DNA of 39,503 bases. It comes from a virus. Below, one piece after another: positions 1-39,503 of the stretch. Below the pieces are notes generated by a model that saw only the letters and a list, made by a program, of their open reading frames with translations, made no database searches and was not told the DNA's origin. The stretch lies in IMG/VR virus record IMGVR_UViG_3300025141_000263, positions 1 to 39,503 of that record. One strand, written 5' to 3'. The position numbers and the translations under genes were made by a program. How positions within the stretch are numbered: position 1 is the first letter of the stretch; every line of letters begins with the position of its first letter.

Positions 1-98
1 ACTTCATTAGTTAATTGTTGTACAGTTCTAAATAACCAAGCTACTAAGGCAGCTAAACCGCCTTGTATTATCTGACTAGGGTTTATTTTCATTTCCAT
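1..98 (-). CDS. Small membrane protein, continues across the window edge
   Basis: The ATG at complement(96..98) opens a frame that runs off the left edge after 32 codons. If the window is circular, it continues into complement(39500..39503) and stops at TGA after 33 residues. The peptide has one hydrophobic stretch (GGLAALVAWLF) followed by a polar tail, so it is probably a one-span membrane protein. It lies directly downstream of another small membrane protein gene, with its ATG beside that gene's stop codon. Function is unknown; a lysis accessory role is only suggested by size and membrane character. Confidence 0.6.
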   Translation of the reverse strand, partial: MEMKINPSQIIQGGLAALVAWLFRTVQQLTNE

Positions 99-100
99 AA

Positions 101-286
101 TTACATTATAGTATTTAAGAATGCTGCTGTGCTACTTAACCCAACTAACCATCCAACTATTTCTCCTCTTGTAGGAGTTTTATTTATTTTTTCGTGTAAG
201 TAATCTATTCTTTTATGCAAATCTTGTACCTCTACTCTAATAAAGTGGAGCATTTCTTTGTTTGTGTAGCCATTATTGTTGCTCAT
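101..286 (-). CDS. Small coiled-coil protein with C-terminal membrane segment
   Basis: This 61-residue protein has a polar, helix-prone middle (about residues 12-38, heptad-like L/I spacing) and a hydrophobic C-terminus (about 44-61). The architecture fits a tail-anchored small membrane protein. Its ATG lies inside the end of the preceding 43-residue gene, so translation is probably coupled. Function is not recognised; the neighbourhood of short membrane proteins at the end of the late operon suggests lysis or envelope interaction. Confidence 0.65.
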   Translation of the reverse strand: MSNNNGYTNKEMLHFIRVEVQDLHKRIDYLHEKINKTPTRGEIVGWLVGLSSTAAFLNTIM

Positions 287-404
287 CTTCTTCTACCCAT
301 TCAAATTCGAAGTCTTCTATGATTCTATAATCAGCTAACTTCTTTAAGTAATTAAAGAATATACGAATATAATAACCTATTAAAAATCCTACTAAATAAT
401 CCAT
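273..404 (-). CDS. 43-residue membrane miniprotein
   Basis: ATG at complement(402..404), stop TAA at complement(273..275). The N-terminus (MDYLVGFLIGYYIRIFF) is strongly hydrophobic, and the C-terminus is acidic (EDFEFEWVEEDE). It begins 14 bases after the oxygenase gene ends and overlaps the next gene by 14 bases, the usual packing here. It is probably a single-span membrane protein with an acidic cytoplasmic tail. Function unknown. Confidence 0.6.
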   Translation of the reverse strand: MDYLVGFLIGYYIRIFFNYLKKLADYRIIEDFEFEWVEEDEQQ

Positions 405-418
405 GATGAGACATTATA

Positions 419-931
419 TCATACAAAATCCATGTTCAATAGCACTCTATTATTAGTATCTGTTTGAGTAAATCCTTGATGTGGTGTATTCCCATCAAAT
501 ATTAATAAACTATTTTCAATAGATGGTATAACTATTTCCTTATCATCAATAAACAAAACAGTTCCACCATTACAGGTAGTAAAATTGTACACAACAGTAG
601 TGTATTTATCTAACTCAGGAAAATCTGTATGTGTAGAATGATATATATTTTTACCTTGTTTAGTGTATAAGTTTGCTTTTATTCTTAGTAAATCAAATTT
701 ATTTGATAAAATTTTTGCTTTTAAAACAATAGGCGAAATATCGTTAAATAATTTAGAAGCTATACCTTCTCCATCTTCTCTGTAAATGTAATGAGTAAAA
801 ATAAAATTATTATCTTCTCCCCAATTTGAACTATCATTGTAAAACCAAGGCACAAAAGTACCATTAAATGTATTACTTAAATTTTCAAATACACCTTGCT
901 CTAATATATTTTCTATTAATTTATACTTCAT
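419..931 (-). CDS. 2OG-Fe(II) dioxygenase-like protein
   Basis: I start the gene at the internal ATG at complement(929..931), giving 170 residues; the upstream ATG adds a hydrophobic stretch that overlaps the previous gene more deeply. The C-terminal half shows the double-stranded beta-helix iron site: H101-x-D103, a distal H151 (NTPHQGF) and R162 as a likely 2-oxoglutarate ligand. The family uses Fe(II), 2-oxoglutarate and O2 to hydroxylate proteins, nucleotides or small molecules. Such genes are common next to tail genes in marine phages, where the substrate is usually unknown. It overlaps the stop of the upstream gene by 11 bases. Confidence 0.75.
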   Translation of the reverse strand: MKYKLIENILEQGVFENLSNTFNGTFVPWFYNDSSNWGEDNNFIFTHYIYREDGEGIASKLFNDISPIVLKAKILSNKFDLLRIKANLYTKQGKNIYHSTHTDFPELDKYTTVVYNFTTCNGGTVLFIDDKEIVIPSIENSLLIFDGNTPHQGFTQTDTNNRVLLNMDFV

Positions 932-1679
932 TTTCTTTAATAACTTTATAAGCAGAAAAACTTTGACTAACAGTAGCATTTAATAATGTGTCTTTTTCTT
1001 TTTGTTCTAAAAAATCTTCATCTACAGAATTAATATTTAATTTAGCTTTATCAAGGTTTTTATCGTATAAAGAAATTTGTATTAAAGGTTCTCCTGCTTT
1101 TACAAACAATGTTTCTCCATCTTCCCACTCTTCAAATGGTTTATAAAATTCAAATGGAAAATTAATTTCATTCCATATATCTGTTTCTACTTTTCCTGGA
1201 AGTATCTTTATGTCTTTTCTAAAATGATAAAAAGGGTCTGTAAAATAAATTCCATAACCTTTAGGTGTTGAAAAAAAATAAGGTGAGATTAGTTTTGCAA
1301 TACCATAATCAGGTAAATGATTAGTAGGCATACCAGTTAATTGACTTACACCTTGAAATTTTATAGTTGTTGAGACTTCTTCTTTATCAGCATAGGTTCT
1401 CCAAGACATTACCTTATCATCTTTATAAAAATATATATCTTGCCACGCAGGTATTATATATCCTTCAGATACTATGTCTTGAATCGCAGGACATTGTTTA
1501 GCTTGTTTCATATCAGACATATCTAAATTTGAAAATGCTGTAGAACCTCTTTTACTAATTTTTTGTTTCTTGTACCAATCAGGTAGAACTTGATTTGCAG
1601 GTTTTATTGGGTATAGTTCTAACAATGTTTCAGCATGTTTATCTTCAGGATATACACTAATCTCTAAGGTTGTGATAAT
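921..1679 (-). CDS. DUF6065-like protein, paralogue of the adjacent gene, likely ATT start
   Basis: No ATG or GTG opens this frame upstream of its conserved region. A TTG at complement(1623..1625) exists, but similarity to the neighbouring paralogue continues upstream of it. A strong AAGGAGG stands just before ATT at complement(1677..1679), so I use ATT, giving 252 residues. Shared landmarks with the paralogue are PDW near the N-terminus, a K..CP motif, EG(Y/F)IIPA and a C-terminal PL.QI/PLAQY segment. The family resembles proteins seen beside tail genes of marine phages, which I tentatively place in DUF6065. Biochemical function unknown. Confidence 0.7.
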   Translation of the reverse strand: MITTLEISVYPEDKHAETLLELYPIKPANQVLPDWYKKQKISKRGSTAFSNLDMSDMKQAKQCPAIQDIVSEGYIIPAWQDIYFYKDDKVMSWRTYADKEEVSTTIKFQGVSQLTGMPTNHLPDYGIAKLISPYFFSTPKGYGIYFTDPFYHFRKDIKILPGKVETDIWNEINFPFEFYKPFEEWEDGETLFVKAGEPLIQISLYDKNLDKAKLNINSVDEDFLEQKEKDTLLNATVSQSFSAYKVIKENEV

Positions 1680-2352
1680 ATCCTCCTTTGAATCTACTTG
1701 TAACAGCCCAAAGGTACTTACCTTCTTCTAGTTTATATTTTTTATTTTCCTTAACTATTTTAATATCAAATTTTTCTTTTCTAAATGGAACATACTGTGC
1801 TAATGGTGTTCCTTGTTTAATTAATATTTCATCTTTATCAGATGTATAGTGTATCTGTAAATTAACTTGATGTACTTTATTTGTATTGAACTGTCCATAA
1901 GCTATATGGAAATCAGTATTGTAATTCCAAAACATAGGAACTTGTCTTATCCAAACATTTTTAGGGGTGAATATTGTAAAAGGAAGCATTAGTTTAAAGA
2001 CTTGTCTTACATTACTGCTTTTAGGTAAGTAATTTACCATGAGGTCATTATGATGAATTTCACATTCAACTCTACTATTATTAGTTTGCCATGCCCAACC
2101 ACCATCCTCATTTACTTTTAACCATATATCACATGGTGCAGGTATTATAAAACCTTCTTTGAATGTGTCTGAAAAACTCGGACAAGATTTAGTTGTTGCT
2201 CTTTTTAATAAAGTTGTATTTTCTTCTACCTTAAAATTTGGTAATTTACTAAACCAATCAGGAATAAATTTTTCTGCAGGTTGAGGAAGTGCATAATCTA
2301 AATCAAGCATTTCTTCATGTTTAGCTACGAAGCGAACTTTGTTCTTTTTCAT
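1657..2352 (-). CDS. DUF6065-like protein
   Basis: A 231-residue protein with an ATG preceded by a good purine-rich site (GAAAGGTGGAGT). It is homologous to the downstream gene by inspection: both have PDW, a K.CP motif, EG(F/Y)IIPA and a similar C-terminal block. It overlaps that gene's proposed ATT start by 23 bases, and its last codons contain that gene's ribosome-binding site. Two divergent copies in tandem indicate an old duplication. The protein is tryptophan and aromatic rich and has no signal peptide. Function unknown; its location suggests a late or virion-associated product. Confidence 0.75.
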   Translation of the reverse strand: MKKNKVRFVAKHEEMLDLDYALPQPAEKFIPDWFSKLPNFKVEENTTLLKRATTKSCPSFSDTFKEGFIIPAPCDIWLKVNEDGGWAWQTNNSRVECEIHHNDLMVNYLPKSSNVRQVFKLMLPFTIFTPKNVWIRQVPMFWNYNTDFHIAYGQFNTNKVHQVNLQIHYTSDKDEILIKQGTPLAQYVPFRKEKFDIKIVKENKKYKLEEGKYLWAVTSRFKGGYYHNLRD

Positions 2353-2374
2353 ACTCCACCTTTCTTTTTAAACT

Positions 2375-2701
2375 TTATTCAGGGTCTACCCATTTCCAAG
2401 TTTCTTTATTAAATTCTCCATTAGGCATATCTTCAGGTCGTACTGGTTTAAAACCATCATCATCAGGCAGATATTCCCCTCCAGGTTCAGCAAGATTTTT
2501 TCTAAAAGGTGTGCCACCTAAGACATGTTCGCCATGATGTGTATTATAAGAAGTTCTTTTACACTCTACAGCACCATGTGCATCTTTATAGAACTCTTCC
2601 CAACTAGCAAACTCTTCAGGAAGTCTAGGGTCATTTTCATCATTACCAGTAACAACTTTTGTTACAATGTTATTTTCATTTAGTAAAGCGTAATGTGCCA
2701 T
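2375..2701 (-). CDS. Conserved marine-phage tail-region protein
   Basis: A 108-residue protein starting MAHYALLNENNIVTKV. It has a central CKRTSYNT..GEH.LGGTPFRKN block and a W-rich C-terminus. I recognise this pattern from small proteins next to tail-fibre genes in cyanophages and other marine phages. No enzymatic motif is visible. Its start codon touches the end of the glycine-rich fibre gene, so the two are probably co-translated. A fibre-associated or chaperone role is inference only. Confidence 0.75.
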   Translation of the reverse strand: MAHYALLNENNIVTKVVTGNDENDPRLPEEFASWEEFYKDAHGAVECKRTSYNTHHGEHVLGGTPFRKNLAEPGGEYLPDDDGFKPVRPEDMPNGEFNKETWKWVDPE

Positions 2702-3606
2702 TATCCGAAACTCACAGTTCCAGTACCTGCTGTAATCGATATATACTTCTCAGCACCATCAACTGTTTCTGAACTTGCAGTCAAACCTGCACTTACTGTG
2801 CATGTGTATGCTTTATCGTATCTTAATATTACAACACCACTTCCACCTGTTCCACCATTACCTCTGTTATTATTACCAGTTCCATTTCCACCTGCTCCAC
2901 CACCGCCACCATAGTTAGCAGTACCTGCTACTCCTGAACCACTTTGGTTACCATTTGTACCTCCACCACCTGTGGCTGACCTTATAGTATTAGAGTTTTG
3001 AATATTACCTGCACCACCACCTGCTCGTTCAACAGAAGAACCAGTAATAGATGATGATAAACCTGGTATTCCATTTCTATTGCTTGAATCTGTAGTGTTA
3101 GAAGCACCTCCGCCACCTGAACCTGCGTTTACTTGTCCAGGTTTGCCACCTTGTCCAGGATAATGTCTATCAGAATGATGAGAGTTTCCTCCACCTCCTG
3201 AAGAAGCACCAGTTCCACCTGACCCAAAACTGTTAGTAAAACCTACAACACCTCCACCACCACCTGGAACAGCAATAATAGAGTCAAAAATAGATACTCC
3301 TTGTCCACTAAAACCACCACCTGTACTTGTACTTCCTGCACCAATTTCTACTTTGTAATCTTCTCCGAGTGTTATTGTATGTGGGCTAGTTGCATCAGTA
3401 TCTGTACCTGATTTTTCTCCAGGCACACCGCATAAATATCCACCTGCACCTCCACCACCTGTGCCTTGTGAACCTGAGAAGCTATTACCACCTCTACCAC
3501 CACTTCCACCACCACCAATAACTAAAAATTTAACATCTATAGTCTTTACTTGGCTTTCAGCAATAGAGTTTTTAAAACTTGAATATTTAAGTGCTTTTAT
3601 ACTCAT
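2701..3606 (-). CDS. Glycine-rich tail fibre/receptor-binding protein
   Basis: 301 residues. Positions about 30-265 are dominated by Gly-rich runs (GGGGGS, GGGAGG, GTGGSG) alternating with Ser, Asn and Thr. The opening LVIGGGGSGGRGG and the closing GGSGVVILRY are typical of the glycine-rich domain at marine phage fibre tips, which can form polyglycine-II bundles. A compact beta-rich C-terminal domain (about 268-301) follows. It probably binds the host surface. Repetitive Gly codons make this a likely site of replication slippage and rapid change. Confidence 0.8.
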   Translation of the reverse strand: MSIKALKYSSFKNSIAESQVKTIDVKFLVIGGGGSGGRGGNSFSGSQGTGGGGAGGYLCGVPGEKSGTDTDATSPHTITLGEDYKVEIGAGSTSTGGGFSGQGVSIFDSIIAVPGGGGGVVGFTNSFGSGGTGASSGGGGNSHHSDRHYPGQGGKPGQVNAGSGGGGASNTTDSSNRNGIPGLSSSITGSSVERAGGGAGNIQNSNTIRSATGGGGTNGNQSGSGVAGTANYGGGGGAGGNGTGNNNRGNGGTGGSGVVILRYDKAYTCTVSAGLTASSETVDGAEKYISITAGTGTVSFG

Positions 3607-3614
3607 TTAAAACC

Positions 3615-3944
3615 TTATGTTATTTCTGTGCCATATGCTTGAAATGTAACATTTGCATCAGATGCACCGACCGAAATCTCTGCACCTGTTTGTAATGTAA
3701 CACCAAGGGTTAGCGTAATTGTATCATTAGCTGCTATCGAAGCATCATAAGCAATGTAGTCTGTAGTAGCTACAGTAGAGTTATCTGATTTTGTAGCAAT
3801 TCTAAATGTGTTAGTTGCTGCTTCTCTGTTAGCTACAACAATAGTTGAAACTATTGCCTCTGTACTTGAAGGCACAAGATAGAGTGCAACATCATTAGCT
3901 GAAGCATCTGCTATTTGTCCTAATATTTTATACGCGTTTGCCAT
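3615..3944 (-). CDS. Small beta-rich tail or decoration protein
   Basis: 109 residues, rich in Ala, Thr, Ser and Val, with alternating hydrophobic strands and no charged core, which fits a beta-sandwich virion protein. The ATG is preceded by AGGAGAATAAAAT, a good ribosome-binding site. It sits between fibre genes. A fibre-associated or capsid-decorating role is inferred from composition and position only. Confidence 0.65.
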   Translation of the reverse strand: MANAYKILGQIADASANDVALYLVPSSTEAIVSTIVVANREAATNTFRIATKSDNSTVATTDYIAYDASIAANDTITLTLGVTLQTGAEISVGASDANVTFQAYGTEIT

Positions 3945-3975
3945 ATTTTATTCTCCTATGTTATTGTATATTATA

Positions 3976-4179
3976 CTACGCTCCAACCAAAAGCAAGGTA
4001 TCTACATCAAGATATTGTAATGCGAGTCCACTATCAGACCATAACATTAACTGTCTATCTACTTCAATACCACCGCTACTTGAATCAGGGAGTAAATCTA
4101 TATCTTCATCTATTGGCTTATTACCAATAGTATCTATTAATAAACTTCCACCCTCTTTAAGCATTATTAACATACTCAT
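3976..4179 (-). CDS. Small hypothetical virion-region protein
   Basis: 67 residues, acidic, with a central DEDIDLLPDSSSGG and hydrophobic ends. The start codon lies one base from the end of the 218-residue fibre gene, so it belongs to the same operon. No family recognised. It may be a small fibre accessory protein. Confidence 0.55.
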   Translation of the reverse strand: MSMLIMLKEGGSLLIDTIGNKPIDEDIDLLPDSSSGGIEVDRQLMLWSDSGLALQYLDVDTLLLVGA

Positions 4180-4180
4180 G

Positions 4181-4837
4181 TTAACAACCTATTAATAAAA
4201 GTCCATGTATATCGGCAGGTGTTGCAATTTGACTTGTTTTAACTTTCTTGATTGCTCCTGCATCATTATCATAAAGTAATATTAAATCGTTTGAACCATC
4301 TACAGTTATACCTGTACCATCTGTTGCACCATTTATATTTACAGAAAAGGTTAAATCATAAGGGTCTGCATCTGAACCATCTGATACATCTGTCCAGTTT
4401 ATATCTATTGTTCCATTAGCAGCTTCTACAAACTTAACTTCTTTTCCAGGAACAATGGCTTGTTCTGTTCCATCACCATCTTCTAAAACGAAACCTGAAT
4501 CATTAACATCTACTCTGTCATGTAAATCTTCAAACATTTCTTTTACAACAGCCATACGAACTATAGTTCCATCTGCATGTGTAGGGTCTGATGTATGTCT
4601 AGTTTCTACATCTCTAGTAATTGCAGATAATGTAGTTCCTGATGATGAAGTTACTAATACTACTTCTCTTGTAGAAGCGTTATCAGGGTCAATTACTAAA
4701 TAATATGGAGCTGCAATATTAGATGTTCCATTAGAAGTTGGTGCTGCTGTTAATGTACCTGATGTTGCACCTGATGCTAATACACCATTTAATGTACTTT
4801 CATAAAAGTTTGCAAATTTAACTTCTTGTGCTGTCAT
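4181..4837 (-). CDS. Tail fibre protein
   Basis: 218 residues. The N-terminal 110 residues (FYESTLNG..ASGATSGTL..., then REVVLVTSSSGTTLSAITRDVETRHTS) match the general pattern of phage fibre attachment domains, where a sequence like 'ITR..E.T....H..G..V' recurs. The C-terminal half is a Thr/Asp-rich beta domain (ATDGTGITVDGSNDLILLYD). It follows the nozzle gene immediately. Probable role: attaches the distal glycine-rich fibre to the tail. Confidence 0.7.
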   Translation of the reverse strand: MTAQEVKFANFYESTLNGVLASGATSGTLTAAPTSNGTSNIAAPYYLVIDPDNASTREVVLVTSSSGTTLSAITRDVETRHTSDPTHADGTIVRMAVVKEMFEDLHDRVDVNDSGFVLEDGDGTEQAIVPGKEVKFVEAANGTIDINWTDVSDGSDADPYDLTFSVNINGATDGTGITVDGSNDLILLYDNDAGAIKKVKTSQIATPADIHGLLLIGC

Positions 4838-6781
4838 TTAAGCTCCAAATCTTATTAGTCCTAATGCGTTTATACCAAACACTTCTGTAGATGTCACATC
4901 TGTAACAACATTCTGCCTAGTACCACGCACAGTAATTATAGCATATTGTACTACACTTCCTACTTCTGTATTGGATTGTACAGGGTAACTTATTCTTTCT
5001 ACAACACCTCTAATTATTTCATTAGGGTCATAGATTTCTAAAGTTACAGCATCACCTTCTTTATCTCTTAAAGTATTATATAAAGCATCTCCTAACCCCT
5101 TAACCTTAATAGGTTTTCTTCCTGGTCTGTTTACTCTGTCTGATATGTTTATAGGAATTTGAGCTACTACTGTTTCAGGTCTAGGTAATGCTCTGAATTG
5201 AACTGATTTAACTTTAGGTGTATTAGATGTATTAGTAGTAGATAAAGTTACTTTACCAATAAGGTATCTTGCAACTTCTTCTATCTGTATTTCATTATCT
5301 CCTGTACCACCTGTTTGAGTTAAAGCTGTAACATAAGAACTATCTGAAGAATTATTAAGAGCCTCAAATTTTGTTGAATAAGAAACTGAAACTTCTGTAT
5401 TTGCAGGTAAAGATTCTGTAGATAATTCAGCACCAACCCATTGTTTAGATTCTGCTGTATAGAAATCTGCAGCAGGTAATACTAAATAACCTGATGATTC
5501 ATACACAGATGATTGGGTATATATTGAATTTGCACTTACAGTAAAAATAAACTTCTCGTTTACTTGGCATATTCCATAAACATTACCACCTGCATTTGCT
5601 TCATAATATCTAGCTATACCTGCGGTAGGTAAATAATATCTCCATAAATATGATGTACTAGCTGATTCTTTAATCCCACAGTAAACAGAATCTCTTGTTG
5701 TATATAAAGCGTAAGGTGCATTATCAATAGAATCTTCATCCCATTGTTTTATTAATTGATTGTTTGTTAATACATATAAGTCATCAGCTACAGTTAAATC
5801 TGCACGATATAATCTTCCAATAACTTTACTGCCTGTTTGAGCAGTTTTAGTTCCATAAAAAATTATACCCTGTGATTCAACTATACAAGTTGGAGATTCA
5901 CCTGTAATTTCTGTTTGACCTTTAGAAGTTAATGTACCACTTATATCTTTAAAAGAATATATTTTACCATCAGAAGCTGTTGCTAATACTACAGCACCTG
6001 CATCACATACATCTGTAAATGTTTCTCCTGTTCCTAATGTAATAATCGCAGAACCTACAGTTGTGTTTCCATCATAAGCATGTATTGCGTTACCTATAGT
6101 TACTAAGAACTGTCCTTTAACCGCCCATATCTTATCATAAATAGCAGCAGACATTTTTTGTGATGAAGAACCAGGAGTTGCATTAGCAGTAGGAAGTAAT
6201 TCTATTTCTCCTGCTGAACCATTGTTAGCAGTTATATAAAGGTCACTACCATGTGCTGCTAGTCCTTTTATCTCATAACCTGCTGTTAAGTTTGTAGCTT
6301 GTGTACTCCAATTATTACCACCATCTGTAGATATATATAAAGTTTCATCATTAGATACAAAAATATTTGTTCCTGCTACAGCTACATGGTTATCGTTATC
6401 AGTTGAATCTAATGCCTGGGTGTTTACTGTTGTATGTAATAAACTTAAAGAATAAGAAGTTCCTAAATCATTATCAAAAACATCTACTCCTTTACTATCC
6501 CAAAATCTTTTAGTATCTTTTGCATCACCATCAGCTCTATGTGCTGTATCTAAATTAGAACCACCGCTAAAATTATTTCTTGAAAACATACGACCAATAC
6601 CTGTAGTAAAATCTTCTGCATTTTGTTTTACATTTACTCCTTGTTCGGTAACATCAGTAGATTGAATAACCATATCTCTACCACCACCAACAGCAGTTCT
6701 TAATAATATATTGTCTAATCTTAAATCATACCCATATCTCTTTGGGTTACTTATGTTTATTGTTGTTGCTACTCTAGGCAT
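4838..6781 (-). CDS. Tail nozzle-like protein with beta-propeller region
   Basis: 647 residues. Residues about 110-420 hold repeated beta-blade patterns, including an LYISTDGGNNWS segment that matches a BNR/Asp-box (S-x-D-x-G-x-x-W). Blades such as VAVAGTNIFVS and DLYITANN follow. Podoviral nozzle proteins (T7 gp12 type) contain a propeller, and this gene follows a probable adaptor gene. The C-terminal third (about 440-647) is another beta-rich domain. The start overlaps the preceding stop. No tape-measure or major tail protein is present, which supports a short tail. Confidence 0.7.
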   Translation of the reverse strand: MPRVATTINISNPKRYGYDLRLDNILLRTAVGGGRDMVIQSTDVTEQGVNVKQNAEDFTTGIGRMFSRNNFSGGSNLDTAHRADGDAKDTKRFWDSKGVDVFDNDLGTSYSLSLLHTTVNTQALDSTDNDNHVAVAGTNIFVSNDETLYISTDGGNNWSTQATNLTAGYEIKGLAAHGSDLYITANNGSAGEIELLPTANATPGSSSQKMSAAIYDKIWAVKGQFLVTIGNAIHAYDGNTTVGSAIITLGTGETFTDVCDAGAVVLATASDGKIYSFKDISGTLTSKGQTEITGESPTCIVESQGIIFYGTKTAQTGSKVIGRLYRADLTVADDLYVLTNNQLIKQWDEDSIDNAPYALYTTRDSVYCGIKESASTSYLWRYYLPTAGIARYYEANAGGNVYGICQVNEKFIFTVSANSIYTQSSVYESSGYLVLPAADFYTAESKQWVGAELSTESLPANTEVSVSYSTKFEALNNSSDSSYVTALTQTGGTGDNEIQIEEVARYLIGKVTLSTTNTSNTPKVKSVQFRALPRPETVVAQIPINISDRVNRPGRKPIKVKGLGDALYNTLRDKEGDAVTLEIYDPNEIIRGVVERISYPVQSNTEVGSVVQYAIITVRGTRQNVVTDVTSTEVFGINALGLIRFGA

Positions 6782-7788
6782 TATGCCTGTATTCCGAACA
6801 CCATTCCATCAACTGATACTGCTTCAGGATATTTGGCTCTTAAATATTTTCTTGCTTGGTTCATAAGAAGTTGTTGATATTGCAATAAAGAGTTCCTGAT
6901 ACTATTAGAACTACCTACTGGATAAGTAGATACTGCTAATTGTTCGGATATATAATCTGCAGTTGCTGTAGGTATATCTCTACCTGACATCATTTGTGCT
7001 GTTACACCTGCCATAATAATTGGCACATACTCATCTTCTAAACCAACAGTTGCTAATGTATCAGACTCTGCTGTAGGTTCTATAAATTTCTTTTTAAAAG
7101 TTACATGTGCTGTATGACCTGATGCTATACCTGCAAACTGTATTGCGTGTACAGTGGAAGGACCAGTGGAATATGTAATAGTTCTTGATACTCCATCACT
7201 ATCTGTGTATGTAAATGGATTAGGTAGTTCAACAAGTGAACATGTTACAGGTGAAAAGTTGACACCAGTGGTATCTGAACCTGCACTGAAATCTGTGTAT
7301 TGTGATACTGCACTAAGTATTGAAACTAAATAATTATTTGTTCCAGGACTAGAGTAACTTCCTATAAGTGTATATCCTGTTCCTGTTGTAATTGATTGTG
7401 TTTCTACAGCAAATAAAGTTGGAAATAAATTTTTAATTTGGTCACACACTGCATCAAATACATTCTTTCTAGGAAAAGGTGGAGATATTTTAATTAAATC
7501 TCCTGCAGTATGTGCTGCTGCAGCAGTTCCTTTAACACCTCTTTTAACAGTTATTGTATTTGTAACAGCATTTAAATCTGTACAAATCATTAACTCTTGA
7601 TTTATTTCTATTACTGTACCTTTATCTAAAGCATCTTCTTCTTCAATAGATAACATATCACCATCAAAAACAACACTTGTTACTGAATCATTTACACCTG
7701 TGCTTAGAGTTGAATAACTTACTAAGTCATCCATAGGTTCGAGGTACTCTCTATAAACTCTATCTACTAGGTCACCAATATTACTCAT
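6781..7788 (-). CDS. Head-tail adaptor / tail tubular A-like protein
   Basis: 335 residues. It begins with a helical segment (DLVDRVYREYLEP), has a middle domain with ITVKRGVKGT.AAAH, a pattern seen in adaptor and tail proteins, and ends in a helical region (SIRNSLLQYQQLLMNQARKYL). Its place between the capsid genes and the propeller-containing nozzle is that of the podoviral adaptor (T7 gp11 role). No catalytic motif. The assignment rests on gene order and architecture. Confidence 0.6.
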   Translation of the reverse strand: MSNIGDLVDRVYREYLEPMDDLVSYSTLSTGVNDSVTSVVFDGDMLSIEEEDALDKGTVIEINQELMICTDLNAVTNTITVKRGVKGTAAAAHTAGDLIKISPPFPRKNVFDAVCDQIKNLFPTLFAVETQSITTGTGYTLIGSYSSPGTNNYLVSILSAVSQYTDFSAGSDTTGVNFSPVTCSLVELPNPFTYTDSDGVSRTITYSTGPSTVHAIQFAGIASGHTAHVTFKKKFIEPTAESDTLATVGLEDEYVPIIMAGVTAQMMSGRDIPTATADYISEQLAVSTYPVGSSNSIRNSLLQYQQLLMNQARKYLRAKYPEAVSVDGMVFGIQA

Positions 7789-7796
7789 TGGTTAGC

Positions 7797-8129
7797 CTAA
7801 CTATGTCTAAAGTATAATACTATGCTTCTGTCTGCTGCTTCTGAACCATCAGAGTTAATTCTTATATAACCATTACTTGCAAAAGCCCAACCTGAAGGGT
7901 CTACTCTTAACATATTTCCTGCTGAAACTGTGTAGCTAACTTCTGTGCCATCTGTTTCAAAAACATCAACCCAACCTGTACTACCATTCATAGAAAAATC
8001 AAATGTGATATTAGAACCTGTCATTGCTGCAGGAAACTCAATACCGCAAAGTAACATACCATCTGTTTTTACAGCGAGGCTATCATTGTTATCTTCTGAT
8101 ACATCTATTAAACATGTTTTACTAATCAT
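7797..8129 (-). CDS. Small beta-sandwich head protein
   Basis: 110 residues with a pattern of short beta strands (TFDFSMNGSTGWVDVF, VSYTVSAGNMLRVDPSGW). Proteins of this type follow the major capsid gene in many phages and act as decoration or neck proteins. It is separated from the capsid gene by a terminator-like hairpin, so its expression may depend on read-through. Function inferred from position only. Confidence 0.6.
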   Translation of the reverse strand: MISKTCLIDVSEDNNDSLAVKTDGMLLCGIEFPAAMTGSNITFDFSMNGSTGWVDVFETDGTEVSYTVSAGNMLRVDPSGWAFASNGYIRINSDGSEAADRSIVLYFRHS

Positions 8130-8150
8130 ATCTTCCTTACTATAGCAGAA

Positions 8151-8177
8151 GAAAAGGGTGGAGGTGGAATTCCACCC
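8151..8177 (-). terminator. Intrinsic terminator after the major capsid gene
   Basis: On the minus strand GGGTGGA and TCCACCC pair perfectly (7 bp, 8-nt loop) and are followed by TTTTCTTC. The hairpin is at 8156..8177 and the U-rich tail runs to about 8150. It lies 18 bases past the capsid stop codon, the usual place for a partial terminator that raises capsid mRNA relative to the tail genes. Confidence 0.75.
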
Positions 8178-8194
8178 TAATCTTCAATTTTAAT

Positions 8195-9313
8195 TTAAGC
8201 TACTGCTTGAATTTTACAATGGTATGAAGGAGGTCCGAATTCGAATCCCATCTCCATATAAATTGCTTTACCAATTCTAGCGTTTGCATCTTGGTCTAAG
8301 TCACGAACAAACACAGTACCATATCCTGGGATATTGGTGAATACTGGTTGTATGTAAGCTAGGTCTAAGATGAAAGCAGTTCCTGTTGGCATGATATCAG
8401 GGTCAATAACCATTAGTCCTATTGAACCAAATGGTGTAATGACTGTATCAATGTCAACTCCTGCAACATTTCTATCTCTAGGAATGATTGCTCCTGCTAT
8501 ATCAACTGTTCCTTTAACAAGTTCATTGTTAAGGTCTAGTAATTGTTGTGGACTAACGCATAGTACAGGTTGTTTCATTGGAGCATGGTTATCATACATC
8601 CTCTTTAACGCACCTGATATAGTTGCGAAACTAAGTACTTGTGCAGAACCAGTTCCATCACCTGAAGCGTCATTGTAGTAGCAGTTACCACCCAATGGGT
8701 TTACTGCTGCAGAGTTGTTAGCGTTCTTGCCTGTGGTTACCCACACATCAATTCCATACATTTCTCTAGTTCCTGACCCAGGTGTGGTATTAGCACCATC
8801 TGAGAAAGAACCATTGAATGCAAACCACTCAACTTCTCTAGCTACTTTTTCCATTGCTTTTTCAAGTTGCAATGCAAACTCATCATTTACTGGGTTACCA
8901 CCGAAAAATCCTAATTTATCTGCTGCTGTTACTGTTCCATCTCCATCAGATGAGTTAGCAATATTTGCTGATAAGTCAAAAGGATTTTGGTTACCTGTGG
9001 ATGCTAAAGCTGTGTAGGTCATTTGTACACCTTTATGGAAAATCTGAGTTACATATGTATATGCAGCTCTATCTCTTCCAAGATATTCTGTAGGTGCAGC
9101 ACCTTCTTGTCCTTTAGTTGGTTCTGAAGAAATGGTTGCATTATCTTCTACTTGGACTTGCCAAAATGTAGAGTTTAATGTTTTACCACCATTCAGACCA
9201 CCAACTGCTGAAAGTAAAGGTGTTCTTTGACCACCAACTTTAAACAATTCACCAGTAAAGTTATTTATATTTTGTGCATAAATCGTACTATTTGTTAACG
9301 ATATATCTGCCAT
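8195..9313 (-). CDS. Major capsid protein (probable HK97 fold)
   Basis: 372 residues. It follows the scaffold gene and has its own leader, promoter and terminator, all typical of the most highly expressed virion protein. The N-terminal region (TGELFKVGGQRTPLLSAVGG) and the E-rich segment (SSEPTKGQEGAAPTEYLGR) resemble HK97-fold capsid proteins of the SU10/DUF5309 type. A long alpha/beta middle (about 150-300) and the C-terminal GYGTVFVRDLDQDANARIGKAIYMEMG fit the P-domain and A-domain core. A strong ribosome-binding site (AGGAGAAG) precedes the ATG. Confidence 0.8.
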   Translation of the reverse strand: MADISLTNSTIYAQNINNFTGELFKVGGQRTPLLSAVGGLNGGKTLNSTFWQVQVEDNATISSEPTKGQEGAAPTEYLGRDRAAYTYVTQIFHKGVQMTYTALASTGNQNPFDLSANIANSSDGDGTVTAADKLGFFGGNPVNDEFALQLEKAMEKVAREVEWFAFNGSFSDGANTTPGSGTREMYGIDVWVTTGKNANNSAAVNPLGGNCYYNDASGDGTGSAQVLSFATISGALKRMYDNHAPMKQPVLCVSPQQLLDLNNELVKGTVDIAGAIIPRDRNVAGVDIDTVITPFGSIGLMVIDPDIMPTGTAFILDLAYIQPVFTNIPGYGTVFVRDLDQDANARIGKAIYMEMGFEFGPPSYHCKIQAVA

Positions 9314-9370
9314 ATTAATCTTCTCCTATAAGTTAATTGTCTAATTGTTGTTCGAAGAAGTTTAGAAATT

Positions 9371-9829
9371 CTATTTAGAGTTTTTCTTCGCTTCCTCTAT
9401 AACAGAAAGTTTTGCAGCAATTGAATTTCGTATGTTGCCTGATTGTTCTGCTTCACGAACTTGACCTAGCACATCATTGTCGTAGGTATCTACAACTGAG
9501 TTTGCTTGTATGTTATTTAAGCGTTCTTGACTTTGTTCTGTACTTTGTACAGTTTCTTGTAATCTGTCTTGTTGCCCAAATTCAACTCCAAACTCTTTAG
9601 ATGCGTATGCCTGAATTCCTTCAACAGTCATATCACCTTCGTACATCATCTCAACTGCTTTGCCGACACCTTTTGTAGTGTCTAACCCTGCTGATTGAAA
9701 TACTTGATTTCTTTCTTTAGCTTCAAATTCTGCGATTTTACCTTCATAGAGTTCGACTTTTTCTCGCATCTCTTTCCAGTTCTTATCGCTACCTGTAGCT
9801 TCTTCTGAGTTATTAAGCTCTTCTGCCAT
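9371..9829 (-). CDS. Capsid scaffolding protein
   Basis: 152 residues, acidic, with a charged coiled-coil start (about 15-45: EMREKVELYEGKIAEFEAK) and the block AGLDTTKGVGKAVEMMYEGD followed by FGVEF. That block resembles a motif I know from scaffolding proteins of actinobacterial phages. It lies directly upstream of the capsid gene. Scaffolds guide procapsid assembly and are then lost. First gene after the structured 5' leader. Confidence 0.7.
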   Translation of the reverse strand: MAEELNNSEEATGSDKNWKEMREKVELYEGKIAEFEAKERNQVFQSAGLDTTKGVGKAVEMMYEGDMTVEGIQAYASKEFGVEFGQQDRLQETVQSTEQSQERLNNIQANSVVDTYDNDVLGQVREAEQSGNIRNSIAAKLSVIEEAKKNSK

Positions 9830-10005
9830 TATTCTATTGTCCTTACTTCACACATTTTTTTTACAAGAGGTGTATGAGTTACCTCTGAGTGTTACCACCC
9901 ATTTTTACTCTACTGTTTTTATTTGACAGGTCTTGTCAGTAGGCATCAAGACCGATTACAAAATCCAGGTCTAGTTTAAATTTCGGACCTAGGTACAAAA
10001 TAGCT
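9830..10005 (-). other. Structured 5' leader of the scaffold-capsid operon
   Basis: This gene-free stretch becomes a leader of about 175 nt if the predicted promoter is used. Three hairpins are visible: AGGTC/GACCT (9967..9990), a perfect 7-bp GGTCTTG/CAAGACC with an 11-nt loop (9929..9953), and AGAGGT/ACCTCT (9866..9886). The long structured leader before capsid genes may stabilise the mRNA or regulate translation. Confidence 0.5.
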
Positions 10006-10011
10006 AAAGCT

Positions 10012-10049
10012 ATTATATCATATAAATAGTAAATGCAAGTTGTTTAAAC
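10012..10049 (-). promoter_or_regulatory. Capsid operon promoter with a GTTTAAAC site upstream
   Basis: Minus-strand reading: GTTTAAAC (10042..10049), 3 bases, TTGCAT (10033..10038), 15 bases, then TATAAT (10012..10017) preceded by TGA, which is an extended -10 element. The match to sigma-70 consensus is strong at -10. The palindrome is one of only four copies in the leftward late genes below 28 kb and the only intergenic one, so it may be an operator or activator site. Confidence 0.65.
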
Positions 10050-10053
10050 AGGT

Positions 10054-11103
10054 TTAAGCTTCTAAAAGTCCTGTTACTGCACCTGTAGTAGCTTGTGTTG
10101 CACCTAATGAAACTGAACTAGCAGACTCTTGTTGCCTAATAATATTTACTACTTCTCGTAGTTCTTCTGATTGTCCTAGTTCTGTACCTTCAATAATGTC
10201 TTGAATAGTTGGTACATCTCTACCTTGTGCTAATGCTTGTTGTTGTATAGACCTTACTTGTTGGAACCCTCTTCTTGCTGCACTTACACTAAGACCTAAA
10301 TCTTTTAATTGTTCTGCTACTTCTACAGATATATCTTCACCTGCAAGTAATGCCTCTGCACCTATCTGTGCTGTTTCTATTCTTTCTGCAACTATATCTC
10401 TTGATGATATTGTTCCAGAAATAATATCTTGACCTATTTGTGGGTCTATTGCAGATACCAATATTTCTTCATCTGTTAGTAAACGATTAAAGTTTCTTAA
10501 ATAAAACTCTTTCACTTGTGGTATAGAACCTAATACATCACCTCTTACTGCTTCTATTCTTGCACCTAACTCATCAGGTGATACTACATTTTCTATAAGC
10601 TGTGCTTTTCTTTCTGGTGTAAGTATGACATTTGGATTAACATTGATTGCTTCAATCTTTCTTTTATATCCATCTTCAATCTGTCTATATTCTGCTTCAG
10701 TATATTTAACAGTTGCACCATCAGGATTTAAGTTACCTGCAAATGCTTGTTTGTATTCAGGTGTTTGTCTAACTGCAGATATAGCAGATGATTCATCTTC
10801 ACCAAATTTTAAATAATTTTCTACCCATACATCTAACAAAGGTTTAGATAATAAATTACCAAACTTTAATTTACCTTGTTCTGCAATTTTATTTTTTGCT
10901 GCATCTGTAAGTTGTGTTGAATCACTTTGAGTTGGTGTGCCTACTGTGCCTGTGTAGTTTGAACCACCTAATGTATTAGAACCTGCTAGTGCTTCTTCAT
11001 AAGATTCTGTATATCCTGCATTTTCTATTAAAAAATCTGCTCTTTTTCTACCTACTGTAAAACCTGTAAGGTCATCTTTTCTAAATAATTTTACATCTGC
11101 CAT
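10054..11103 (-). CDS. Hypothetical virion-region protein
   Basis: 349 residues, mainly helical and Glu/Gln/Ala rich, with long amphipathic stretches (about 130-330). No catalytic motif or membrane segment. It is the last gene of the cluster before the scaffold promoter; its start overlaps the stop of the preceding 437-residue gene. The order after the portal and before the scaffold suggests an internal virion or injection protein. I do not recognise a family. Confidence 0.6.
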   Translation of the reverse strand: MADVKLFRKDDLTGFTVGRKRADFLIENAGYTESYEEALAGSNTLGGSNYTGTVGTPTQSDSTQLTDAAKNKIAEQGKLKFGNLLSKPLLDVWVENYLKFGEDESSAISAVRQTPEYKQAFAGNLNPDGATVKYTEAEYRQIEDGYKRKIEAINVNPNVILTPERKAQLIENVVSPDELGARIEAVRGDVLGSIPQVKEFYLRNFNRLLTDEEILVSAIDPQIGQDIISGTISSRDIVAERIETAQIGAEALLAGEDISVEVAEQLKDLGLSVSAARRGFQQVRSIQQQALAQGRDVPTIQDIIEGTELGQSEELREVVNIIRQQESASSVSLGATQATTGAVTGLLEA

Positions 11104-12416
11104 TATGTAGGTACTCCTCTTAATACTCCTGTAGAACTTACACCAAGTGATTCTGCTGCAGCATCTGTTATGCTGTCTAATACTTGAACATTATCATTGT
11201 TAGCACCATATATCAATGTTAACTCTGCTGCTTTTGTAGCATCATTAGCCATAAGTATTTCTAAAAACACTGGTGATGTTTCACTCATTCTTTCACCAAG
11301 TTTAGTAAATGTAAAGTTTCTCCAAGGAGTAGCTATATCTTCGTATGTTAAATTTTCATCATAAAGACTTGTAGGGAAAATAGTTTTTCTTATTTCTTTA
11401 AACCTATTGTTAAGTAATTCATTACCTACCTCTTCTGATTCTGCATTTCTATATTGCTTTGCTAACTCTGCTTGTGTACCAGAGTCTAACATACCATACA
11501 AAGGTCCTAACCATTTATATGATGCGTTTTGTACAGTTGCATAACCAGACCTTGTTTGTGCTAATACACCTTTACCTGTTAACCAATCAGTAATTCTGCT
11601 GTCTATCTTAGTACTTGTACTATCTTCTCCTAGTTCTTTCACCTGAAACAAAGCATAAGTTTCTGTAAACTCTGCTGTTGTTACCATATCTCCAAACCAC
11701 TGACCAAATGTTTTACCTGTATTTTCATCTATTATTGCATCTACATTAACTACACCTGCATCTCTAAGTGCTTGTGAATAAAGTAATCTGTTTTCAGCAA
11801 CTTTAGTTTTAGCATCAGCAGGTAAGTTTTCATCATCTATACCTCTAGCTTTAGATAACACTAGCCAATCTATAACTTCTTGTGTCTGTGTTTCAAACCA
11901 ATCTGTTGCACCCCACTCTTCTTGTGTAATATCTCTGTCTTCTACTAAACCTTGAATCCATAAATTTCTTACTTCTTCATCTGTTTCTAACCAAGGTCTT
12001 GCATCAATAGCTGCTTCCATCAATTCCATAAAACCATTAAAAGGAGAACTACCTTGAACTATTACATCTGTTGGTAGTTCTGCTAATGACACACCAAATA
12101 ACATAGAAGTTGTCCATACATCATCAGTTACTGTTTGTTCAGGAGGTTTTCTTCTACCACTATAAAACTGATTTATTTCTTCATCAGTAGTTCCATAACG
12201 CATAAAGAAAGGTTGACCTGGTACTTGCCATACGACATATTTTTTACCATCTCTTACCCATATTTGTGTATCTTGAAATGATTGTGGTGCTGAAGTGGTT
12301 GTAGTTTGTACTGTAGGGTCAGAAGTAAATGTATAACCTGCTGCAATTCTTATTGAATTATCTATATTAGGACCAAAGTCTTTAGATTCGCCTTCTTCAT
12401 TATAATATATTGTCAT
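11103..12416 (-). CDS. Hypothetical virion-region protein
   Basis: 437 residues. The N-terminus (about 1-90) is Thr/Ser and aromatic rich, with IWVRDGKKYVVWQVPGQPFF, a small beta domain. The remainder is helical and acidic. It sits between the HPr-containing protein and another unknown helical protein, with a one-base overlap downstream. No family recognised. By position it is a candidate internal virion protein ejected with the DNA. Confidence 0.6.
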   Translation of the reverse strand: MTIYYNEEGESKDFGPNIDNSIRIAAGYTFTSDPTVQTTTTSAPQSFQDTQIWVRDGKKYVVWQVPGQPFFMRYGTTDEEINQFYSGRRKPPEQTVTDDVWTTSMLFGVSLAELPTDVIVQGSSPFNGFMELMEAAIDARPWLETDEEVRNLWIQGLVEDRDITQEEWGATDWFETQTQEVIDWLVLSKARGIDDENLPADAKTKVAENRLLYSQALRDAGVVNVDAIIDENTGKTFGQWFGDMVTTAEFTETYALFQVKELGEDSTSTKIDSRITDWLTGKGVLAQTRSGYATVQNASYKWLGPLYGMLDSGTQAELAKQYRNAESEEVGNELLNNRFKEIRKTIFPTSLYDENLTYEDIATPWRNFTFTKLGERMSETSPVFLEILMANDATKAAELTLIYGANNDNVQVLDSITDAAAESLGVSSTGVLRGVPT

Positions 12417-12419
12417 TTT

Positions 12420-14918
12420 TTATTTCTCCTGTGACATACTAGCAGATTGTTTAAACACACTTTCAATTATAGGTTCACTAATCTTCCATGACAATGACCA
12501 TGTATCACTAATCTCACCCATTTCTTCCCATGTATCTTTACCGAATTGCTTCCAATCAGCATCACCAAATGGTGGTAGCCCTTCAAATATTGCACCTGCT
12601 TCGTTTACAGTACCTAAACCTTGTTTTTGTCTTGCTTTATTTAATGCTTGACCTACATCTGCAAGTAATACTGTTAATTCATAACCTGTATATGCAATTA
12701 ACGCAGGTACTGACATAGCCCTTAAACCTAACCTTGGTAACAGTCGCACTAAACTTTGTTCAATTAAAATATCACCTGGGTCTGCTACCTGTGCTACTCT
12801 ACCTCCTATACCAAATGTTTTACCTACTACTTTTTTAGTAGTATCAAATATATTTTTAACAATCTCTGGTGCTTCTCTAGCTATTCGTGTAAATCTGTTG
12901 TAATTACCTTCACCTACTATTTTAGATAAATCTGTTGTTGTATCATCTGCAACATCAATAACTTCACCTGCTTGATTTATTGCTTTATTCTCTAAATCAT
13001 CTACTACATTTGTAGGTGTGTCTGTAGGAAAATAACCCATTTCTAAATTACCTCTTGTTGATGGGTAAACATCTCCTTTGTTTACTTCCATTTCAATTAA
13101 ATTAAAATTACCATCTACATTTGCATTAGCATTTTTAAGTGCTTCTTCTGCTTGACCTTTATTAATAAATACCCAATCGTTAGCATTTACACTATTTACT
13201 CCTTCTGGTACTACTCTATATATTGTTATTGTTTCATCAGCAGCACCAATACTTTTAATTGGATTGCCTTCTGTATCTACAGGAACACCATCTTCTATTT
13301 CAAAAGGACTTCCACCTATTCCTGTACCTTGATAACCTACTACCTTTATTCCACTTACATTATCTAAATTAATATCTGCATCTTTAGGTATGTATATATC
13401 TAATGTTTCCCCTTGCGTTTTACCTTGTTGTAACAATCCAATTGTTGCTACTTCTTTCAAATTGCCATCTTGAAGTATTGTTATGGGTATGCCTTGATTA
13501 TTAAAACTGGCTATTAACTCTGCTACAGGTCTTGCGTGTAGTCCTACTTCATCTAATACCTCTATAGTTATAGGTTTATAGTTTTCTATATCTAAAGTTT
13601 TTACATCATCTACTACATTTGTAGGTGTGTCTGGGCTAGTAGTTATACCAATATTTGGGTCTAGTGGATTATTAACAGCTTTGTATATAGTATTTTCAGG
13701 TAACACTCTACCTAATTCAAAACCTATCTCATCAGGAAAAGCATCATTAAATACAGGTTTTGTAAAATAACTGTTCAACTTATTTTTAGCAACCTCTGTT
13801 CCATATTCCATAGATTCTTTAGTAGCTTTATCCCACAATATTGTATTTGGTCCATCAGTTTCTACCTCTTGATAGACTGCCTCAAACCATTCATTTGCAT
13901 CTTCAAATCCATACGCTTGTGCTTTTTCGTACATAAAATCTTGTCTTGCTTCATCTAAAAATTTTTCAAATATTGTAGTTAGATTGTTACTCATTTGAAT
14001 AGATGGCATATCACTTGAAGCTGTAGCCATTCCAGTGTATTGATAAAATTCATCATTTCCTAATATTGCATCTCGGTTGTTAAAATCTATCCATACATTT
14101 TGTCCTAATACAAATTCTTTAACTTTTTTTGGAAACTCTTGTAAAAATCTTTGATGAATTTCTTTTAACTCAGCTATATTATTGGGTGCAATATATGGGT
14201 TTTTTATACCTAGCTCGTTTAATCTTTCTGGTGATAAAGGGATTCTTTCATAGTCAAGGTCTGCAAATATGTCTGTATTAAATGATGGTCTGTTAAGTGC
14301 TTCCAACATGTTTATGTATTCTTCACCATAATTAATTAACATTCTCATCTCTAAACTTTCAGGCATCACATGTCTTATGCCATAATAAAGTTCTTGTCTG
14401 TTTACATTTTCAATAATTTCTGCAAACTCATATCTTAATGACCTAGAGGCTTCTGCATTATCTAATAATTCATTTAATTTACCTATAGCATCATCTATAC
14501 TATCTGAAGAATCAATAATATCTCTATATTTTTCTGCCATTGGTAAAACTTTTTCTCCTGCATCTGCTGTTATACCAAATTCTCCTGCACCTCCTGCAGC
14601 AGATTTGTTTAATTCATTAGCATCAAGGTAATAATTTATTATTTTATCTCTAAGTAACTTTTCATTTCCCTCTTGTTTGAGTTCCAAAATTCTATTCCAG
14701 GCTTCTTCTAAATCCATATGATGCCAGTTATTATCTAAAAACATTTCTAATGCTTTTTGTCTATAATGTTGTGCAGGTGTTAAATCTTTTAAATTATTAA
14801 AGTTTGGTAATCTATCATCTAAACTTTTGTTACCTGTCTGTACAGTATCTTGGAAAAAACCTTCAAATAAGTCATTCAGTATTCTATCTTTTTCGGAAAT
14901 AATTTCTTCTATTTCCAT
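12420..14918 (-). CDS. Virion-region protein with HPr-like and ADP-ribosyltransferase-like domains
   Basis: 832 residues. Residues 1-430 and 642-832 are helical and structural-looking; the C-terminal part has hydrophobic helices near 725-755. Between them lies a cassette. Residues 447-528 resemble HPr, the PTS phosphocarrier: EVGLHARPVAELI carries the active-site pattern with H461 and R463, and IGLLQQGKTQGETLDI matches the second half. Ala stands where Gram-positive HPr has regulatory Ser46. Residues about 563-631 (TIYRVVP... NDWVFIN... GNLEMGYFP) resemble ADP-ribosyltransferase domains of phage polyvalent proteins, with R568 and E626 as possible key residues. TPTNVVDD occurs on both sides (431-438 and 634-641), encoded by 29-bp perfect repeats. 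Whether either domain is active is unknown. Confidence 0.7.
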   Translation of the reverse strand: MEIEEIISEKDRILNDLFEGFFQDTVQTGNKSLDDRLPNFNNLKDLTPAQHYRQKALEMFLDNNWHHMDLEEAWNRILELKQEGNEKLLRDKIINYYLDANELNKSAAGGAGEFGITADAGEKVLPMAEKYRDIIDSSDSIDDAIGKLNELLDNAEASRSLRYEFAEIIENVNRQELYYGIRHVMPESLEMRMLINYGEEYINMLEALNRPSFNTDIFADLDYERIPLSPERLNELGIKNPYIAPNNIAELKEIHQRFLQEFPKKVKEFVLGQNVWIDFNNRDAILGNDEFYQYTGMATASSDMPSIQMSNNLTTIFEKFLDEARQDFMYEKAQAYGFEDANEWFEAVYQEVETDGPNTILWDKATKESMEYGTEVAKNKLNSYFTKPVFNDAFPDEIGFELGRVLPENTIYKAVNNPLDPNIGITTSPDTPTNVVDDVKTLDIENYKPITIEVLDEVGLHARPVAELIASFNNQGIPITILQDGNLKEVATIGLLQQGKTQGETLDIYIPKDADINLDNVSGIKVVGYQGTGIGGSPFEIEDGVPVDTEGNPIKSIGAADETITIYRVVPEGVNSVNANDWVFINKGQAEEALKNANANVDGNFNLIEMEVNKGDVYPSTRGNLEMGYFPTDTPTNVVDDLENKAINQAGEVIDVADDTTTDLSKIVGEGNYNRFTRIAREAPEIVKNIFDTTKKVVGKTFGIGGRVAQVADPGDILIEQSLVRLLPRLGLRAMSVPALIAYTGYELTVLLADVGQALNKARQKQGLGTVNEAGAIFEGLPPFGDADWKQFGKDTWEEMGEISDTWSLSWKISEPIIESVFKQSASMSQEK
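12996..13024 (-). repeat. 29-bp direct repeat, copy distal to the cassette
   Basis: This segment is identical base for base to 13605..13633. It encodes TPTNVVDDL at the end of the ART-like domain. The copies are 609 bp apart, exactly 203 codons, so recombination between them would remove or add the HPr-ART cassette in frame. Confidence 0.85.
13605..13633 (-). repeat. 29-bp direct repeat, copy proximal to the cassette
   Basis: Perfect partner of 12996..13024. It encodes TPTNVVDDV just before the HPr-like domain. Identity at the DNA level, including third codon positions, suggests a recent duplication or a boundary left by cassette insertion. Confidence 0.85.
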
Positions 14919-14920
14919 AG

Positions 14921-15025
14921 TTATTTCTTTAGTAATTTATCTTTATACTTTTGAATATCTTCCTCTGTAACACCTTTTCTAGGTGCTTTGTCACGATTCT
15001 TTTCTAAATCTTCAAAATATCCCAT
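14921..15025 (-). CDS. 34-residue charged miniprotein
   Basis: ATG at complement(15023..15025), overlapping the stop of the transglycosylase-like gene by one base (TAATG). The stop at complement(14921..14923) is 2 bases before the next ATG. The peptide (MGYFEDLEKNRDKAPRKGV...) is highly charged, Lys/Glu/Asp rich and helix-prone. The tight packing argues that it is real. Function unknown. Confidence 0.6.
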   Translation of the reverse strand: MGYFEDLEKNRDKAPRKGVTEEDIQKYKDKLLKK

Positions 15026-15903
15026 TATCTACCACCCAATATTTTTAATGCTTCTTCAAAAAAACTTCTATCTTTAATACTTTTTTTATTTTGTTTCGCT
15101 CTAATAGGTTCAAGTCCTCTTTCGCTTCTTTGTCTATTAACTTGTTGCTCCATCATATTTAAAGCTAAATCATGAACACCACTTGCAAACATTCTTGACA
15201 TGTCTTGTGGCGGTGTTCCAAACCTATTTGTAATACCTTCACTTCTAGTTGTTGTATCTATTTCCTCATCTTGTTTTGGCATTGTTGTAGTTGTAGATGG
15301 AATTGGACCAGGCTCAAAACCATCTTCTGGTTCTGGAATACCTCTATCAGGTTCTTGATTCATTTCATTTATTATTTTTTGTTTAACTTCTTGTGCATCA
15401 ATATTTTCAGGGTCATTAAATTTAGAAACAGTAAATGGATAAAGTTCATCAATAGCTTCTTTAAAATTTTTAGCTTTAACATCTTTAGTTTTTTGTTCAA
15501 ATATGTATTTAAAAACTAAAGCGTTGTCGTTTAAGTTAGCTCTTTCTTTAAACCAAGTAGCAACAAATTGTTTTTGTTCATCTGTAAAATTTAATAATGA
15601 TTCTTGTCCTGGTTGTGCGTTGTTTTCTGATAAAACTTTATCTTGTTCTTTACTAACATTAGGAACTATTTCTCCTAATTCTTTCATAGCTTTATATATT
15701 CCAGGTGCCATTGAATCTAAGTTAGCTTGGAATATACCCCATGATGGAGAGAACTCATCTAAGGCATTTCTTGTAAACCAGACTCCATCAACTCTGGATT
15801 CGTAACCTGCTATAGGTACAACATATTCTATTACTTCTGCTGATACACCAACATTCTGTAATGCTACAATAACTGCCTGTGTTGGATATGAATCTGGTTC
15901 CAT
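15025..15903 (-). CDS. Virion lytic transglycosylase-like protein
   Basis: I start at complement(15901..15903), which has a near-perfect AAGGAGG site; the longer open frame upstream overlaps the previous gene and lacks one. The 292-residue protein has YESRVDG (E35) followed by SPSWGIFQANL (52-62), the catalytic Glu and the S-x-G-x-x-Q block of lysozyme/transglycosylase folds. These enzymes cut the glycan chain of peptidoglycan between MurNAc and GlcNAc. The place among internal virion proteins suggests local wall opening during DNA entry rather than lysis. The C-terminal part (about 170-292) is polar with a Thr/Pro linker. Confidence 0.7.
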   Translation of the reverse strand: MEPDSYPTQAVIVALQNVGVSAEVIEYVVPIAGYESRVDGVWFTRNALDEFSPSWGIFQANLDSMAPGIYKAMKELGEIVPNVSKEQDKVLSENNAQPGQESLLNFTDEQKQFVATWFKERANLNDNALVFKYIFEQKTKDVKAKNFKEAIDELYPFTVSKFNDPENIDAQEVKQKIINEMNQEPDRGIPEPEDGFEPGPIPSTTTTMPKQDEEIDTTTRSEGITNRFGTPPQDMSRMFASGVHDLALNMMEQQVNRQRSERGLEPIRAKQNKKSIKDRSFFEEALKILGGR

Positions 15904-15904
15904 A

Positions 15905-16972
15905 TTATCCTCCTTCTGCCACTGATAAACCTCTAAGGTTTCTTTGCACTCTAGCAAAAGTATCATCTTCTTCTTCTGCTTTTTCTGCTAATGCTTCTCT
16001 AGGTGCGAATATCTCATCTAGTACATCTTCACCTGCTTCAGTTAATATTTCTGGGTCTGGTTCTTCTGCTTCTACTTCTGGAACAAACATTGTTTCTCCT
16101 GTAAGTGGGTTGTAGTCTAATCTTTCTTGTTGTTCAGGTTGTAAGTCACCAAGTGATGATGCGTATTCTTCTGCACTAACACCTAGCTTCTTCATAATTA
16201 TTTGTTTTTCGCTAGAAGATAGTGGACTACCTTTTCTTGTTTCTGCACCTGCTAACATATCATCAACAAAATCTGTTAGGTCTTCCTCTGTAAACTCATA
16301 ACTTCCTGTCATGTATGCTTTTTGAGATTGTGCATAATCATTTAATGATTTACCTGCACTCATCCAAGACATCTTTCCACCATTGTTCATGCTAAAGTCC
16401 ATAGCTAGTTTTAAACCTTTAAATGTTTCTGCATCTGCATAAGTTCCAAAAGTCTTATCTAAATTAATTAATCCTGCACTTGACAATAAGTTTTTTGTTG
16501 CTATTCGCATAGCAGGAGGTAAAGCATTAAATTGTTTTACTATATCTCTTTGATAATAAACATACTGAAATGCTTCTCCAGTACCAAACATTTCTCTTCT
16601 TTCTTTTTGATACAAGTCACTTGTTAAAAACTCTTCTGCAGATACAGTCTTAACTTTAGGCAAACCACTATCTGGGTCTGTTTTTACTTGACCACTATCA
16701 TCATATTGAGCTACTTCATATTCTTTTTGAAATCCTTTACCTAATGGTTTATTAGGGTCATCTAATTCCAAATTAAATAAATCTGCTATTTCTTGTGCAA
16801 ACTGTGTTGCATTACTTGAACCTTGTGGAAACATACTTTGTGAAGGTTCTGCTATATTTTCTGGTGATAGTATTTTACTATCTTCTTCTACCTCATCTGG
16901 CATAAGATATGGCAAACCACCTGTTACAGGGTCTTTATCATCTTCTGCAGGGTGTCCTGGTATATGTGGCAT
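15905..16972 (-). CDS. Hypothetical virion-region protein
   Basis: 355 residues. The C-terminus is strongly acidic (PEVEAEEPDPEILTEAGEDV...EKAEEEDD). The middle is helical (about 120-270), with an SSSEKQIIMKKLGVSAEEYASSLGDL segment. The ATG overlaps the stop of the 2302-residue gene (TAATG), and its end carries the ribosome-binding site of the next gene. No family recognised; co-location suggests an internal virion protein or its chaperone. Confidence 0.6.
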   Translation of the reverse strand: MPHIPGHPAEDDKDPVTGGLPYLMPDEVEEDSKILSPENIAEPSQSMFPQGSSNATQFAQEIADLFNLELDDPNKPLGKGFQKEYEVAQYDDSGQVKTDPDSGLPKVKTVSAEEFLTSDLYQKERREMFGTGEAFQYVYYQRDIVKQFNALPPAMRIATKNLLSSAGLINLDKTFGTYADAETFKGLKLAMDFSMNNGGKMSWMSAGKSLNDYAQSQKAYMTGSYEFTEEDLTDFVDDMLAGAETRKGSPLSSSEKQIIMKKLGVSAEEYASSLGDLQPEQQERLDYNPLTGETMFVPEVEAEEPDPEILTEAGEDVLDEIFAPREALAEKAEEEDDTFARVQRNLRGLSVAEGG

Positions 16973-19900
16973 TAGTTATTGACTCCAAATCTATTTAACT
17001 CGTAACTGAATACTTCATCAAATACTACCATAAACAAGGGTTGTTTTGTTATAATCTCATACCCTTTATCATATAACTTCATTCTTATTTCTTGTGCTTC
17101 ATTAGTATCAGATGTAACTAACCAGTTCACAGCGTTTTGTTCATTAGGATAATTCTTTTCATCTTGTATAGTGTCTATTGCTGCTTGTCTAAAACCTAGA
17201 TATTCTTTTATAGATGGTGTAATATCAAACCCTGTAAACCTTGGGTCTTCTACTGCTCTTACTAGATAATCTACAAGCACTCCATTGTTCAATCTTTCTG
17301 GCAATTCACCACCCAATACCTTATTCATCTGTTCTGATTTACCATAAGCCATAGGAAACCAATTACCTAATTTTGCATCTATGACTGCATTTGCAGCTTG
17401 TATATTTTCTGGTGAATCTTTTCCTGTAGCTATAAGACTCTGTAACTTATCATCTTTTGCTGCTCTACCCATAATTGATGCTAAATATCTTTGTACCTCT
17501 AAGTACATTTCATCATCATTCTTAGGAGTTATTAATCCCATGTATTTTACAGATTGATAACCACTGAAATCTATTTTACCTTCATCTATATTTCTTGAAA
17601 AATATACAAGTACAGGACCAAAGTCTTCAGATAATTCTGGATGGTTATTTACAAACTCATATTCTTTTGTAGTTCTTGGGATTCTACCTGCCTCTGATAC
17701 TGTTTTACCTCTAACTTGTAAACCTGCAGATGTAAGTTGTTCGCTTATATCATACTTATCTAAACCAAGTAATCTAACAACTTCAAGTAATGCGTAATAC
17801 TCTCCTTGTTTTGGTCCAAGTATAGCGTTCCACTGCTTTCTCATGTCTTGATAAAAACCATGTATTGCAGCTAACTCAACCATATTGTTGTATGCAATAC
17901 CTGCTTCGTACCCTTCTTCTCCATACCATTCATTAAAACTTTGTTCGTTACCTTCTATTTTGTATAGGACACTAAGTTTTGGTGCAAATGGACTAACAAA
18001 TCTATCCCATGTTTTTATTGTGTATAAATTATTTCTAACTAATGCACCTATTTCTTGTATCTTATCTACATCATCTGCATACTCAGGATGTAACTGTGCT
18101 GCTATCTGCATACCATTTGTAGTAGAAGAAATCCATATATCTTCATCTACACCTTCAAACCCAAATGACTTGCCCATAGAATTAAACCAATTCTTTGCAA
18201 CTGATGGTATTGCCATATCTACTAACTCTGCAGGTAATTCTGTTAGTGATAATGGCTCATCACTAAAAGGTAATTGAAAACCTGCCATAATATTTTTCTC
18301 TACAAATCTTCTACCCCCAGGATTATTTCTAAGAAGAAAACCTAAAGGCATAGTTATACCATCACCTAATGATGGAAGATAACCTACACCACCAACACCT
18401 AATGATTTAAGTGGATAACCTTTTTTAATATATACTCTGCTTTCCTCATCAGATACATCTTCTGTAGCTAAACCACCTAGTTCAGACTTAGTGTGTACTT
18501 GTAATGGCGTTCCTGCTGTAGGCATAAACACATACAAATCACCAAATCTATCTTGTGTAATAACATTATTTTCAATTCCTCTTCTCACACCCTGACCTAT
18601 CTGTACAGCAGCTTTTGGATTGTTAGCAGTGAGAAGTAAGTATCTACCCATATACTCACGATACGCTTCAAAGAAAGCAAATGAACTTCTGTATGCTTGT
18701 GCAAAATATCCTCTTTCAGTTAAGTTATATAGTAAGTTAGCGTTTGCTTCCATAGATGCTTCTAATGCTCTTTGGTGTATGTCCATAGCACTCATGTTTC
18801 TAGTAATGTTTGCTCTAACATCATTCATATCTAATAATGTTGTGTAACTATATTCATCCATGTTTTGCATAATGGTGTTAGTTCTTGGATTAAATACTTC
18901 TAATGATTTATTCTTTCTATCAAAAATACCTTTTATCAATGACTTTTCAAATATATTATCTGCAATAAATGCTTTCTCCTCTATTTTTTTACCTTGCCTA
19001 CTAGCTAAATAATTTTTACCTCTGACTATTGGTTCATCACCTAATACTTTTATTTGTTTATCATTAAGTAATTTTTTACCTTTAGTTCTAAGTAAGTTAT
19101 ATACAGCAGAGTTATTTATTACTTCGTATGTGTCATCTTGTTTAAACACTGCCTCTACTATCTCATCACCTTTTTTTATTAGATATGACTCACCAAAAGT
19201 AACTTGGTCTGCTGCTAATGAAAGATACTTTGCTTTAATATATGCTTGTACTCCTGCATCAATTCTTGTATCTTTTACACCTCTGTTAATTTTTACTGAT
19301 ACATCTAATACCCACTGACCTCTTGCTTCATCCCATTTACCACCTAGTACATGGTCAACTAATCTTAATTTATCTTGATTATCTTTAACAAACATAGTTA
19401 CTGCTTCTTTAGTTAAAGAATCTTTACCTGTAAGAACAAGCTGTCTTGTTTTATATGGTGATACATACAACATAGCTTCTTTACCCCAAGATTCTGGATT
19501 ACCTAAATCTAAACTAAATCCATCTATGTTTGCTTGTGTAAACCTATATACCTCATCAATAAGTTCATCAGTAATATTTTGTTTAGGAACAGCTACATTT
19601 ATTTTTTTACCTAATACTTTTTCTATAGTTTTTCTTCCTACATCAAATGTAAGTTCACCACTGTAGTTGTTTTTCTGTGATTTCCCTTTTGTAGATGATT
19701 GGAACTTACTTCTAAGTTCAGTAAGGTTTGGTTGTTTATTAGACAACCCTAGTATTTCTTCCAATCCATTTTTAGTTGCACCTGGTTTACTTAAATAATC
19801 TAATGCCTCTTTAATTATTATGTCAATATCACTATCTGCATAACCACTATCAAAACTATTTTTAAGTACATCTTTTAATAAACCTTCGTTAGGTAATGCA

Positions 19901-22900
19901 CCATTGTAAATAACTTCATCTTTTTTAAAGTTAGTTACATATGTACCTACCTTAGAATCATCAAATCCTAATCTTCCTTCAGCTATATTATCTGCAGAAC
20001 CATAAACTAATTTCTCTGCATCTTGTACATCAGTAGTAAATTTAATACTATTTTTGTTTAAAGGATTCTTAGCTAAATAATTTACACTTCTGTTACCACC
20101 TTGTTCTGTAAATACAGTTGCAGTAAATGTTGTTTCACCCTTGTAAGTCTTCTGTGTTACTTGTGGTTTTATATTTACATTTAAGACTTCATCATATTCT
20201 TCTAATGTAGATACTGCTCTATCTCTTTCTTTTTGTATTACCTCTATAACATCATCAGATAAATTAATAACACTGTCTTCATCATTGTGTATTTTAAGTA
20301 ATTCATCTAGTTCTGTTTTTCTACCAAATACAGAGAATGCTTTAACAAATTCATCATATCCTTGTTTTAAATAAGGTATACGAATAAATGAACCTTCACC
20401 TTGTGTAGTAGCAAAAAATAAAGAGTTTAAAAGATTTCTAAATGTTTTCTTACCTTCTATAATTTGTCGTTCTGCATCTACCTTTGGATATGGTATTTCA
20501 AAAGGCAACTTATCAACATTCTTGTTATACAATGTAGCAATTCTTCTTGATGCTTTTTCTGCTATGTCTGGTGTAGTAGAAGATAAATCTCTAAGATTGA
20601 TGTTTCCTATTTTTGAATCTGCAATAACATTTAATAAATCAGCAGAACCACCTGTGTAGTTATCAATGCTGTCACTGTAATGTTTTGCAAGTCTTAAAAA
20701 ATCTTCTTCTGTCTGGACAACACCAACTTCTAAGTTTCTTTGTTTAGGTCCTCTTATTTGAAACCCTTGATTAGCTTCATCAATTAATTTTAAAAATTCA
20801 GGTTCTTTTTGTAATGTTTCTGCTATTTGTTCTAAGGTATAACCTTGCCTTTTCATACCTGCTATTGCAGGTGCAAGTTCATCATCTATGTATTTATATA
20901 AAAAATATTCGTATGCTTTTATATGGTCAGGACTTTGTTTATTAACAAGAGTATGTCCTGTGTTAGTAATAAATCTATTGTTTACAAACTTTACATCTGC
21001 AGAGAATAACTGTGCAATTTCTGGTGCTCCAAACTCCTGTGAATCAGACAAGACACCCAAAGACTTTCTTATTCGTTTTGGTACCAAGTCTTCTAAAAAT
21101 TTTAATTTTGGTGTTGTTGCTTCTATTGCTTTTGTAGTTCTATATGGTCCACTAATCATAGTTGAAGGTTTACCAAATACTCGTGTCAATATACCTTCTG
21201 GGTCATTAAGCATAAGTTTTAAAGAGTCAACAGGATTTTTAAGCATGTTTCTTACACCAAACATATTGAACTTAACCATGGCATCTACAATTAGTTTTAG
21301 TGGATAACTTAATCTAAATAACAAAAATGCAGGGTATCTAAAGTTTCTCATATAACCAAACACAACATTGTCGTATGTCTGTACACCTTTTTCCATAGCT
21401 TCAAATAAAATATTAGGGTCATCAAAGTCTGTGAATACATCATCAATTACTTCTCTTAATGCACTATCTTCTTTCCAAAAATCTACTTTGACACCTTCAT
21501 CTGCTGCTTTACGCACTATGTCAAATATTTCTTCAACACCTTCTTTGTTTGTTAATTGTCTTTTTATTCTTCTTTTAGCTGATGTTGCTCTAAGTAATCC
21601 TTGTATATCTGGTCCATGTATAGTTAAGTTTTTAAGTTGACCATATAGTTCTAATGATTGTTTTGTAAGGTGTACCATATCTTGTTCAGATGCAACAGAA
21701 CCAAACATTTTCTTTGTTATAATATCTACTTCCATTGGGTCATAAAACTCTGGACTTCTTGATGGTGACATAGGTTTAAACTCTCCATCACTAAAACCTT
21801 GTTTGTCATTTTTAAGATAATACTTACTCATAAAGTCATCTATCTCATTGTCTGTCAAACCATAAGTACTTTTAAGCTGTAGTCCTAATTCTCCAAATAC
21901 TAATTTGTTTTGAAATATTTCTTTTGCTTGAAAATATTGACCATTTGATATAGCATCATAAAACTCTGTTGCTAATTCTTCTATTCTGCTTTCTGGTACT
22001 TTACTTGCATATCCATATCTAATAAAATATTCCATAGCTTCTTTTGTGTTTTCTAAATCTGCAGGTTTTAACTTAGGTAATTTAATATCTCTTGCTAAGA
22101 AAGTATCTCTTAAACCACCACCTCTTTTATATGCAGCTTCTATACCTTCATCTAATTCTTTATTTATTAATGCTTCTAAATTACTTTCATATACTACTTT
22201 TGACTGTAGGTGTTTATTTTTACCTTTACCCATAAAACTACCACCATAAAACATGTCTGTAACATATCCATTTTCTATACCATTTTCTATTGTTTGCATT
22301 ATGTCATCTGCTGTAGTGTCAGCAGATTTAATTCTAAAAGCAAAGTCTGGATGAAAACCTTCGCTTATTAAGTAAGTAGCGATTGGTCTGTTTTCATTTT
22401 TTGCTTGTACAATTAAATTTGCAATACCTTCAAATGTTTCTTTATTATTATCAAATATTTGTCTAGCAGTTAAACCCTTATCTAACTGTTCTGGAAGTGA
22501 CCTACCTAGTGCTGTAAGAACTTCATCAAAGTTAGCAGTTGTTGTTCGTGCTGCTAATCCTGAACCAGGAACTATATAATTTAAAGGGTCAAGATATATA
22601 TACTTTGCCATATTAATTAACCCTGCAAAAAATCCTGCCATACTTCTAGTTTTTTCATACCCTAAATCTTGTAAAGCATTGAACTTTACTTGTTCTGCAT
22701 TTTCTAATATATCAAAATATTGTGTTCCATTAATTTTTCCTGTATCAAGAGCCACTTGTGCTTCTTGTTCTATTCTGTCATACTCACTATCTAAAAATTC
22801 TGTAACATAATTTGCGTAACCATAATTAGTAGAAAGGTTTCCTGTTAAACCAAAGACAATACCATCACCTAATCCAACAGGTATAGCTTGATTAAAAAAT

Positions 22901-23880
22901 GTTTCGTTTAGTTCTTGTTGTCTATCAAACTCAGGACTTAACGCAATTACATCTGCAATACCTTTTGCATCTGTATCTGGGTCAATAATGTCATCTACAG
23001 TTTGAAAAAACAAACCTGCCTTTTCTCCAAAGGACAAATCTCTTCCTTTTTCGTTTTTAAGTGCAGTTATTTTTTCACCAATAATATCTGGAAATAACTC
23101 ATTAAATATATCTAAATCTGTTTTAGTTATTAAAGGATTGCCTTCTTCATCTACAATGCCTCTAGCTACTAAAAAGTTTTTTGCTGTTTCTGATGGTGTA
23201 TAGTATGTATCATTGTTTTTTAGTTTTGCAAGTCTTTGCCTTTCATAATTTCTAAATGCTTTTGCATGTGCAATTAAACCTGGTATGAAAGGTAACTCAT
23301 TATCTTTTAAGTTTTCATAACCTGCTATCTGAACAACATCAGAAAGAGTTTTACCTTTTTTATTTAACTCTTCTTCTAATGCTGCTTGATATTCAACACT
23401 GTAGTTTCTAACTCTCTTGTCAGTACCTTGTATAAGACCATCTGCAAATATACGAAGTGTTCCAAACAAATATGAACCAAATTTATCTGCTCCTCTTTTT
23501 GCCATTTCTCTACTAGCTGTACCAACATTTTCAAAAAAGTCACCTGTTAACTTCAACATAAGTGCAGGTCCTAAACCATAAGATTGTTTTGTTTTATCTT
23601 CAACACCTTGACTTCTATTGTTTGTGTAACTTACAGGAGGTGTTGTTGTTTGTGACCAAACACTGATATATTCTTGGTCTGTTAATCCCATGTCTGCTGC
23701 TGTAGCTATAAACTCAGGCTCTTCTGTTGGTGTAAGTGATTCTAGTTCTTCAAATTTTTTTATAAACTTTTCTAATTCTGGTCCTGCATCTGCTTCTGCT
23801 TTATTTAATTGTTTATTATAGAGTTCTTCTTCTTTGTAACCCTTATACCAGTTTTGACTCCAATTTGTCCATAATGACAT
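16972..23880 (-). CDS. Giant internal virion/injection-type protein (2302 aa)
   Basis: The longest gene, 17 percent of the window. It is mostly helical, with hydrophobic stretches near residues 410-435 (GFFAGLINMAKYIYLDPLNY), 840-875 (YPAFLLFRLSYPLKLIVDAM) and 1740-1770 (SFAFFEAYREYMGRYLLL). No catalytic motif is obvious. In short-tailed phages, proteins of this size near the portal are internal core proteins ejected into the cell envelope (T7 gp16 in role); the hydrophobic stretches would fit a channel. A tape-measure role is unlikely because no tail tube protein is present. No frame break is seen over 6.9 kb. Confidence 0.65.
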   Translation of the reverse strand: MSLWTNWSQNWYKGYKEEELYNKQLNKAEADAGPELEKFIKKFEELESLTPTEEPEFIATAADMGLTDQEYISVWSQTTTPPVSYTNNRSQGVEDKTKQSYGLGPALMLKLTGDFFENVGTASREMAKRGADKFGSYLFGTLRIFADGLIQGTDKRVRNYSVEYQAALEEELNKKGKTLSDVVQIAGYENLKDNELPFIPGLIAHAKAFRNYERQRLAKLKNNDTYYTPSETAKNFLVARGIVDEEGNPLITKTDLDIFNELFPDIIGEKITALKNEKGRDLSFGEKAGLFFQTVDDIIDPDTDAKGIADVIALSPEFDRQQELNETFFNQAIPVGLGDGIVFGLTGNLSTNYGYANYVTEFLDSEYDRIEQEAQVALDTGKINGTQYFDILENAEQVKFNALQDLGYEKTRSMAGFFAGLINMAKYIYLDPLNYIVPGSGLAARTTTANFDEVLTALGRSLPEQLDKGLTARQIFDNNKETFEGIANLIVQAKNENRPIATYLISEGFHPDFAFRIKSADTTADDIMQTIENGIENGYVTDMFYGGSFMGKGKNKHLQSKVVYESNLEALINKELDEGIEAAYKRGGGLRDTFLARDIKLPKLKPADLENTKEAMEYFIRYGYASKVPESRIEELATEFYDAISNGQYFQAKEIFQNKLVFGELGLQLKSTYGLTDNEIDDFMSKYYLKNDKQGFSDGEFKPMSPSRSPEFYDPMEVDIITKKMFGSVASEQDMVHLTKQSLELYGQLKNLTIHGPDIQGLLRATSAKRRIKRQLTNKEGVEEIFDIVRKAADEGVKVDFWKEDSALREVIDDVFTDFDDPNILFEAMEKGVQTYDNVVFGYMRNFRYPAFLLFRLSYPLKLIVDAMVKFNMFGVRNMLKNPVDSLKLMLNDPEGILTRVFGKPSTMISGPYRTTKAIEATTPKLKFLEDLVPKRIRKSLGVLSDSQEFGAPEIAQLFSADVKFVNNRFITNTGHTLVNKQSPDHIKAYEYFLYKYIDDELAPAIAGMKRQGYTLEQIAETLQKEPEFLKLIDEANQGFQIRGPKQRNLEVGVVQTEEDFLRLAKHYSDSIDNYTGGSADLLNVIADSKIGNINLRDLSSTTPDIAEKASRRIATLYNKNVDKLPFEIPYPKVDAERQIIEGKKTFRNLLNSLFFATTQGEGSFIRIPYLKQGYDEFVKAFSVFGRKTELDELLKIHNDEDSVINLSDDVIEVIQKERDRAVSTLEEYDEVLNVNIKPQVTQKTYKGETTFTATVFTEQGGNRSVNYLAKNPLNKNSIKFTTDVQDAEKLVYGSADNIAEGRLGFDDSKVGTYVTNFKKDEVIYNGALPNEGLLKDVLKNSFDSGYADSDIDIIIKEALDYLSKPGATKNGLEEILGLSNKQPNLTELRSKFQSSTKGKSQKNNYSGELTFDVGRKTIEKVLGKKINVAVPKQNITDELIDEVYRFTQANIDGFSLDLGNPESWGKEAMLYVSPYKTRQLVLTGKDSLTKEAVTMFVKDNQDKLRLVDHVLGGKWDEARGQWVLDVSVKINRGVKDTRIDAGVQAYIKAKYLSLAADQVTFGESYLIKKGDEIVEAVFKQDDTYEVINNSAVYNLLRTKGKKLLNDKQIKVLGDEPIVRGKNYLASRQGKKIEEKAFIADNIFEKSLIKGIFDRKNKSLEVFNPRTNTIMQNMDEYSYTTLLDMNDVRANITRNMSAMDIHQRALEASMEANANLLYNLTERGYFAQAYRSSFAFFEAYREYMGRYLLLTANNPKAAVQIGQGVRRGIENNVITQDRFGDLYVFMPTAGTPLQVHTKSELGGLATEDVSDEESRVYIKKGYPLKSLGVGGVGYLPSLGDGITMPLGFLLRNNPGGRRFVEKNIMAGFQLPFSDEPLSLTELPAELVDMAIPSVAKNWFNSMGKSFGFEGVDEDIWISSTTNGMQIAAQLHPEYADDVDKIQEIGALVRNNLYTIKTWDRFVSPFAPKLSVLYKIEGNEQSFNEWYGEEGYEAGIAYNNMVELAAIHGFYQDMRKQWNAILGPKQGEYYALLEVVRLLGLDKYDISEQLTSAGLQVRGKTVSEAGRIPRTTKEYEFVNNHPELSEDFGPVLVYFSRNIDEGKIDFSGYQSVKYMGLITPKNDDEMYLEVQRYLASIMGRAAKDDKLQSLIATGKDSPENIQAANAVIDAKLGNWFPMAYGKSEQMNKVLGGELPERLNNGVLVDYLVRAVEDPRFTGFDITPSIKEYLGFRQAAIDTIQDEKNYPNEQNAVNWLVTSDTNEAQEIRMKLYDKGYEIITKQPLFMVVFDEVFSYELNRFGVNN

Positions 23881-24236
23881 TAATTAAACCTTCTTGAAAC
23901 AAAATAACCACCATGGTCTTTTATCATATCTACTAACACTTGTACATTAGTTCCTGAAGGTAATGTTGTTTGAGTACCTCTAGTGCTATCTTCCATTATT
24001 GATTCTGATTCTCTTTCAGTAAATCTAGCTATATCTTTTGCTTGAAATCCTCCTACTTGACTTGCAGTAACACCTGTGTCACTTGCTGCCCTTGACCTTT
24101 GTAAAGCAATCATATCTTCTTGTGCCATCCTTCCACCAAACTCATCATCAGGTATAGCTTTTAAATCTGCAAAAGCACCATCTAATTTGTTATCTGTTGC
24201 TTGTTTAAGTGTTGATGGCTTTCTACCTCTTGGCAT
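23880..24236 (-). CDS. Small hypothetical protein after the portal
   Basis: 118 residues, basic start (MPRGRKPSTLKQATDNK), polar and helix-prone, with no membrane segment. It overlaps both neighbours by one base. It may be a portal accessory or small head protein; the AT-hook-like RGRKP start could contact DNA. Function not recognised. Confidence 0.6.
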   Translation of the reverse strand: MPRGRKPSTLKQATDNKLDGAFADLKAIPDDEFGGRMAQEDMIALQRSRAASDTGVTASQVGGFQAKDIARFTERESESIMEDSTRGTQTTLPSGTNVQVLVDMIKDHGGYFVSRRFN

Positions 24237-24451
24237 TAGTACTCTCCTGGGTCTTCTATATCTATTCCTAAAGCAATACTAATCCATACACCAGGTATCG
24301 GTGTTGGCATTATATATTGTCCTATTGGAAAATCTCCTGGTACTTCTATATTTAAAATGTCTGTTTGTATTGTTGGGTCTTCTTGAACAGATATTTCATC
24401 CCAATCTTCTTGATTAATAATGTCATAAAACTTTCTGTTAATATCAGGCAA
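24236..24451 (-). CDS. Small hypothetical protein, likely TTG start
   Basis: A GTG at complement(24476..24478) opens the frame, but AAGGAGG inside the end of the portal gene is 6 bases before TTG at complement(24449..24451), so I choose TTG and a 71-residue product (LPDINRKFYDIINQEDWDEI...). It is acidic, with a PGDFPIGQYIMPTPIPGVW segment. It overlaps the portal stop by 8 bases, suggesting coupled translation. Function unknown. Confidence 0.6.
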   Translation of the reverse strand: MPDINRKFYDIINQEDWDEISVQEDPTIQTDILNIEVPGDFPIGQYIMPTPIPGVWISIALGIDIEDPGEY

Positions 24452-26222
24452 CTGGACCTCCTTGTGCAGGTACACCACCTGCTAATCCTGCAAGTACAGA
24501 AGCTATATCTGGCTCACCTTGTGGTAATTGTGGTTGTTGTAATCCTGCACCTATTATTTCTTCTTCTTCTGGTGTAGGTTCTTCACCTTCTGCTGTATAA
24601 AATTTATCTAATATCTCTGACATTTTTTGTGGATTTTTTCTAATTTCAATAGCAGCAATAGTTGCTTTTGGATTACCTTGTGCAGCTTGTGCCATTAATG
24701 ATTCAAACAATACTGTTTCTGCTTTTTCTGCAGATATTCTTTGTTGTATCTTAGTAATGTTGTCTAATCCATCCATGTTCTCTTGTAATGTTTGAGTATC
24801 AATAATACCCTGTTGTTTTAATTGCAGTCCTGTTATTATTTTTTGCGGTTCATCAAATCCTGCCATCACACCATACACTCTTCTCGTTTCGTAAACTTCT
24901 GATATGTCTGTTGATGGTGTATAAGATTCTTTGTAAGATGTTCCTTTATGTCTACCTGCAATAGGTTTACGAACATTACCAAACATTGCTTCATCATATT
25001 CTAATCTTTTAGCATCTAGTTCTTGTAATGCTTCTTTTAAGACTGTTTGATATTCTCTAACATGCAATGATGCAGATTGTCCTAGTTCTTCTAAACCTCT
25101 ACCTGTTACAAAAGAGTTTGGTGATTGTCCATCATCAGCTACAGGATATGCTGCACCAAGTCGCAAGTGTCGTTCAAGCCTATCTACTTGTTGAAATAAT
25201 TGATAAGGTAGATTGTTGACTGGTTTTGACACTTGCGAACCAGGTGTTAAATAGTTGACAGCAAATCTGCCCTTTCTATATTTTCCTGATTCAATCTCAC
25301 CAACAATATTTGTTTCTGTAAATACTGCATCTTCCATAGCAATAGTTCCAAGTATGTTAATCTTTGCCATGTTTGACATAAGACCTGTAATGTGTTGGAA
25401 CTGACTTTGAAGTTGGTCAAAAGCATATCTTTTAGCCACAACAAAACAAGGACCAGATTGTAAAGCATTAGGCATAAAATCTATAATCTTTTTATTTTCA
25501 GGTAGGAATACATAAGTTCCTTCCATATCTTTATACTCAACTACAACTTTTCCATGACCTGTAGAGTTTGCCCAACTTGATGCTCTATCTGAACTATCCA
25601 TAAGTGCAGAGTATGGGTTTTGAAAACCATCATCATTTTCTTCTTTAGCAAATATATATTTTTTAGCCTCTGGATATTGGTCAGCTAATATTCTATGTGG
25701 CACTCTACGAATTATTGCTAATTCTTTTGGTTGTTGGTCATTTCCAAATACCCCTGGATAACAAGTAAAAGGGTCTTGTAGTTCAGCATATGGATATGGG
25801 TTACCATCCTTATCTCTTTTATGTCCTATAGTCCAAGCTATAAAACCATAACCAGGTAACCATCTTGCTGCTTGTGGCAACTGCATGTGTAATTTTTGAA
25901 ATTTGTCGTATGAGGTAACTATTCTTTCTAGTTTCTCTGATTTTTTTCTAGCTCTCTCGCTGTCTTTTTCATTAATGATATCTATTTTTAAATCAGGACT
26001 TCTACCTAGTTTTTGTGCAAATCTTTCTAGTGCTGTAAGAAACATGTTAGGTGCAGGTAACTCGTGATACTCAACATTAATTGAATTACCAAGAAGTGCT
26101 TTTACTGCAGCTTCACCACCATTCATAATGTCACGAATCCTAGACCTATCAACCATTTGTTCTTGATTAATTACTCTTAGGTAATCTATTCTGTCGTATA
26201 ATTTATCGCTATCTAAAGGCAT
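24444..26222 (-). CDS. Portal protein
   Basis: 592 residues, immediately after TerL. Features expected of a portal are an N-terminal helical region, the wing segment WLPGYGFIAWTIGHKRDKDGNPYPYAELQDPFTCYPGVFG (split here only by prose), and a later helical stem/crown region with SPNSFVTGRGLEELGQS. The C-terminus is Gly/Pro/Gln rich (LQQPQLPQGEPD...) and probably disordered. The dodecameric portal is the channel for DNA packaging and exit. Length is slightly above the usual 450-550. Confidence 0.8.
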   Translation of the reverse strand: MPLDSDKLYDRIDYLRVINQEQMVDRSRIRDIMNGGEAAVKALLGNSINVEYHELPAPNMFLTALERFAQKLGRSPDLKIDIINEKDSERARKKSEKLERIVTSYDKFQKLHMQLPQAARWLPGYGFIAWTIGHKRDKDGNPYPYAELQDPFTCYPGVFGNDQQPKELAIIRRVPHRILADQYPEAKKYIFAKEENDDGFQNPYSALMDSSDRASSWANSTGHGKVVVEYKDMEGTYVFLPENKKIIDFMPNALQSGPCFVVAKRYAFDQLQSQFQHITGLMSNMAKINILGTIAMEDAVFTETNIVGEIESGKYRKGRFAVNYLTPGSQVSKPVNNLPYQLFQQVDRLERHLRLGAAYPVADDGQSPNSFVTGRGLEELGQSASLHVREYQTVLKEALQELDAKRLEYDEAMFGNVRKPIAGRHKGTSYKESYTPSTDISEVYETRRVYGVMAGFDEPQKIITGLQLKQQGIIDTQTLQENMDGLDNITKIQQRISAEKAETVLFESLMAQAAQGNPKATIAAIEIRKNPQKMSEILDKFYTAEGEEPTPEEEEIIGAGLQQPQLPQGEPDIASVLAGLAGGVPAQGGPVA

Positions 26223-28145
26223 TTAACTCCAATTATCTATATCCATATTACTAGGTTCATACCCAGAAAAACTAGGATTATAATCATATCCTAATTCTGC
26301 AAATCTTTCTTTTTGCATTCTTCTTATAGCTCTCATTGGAAACCAACTAGCCATAACTATGTCTGTTTTTGTACCTACTGTTTTGCTTTTGTTTCTAGCA
26401 GAACTGAAATATACTAACTGACTTGTATATAAGTTTACCTTTTCTTGGGCTTCAAATCCAAGATATGGCAAAGAAATATTTTGTTCTTGAAACATTGGTC
26501 GCATAGCTGTAACACCATACATAGGGTCAAATTTATTTTTATGTGTTTCGTGACCTTCTAAAAATATACCATGACCTGATGCAAACTCTCTTATGCTTTT
26601 ATCTTGTCGTATTGCTTTTTGAAATCCATTCTCTTCTATAACCCAGTGTGATAAGTTATACTTCATCCACCATTCTTTTATTATTTCTAATGCTTGTGGA
26701 ATACCGCCACCAAGGTTGTTGTTCATGTCTACCATGTGTAATTTATTTTCTACAGGTTCGTATGCCCATAAGAATGCTGCTTGATAACCTGTAGATGCAG
26801 GGTCTAATCCTGCAATAAGTCTTGTACCATGTGGTACATTACCAATATCTCTTTTTTGATTACGACATGCTTCTATCTCTTCTCTATCAAATAAAGCTAG
26901 ACCATCAGGCATAGCAACATTTAGATAAACCATTTCGTATATAGCCCTACCACCTGTAGTTTCTGCTGCTCTCTTTCTATCCATTAACCACTTGTAAGTT
27001 CTTTTACCAGACCACAACATACAATCTACATGTTCTTCTTCTTCCCAATCTGTTTTATTACATCCACTATCGTGTGCTTCTTCTACAATAGTTTTCCAAG
27101 ATTCGTTATCAACTAGGTGTGAATAAAGGTCATCATAATGTTGTCTTGAACCAATAACAATCATGGCTGTATGTTCCTCTTTACGACTTGATAGTGTAGT
27201 AGTCCACCAGTTTCTTGTGTTTTCTCTTGATGCAGGTTGCATTGTAGAACTGTGGTCTTCAATGTCATCTCCAATAATTATGTCACAGTCTCTTGATAGA
27301 ATCTTACCACCACGACCTATACCTACCATTGTAGGTGATTTAATACCTGTGACTGTTCTAGTACCTACAGTAAACTCTGTAGATGACCAAGCCTTACCAC
27401 TTCTGTTTTGTGGTTTAAATTTTGGTCCTGGTCCACATATCTCTTCTATTAATAATTCATTATTTTCTAGTTGGTCCATAACAGAGCTAACAGAGTTCTT
27501 AGCTATGTCTTCATTACCACCTACCCACAAAATTCTTACATTTGGATTTTGTGTAATCAGCCAAACAACAAAGTGTATAAGTAAATCTGTTTTACCATGT
27601 CTAGGTGGTGACAGTATCATTTGTTGTTCACCATTATCTATAGAAGATAATATTGATTTTATCCATCTAGTATGAAACTCTGGTGTGTCATAAGGTACAC
27701 CTTGTTCTGTTTGAAAATATCTATTTCTAAATTCTTTAAAATGTTCTATTGTTTGTTCTGACTCTACTGGTGACCAAGATTCTTGTAGTTTTTCATTTTC
27801 TAAATCTTCTAAGAAAGCATTGTAAGCCATAGATACAGAGGCAATAGATACATCTAAAACTTTTGCTACATCTGATAATGTCATTTTTTTTATAAGTATT
27901 TCATTACCAAGACCAGACTCTTTCAAATCATCATAGACTTTACCTCTACGAGTCTGTACATTTTTTTTACTAGGTATATTTAAAACATCTTCTTCTTGTG
28001 TCCACTCAACACCTTTTTTCTTTGCTCTTTTCTTTTGTGTGTTGATTCTGTTACGACATCTTTCACTACAAAACTTTCTAGCTTTGGGTGGTAATACTTT
28101 ATGACAACCTGCTGCATAACATAGCTTTTTATCTGTTGTAGCCAT
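26223..28145 (-). CDS. terL: Terminase large subunit with N-terminal zinc finger and HTH
   Basis: 640 residues. ATPase: SPPRHGKTD (179-187) is the Walker A loop and DIIIGDDIED (288-297) is Walker B. Nuclease (RNase H fold): LDPASTG with D448, EENG with E504/E505, and KTDIVMAS with D596. N-terminal to these is a four-Cys zinc motif (C9, C14, C26, C30) in a basic region, and an HTH-like segment (about 89-111, LSDVAKVLDVSIASVSMAY). TerL usually lacks such domains, and no separate small terminase is visible, so DNA recognition may be built in. The motor cuts and packages the genome into the portal. Confidence 0.92.
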   Translation of the reverse strand: MATTDKKLCYAAGCHKVLPPKARKFCSERCRNRINTQKKRAKKKGVEWTQEEDVLNIPSKKNVQTRRGKVYDDLKESGLGNEILIKKMTLSDVAKVLDVSIASVSMAYNAFLEDLENEKLQESWSPVESEQTIEHFKEFRNRYFQTEQGVPYDTPEFHTRWIKSILSSIDNGEQQMILSPPRHGKTDLLIHFVVWLITQNPNVRILWVGGNEDIAKNSVSSVMDQLENNELLIEEICGPGPKFKPQNRSGKAWSSTEFTVGTRTVTGIKSPTMVGIGRGGKILSRDCDIIIGDDIEDHSSTMQPASRENTRNWWTTTLSSRKEEHTAMIVIGSRQHYDDLYSHLVDNESWKTIVEEAHDSGCNKTDWEEEEHVDCMLWSGKRTYKWLMDRKRAAETTGGRAIYEMVYLNVAMPDGLALFDREEIEACRNQKRDIGNVPHGTRLIAGLDPASTGYQAAFLWAYEPVENKLHMVDMNNNLGGGIPQALEIIKEWWMKYNLSHWVIEENGFQKAIRQDKSIREFASGHGIFLEGHETHKNKFDPMYGVTAMRPMFQEQNISLPYLGFEAQEKVNLYTSQLVYFSSARNKSKTVGTKTDIVMASWFPMRAIRRMQKERFAELGYDYNPSFSGYEPSNMDIDNWS

Positions 28146-28285
28146 TACACTTTTTATTTTGACACTTCATCTTATCCTTTGGCTGTAATACCACCCCACA
28201 CTTAGGACATGGTATCTTCAAACTATTTTTTGCTAATTCTTTTACTTGGGTATCTTTTTTTCTTACCCTTTTTGCTCATTGGCAT
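28129..28285 (-). pseudogene. Zinc-ribbon miniprotein interrupted at a seven-A run
   Basis: A good site (AGGAG, 6-base gap) precedes ATG at complement(28283..28285). That frame (MPMSKKGKKK...) stops after 20 codons at complement(28223..28225). After the run of seven A's (28255..28261), another frame encodes KELAKNSLKIPCPKCGVV then KCQNKKC and ends at complement(28129..28131), 17 bases inside terL. This is a clear zinc ribbon (CPKC and CQNKKC). One fewer A, or a +1 shift, joins the parts into about 50 residues. It may be a sequencing indel, a broken gene or programmed frameshifting; a TTG at complement(28219..28221) could also start the ribbon alone. Confidence 0.55.
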
Positions 28286-28319
28286 TAGCTACTCCTATTG
28301 TTGCTTATTCATCACTATA

Positions 28320-28345
28320 ACACAAAACTCCACCGAAGTGGAGTT
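28320..28345 (-). terminator. UUCG-tetraloop terminator-like hairpin in the late leader
   Basis: Minus strand: AACTCCAC, loop TTCG, GTGGAGTT, then TTTGTG. The stem is 8 bp and perfect, closed as C(UUCG)G, and the U-rich tail follows at once. It lies between the predicted late promoters and the terminase operon, so it could stop late transcription until an antiterminator acts. Confidence 0.65.
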
Positions 28346-28442
28346 CTGCTTGTATCAGTGTCCAAACTGTTACTTATGAAAAAAAAATATATCAGAAATC
28401 ACTTAACTACAAAGTCTTGCGAAAGCTGCTTTCTTTTTTTCC

Positions 28443-28480
28443 TCGTGTACCTCTACACGACACCTAAGATTTTCTTAGGT
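28443..28480 (-). ncRNA. Two adjacent hairpins separated by one nucleotide
   Basis: Minus-sense RNA: ACCUAAGA-AAA-UCUUAGGU (28462..28480), a single G (28461), then UCGUGUA-GAGG-UACACGA (28443..28460). Both stems are perfect (8 and 7 bp). Two stem-loops with a one-base spacer just after a promoter is the layout of HK022 put RNA antiterminators. The sequence is not conserved with HK022; the comparison concerns layout only. Confidence 0.5.
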
Positions 28481-28486
28481 AAAAAC

Positions 28487-28516
28487 ATTATAATAAAATA
28501 ATTTATTTAGTGGTAA
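28487..28516 (-). promoter_or_regulatory. Candidate leftward late promoter, proximal
   Basis: Minus strand TTACCA (28511..28516), 18 bases, TATAAT (28487..28492). The -10 is perfect and the -35 matches 4 of 6. Transcription would start near 28480, at the first base of the tandem hairpins. The AT-rich setting means a chance -10 match is possible. Confidence 0.4.
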
Positions 28517-28543
28517 AAAAAATTTTTTCTTGACAGTAGTACT

Positions 28544-28561
28544 GCCTCACTTGCGTGAGGC
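28544..28561 (-). ncRNA. GNRA hairpin in the late leader
   Basis: Minus-sense GCCUCAC-GCAA-GUGAGGC: a perfect 7-bp stem with a GCAA (GNRA) tetraloop. Flanking bases GTAC/GTAC can extend it on both sides. The tetraloop identity supports the minus strand as the RNA sense. It lies in the leader of the distal late promoter. Confidence 0.5.
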
Positions 28562-28577
28562 GTGTACCACACAAACA

Positions 28578-28644
28578 AAGAAAGGAGGGCTATGAAGATT
28601 GTCTAAGCAACCAGAAGGTTGGATAAAGACTTCATGCCTTTCTT
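28578..28644 (-). ncRNA. Branched or stacked RNA element at the start of the late leader
   Basis: Outer arms AAGAAAGG (28578..28585) and CCTTTCTT (28637..28644), then ATGAAG/CTTCAT (28592..28597 with 28630..28635), and an apical CAACC/GGTTG hairpin (28608..28621) form a long interrupted helix of about 67 nt. It begins 4 bases from the start expected of the promoter at 28655. On the plus strand it contains AAGGAGG followed by a four-codon minigene (ATG at 28592), so the plus sense is an alternative. Confidence 0.45.
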
Positions 28645-28654
28645 GAATACAAAA

Positions 28655-28681
28655 AGTATACCACATATTGTTTATAATCAA
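28655..28681 (-). promoter_or_regulatory. Candidate leftward late promoter, distal, extended -10
   Basis: Minus strand TTGATT (28676..28681), 15 bases, TATACT (28655..28660) preceded by TGG. This copies the design of the capsid promoter at 10012..10038 (TTGCAT, 15 bases, TGA-TATAAT). The same unusual 15-base spacing with an extended -10 in two gene-free places supports both. Confidence 0.5.
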
Positions 28682-28689
28682 GGAAATCT

Positions 28690-28755
28690 ATGGGGTTTCT
28701 GCTTTGATTGCTCGTAGGCGAAAGGAGGAAACTCCTACTACTACAAAAACCCCAT
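28690..28755 (+). ncRNA. Second structured element with GAAA tetraloop
   Basis: Perfect 9-bp outer arms ATGGGGTTT (28690..28698) and AAACCCCAT (28747..28755). Inside, GGAG-GAAA-CTCC (28724..28735), or GTAGG/CCTAC (28714..28718 with 28734..28738), form a smaller stem. The GNRA loop GAAA is on the plus strand. It could be a small RNA, a cis element or a DNA-level site such as a packaging or origin structure. No clear plus-strand promoter was found. Confidence 0.4.
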
Positions 28756-29039
28756 TAGACAAATACTAGCATTTAAAGTGAAAGGTGTTATAGTAAGAAA
28801 ACAAGCAAGGAGTCCTTCCTGCTTTAAGAAAAGGATTCTTGACCATACTTCATTAATTAAGTGGATTAGCAGGACCATGATAACTAGCGTAATAGGCTAT
28901 TACTTCACATATTTAAATGTTCACTATATAGTTCATTCTGGTTTTTGGGAGGGAGTGACACAGGGTTAGCACCACTACTTAACAGTAAAGATAGATAAAT
29001 TTTTATAAAACCTTTTTTATTAGTGAAATATACTCTATT

Positions 29040-29080
29040 TAGTACACCACTACATGTAGTACCACTATATATAGTACACC
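29040..29080. promoter_or_regulatory. Tandem 12-bp palindromes, candidate operators
   Basis: ACTACATGTAGT (29049..29060) and ACTATATATAGT (29064..29075) are perfect palindromes with centres 15 bp apart, embedded in three TAGTAC(A)CC repeats (29040, 29057, 29072). A third, near-perfect copy, ACTATATGTAGT, lies at 30240..30251 upstream of the next early operon. The shared form ACTAYATRTAGT suggests a dimeric regulator different from whatever reads GTTTAAAC. Confidence 0.5.
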
Positions 29081-29117
29081 CTTTAACAGCATATCTTTTG
29101 AGGGTACACATCACATC

Positions 29118-29158
29118 ACAAGGGGGTCAACATTAAACCCCCCCTAATTAACCCTTGT
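29118..29158. other. Overlapping alternative stems before a TATAAT box
   Basis: ACAAGGG (29118..29124) pairs perfectly with CCCTTGT (29152..29158), while AGGGGGT (29121..29127) can pair with ACCCCC (29137..29142). The two stems exclude each other. A plus-strand TATAAT follows at 29161..29166 but has no fitting -35. The element may act as DNA (origin or operator) or in a longer transcript. Confidence 0.35.
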
Positions 29159-29213
29159 CGTATAATATACATTATGTTGCATTCCCAATAAACACTGGGC
29201 TAAACCTATCAAA

Positions 29214-29250
29214 CATTGACCTCACTTTATGACCATATGAGGTGACAATG
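29214..29250. repeat. Inverted repeat near the early region
   Basis: CATTGACCTCA (29214..29224) is mirrored by TGAGGTGACAATG (29238..29250), 11 paired bases with a 2-base bulge and a 13-base loop. It lies 6 bases before the first GTTTAAAC site of the early region (29257). Possible operator or leader hairpin. Confidence 0.4.
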
Positions 29251-29364
29251 TACCTCGTTTAAACACTTACAAGAAGGGGATAGCCTGTTAATAAATTTCT
29301 CAAATAAATACATTGTTTAAACTGGATATGGTGTACACTGGTATTAACAAACAGAGGAGAAACA

Positions 29365-30087
29365 ATGAAACAATTAGAGGCTAAAAACCCAGTACATATA
29401 GAACACTTAGAAAAAAGTGAGCTAAAGCCAGAAGCATACTTACAAAAGTTTGGTGAGTACATTTTGGAAATTGGAAACGCTACTAATTATGGTGACAAAG
29501 CTAATGCTGGAAAAGGTATCCAGATTCACATTAGTGACACCAGAGGAAGAAAGAGAGTAACCAATTCTAATGGAGGGTCACACGCTATTGGCTTGTGCTA
29601 TCCAACTGGATGGGCTTCCGATTCATACAGAAAGATAGAGATAGATAGAGAAACAAGCAATACTTATGATGCTCTAGCAATAGTAGCCCATGAGGTCGCA
29701 CATTCTTTATGTGATGAGAGTGAAGGTCATAAAGGTAACTTTCCATTATTGGTCTTTGATGCGTTTAAACTAGGAGGAATTGCAACAGCAACCCAAGCTA
29801 CAACAGAGTTTAAACAACTCATTGAAAATTGGTTAGTGCAAAATGGTACTTACCCTCATGTAGCTTTTACCGATAGAGGTAGAAAACAAACTACAAGAAT
29901 GGTAAAGATTGCTTGTATTGATATGGGTTGCGGAGGTGCAACTAGAGCAAGTCTAAAGCAAGGCTTCGGCACAATCTTTAGACTATCTTCGGCGGTAGTG
30001 TTTAAACAAGCCGATAGAATTTGTTGCCCAGTCTGTATGGGAGATGTATCAATAGAATCGGAGGTCACACAAGATATATACCAATAA
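29365..30087 (+). CDS. SprT-like zinc metalloprotein
   Basis: 240 residues. AHEVAH (108-113) is an HExxH zinc-protease motif, with EGHKGNF (H122) as a likely third ligand, as in SprT/Spartan-type domains. C184, C189, C220/C221 and C224 (CCPVCMG) may form a C-terminal zinc ribbon, also typical of SprT proteins. Eukaryotic Spartan cleaves DNA-protein crosslinks; in phages the substrate is unknown. It is the first early gene, is followed by a strong terminator, and carries three GTTTAAAC sites in its coding region. Ribosome-binding site GAGGAGA is 5 bases before the ATG. Confidence 0.75.
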   Translation: MKQLEAKNPVHIEHLEKSELKPEAYLQKFGEYILEIGNATNYGDKANAGKGIQIHISDTRGRKRVTNSNGGSHAIGLCYPTGWASDSYRKIEIDRETSNTYDALAIVAHEVAHSLCDESEGHKGNFPLLVFDAFKLGGIATATQATTEFKQLIENWLVQNGTYPHVAFTDRGRKQTTRMVKIACIDMGCGGATRASLKQGFGTIFRLSSAVVFKQADRICCPVCMGDVSIESEVTQDIYQ

Positions 30088-30110
30088 ATAAATCCCCCTA
30101 ACGAACAAAG

Positions 30111-30133
30111 AACCCTCTTCGGAGGGTTTTTTG
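30111..30133 (+). terminator. Strong intrinsic terminator
   Basis: ACCCTC-TTCG-GAGGGT stem (6-7 bp, UUCG loop) followed by TTTTTGTTT. It lies 24 bases after the SprT-like gene and separates it from the rest of the early genes. Confidence 0.9.
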
Positions 30134-30239
30134 TTTACCCTCTATTTGCACGATAGAAGCGTTTTAAGAGCAGGTTATTCATTAGGCTATTGTCTACCAG
30201 AGTTGTCATATAAAGCCCATACAGAGCCAATAAGGACAT

Positions 30240-30321
30240 ACTATATGTAGTGGTATCTAAATTTTTGTGACCATGTTTAAACAGGTGTTGTCTTGTCAAG
30301 GATATTTTTAGATTATATGTA
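30240..30321 (+). promoter_or_regulatory. Early promoter with two upstream operator-like sites
   Basis: TTGTCT (30288..30293), 17 bases, GATTAT (30311..30316); the overlapping pair TTGTCA (30293..30298) and TATGTA (30316..30321) is also possible. GTTTAAAC (30275..30282) ends 5 bases before the -35, and ACTATATGTAGT (30240..30251) is farther upstream. A terminator lies upstream and a gene starts about 65 bases downstream, so a promoter is needed here. Confidence 0.5.
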
Positions 30322-30385
30322 AATAGTTGTTTGCATAAATCTAATAGATGGTAAGGTTAGTAGTAACAAACAAGAAAGAAAGATT

Positions 30386-30691
30386 ATGAATCAGATAAAA
30401 GAATTTCAAGGACATGTTAATCAGTCTTTGATGGATGCAGGTAAACATAAAGATGAAGACTATCTTAAAATTATGGGTGATTTGTTTAAACAAGGTAACC
30501 TAAATCTTGAACAGGTCTTTAATTTTATGGCAACACTTGCAAAAAATAAAAAGAAAAAAGTATATGTTGATTTCTTAGACAAGAATGATGACATAAAAAC
30601 AAATCTAAAAGACACAGTGGATTATGGTTGGGTCACAAAAGATGGTGAGTTAACCGAACACTGTTTAAACAAACTAAAGGAGATGGAATAA
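30386..30691 (+). CDS. Hypothetical early protein
   Basis: 101 residues, Lys and Asp rich, helical at the start (QIKEFQGHVNQSLMDAGKHKDEDYLK), with a Lys run (KNKKKKVYVDFLDKNDD). It has two GTTTAAAC sites in different frames (LFKQ and CLNK). It overlaps the next gene by one base. Residues YVDFLDKNDD are echoed as YVDFLENPEG in the next protein, so the two may be distant paralogues. Function unknown. Confidence 0.65.
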   Translation: MNQIKEFQGHVNQSLMDAGKHKDEDYLKIMGDLFKQGNLNLEQVFNFMATLAKNKKKKVYVDFLDKNDDIKTNLKDTVDYGWVTKDGELTEHCLNKLKEME

Positions 30692-30990
30692 TGAGAGTTA
30701 ATCGCAAAGTATTAGAAGCATCTGTTGATGCACTTAATATGAGTATCAATAAAGAACAAACAATCTGGTATGTTGATTTCTTAGAGAACCCAGAAGGGGA
30801 ACTTAAATCAAGAAAGGGTATGTTTAAACTAGACATCAGTAATGGTGGCTATCAACTAACAAAAATTGTTAATGATGGTGGAGGAGAATCAGACCTAAGC
30901 CCAAGAATGACAGCAGGAGAGATGCACAAATTTCTTACAGGTTTATTTTTGGGAATACAATTACAAACAGAAAAGGAAGGGGTTGTTTAA
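30691..30990 (+). CDS. Hypothetical early protein, possible paralogue of the preceding one
   Basis: 99 residues. It contains WYVDFLENPEGELKSRKG, similar to the previous gene's segment, and a C-terminal amphipathic helix (MTAGEMHKFLTGLFLGIQLQ). Its TAA stop lies inside GTTTAAAC, which also sits between the ribosome-binding site (GGAAGGGG) and the ATG of the next gene. Function unknown. Confidence 0.65.
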   Translation: MRVNRKVLEASVDALNMSINKEQTIWYVDFLENPEGELKSRKGMFKLDISNGGYQLTKIVNDGGGESDLSPRMTAGEMHKFLTGLFLGIQLQTEKEGVV

Positions 30991-30993
30991 ACA

Positions 30994-31158
30994 ATGACAT
31001 TTAGTGGGCAAAAAGTAAAAATTAAATGTAAAGATTGTAAACAATCTAGGAAAGCAATAAAGCAATGGAGCTATAAATTCAAGGAATTTATATACAAATT
31101 GGAATATTGTTGGGGATGTTTTGAAAAACAATACAACAGAAAAAGGAAGGGTGTTTAA
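30994..31158 (+). CDS. 54-residue zinc-finger-like protein
   Basis: ATG three bases after the previous stop, stop within the next GTTTAAAC site. It has CKDC (residues 13-16) and CWGC (39-42), a four-Cys pattern fit for one zinc ion, in a very basic peptide (many Lys, Arg and Gln). This fits a small nucleic-acid-binding or host-takeover protein. No known family recognised. Confidence 0.65.
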   Translation: MTFSGQKVKIKCKDCKQSRKAIKQWSYKFKEFIYKLEYCWGCFEKQYNRKRKGV

Positions 31159-31161
31159 ACA

Positions 31162-31290
31162 ATGGAAGAAAAACTAAAACGACTTACAGAAATAATAGAA
31201 ATGGACTATTTGACTAATGGGGTTACAAAAAAAACAAATAAAAAAGAAGCTTTAAATTTAATAGATGAGATTGCAGAGGAGGTACTTTAA
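31162..31290 (+). CDS. 42-residue helical miniprotein
   Basis: ATG three bases after a stop within GTTTAAAC, with the GGAAGGG ribosome-binding site just upstream of the motif. The peptide is charged and helix-prone (MEEKLKRLTEIIEMDYL... LNLIDEIAEEVL). It ends in TAATG, overlapping the next ATG by one base. Function unknown. Confidence 0.6.
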   Translation: MEEKLKRLTEIIEMDYLTNGVTKKTNKKEALNLIDEIAEEVL

Positions 31291-31739
31291 TGGAAGGTGT
31301 TAAAGGTATAGATTTTTCCAACTGTTATTACGCAAACTTATCCAAGCTTTTGGACATGGAAGATAAGGACAGTCAAGACTGGGTGCTTGTACACGCAGTA
31401 AGGGAGATGTCTTTTGAAAGATGGGGAGGACACGCCTTCTTATTAAACAAAAAAACAAATATGATTTTAGATTTCTCTAATCAGAAACTATTAGAGGGAA
31501 CTAAAGAAGAACTGTTTGAACAATGGAACATCCAAGAGGATGGTGACAGAATGTATTTTGAATACACGAAGGAACAATGTTTAAACAAGGTAGCAGAACA
31601 CATGACTTATGGGTCATGGGATTTGCTATACGAAGACTGGATGAACAAGGAGTGGGGTAAATATATGAAAGAATATTTTATTCCTAACTTTCAACCAGTA
31701 CTAAACAAACAAAGAAAAGAAAAGGAAGGAGTTGTTTAA
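31290..31739 (+). CDS. Possible transglutaminase/papain-like early protein
   Basis: 149 residues. SNCYYANLSKLL (C12), WGGHAFLLN (H48) and MILDFSNQ (D61) have the order and setting of a Cys-His-Asp triad in phage proteins of the transglutaminase-like or papain-like fold ('CYxN...HAxx...xDxT'). Aromatic residues are abundant. If active it could cleave or crosslink a host protein. The stop codon is inside GTTTAAAC (31734). The call rests on three short motifs only. Confidence 0.5.
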   Translation: MEGVKGIDFSNCYYANLSKLLDMEDKDSQDWVLVHAVREMSFERWGGHAFLLNKKTNMILDFSNQKLLEGTKEELFEQWNIQEDGDRMYFEYTKEQCLNKVAEHMTYGSWDLLYEDWMNKEWGKYMKEYFIPNFQPVLNKQRKEKEGVV

Positions 31740-31742
31740 ACA

Positions 31743-32699
31743 ATGAACAACGAAATAAAAGAAACAATAACAAAAGGACAAGCCATGGATATTGCAGACA
31801 ACCAGAAATTTAATGAGGATGTCAAGGCAGTACGCATAGATGGTGACACACAAAATAATGCAAGAAGTGCATGGGAAGAAAATGATGCAGTCACACACGA
31901 CCCAAAGAAACAAGTTGACTTTGATGAGAAGTTAGACTTTGTTGATTTGAGAATTGATGGGATATATTCTTACAAGGAGGACTCGTTTAAACAAGGCTTC
32001 TATGTAACAGACCAAAGACATGGTCTAGGAATCAGTGTCAATGGATATGCAAGAGTGAATCACGAGGATAGAAGCAGAGGCACACAAGATGGGGGTTTCA
32101 GTATTTATTTTGATAATAAAGAACAAGTAATCGCTTTCGCAAACAAGTGCCTTGACATGCTTCTAATTGCAGAGGAGAGGAAAGCCCTTGATGAAAGATA
32201 CAAAGGTAATTGGAATGATGGGAAACACCCAGATATTTACAAGCACTTTCCAAGCATGATTGATAAAATCAAATGTGAAACTGGGAGGTACTACTGGGAT
32301 GCTAGTTTAAACAAGGCAGTAGAAATCACAGAAGATACAGACCAAGACATAATTGATTCACAATATTACAGGGATTGTGATGATGATGGAAACTTTGAGC
32401 CAGACTGGAAGAACGAAGAAGCAGAGGAGAAACTGTTAGGTCTTGAAGCAGGTATCAAATCTAACTGGGATGAAGAACACTATCAGGGAATCAACCTAGC
32501 AGAGATTCAAACTGGTGTTGGTGATGGATATAGAAGAGAAGGTATCTCACAACACAAAGGTAAAGACCCTAACGACAAGAGAAGAAAACAATGGACAACT
32601 AAATTCTACATGACAGATGGAACTGTAGAAATATTAGTAGGTCATTGGGAAATGACAAGTGCAGGTACTATCACAAGAAGAGAGTACAAAGAAAATTAA
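31743..32699 (+). CDS. Hypothetical early protein (318 aa)
   Basis: 318 residues, strongly acidic with many Asp, Glu, Asn and Trp. Sections such as DGIYSYKEDSFKQGFYVTDQRHGLGISV look beta-rich, while about 120-190 is helical. The C-terminus (KQWTTKFYMTDGTVEILVGHWEMTSAGTITRREYK) is another beta segment. It begins 3 bases after the previous stop at a GTTTAAAC site and contains two more copies. A hairpin follows its stop codon. No family recognised; an acidic early protein could be a DNA mimic, which is speculation. Confidence 0.7.
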   Translation: MNNEIKETITKGQAMDIADNQKFNEDVKAVRIDGDTQNNARSAWEENDAVTHDPKKQVDFDEKLDFVDLRIDGIYSYKEDSFKQGFYVTDQRHGLGISVNGYARVNHEDRSRGTQDGGFSIYFDNKEQVIAFANKCLDMLLIAEERKALDERYKGNWNDGKHPDIYKHFPSMIDKIKCETGRYYWDASLNKAVEITEDTDQDIIDSQYYRDCDDDGNFEPDWKNEEAEEKLLGLEAGIKSNWDEEHYQGINLAEIQTGVGDGYRREGISQHKGKDPNDKRRKQWTTKFYMTDGTVEILVGHWEMTSAGTITRREYKEN

Positions 32700-32709
32700 A
32701 AGAGGATAA

Positions 32710-32745
32710 CAAGGCAGGAGGATTCAGCCCATCCTCCTAACCTTG
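32710..32745 (+). terminator. Strong hairpin followed by GTTTAAAC
   Basis: CAAGGCAGGAGGAT pairs with ATCCTCCTAACCTTG (5 plus 8 bp around a small internal mismatch; loop 32724..32730). GTTTAAAC begins at 32745, its first G being the last base of the stem. No U-run follows, so simple Rho-independent termination is uncertain; the stem also hides a GGAGG sequence. Confidence 0.55.
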
Positions 32746-32767
32746 TTTAAACAAGAAAGGAAAAACA

Positions 32768-33091
32768 ATGGCAATATTTAAAGTAGTTATAGAAATAGAT
32801 GAGCCAAATTTAGAAAGTGCAGAAGAACATATACTAAGTCTTTCAGGAAGTGACTTAGTAGATGAGATAGTAGAAGTAGATGAAGAACACAGGACTTACA
32901 AAAACATTAGTAGGTCACAAGTTATGTTAGAGGACAAGTTAGAAAAGGCTACACAGATTGTACAGCAACTGTGGTCATGCCTTAGCAGAGGCTACAAATA
33001 TGATGAAGCACAGATTCACATGAGAGCATTTATGGAAGGCAAGAGAACTATTAAAAAAGTTGTAGTGCTAGACAAGGAGGAGGTTGTTTAA
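32768..33091 (+). CDS. Hypothetical early protein
   Basis: 107 residues. The start (MAIFKVVIEIDEPNLESAEEHI) predicts a beta strand and helix, and acidic stretches follow (DEIVEVDEEHRTYK). Helices fill about 58-95. The stop TAA lies within GTTTAAAC at 33086, with GGAGGAGG just before it serving the next gene. Function unknown. Confidence 0.65.
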   Translation: MAIFKVVIEIDEPNLESAEEHILSLSGSDLVDEIVEVDEEHRTYKNISRSQVMLEDKLEKATQIVQQLWSCLSRGYKYDEAQIHMRAFMEGKRTIKKVVVLDKEEVV

Positions 33092-33094
33092 ACA

Positions 33095-33202
33095 ATGATG
33101 GATATAAAAAAAGTACATTGTGAGGATTGTAAAGAGTTGTTATCTAACGACCCTCATAAATGTATACACATAACAGGATACAGAAAAGAAAGAGAGGAAT
33201 AA
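33095..33202 (+). CDS. 35-residue zinc-knuckle-like miniprotein
   Basis: Two ATGs in a row at 33095 and 33098, preceded by GGAGGAGGTT-GTTTAAAC-A. Residues CEDC (9-12) and H..C.H (CxxC then H21, C23, H25) suggest a small zinc site. The very strong ribosome-binding site argues that this short frame is translated. Function unknown. Confidence 0.6.
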   Translation: MMDIKKVHCEDCKELLSNDPHKCIHITGYRKEREE

Positions 33203-33205
33203 ATA

Positions 33206-33379
33206 ATGGGTATTAAAGTAGAAAAAATAACTTTATTAGTATCAAGTGATACAGGTAATCAAGCATTTGATAGGATAATATCTATGGTGCAAGAAGGAGA
33301 ATTAATGGGAGAATATAAACTCATTGACTACGAAAATCCTACTGAATACGCATTGATAGAAAGTAAACACAGAGGATAA
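33206..33379 (+). CDS. 57-residue hypothetical protein
   Basis: ATG 3 bases after the previous stop, with AGAGAGGAA just upstream. The pattern is beta (KVEKITLLVSSD), helix (NQAFDRIISMVQEG), beta (YKLIDYENP), helix. No motif recognised. It is the last gene before a strong hairpin. Confidence 0.55.
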   Translation: MGIKVEKITLLVSSDTGNQAFDRIISMVQEGELMGEYKLIDYENPTEYALIESKHRG

Positions 33380-33406
33380 AGAATAATGACAAGAGATAGA
33401 TAAGTA

Positions 33407-33450
33407 GTTTAAACAAGGTGCAGGATATTTCATTGTTTGACCTGCACCTT
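33407..33450 (+). terminator. GTTTAAAC followed by a perfect 10-bp hairpin
   Basis: AAGGTGCAGG (33415..33424) pairs perfectly with CCTGCACCTT (33441..33450), loop 16. GTTTAAAC at 33407..33414 directly abuts the stem. No good U-tract follows. Together with 32710..32745 this shows that early-region hairpins and the palindrome go together, so this may be a transcription stop or pause site. Confidence 0.6.
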
Positions 33451-33531
33451 ACCTCTACAAAAAATTATTTATGTCTACACAAATAGACAAGAAGGACAGT
33501 ATAATTAAACAAGGATTGACATAGGAGAACT

Positions 33532-33684
33532 ATGATATATCAAGTAATAAGTGTCAGCGTGTATGGAGGCAGGATGACATGGGAGTTTGACAACGAGCAT
33601 GATGCGAAGTGCAAAGTTAGAGAACTCAAAGATTATGGAGGTATGTTTATAGTGAAGTTTCAACAGATAGAAACTTCTAAATAA
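33532..33684 (+). CDS. 50-residue hypothetical protein
   Basis: ATG preceded by ATAGGAGAACT, a good site. The peptide MIYQVISVSVYGGRMTWEFD predicts beta strands, followed by a helix (HDAKCKVRELKDYG) and another strand. A TATAAT at 33500..33505 could be a -10, but no fitting -35 was found. Function unknown. Confidence 0.55.
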   Translation: MIYQVISVSVYGGRMTWEFDNEHDAKCKVRELKDYGGMFIVKFQQIETSK

Positions 33685-33715
33685 ATAATACTTAATAGAA
33701 GAGGAGGAAGTAGCT

Positions 33716-33955
33716 ATGGCTAATATGTTTGATGACCCCAAATCATTAAAGACTTGGGCAATTAAATTAGCAAATGCTTGTGGTGGTCAAAAGGTGGAGA
33801 AGTCTATTATGTTAACAAAGACTAATCCCCAAAGACTCAGAGAATTATTAGATGAGTTTGTTAAAAACCATAATGAGAACACTATTAAAATAGCAAACGA
33901 AATTGCAGAACAAGAAAAGAAAAAGAAACCTACTAAGAAAGAAGAGGAGGAGTAA
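33716..33955 (+). CDS. Hypothetical early protein
   Basis: 79 residues, basic with a Lys/Glu C-terminal tail (EQEKKKKPTKKEEEE). It has SLKTWAIKLANACGG and an RLRELLDEF-like helix (NPQRLRELLDEFVKNH). Overlaps the next gene by one base (TAATG). The helical, charged form would suit a small nucleic-acid or protein-binding adaptor, but no family is recognised. Confidence 0.6.
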   Translation: MANMFDDPKSLKTWAIKLANACGGQKVEKSIMLTKTNPQRLRELLDEFVKNHNENTIKIANEIAEQEKKKKPTKKEEEE

Positions 33956-34155
33956 TGTCAGATTACTATTGGATTCCATTGCTAATTATATTTGCAGTGG
34001 TAGCTATCACACTGGCTTCAGTTACGATAATTGCTGTGGTTATGTGGATATGGGAGAACAGACCATTTAGATATATAAAGTTAAGCGAAGATGCAGTTGA
34101 TTTTATAGATGAATTACAAAGAGATATGTATGAGGATGATTTCAATGAGCGTTGA
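33955..34155 (+). CDS. Single-span membrane protein
   Basis: 66 residues. One long hydrophobic segment (about 6-33: WIPLLIIFAVVAITLASVTIIAVV...), then an acidic tail (LSEDAVDFIDELQRDMYEDDF). It overlaps the following HTH gene by 11 bases. An early membrane protein may alter the host envelope or block superinfection; this is inference. Confidence 0.65.
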   Translation: MSDYYWIPLLIIFAVVAITLASVTIIAVVMWIWENRPFRYIKLSEDAVDFIDELQRDMYEDDFNER

Positions 34156-34378
34156 TAAAGATACATTGATTACAAAATTAAGACACATACAGAAAAAAAT
34201 TGACATAAAGACAAGTAGTTTAAACGAGCTACACAAAGAAAAAAAAAGTGTCATTGTCTTTTGTTACAGTAATGGTATGTCAGCAATATCTATTGCACAA
34301 GCATTGAACATGACACGACAGAGGGTATATAAAATACTAGAAGAGAACAAAGAAGAGAACAAAGAAGAGGAGGAGTAA
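34145..34378 (+). CDS. Small HTH DNA-binding protein
   Basis: I start at the ATG at 34145 rather than the longer frame, because it has GAGGAT upstream and overlaps its neighbour less; this gives 77 residues. An N-terminal helix pair leads to a helix-turn-helix (about 43-65, GMSAISIAQALNMTRQRVYKIL) like those of sigma-70 region 4 and related small regulators. The C-terminus is a Glu/Lys tail made of a repeated ENKEENKEE. It is the only stand-alone HTH gene in the window, so it is the leading candidate for reading GTTTAAAC or the ACTAYATRTAGT palindromes. Confidence 0.7.
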   Translation: MSVDKDTLITKLRHIQKKIDIKTSSLNELHKEKKSVIVFCYSNGMSAISIAQALNMTRQRVYKILEENKEENKEEEE

Positions 34379-35211
34379 TGCCTAAATTTAATTTAGATAA
34401 TTATGAAACAGTAGAAGATAGACTAAAAGTATTTTGGAAAGATAATCCAAATGCAAGAATAAATACAGAGATAGCACACATAACTGAAGATGGTACATGT
34501 GTGACTATTAGAGCAGAAGTGTTTAAACAAGAGGATGATGCAAGACCAGTGGCTACAGGTATAGCACAAGAAACTAAAGGGCAAGGTGGATTTGCTAACG
34601 CAGATGCGTGGATGGAGAACTGCGAAACATCTGCTATTGGTAGAGCTTTAGCTAACTGGAAGTATCAAGGCAACACAAAGCCAAGACCTAGCAGAGAAGA
34701 AATGTCTAAGGTACAAGTGGAGAAGAAACCAGTAAAGAAACCTACTAAGAAAGAACAAGAAGCTATGGAAAAGGTTGCTGATGAAATGGTATCAGAAAAA
34801 ACTGAGGGCAAGAATGCTAAACAACTGAATAAAGTTATTGCAGGTTTTGGTTTTAGTAAAGATGTAGCCGATACATATAAAGCAGAAGCCTTTAAAAAAT
34901 CTAAATTATCTAATGATGTTGAGTCATGGACTAATGATGAGATGAGTAAATTCTTAGATTTATTTGAGGAGGCTTCAGAAACAAAAACTAATCCAATAGA
35001 AGAAGTGTTTGGAGAAGTGATAGAAAAAGTAATACCTACATGCCCTGATTGTAAAGAATCACAGTGGATAGAGGACAACAGGGAGAAGAAAGATAAAGAC
35101 CCAGAAAAATTTGGAGCAATTCCAAGTTGGAGTTGCAGTACATATCAAGGTAAAAAAGGTTGTGGATGGGTAGCTTGGGGTAACACAGACTGCCCTAAAG
35201 AATGGCTTTAG
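34378..35211 (+). CDS. Probable recombination / single-strand annealing-type protein
   Basis: 277 residues. The N-terminal domain contains MENCETSAIGRALANW (79-94); the ETSxxGRALA block is familiar from phage proteins linked to ssDNA binding or annealing, often next to nucleases, though I cannot place it firmly in Erf, RecT or Sak. A Lys-rich linker (about 112-130) follows, then a helical part, then a C-terminal zinc ribbon (C222, C225, C253, C262). A nuclease lies three genes downstream, which fits a recombination module. The start overlaps the HTH gene's stop. Confidence 0.55.
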   Translation: MPKFNLDNYETVEDRLKVFWKDNPNARINTEIAHITEDGTCVTIRAEVFKQEDDARPVATGIAQETKGQGGFANADAWMENCETSAIGRALANWKYQGNTKPRPSREEMSKVQVEKKPVKKPTKKEQEAMEKVADEMVSEKTEGKNAKQLNKVIAGFGFSKDVADTYKAEAFKKSKLSNDVESWTNDEMSKFLDLFEEASETKTNPIEEVFGEVIEKVIPTCPDCKESQWIEDNREKKDKDPEKFGAIPSWSCSTYQGKKGCGWVAWGNTDCPKEWL

Positions 35212-35498
35212 AACAAGCAGGTGGAGGTAGTTTAAACGACCTTATAAAAAAAATTAAAGACAGGTTTCCTGAACATAATTTTGACATACCACCTGAACCA
35301 GATACAAAATGCAAGAGCCAATATGACTGCAAGGGTTTACGCAACATAACCTACAGAGATTCAGAAGGTGACATCTATTGTGGTAGAAGATTTAAACTGC
35401 AAGATGCTAACAACTCATACGCATGGACATACAAGGAGTGTCATGCTTTATTACAAAAGAAAAGACAAGGAGGAATACAAGATGAAATACCATTCTAA
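35202..35498 (+). CDS. Cys-rich hypothetical protein
   Basis: 98 residues, overlapping the preceding gene by 10 bases. C37, C43, C59 and C79 (CKSQYDCKG, YCGR, KECHALL) could hold a metal ion. It ends with EIPF, like phage ssDNA-binding or replisome-interacting proteins with acidic/aromatic tails, a weak hint. One GTTTAAAC site is near its start (35230). Function unknown. Confidence 0.55.
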   Translation: MALEQAGGGSLNDLIKKIKDRFPEHNFDIPPEPDTKCKSQYDCKGLRNITYRDSEGDIYCGRRFKLQDANNSYAWTYKECHALLQKKRQGGIQDEIPF

Positions 35499-35844
35499 AG
35501 AAACAGATTATGGTTTCAATGGATTGATTAATATATTTAATCAGAAAGAAATAGACATGAATGAGTGGGTGTTTAAACAACTAGACAAAGAACGAGGTGG
35601 TATAAAGTTTATGTTGCCTAATGCAGAAGGTGAAATCTATTTAAAGTGGGATGACTTATATTATATTGATATTACATTCATAACTACAAAGCAAAAATAT
35701 AATCAAGCAGTTTCATTGGGTGATTTAAAAGATATGATTACTTTATTAGAAGACCAAAGACAAAGAACTGTAGCAAACATAAGAGATATGTTAAAAGAAA
35801 AGTTTGGTAGTAATAAAGAACGAACAGATGGTTTACCTTTCTAA
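35482..35844 (+). CDS. Hypothetical recombination-module protein
   Basis: The real start is the ATG at 35482, with AAGGAGG 8 bases before it, giving 120 residues; upstream ATGs lie within the previous gene. It is beta-rich in the middle (YLKWDDLYYIDITFIT) and helical later (LGDLKDMITLLEDQRQRTVANIRDML), and ends in DGLPF, an acidic/aromatic tip similar to the preceding protein's DEIPF. Such tips occur in SSB-like proteins that recruit partners. No clear OB fold is provable by eye. Confidence 0.55.
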   Translation: MKYHSKETDYGFNGLINIFNQKEIDMNEWVFKQLDKERGGIKFMLPNAEGEIYLKWDDLYYIDITFITTKQKYNQAVSLGDLKDMITLLEDQRQRTVANIRDMLKEKFGSNKERTDGLPF

Positions 35845-36320
35845 TGGGTAGTACATACAAAGACTCATACAAGGATAGAAACTCAGGTGAAGATATGGCT
35901 GACCTTGCTATGCAGAAGCATCTTAAAGACAATGGTTGTGTAGAGTATCAAGACTATTTAAGAATAGGAACTGACCCAAAAGAAAATAAACTAAATTTAT
36001 TTTGGTACGCAACAAAGATACTTTTAGTGCCTGACTACATACTTGTGCGTAAAGGTTTTATATTTTTTATTGAAGTCAAAGGAACTAACAAATTAAAAGC
36101 TGAAGACTATTACAAGATACAAGAGATGGCTTTCAAAGGTTCTAAATATAAAGAGGTAAAGGTAGGAATTATGTACTTTGCCCACAAGGATGCCGAACCT
36201 GTGTGGATAGACCACAACAAATTGTATGATTATTGGATAGACCCACGCATACCTATGAAGTATTATCCAGAGTTAGACTTTCAAGGTAACAAAAAAGCAT
36301 ACAAAGAAATACCTGCATAA
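35844..36320 (+). CDS. PD-(D/E)XK nuclease, Holliday-junction-resolvase-like
   Basis: 158 residues. VPDYILVRKGFIFFIEVKG contains P63-D64 and E77-V-K79, the PD-(D/E)XK metal site, followed by a helix with KAEDYYKIQEM. Size and arrangement match small phage resolvases or VRR-NUC/RecB-like nucleases. Likely acts on branched or broken DNA during replication or packaging. It ends the rightward block; the convergent metallophosphoesterase gene ends 75 bases away, with no strong terminator visible between them. Confidence 0.75.
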   Translation: MGSTYKDSYKDRNSGEDMADLAMQKHLKDNGCVEYQDYLRIGTDPKENKLNLFWYATKILLVPDYILVRKGFIFFIEVKGTNKLKAEDYYKIQEMAFKGSKYKEVKVGIMYFAHKDAEPVWIDHNKLYDYWIDPRIPMKYYPELDFQGNKKAYKEIPA

Positions 36321-36394
36321 GCCTATAAACACTGAGGATTTACACCTCTGAGGATTGATTCTAAGACAATAGTATTTAGTTGTGGCACTATGTC

Positions 36395-37561
36395 CTACAG
36401 AATTTTAAGATTATCCCAACCTTTTTTGTTTACTGTAAATGTAAGCACACCTGGATGACTCCACATACCAGTTCTTGCAGTAAAGTCCAATGACTTATCT
36501 AAACTAGGAGATTGAAACCAAGTTCTATCACCTTGTTGCTTTGCACGAAAGTGATGATAGTGACCTGTAATAAGAATCTGACATTCACCTGCAGGAAGAA
36601 AGCCATACATCTGACCCTTCCACCAATTCTCTATTTTGTTTTCAGGATTCCCACTGCCACTGCTCATATGTCCATGACTAAACCCACAAGTTATACCTTT
36701 AATATCTAGTACTTGATGGAATCCATCAGGTACTTCTACAGATACTTTATTATATCTATCTGGATTAGCTTTCATTATTTCTTCACATATCTGTAGGTGC
36801 ATAGTATCTGTGTTGTCTAATCTATTAGTAACAACTTGACCTTTCTGTGAACGAGAAGCCTCTCCATGATTACCAGGAACTCCTGCCAAAGTTAACTTAT
36901 CAGCATGAGGTAGGAATGTTTCTATGGTTTTCATTATCATAGACCTAGCTAACGCATACTGTTCTATCATTGTGAGTTCAATATTAAATGCTTGACTGTC
37001 ATAGAATCCATAACAGTTTTCTGTAAGGTCACCTAGACCTACCATGTATATCTCATCTATCATTACACCTGACTTACGCAGTTCTTTTATTCTGTTTACT
37101 GAATCTTGTAGTGCTATGTCATATCTTTTGATAGTGTTCTCAACACCATAATCTTTTTTTCCAAGCTGCCAGTCTGCCATAAAAAACAAAAAAGCAGTGT
37201 CACCTCCATGTGTTTTAGGTTTTAATGTTGGTTTTCTACTTGCTTGTTTAAACAATGCTTGAAAGTATTTATCTTGTCCAGGTCTTTTCTTCTTTACAAG
37301 TCCTTTAAAAGCAAAGAATGTTTCTGTTCTTCCTCCCTTTAATTGAACTTGCCATGAAGATGACCTAACTGTACCCTCAATTTCGTATAGTTTTGGGTCG
37401 TAACCCCATTGTCTGAGTATCTCATCAAACTTGTTATTGTAATTTGGGTCTGTTCCTACATGTGTGATTTCACCTTGACCAGTGTGGTCATTGATGTCTA
37501 CGCCAGGTTTCCATCCAGATTTGTAGAAGTTGTTACCCCATTCTTCTGGTACTTTAGGCAT
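36395..37561 (-). CDS. Calcineurin-like metallophosphoesterase
   Basis: 388 residues. Metal-binding blocks in order: ADWQLG (D130, with Q132 where the family usually has His), GLGDLTE (D178), GVPGNHGE (N231, H232), FSHGHM (H296) and ITGHYHH (H334, H336). This order is that of phosphoesterases such as SbcD/Mre11-like nucleases and small phosphatases. An N-terminal domain of about 110 residues precedes the catalytic part. Ribosome-binding site AAAGGAGG is strong. A DNA-repair or nucleotide role is likely; the substrate is unknown. One GTTTAAAC (37246) lies inside. Confidence 0.8.
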   Translation of the reverse strand: MPKVPEEWGNNFYKSGWKPGVDINDHTGQGEITHVGTDPNYNNKFDEILRQWGYDPKLYEIEGTVRSSSWQVQLKGGRTETFFAFKGLVKKKRPGQDKYFQALFKQASRKPTLKPKTHGGDTAFLFFMADWQLGKKDYGVENTIKRYDIALQDSVNRIKELRKSGVMIDEIYMVGLGDLTENCYGFYDSQAFNIELTMIEQYALARSMIMKTIETFLPHADKLTLAGVPGNHGEASRSQKGQVVTNRLDNTDTMHLQICEEIMKANPDRYNKVSVEVPDGFHQVLDIKGITCGFSHGHMSSGSGNPENKIENWWKGQMYGFLPAGECQILITGHYHHFRAKQQGDRTWFQSPSLDKSLDFTARTGMWSHPGVLTFTVNKKGWDNLKIL

Positions 37562-37615
37562 GATACCTCCTTTGCCCTGTTAATATCATTATACAGGACT
37601 AAGAAGACAATATTT

Positions 37616-37897
37616 TTATTTAGATATTTGTTTTTTAGCGTATGTCTTGACAACTGCTAGTGCAGCACCACCACCTGCAAGTGCAGCTAACTGTATTACT
37701 TCAGCATCTACACCTACTAAAGGTGCAACTGTTAATGCACCAATGAACGCTTCAATGAAGGTCCAGGCAGTTCTTTCAATCATATCTTTAAGCTCTTCGC
37801 TCAATGTATACTCCCACGAATCAGACCAAGGTGTCCACCAAACATCTTTCTTAAATGTACCATCTTGGTTTCTTGCTCTTTTTAGTTTCTCAAACAT
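37616..37897 (-). CDS. Holin, r1t-like
   Basis: 93 residues. Two hydrophobic segments (about 44-62 and 68-83) with the helix start ERTAWTFIEAFIGALTVA and the later AALAGGGAALAVVKTYAKK resemble r1t-type holins of phages of Gram-positive bacteria. A polar N-terminus (about 1-40) precedes them. It overlaps the putative lysin gene by one base, the classic lysis pair. Holins make the membrane hole that releases or activates the endolysin. Confidence 0.7.
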   Translation of the reverse strand: MFEKLKRARNQDGTFKKDVWWTPWSDSWEYTLSEELKDMIERTAWTFIEAFIGALTVAPLVGVDAEVIQLAALAGGGAALAVVKTYAKKQISK

Positions 37898-38484
37898 TAT
37901 ATTATGTCCTTTCCATCAAGTTTAGCAGAGAGTACTTGAATCTCCCCACTAATCTCTTGGAGTTTCTCATAAACACTATCAGGTTTAATGAAATCTGGAC
38001 TAGCAGCATTACTTAATTCCTTACCATCTAAGTCTATCTTGCTGTATTCTATGGTAACTTTCTTACCTTGTAGTAATTGATTTGCCACTTTTGAATACAT
38101 TTTTTTGTACGCCACAGTACTTGAACCAACCATACCATTAAAGTTTATATCTAAGTCTTGTTGTGTTTCTCCTACGATCAGGCAACCTGATGTATGTTCA
38201 TCTGTATTACCTGTGTGTATAAGTATGTATGTAAATCCTGGTACATCTTGTAAATGTAACATACCATAGTGTGCATTCTTATATCTAGCTGAATACTTAG
38301 CGTGGAATCCACCAGTCTTTCTAAACTTTATATCGTATGTACCTTCAGGTATGCAGGTTTCGTGCATTACCTTTACTGCTTGGTACTGGTCCTCTAATGT
38401 ATAACATTCAAACACACCATCAATAAATAACAAACCATTGGTTGCATCTTTACCGAATTGTGTTCTTACTACTTGTAGTTTCAT
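37897..38484 (-). CDS. DUF5675 protein, candidate endolysin
   Basis: 195 residues. The N-terminal domain has LEDQ, CIPEGTYDIKF, LHLQDVPGFTYILIHTGNT (H90) and HTSGCLIVGE (S99-G100-C101). These are DUF5675 hallmarks. The H...SGC arrangement recalls the catalytic pattern of L,D-transpeptidases, so a peptidoglycan-active role is plausible. It is directly upstream of the holin and no other lysin is visible in the lysis block. The C-terminal 45 residues are a polar helix, possibly a wall-binding or dimerisation tail. Confidence 0.65.
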   Translation of the reverse strand: MKLQVVRTQFGKDATNGLLFIDGVFECYTLEDQYQAVKVMHETCIPEGTYDIKFRKTGGFHAKYSARYKNAHYGMLHLQDVPGFTYILIHTGNTDEHTSGCLIVGETQQDLDINFNGMVGSSTVAYKKMYSKVANQLLQGKKVTIEYSKIDLDGKELSNAASPDFIKPDSVYEKLQEISGEIQVLSAKLDGKDII

Positions 38485-38560
38485 TGTATCTCCTATCTGT
38501 GTCCGTACTTACAGGTACATATTGTAACATAAGTACCATTTCTTTTTTCAGTGTAACAAC

Positions 38561-38743
38561 TCATTTTCTAAATCTAATAGTGAGTAGCCATATACCTAAT
38601 GTAATTAAAGTCGCAAGACCTGTAACCTGTTGAGCTGAACCTGTCAATGTAAGCGTAGCTATAACCAAACCTACTAATGTCCAACTAAGATTTAAAGTTT
38701 CTTTAATTATCTCTACAAACCAAGACCATATCTTCTTAATCAT
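38561..38743 (-). CDS. Two-span membrane protein
   Basis: 60 residues. Hydrophobic segments at about 20-34 and 40-56 around a short polar loop (TGSAQQVTG), with a basic end (IRFRK). Overlaps the acidic gene's stop by one base. A holin or antiholin partner is possible because of its place beside the lysis genes. Confidence 0.65.
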   Translation of the reverse strand: MIKKIWSWFVEIIKETLNLSWTLVGLVIATLTLTGSAQQVTGLATLITLGIWLLTIRFRK

Positions 38744-39503
38744 TAACTTTTCCTAAATATAAACGCAGCCATACTAGCTATTCTAGTCAAGATTACAGGA
38801 ACTACTACCTCTTGTGCTTTTTCTCTCTGATCTGTTGTCATATCATCACCAATATTATCAATGGTTATCTCTGATATATCTTCAAAGTCCACAAAAGTTT
38901 CTATTGGATTCTCTAAGAACTCCTCATACTGTACCTCTGTAACAACATCAGCAAGTGTATAGTTCTCTACATCTTTATTTTCTACAGCTCTCTCAACATA
39001 TTCTTCTACTGCTTCAGCTACTATCTCATCATCCTTAACAGCTTCAGCAATAATCTCAACATCTTCTGCTTCTACTTGTAGTACTTCAGCCACAACTTCT
39101 ACCTGTTCTTCAGTAAGTTCTTCTATATCTTCAATAGCTTCTTCAACTACAGCCTGGACTATCTCTTGTACTTCTTCTGTGGCTTCGGATAGATTCTGTA
39201 CACCAATGTCATTAACTTCTTCTAAGACTTCAACAACTTCTTCTTCGGTAAGTTCTTCCACAAACTCTTGTATTGCTTCTTCTTTAGCTTCTTCATACTC
39301 AACTAACTCCTCTTCAGTAAACTCTTCTATCTCTTCTTCGGTAGCTTCAGGTATATCAATAACAATAATATCTTCTATAACTTCTTCTAGCTCTGCAACT
39401 TCTTCCTCAACCATCTCTTCAGTAAGTACTTCTTCATCATCTGGTTCTTCAAAGATGTCAAATATTTCAAAGACTTCATCTTCTTCCTCTATAATTTCCT
39501 CAA
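38743..39503 (-). CDS. Highly acidic Glu/Val-rich protein, continues across the window edge
   Basis: The frame is open to the right edge. If the molecule is circular, it starts at ATG complement(5..7) (MKFEEIIEEEDEVFE), giving 255 residues. Nearly the whole protein is Glu-rich, with recurring LTEEE, EFTEEEL and ELTEEQV motifs, a low-complexity helical repeat. It ends in a hydrophobic segment (VVVPVILTRIASMAAFIF) and a basic RKS, consistent with a tail anchor. Such acidic proteins are seen in marine phages beside lysis genes, with unknown function; a DNA-mimic or ion-binding role is possible. Confidence 0.7.
   Translation of the reverse strand, partial: EEIIEEEDEVFEIFDIFEEPDDEEVLTEEMVEEEVAELEEVIEDIIVIDIPEATEEEIEEFTEEELVEYEEAKEEAIQEFVEELTEEEVVEVLEEVNDIGVQNLSEATEEVQEIVQAVVEEAIEDIEELTEEQVEVVAEVLQVEAEDVEIIAEAVKDDEIVAEAVEEYVERAVENKDVENYTLADVVTEVQYEEFLENPIETFVDFEDISEITIDNIGDDMTTDQREKAQEVVVPVILTRIASMAAFIFRKS

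What the first reader, a model, noticed from the sequence alone, without database searches (positions are those of the whole stretch)
13300..13590. HPr-like phosphocarrier domain inside a virion-region phage protein
Residues about 447-528 of the 832-residue protein carry GLHARP with the phosphorylatable His (H461) and Arg (R463), plus the HPr second-half pattern IGLLQQG..QGETLDI. Ala replaces Ser46. Free-standing HPr is central to sugar transport and carbon regulation. A copy carried by the virion, possibly injected, could draw phosphate from host EI or mimic HPr. I know of no described phage system like this.
Basis: partly seen in the sequence, partly recalled or inferred. Interest (0 to 1): 0.85.

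Follow-up and report, generated by a model that had tools for sequence, protein, structure and literature searches.

The report
Host-like HPr module in phage protein
A marine phage, probably infecting tiny ocean actinobacteria, carries a slimmed-down copy of the bacterial sugar-uptake phosphate carrier HPr as one swappable part of a fast-evolving virion-region protein, which suggests that the phage plugs into its host's sugar-transport relay at the start of infection.

Summary
Residues 447-528 of the 832-aa protein are homologous to HPr. Evidence: Pfam PF00381 (22-26 bits in window and relatives, cut-off 23); a module profile that hits only HPr chains in the PDB (26 of 26, best E 2e-5); an AlphaFold model whose Foldseek/VIA matches are HPr structures. 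It is not a complete HPr: helix 3 is absent from the model, Ser46 is gone in nearly all copies, and Arg17 is lost in two lineages. The active-site His is invariant in all 12 distinct copies.
The HPr domain is one exchangeable cassette, bounded by repeated DTPTNVVDD linkers, of a rapidly evolving multidomain protein encoded between the terminase/portal genes and the capsid gene. Of 28 related contigs 20 have it, and one lacks it cleanly. The phage is probably an Actinomarinales phage, and that order has EI, HPr and a mannitol EII. The order's HPr is the closest relative found.
Best reading: a host-derived docking or phosphoacceptor module of a polyvalent-protein-like ejected effector. Homology and modularity are shown; ejection, EI phosphorylation and any effect are inferred. 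No phage HPr was found in PHROGs, BFVD or the papers searched.

The parts
12420..14918 (-). 832-aa modular protein carrying the HPr domain
   Evidence: ORF; 28 related contigs keep N- and C-terminal parts and swap the middle
13629..14918 (-). N-terminal helical domain, residues 1-430 (motif IRHVMPES)
   Evidence: AF2 full-length model, pLDDT about 85 over most of 47-415; conserved in relatives
13335..13580 (-). HPr-like domain, residues 447-528; H461 (His15), R463 (Arg17), A491 (Ser46 position)
   Evidence: Pfam, PDB profile, hhalign, AF2 + Foldseek/VIA
13605..13631 (-). upstream DTPTNVVDD linker (residues 430-438)
   Evidence: motif census; lies in the 47-nt direct repeat at 13587-13633
12996..13022 (-). 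downstream DTPTNVVDD linker (residues 633-641)
   Evidence: motif census; lies in the 47-nt direct repeat at 12978-13024
13005..13250 (-). second module, residues 557-638, phrog_2579-like (also in L012/L038), possibly an ADP-ribosyltransferase-like domain
   Evidence: PHROG hit E 6e-8, E 4e-9 in L012; the ART reading is from memory and untested
12423..12995 (-). C-terminal helical, partly hydrophobic region with invariant SDTWSLSWK.SEP
   Evidence: alignment A5; low-confidence helices in AF2
26223..28145 (-). terminase large subunit (context)
   Evidence: phrog_38 E 3e-63
8195..9313 (-). major capsid protein (context)
   Evidence: phrog_1328; matches only phages of actinobacteria in the listed rows
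16972..23880 (-). 2302-aa protein, probably an internal or ejected virion protein (context)
   Evidence: conserved order giant-p355-p313-p832-p437-p349-p152-MCP in relatives; no domain hit

Best explanation
The HPr unit is a host-derived, minimised HPr domain that serves as one interchangeable module of a polyvalent-type effector, probably packaged in the virion and delivered with the DNA into a marine actinobacterium (most likely Ca. Actinomarinales). It keeps the active-site loop and His. The most likely mechanism is that, in the cytoplasm, it binds the host PTS (EI and/or EIIA) like HPr and is phosphorylated on H461 by EI~P. This would tether the ejected protein to the PTS at the membrane, or compete with host HPr and couple the protein to the cell's PEP/sugar state. 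Shown: homology to HPr, conservation of His, cassette exchange, EI and EII in the probable host order. Inferred: virion packaging and ejection, EI phosphorylation, consequence for the host.
For: HPr homology by four independent methods. His invariant in 12 distinct modules; 5 of the 8 invariant columns lie in the active-site loop (P about 6e-4, post hoc and rows not independent). The HPr core has the lowest dN/dS of the protein regions (0.43 against 0.48-0.91), a modest difference. Module exchange: HPr in 20 of 28 contigs on two diverged backbones, clean absence in L028, DTPTNVVDD linkers and a 47-nt direct repeat at the boundaries. The gene evolves much faster than its neighbours (p832 76% and 67% against 91-98% for p355, p437, p349, MCP in L002 and L022), as expected for an arms-race effector. 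Other modules at the same locus match a cyanophage 'large polyvalent protein' region. Host: MCP and TerL relatives are mainly phages of actinobacteria; two phage contigs of this family were binned in a 1.1-Mb Actinomycetota MAG. In that MAG's order HPr is found in 31 of 42 genomes, EI in 29 of 42, and the G033 locus has EI, mannitol EIIC, EIIA, MtlD and HPr. The closest HPr found is in that order: 33.4 bits against 28.9 best in 246 genomes across the phylum.
Against: No proteomics or infection data. Arg17 is lost in L040 (Gly) and L041/L042 (Ile). Helix 3 is absent. Host assignment rests on gene relatives and MAG binning. Closeness to host-order HPr is only 4.5 bits. A virion delivers few copies, which argues against a simple phosphate sink.
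Confidence: 0.5

Rival explanations
1. Docking only: the domain binds a PTS component (EI, EIIA or an EII complex) through the HPr face to place the ejected protein or entering DNA at the membrane; phosphotransfer is not needed.
For: Arg17 lost in two lineages while the fold-defining loop and His remain. PTS permeases ManYZ are known inner-membrane entry factors for lambda DNA (PMC6832061). The probable host order has a mannitol EIIC.
Against: Most copies keep both His and Arg; the known examples are Gram-negative phages that use the membrane EII, with no phage HPr.
Confidence: 0.2
2. Decoy or sink: free-HPr mimicry that drains phosphate from EI and shuts sugar uptake or mis-signals carbon state.
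For: His and Arg present in most copies; EI present in the probable host order; oligotroph cells are tiny (volumes often under 0.01 cubic micrometre, PMC7771536), so even tens of copies are micromolar.
Against: Embedded in a large protein; one copy per molecule; no catalytic turnover evident.
Confidence: 0.13
3. Structural spacer: an HPr fold co-opted as a virion or assembly domain, without PTS interaction; His is kept because GLHxxP caps helix 1.
For: Helix 3, Ser46 and sometimes Arg17 lost; domain optional (L028).
Against: Invariance centred on the active-site loop; free exchange with other effector-type modules; nearest relatives are HPr of the probable host order.
Confidence: 0.12
4. Chance or false similarity.
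For: Single-sequence scores near the Pfam cut-off.
Against: Profile, fold and relatives all agree.
Confidence: 0.02

Closest known systems
HPr family (PTS phosphocarrier, PF00381)
   Same: sequence profile, beta-alpha-beta-beta-alpha-beta core, GLHARP loop with His15
   Different: embedded in an 832-aa phage protein; no helix 3 in the model; Ser46 replaced; Arg17 lost in some copies
Multidomain HPr fusions (FruB/DTP, DhaM)
   Same: HPr as one domain of a larger protein
   Different: those are bacterial PTS proteins fused to EIIA or EI domains; here the partners are phage modules with no PTS domain detected
Polyvalent proteins of phages and conjugative elements (Iyer et al. 2017, PMC5512222)
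   Same: multidomain phage protein of variable architecture near virion genes; relatives share a module region with a cyanophage 'large polyvalent protein'
   Different: HPr, phosphotransferase and phosphocarrier are not mentioned in that paper; injection untested here
Crh (HPr-like regulator of Bacillus)
   Same: HPr fold used outside sugar transport
   Different: Crh lacks His15 and keeps Ser46 (from general knowledge); here the reverse
Lambda use of ManYZ PTS permease for DNA entry (PMC6832061)
   Same: a phage interacting with the PTS at entry
   Different: uses the host membrane EII; no phage-encoded HPr

Membership tests
PTS HPr (PF00381) | sequence profile match | tested here: met
   23.6 bits over cut-off in the window DNA search, 25.9 and 24.6 in L006 and L008; whole-protein hmmscan of the window 19.6, below cut-off
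PTS HPr (PF00381) | HPr fold, first six elements | tested here: met
   AF2 model; Foldseek top hits HPr, probability 1.00; VIA Z 7.5, rmsd 3.0, 79 aligned
PTS HPr (PF00381) | C-terminal helix 3 | tested here: not met
   about 14 residues follow strand 4 and the model ends in a strand; prediction only. For this reason it is called HPr-like, not a complete HPr
PTS HPr (PF00381) | active-site His15 | tested here: met
   H461; invariant in 12 modules
PTS HPr (PF00381) | Arg17 | tested here: met
   R463 in the window; lost in L040 and L041/L042
PTS HPr (PF00381) | regulatory Ser46 (Gram-positive HPr) | tested here: not met
   A491; Q, A or G in the others, Ser only in L031; HPr kinase not found in the probable host order, 0 of 42
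PTS HPr (PF00381) | phosphorylated by EI and PEP | not testable with these tools
   needs a biochemical assay
Polyvalent proteins | several disparate domains in one polypeptide, variable architecture | tested here: met
   HPr, phrog_2579-like and phrog_3170-like modules in different combinations
Polyvalent proteins | encoded among virion structural genes | tested here: met
   between TerL/592-aa protein and MCP, order conserved
Polyvalent proteins | domains shared with described polyvalent proteins | tested here: inconclusive
   243-aa module region of relative L012 matches a Planktothrix phage 'large polyvalent protein', 33.7%, E 5e-24, but this module is not in the window protein itself
Polyvalent proteins | packaged and injected with DNA | not testable with these tools
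   needs virion proteomics or an ejection assay

The most novel reading that the evidence does not exclude
The phage delivers a working EI-accepting HPr domain with its DNA, which docks the ejected protein on the host PTS and uses the PTS phosphorylation state as a signal or entry handle at the start of infection: the first phage-borne PTS phosphoacceptor.
Probability: 0.25. Interest if true: 0.85.

Novelty: new variant of a known kind. Interest (0 to 1): 0.62.

Why it matters
If true, phages that probably infect one of the most streamlined groups of marine actinobacteria target the sugar phosphorelay with a stolen, minimised HPr. That would link virus entry to host carbon state and add a new module class to phage effectors. 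It also gives a cheap, direct test: does EI phosphorylate H461? Independently, the DTPTNVVDD linkers show how such effectors swap domains.

Tried and rejected
No tblastn match of the full protein in 50,697 phage records. HPr-like tblastn hits in that collection fall in unannotated contig records plus one record annotated ptsI, so they were not taken as phage HPr without further work. No HPr family found in PHROGs; in BFVD no hit named HPr, best E 0.046. No prophage or host contig by the C-terminal domain. Ser46 loss as escape from HPr kinase: dropped, because HPr kinase was not found in the probable host order. p313 as a lysozyme: not supported. The 2302-aa protein: no domain hit. Full-length fold search gave only HPr-region matches above background; N- and C-terminal parts had no convincing match. 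YerA41 and Exiguobacterium papers mention only host HPr.

Full report
Observation. The 832-aa ORF (12420-14918, minus) has the stated motif at the stated place. Pfam PTS-HPr matches residues 451-509 at 19.6 bits in the whole protein and 22.2 bits in the cut-out domain; a search of the window DNA gives 23.6 bits, over the 23-bit cut-off. Relatives L006 and L008 score 25.9 and 24.6. A profile of 12 diverse modules hits 26 PDB sequences at E<=0.1, all HPr, NPr or Crh.

Structure. AF2 of the module with seven sequences has pLDDT 83. Foldseek's first 19 hits, and nearly all of the first 32, are HPr (probability up to 1.00, best E 2.5e-3, TM 0.54-0.61). VIA gives Z 7.5 to 1sph, rmsd 3.0, 79 aligned; the best row that is not HPr has Z 4.8. 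The full-length model again matches HPr at 447-527 only. The elements are beta-alpha-beta-beta-alpha-beta; HPr's last helix is replaced by a short strand. No viral structure in BFVD is named HPr and no PHROG matches HPr.

Active site. Across 12 modules the invariant columns are D, G, L, H, P of the active-site loop plus three others. Arg17 is kept in 10 and is Gly in L040 and Ile in L041. The Ser46 position is A, Q or G in the copies compared, and Ser only in L031. The concentration of invariants in the loop (P about 6e-4) is suggestive only: it was tested after being seen and the rows are related.

Modularity. Relatives keep an N-terminal helical domain and a C-terminal region ending in SDTWSLSWK.SEP, and swap the middle. 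By my reading of the translations HPr is in 20 of 28 contigs, window included, always after the N-terminal domain. It is followed by nothing, by a phrog_2579-like module (window) or by a phrog_3170-like module (L031 and its group). L028 lacks it cleanly between conserved flanks. PTNV occurs twice in the window protein (0.016 expected by shuffling, none elsewhere in the window proteome), at both module boundaries, and three times in a protein without detected similarity at the same locus of contig G001:C30. In DNA this is a 47-nt direct repeat, 83% identical. Cassette exchange by recombination at the linkers is inferred.

Evolution. In L002 and L022, p355, p437, p349 and MCP are 91-98% identical to the window, while p832 is 76% and 67%; p313 is also fast, 49% and 45%. 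dN/dS, rough because of the AT-rich codon use, is lowest in the HPr core (0.43), against 0.48-0.91 in other regions.

Context and host. The gene lies between terminase / 592-aa protein / 2302-aa protein and the capsid gene, in a conserved order. Listed MCP relatives are phages of Mycobacterium, Propionibacterium and Bifidobacterium; TerL relatives are mostly Streptomyces phages. A MAG of an Actinomycetota bacterium (RS345, 1.1 Mb, GC 34% in the stretches read) contains two phage contigs of this family, MCP 87% and 71%. They look like phage contigs binned with the host, not prophages, so this is supporting evidence only. At G033:C7 there are EI, mannitol EIIC, EIIA, mannitol-1-phosphate dehydrogenase and HPr. 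Published genomes of Ca. Actinomarinales encode PTS transporters (PMC7771536). The module profile scores 33.4 bits on the HPr of G033, against 28.9 for the best of 246 genomes across the phylum: descent from host-type HPr is likely, not proven.

Mechanism. Polyvalent proteins are multidomain phage proteins thought to enter with the DNA (PMC5512222). This protein fits by architecture and gene position, and relative L012 has a module region that matches a cyanophage 'large polyvalent protein'. With EI and a mannitol EII in the probable host order, the most economical function of a kept HPr face and His is to bind and be phosphorylated by the PTS. Tethering at membrane PTS complexes is attractive because lambda enters through ManYZ (PMC6832061). 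Loss of Arg17 in two lineages suggests that binding may outlast phosphotransfer. Packaging, ejection, phosphorylation and outcome are all unproven.

Novelty. Paper searches found no phage HPr, and the 2017 polyvalent-protein survey does not mention HPr. I rate it a new variant of a known kind: a new module in a known style of phage effector.

Noticed in passing
window 15025-15966 (-): p313, just upstream of the HPr protein, is even more variable (45-49% where other neighbours are 91-98%).
   Followed up: partly
L084:6078-9158 (-) (MAG RS345 contig C30): 1028-aa protein at the same locus with no detected similarity to the window protein but with three DTPTNV linkers; by eye it has acetyltransferase-like and ADP-ribosyltransferase-like stretches (no Pfam hit).
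   Followed up: partly
G001:C30 and G001:C36: Two distinct phage contigs of this family binned in one Actinomycetota MAG; C30 repeats the same genes at both ends (offset about 43.9 kb), so it looks like a complete phage genome assembled past its end.
   Followed up: partly
L040 and L041/L042 HPr modules: Arg17 lost (GLHAGP, GLHMIP) while the His is kept.
   Followed up: partly
L035:6446-10528 (+): 1361-aa relative with a ParB-like stretch (phrog_21912 hit) and other modules in place of HPr.
   Followed up: no
window 921-1625 and 1657-2352 (-): Tandem paralogues of phrog_7084 next to an endonuclease V gene (419-979).
   Followed up: no
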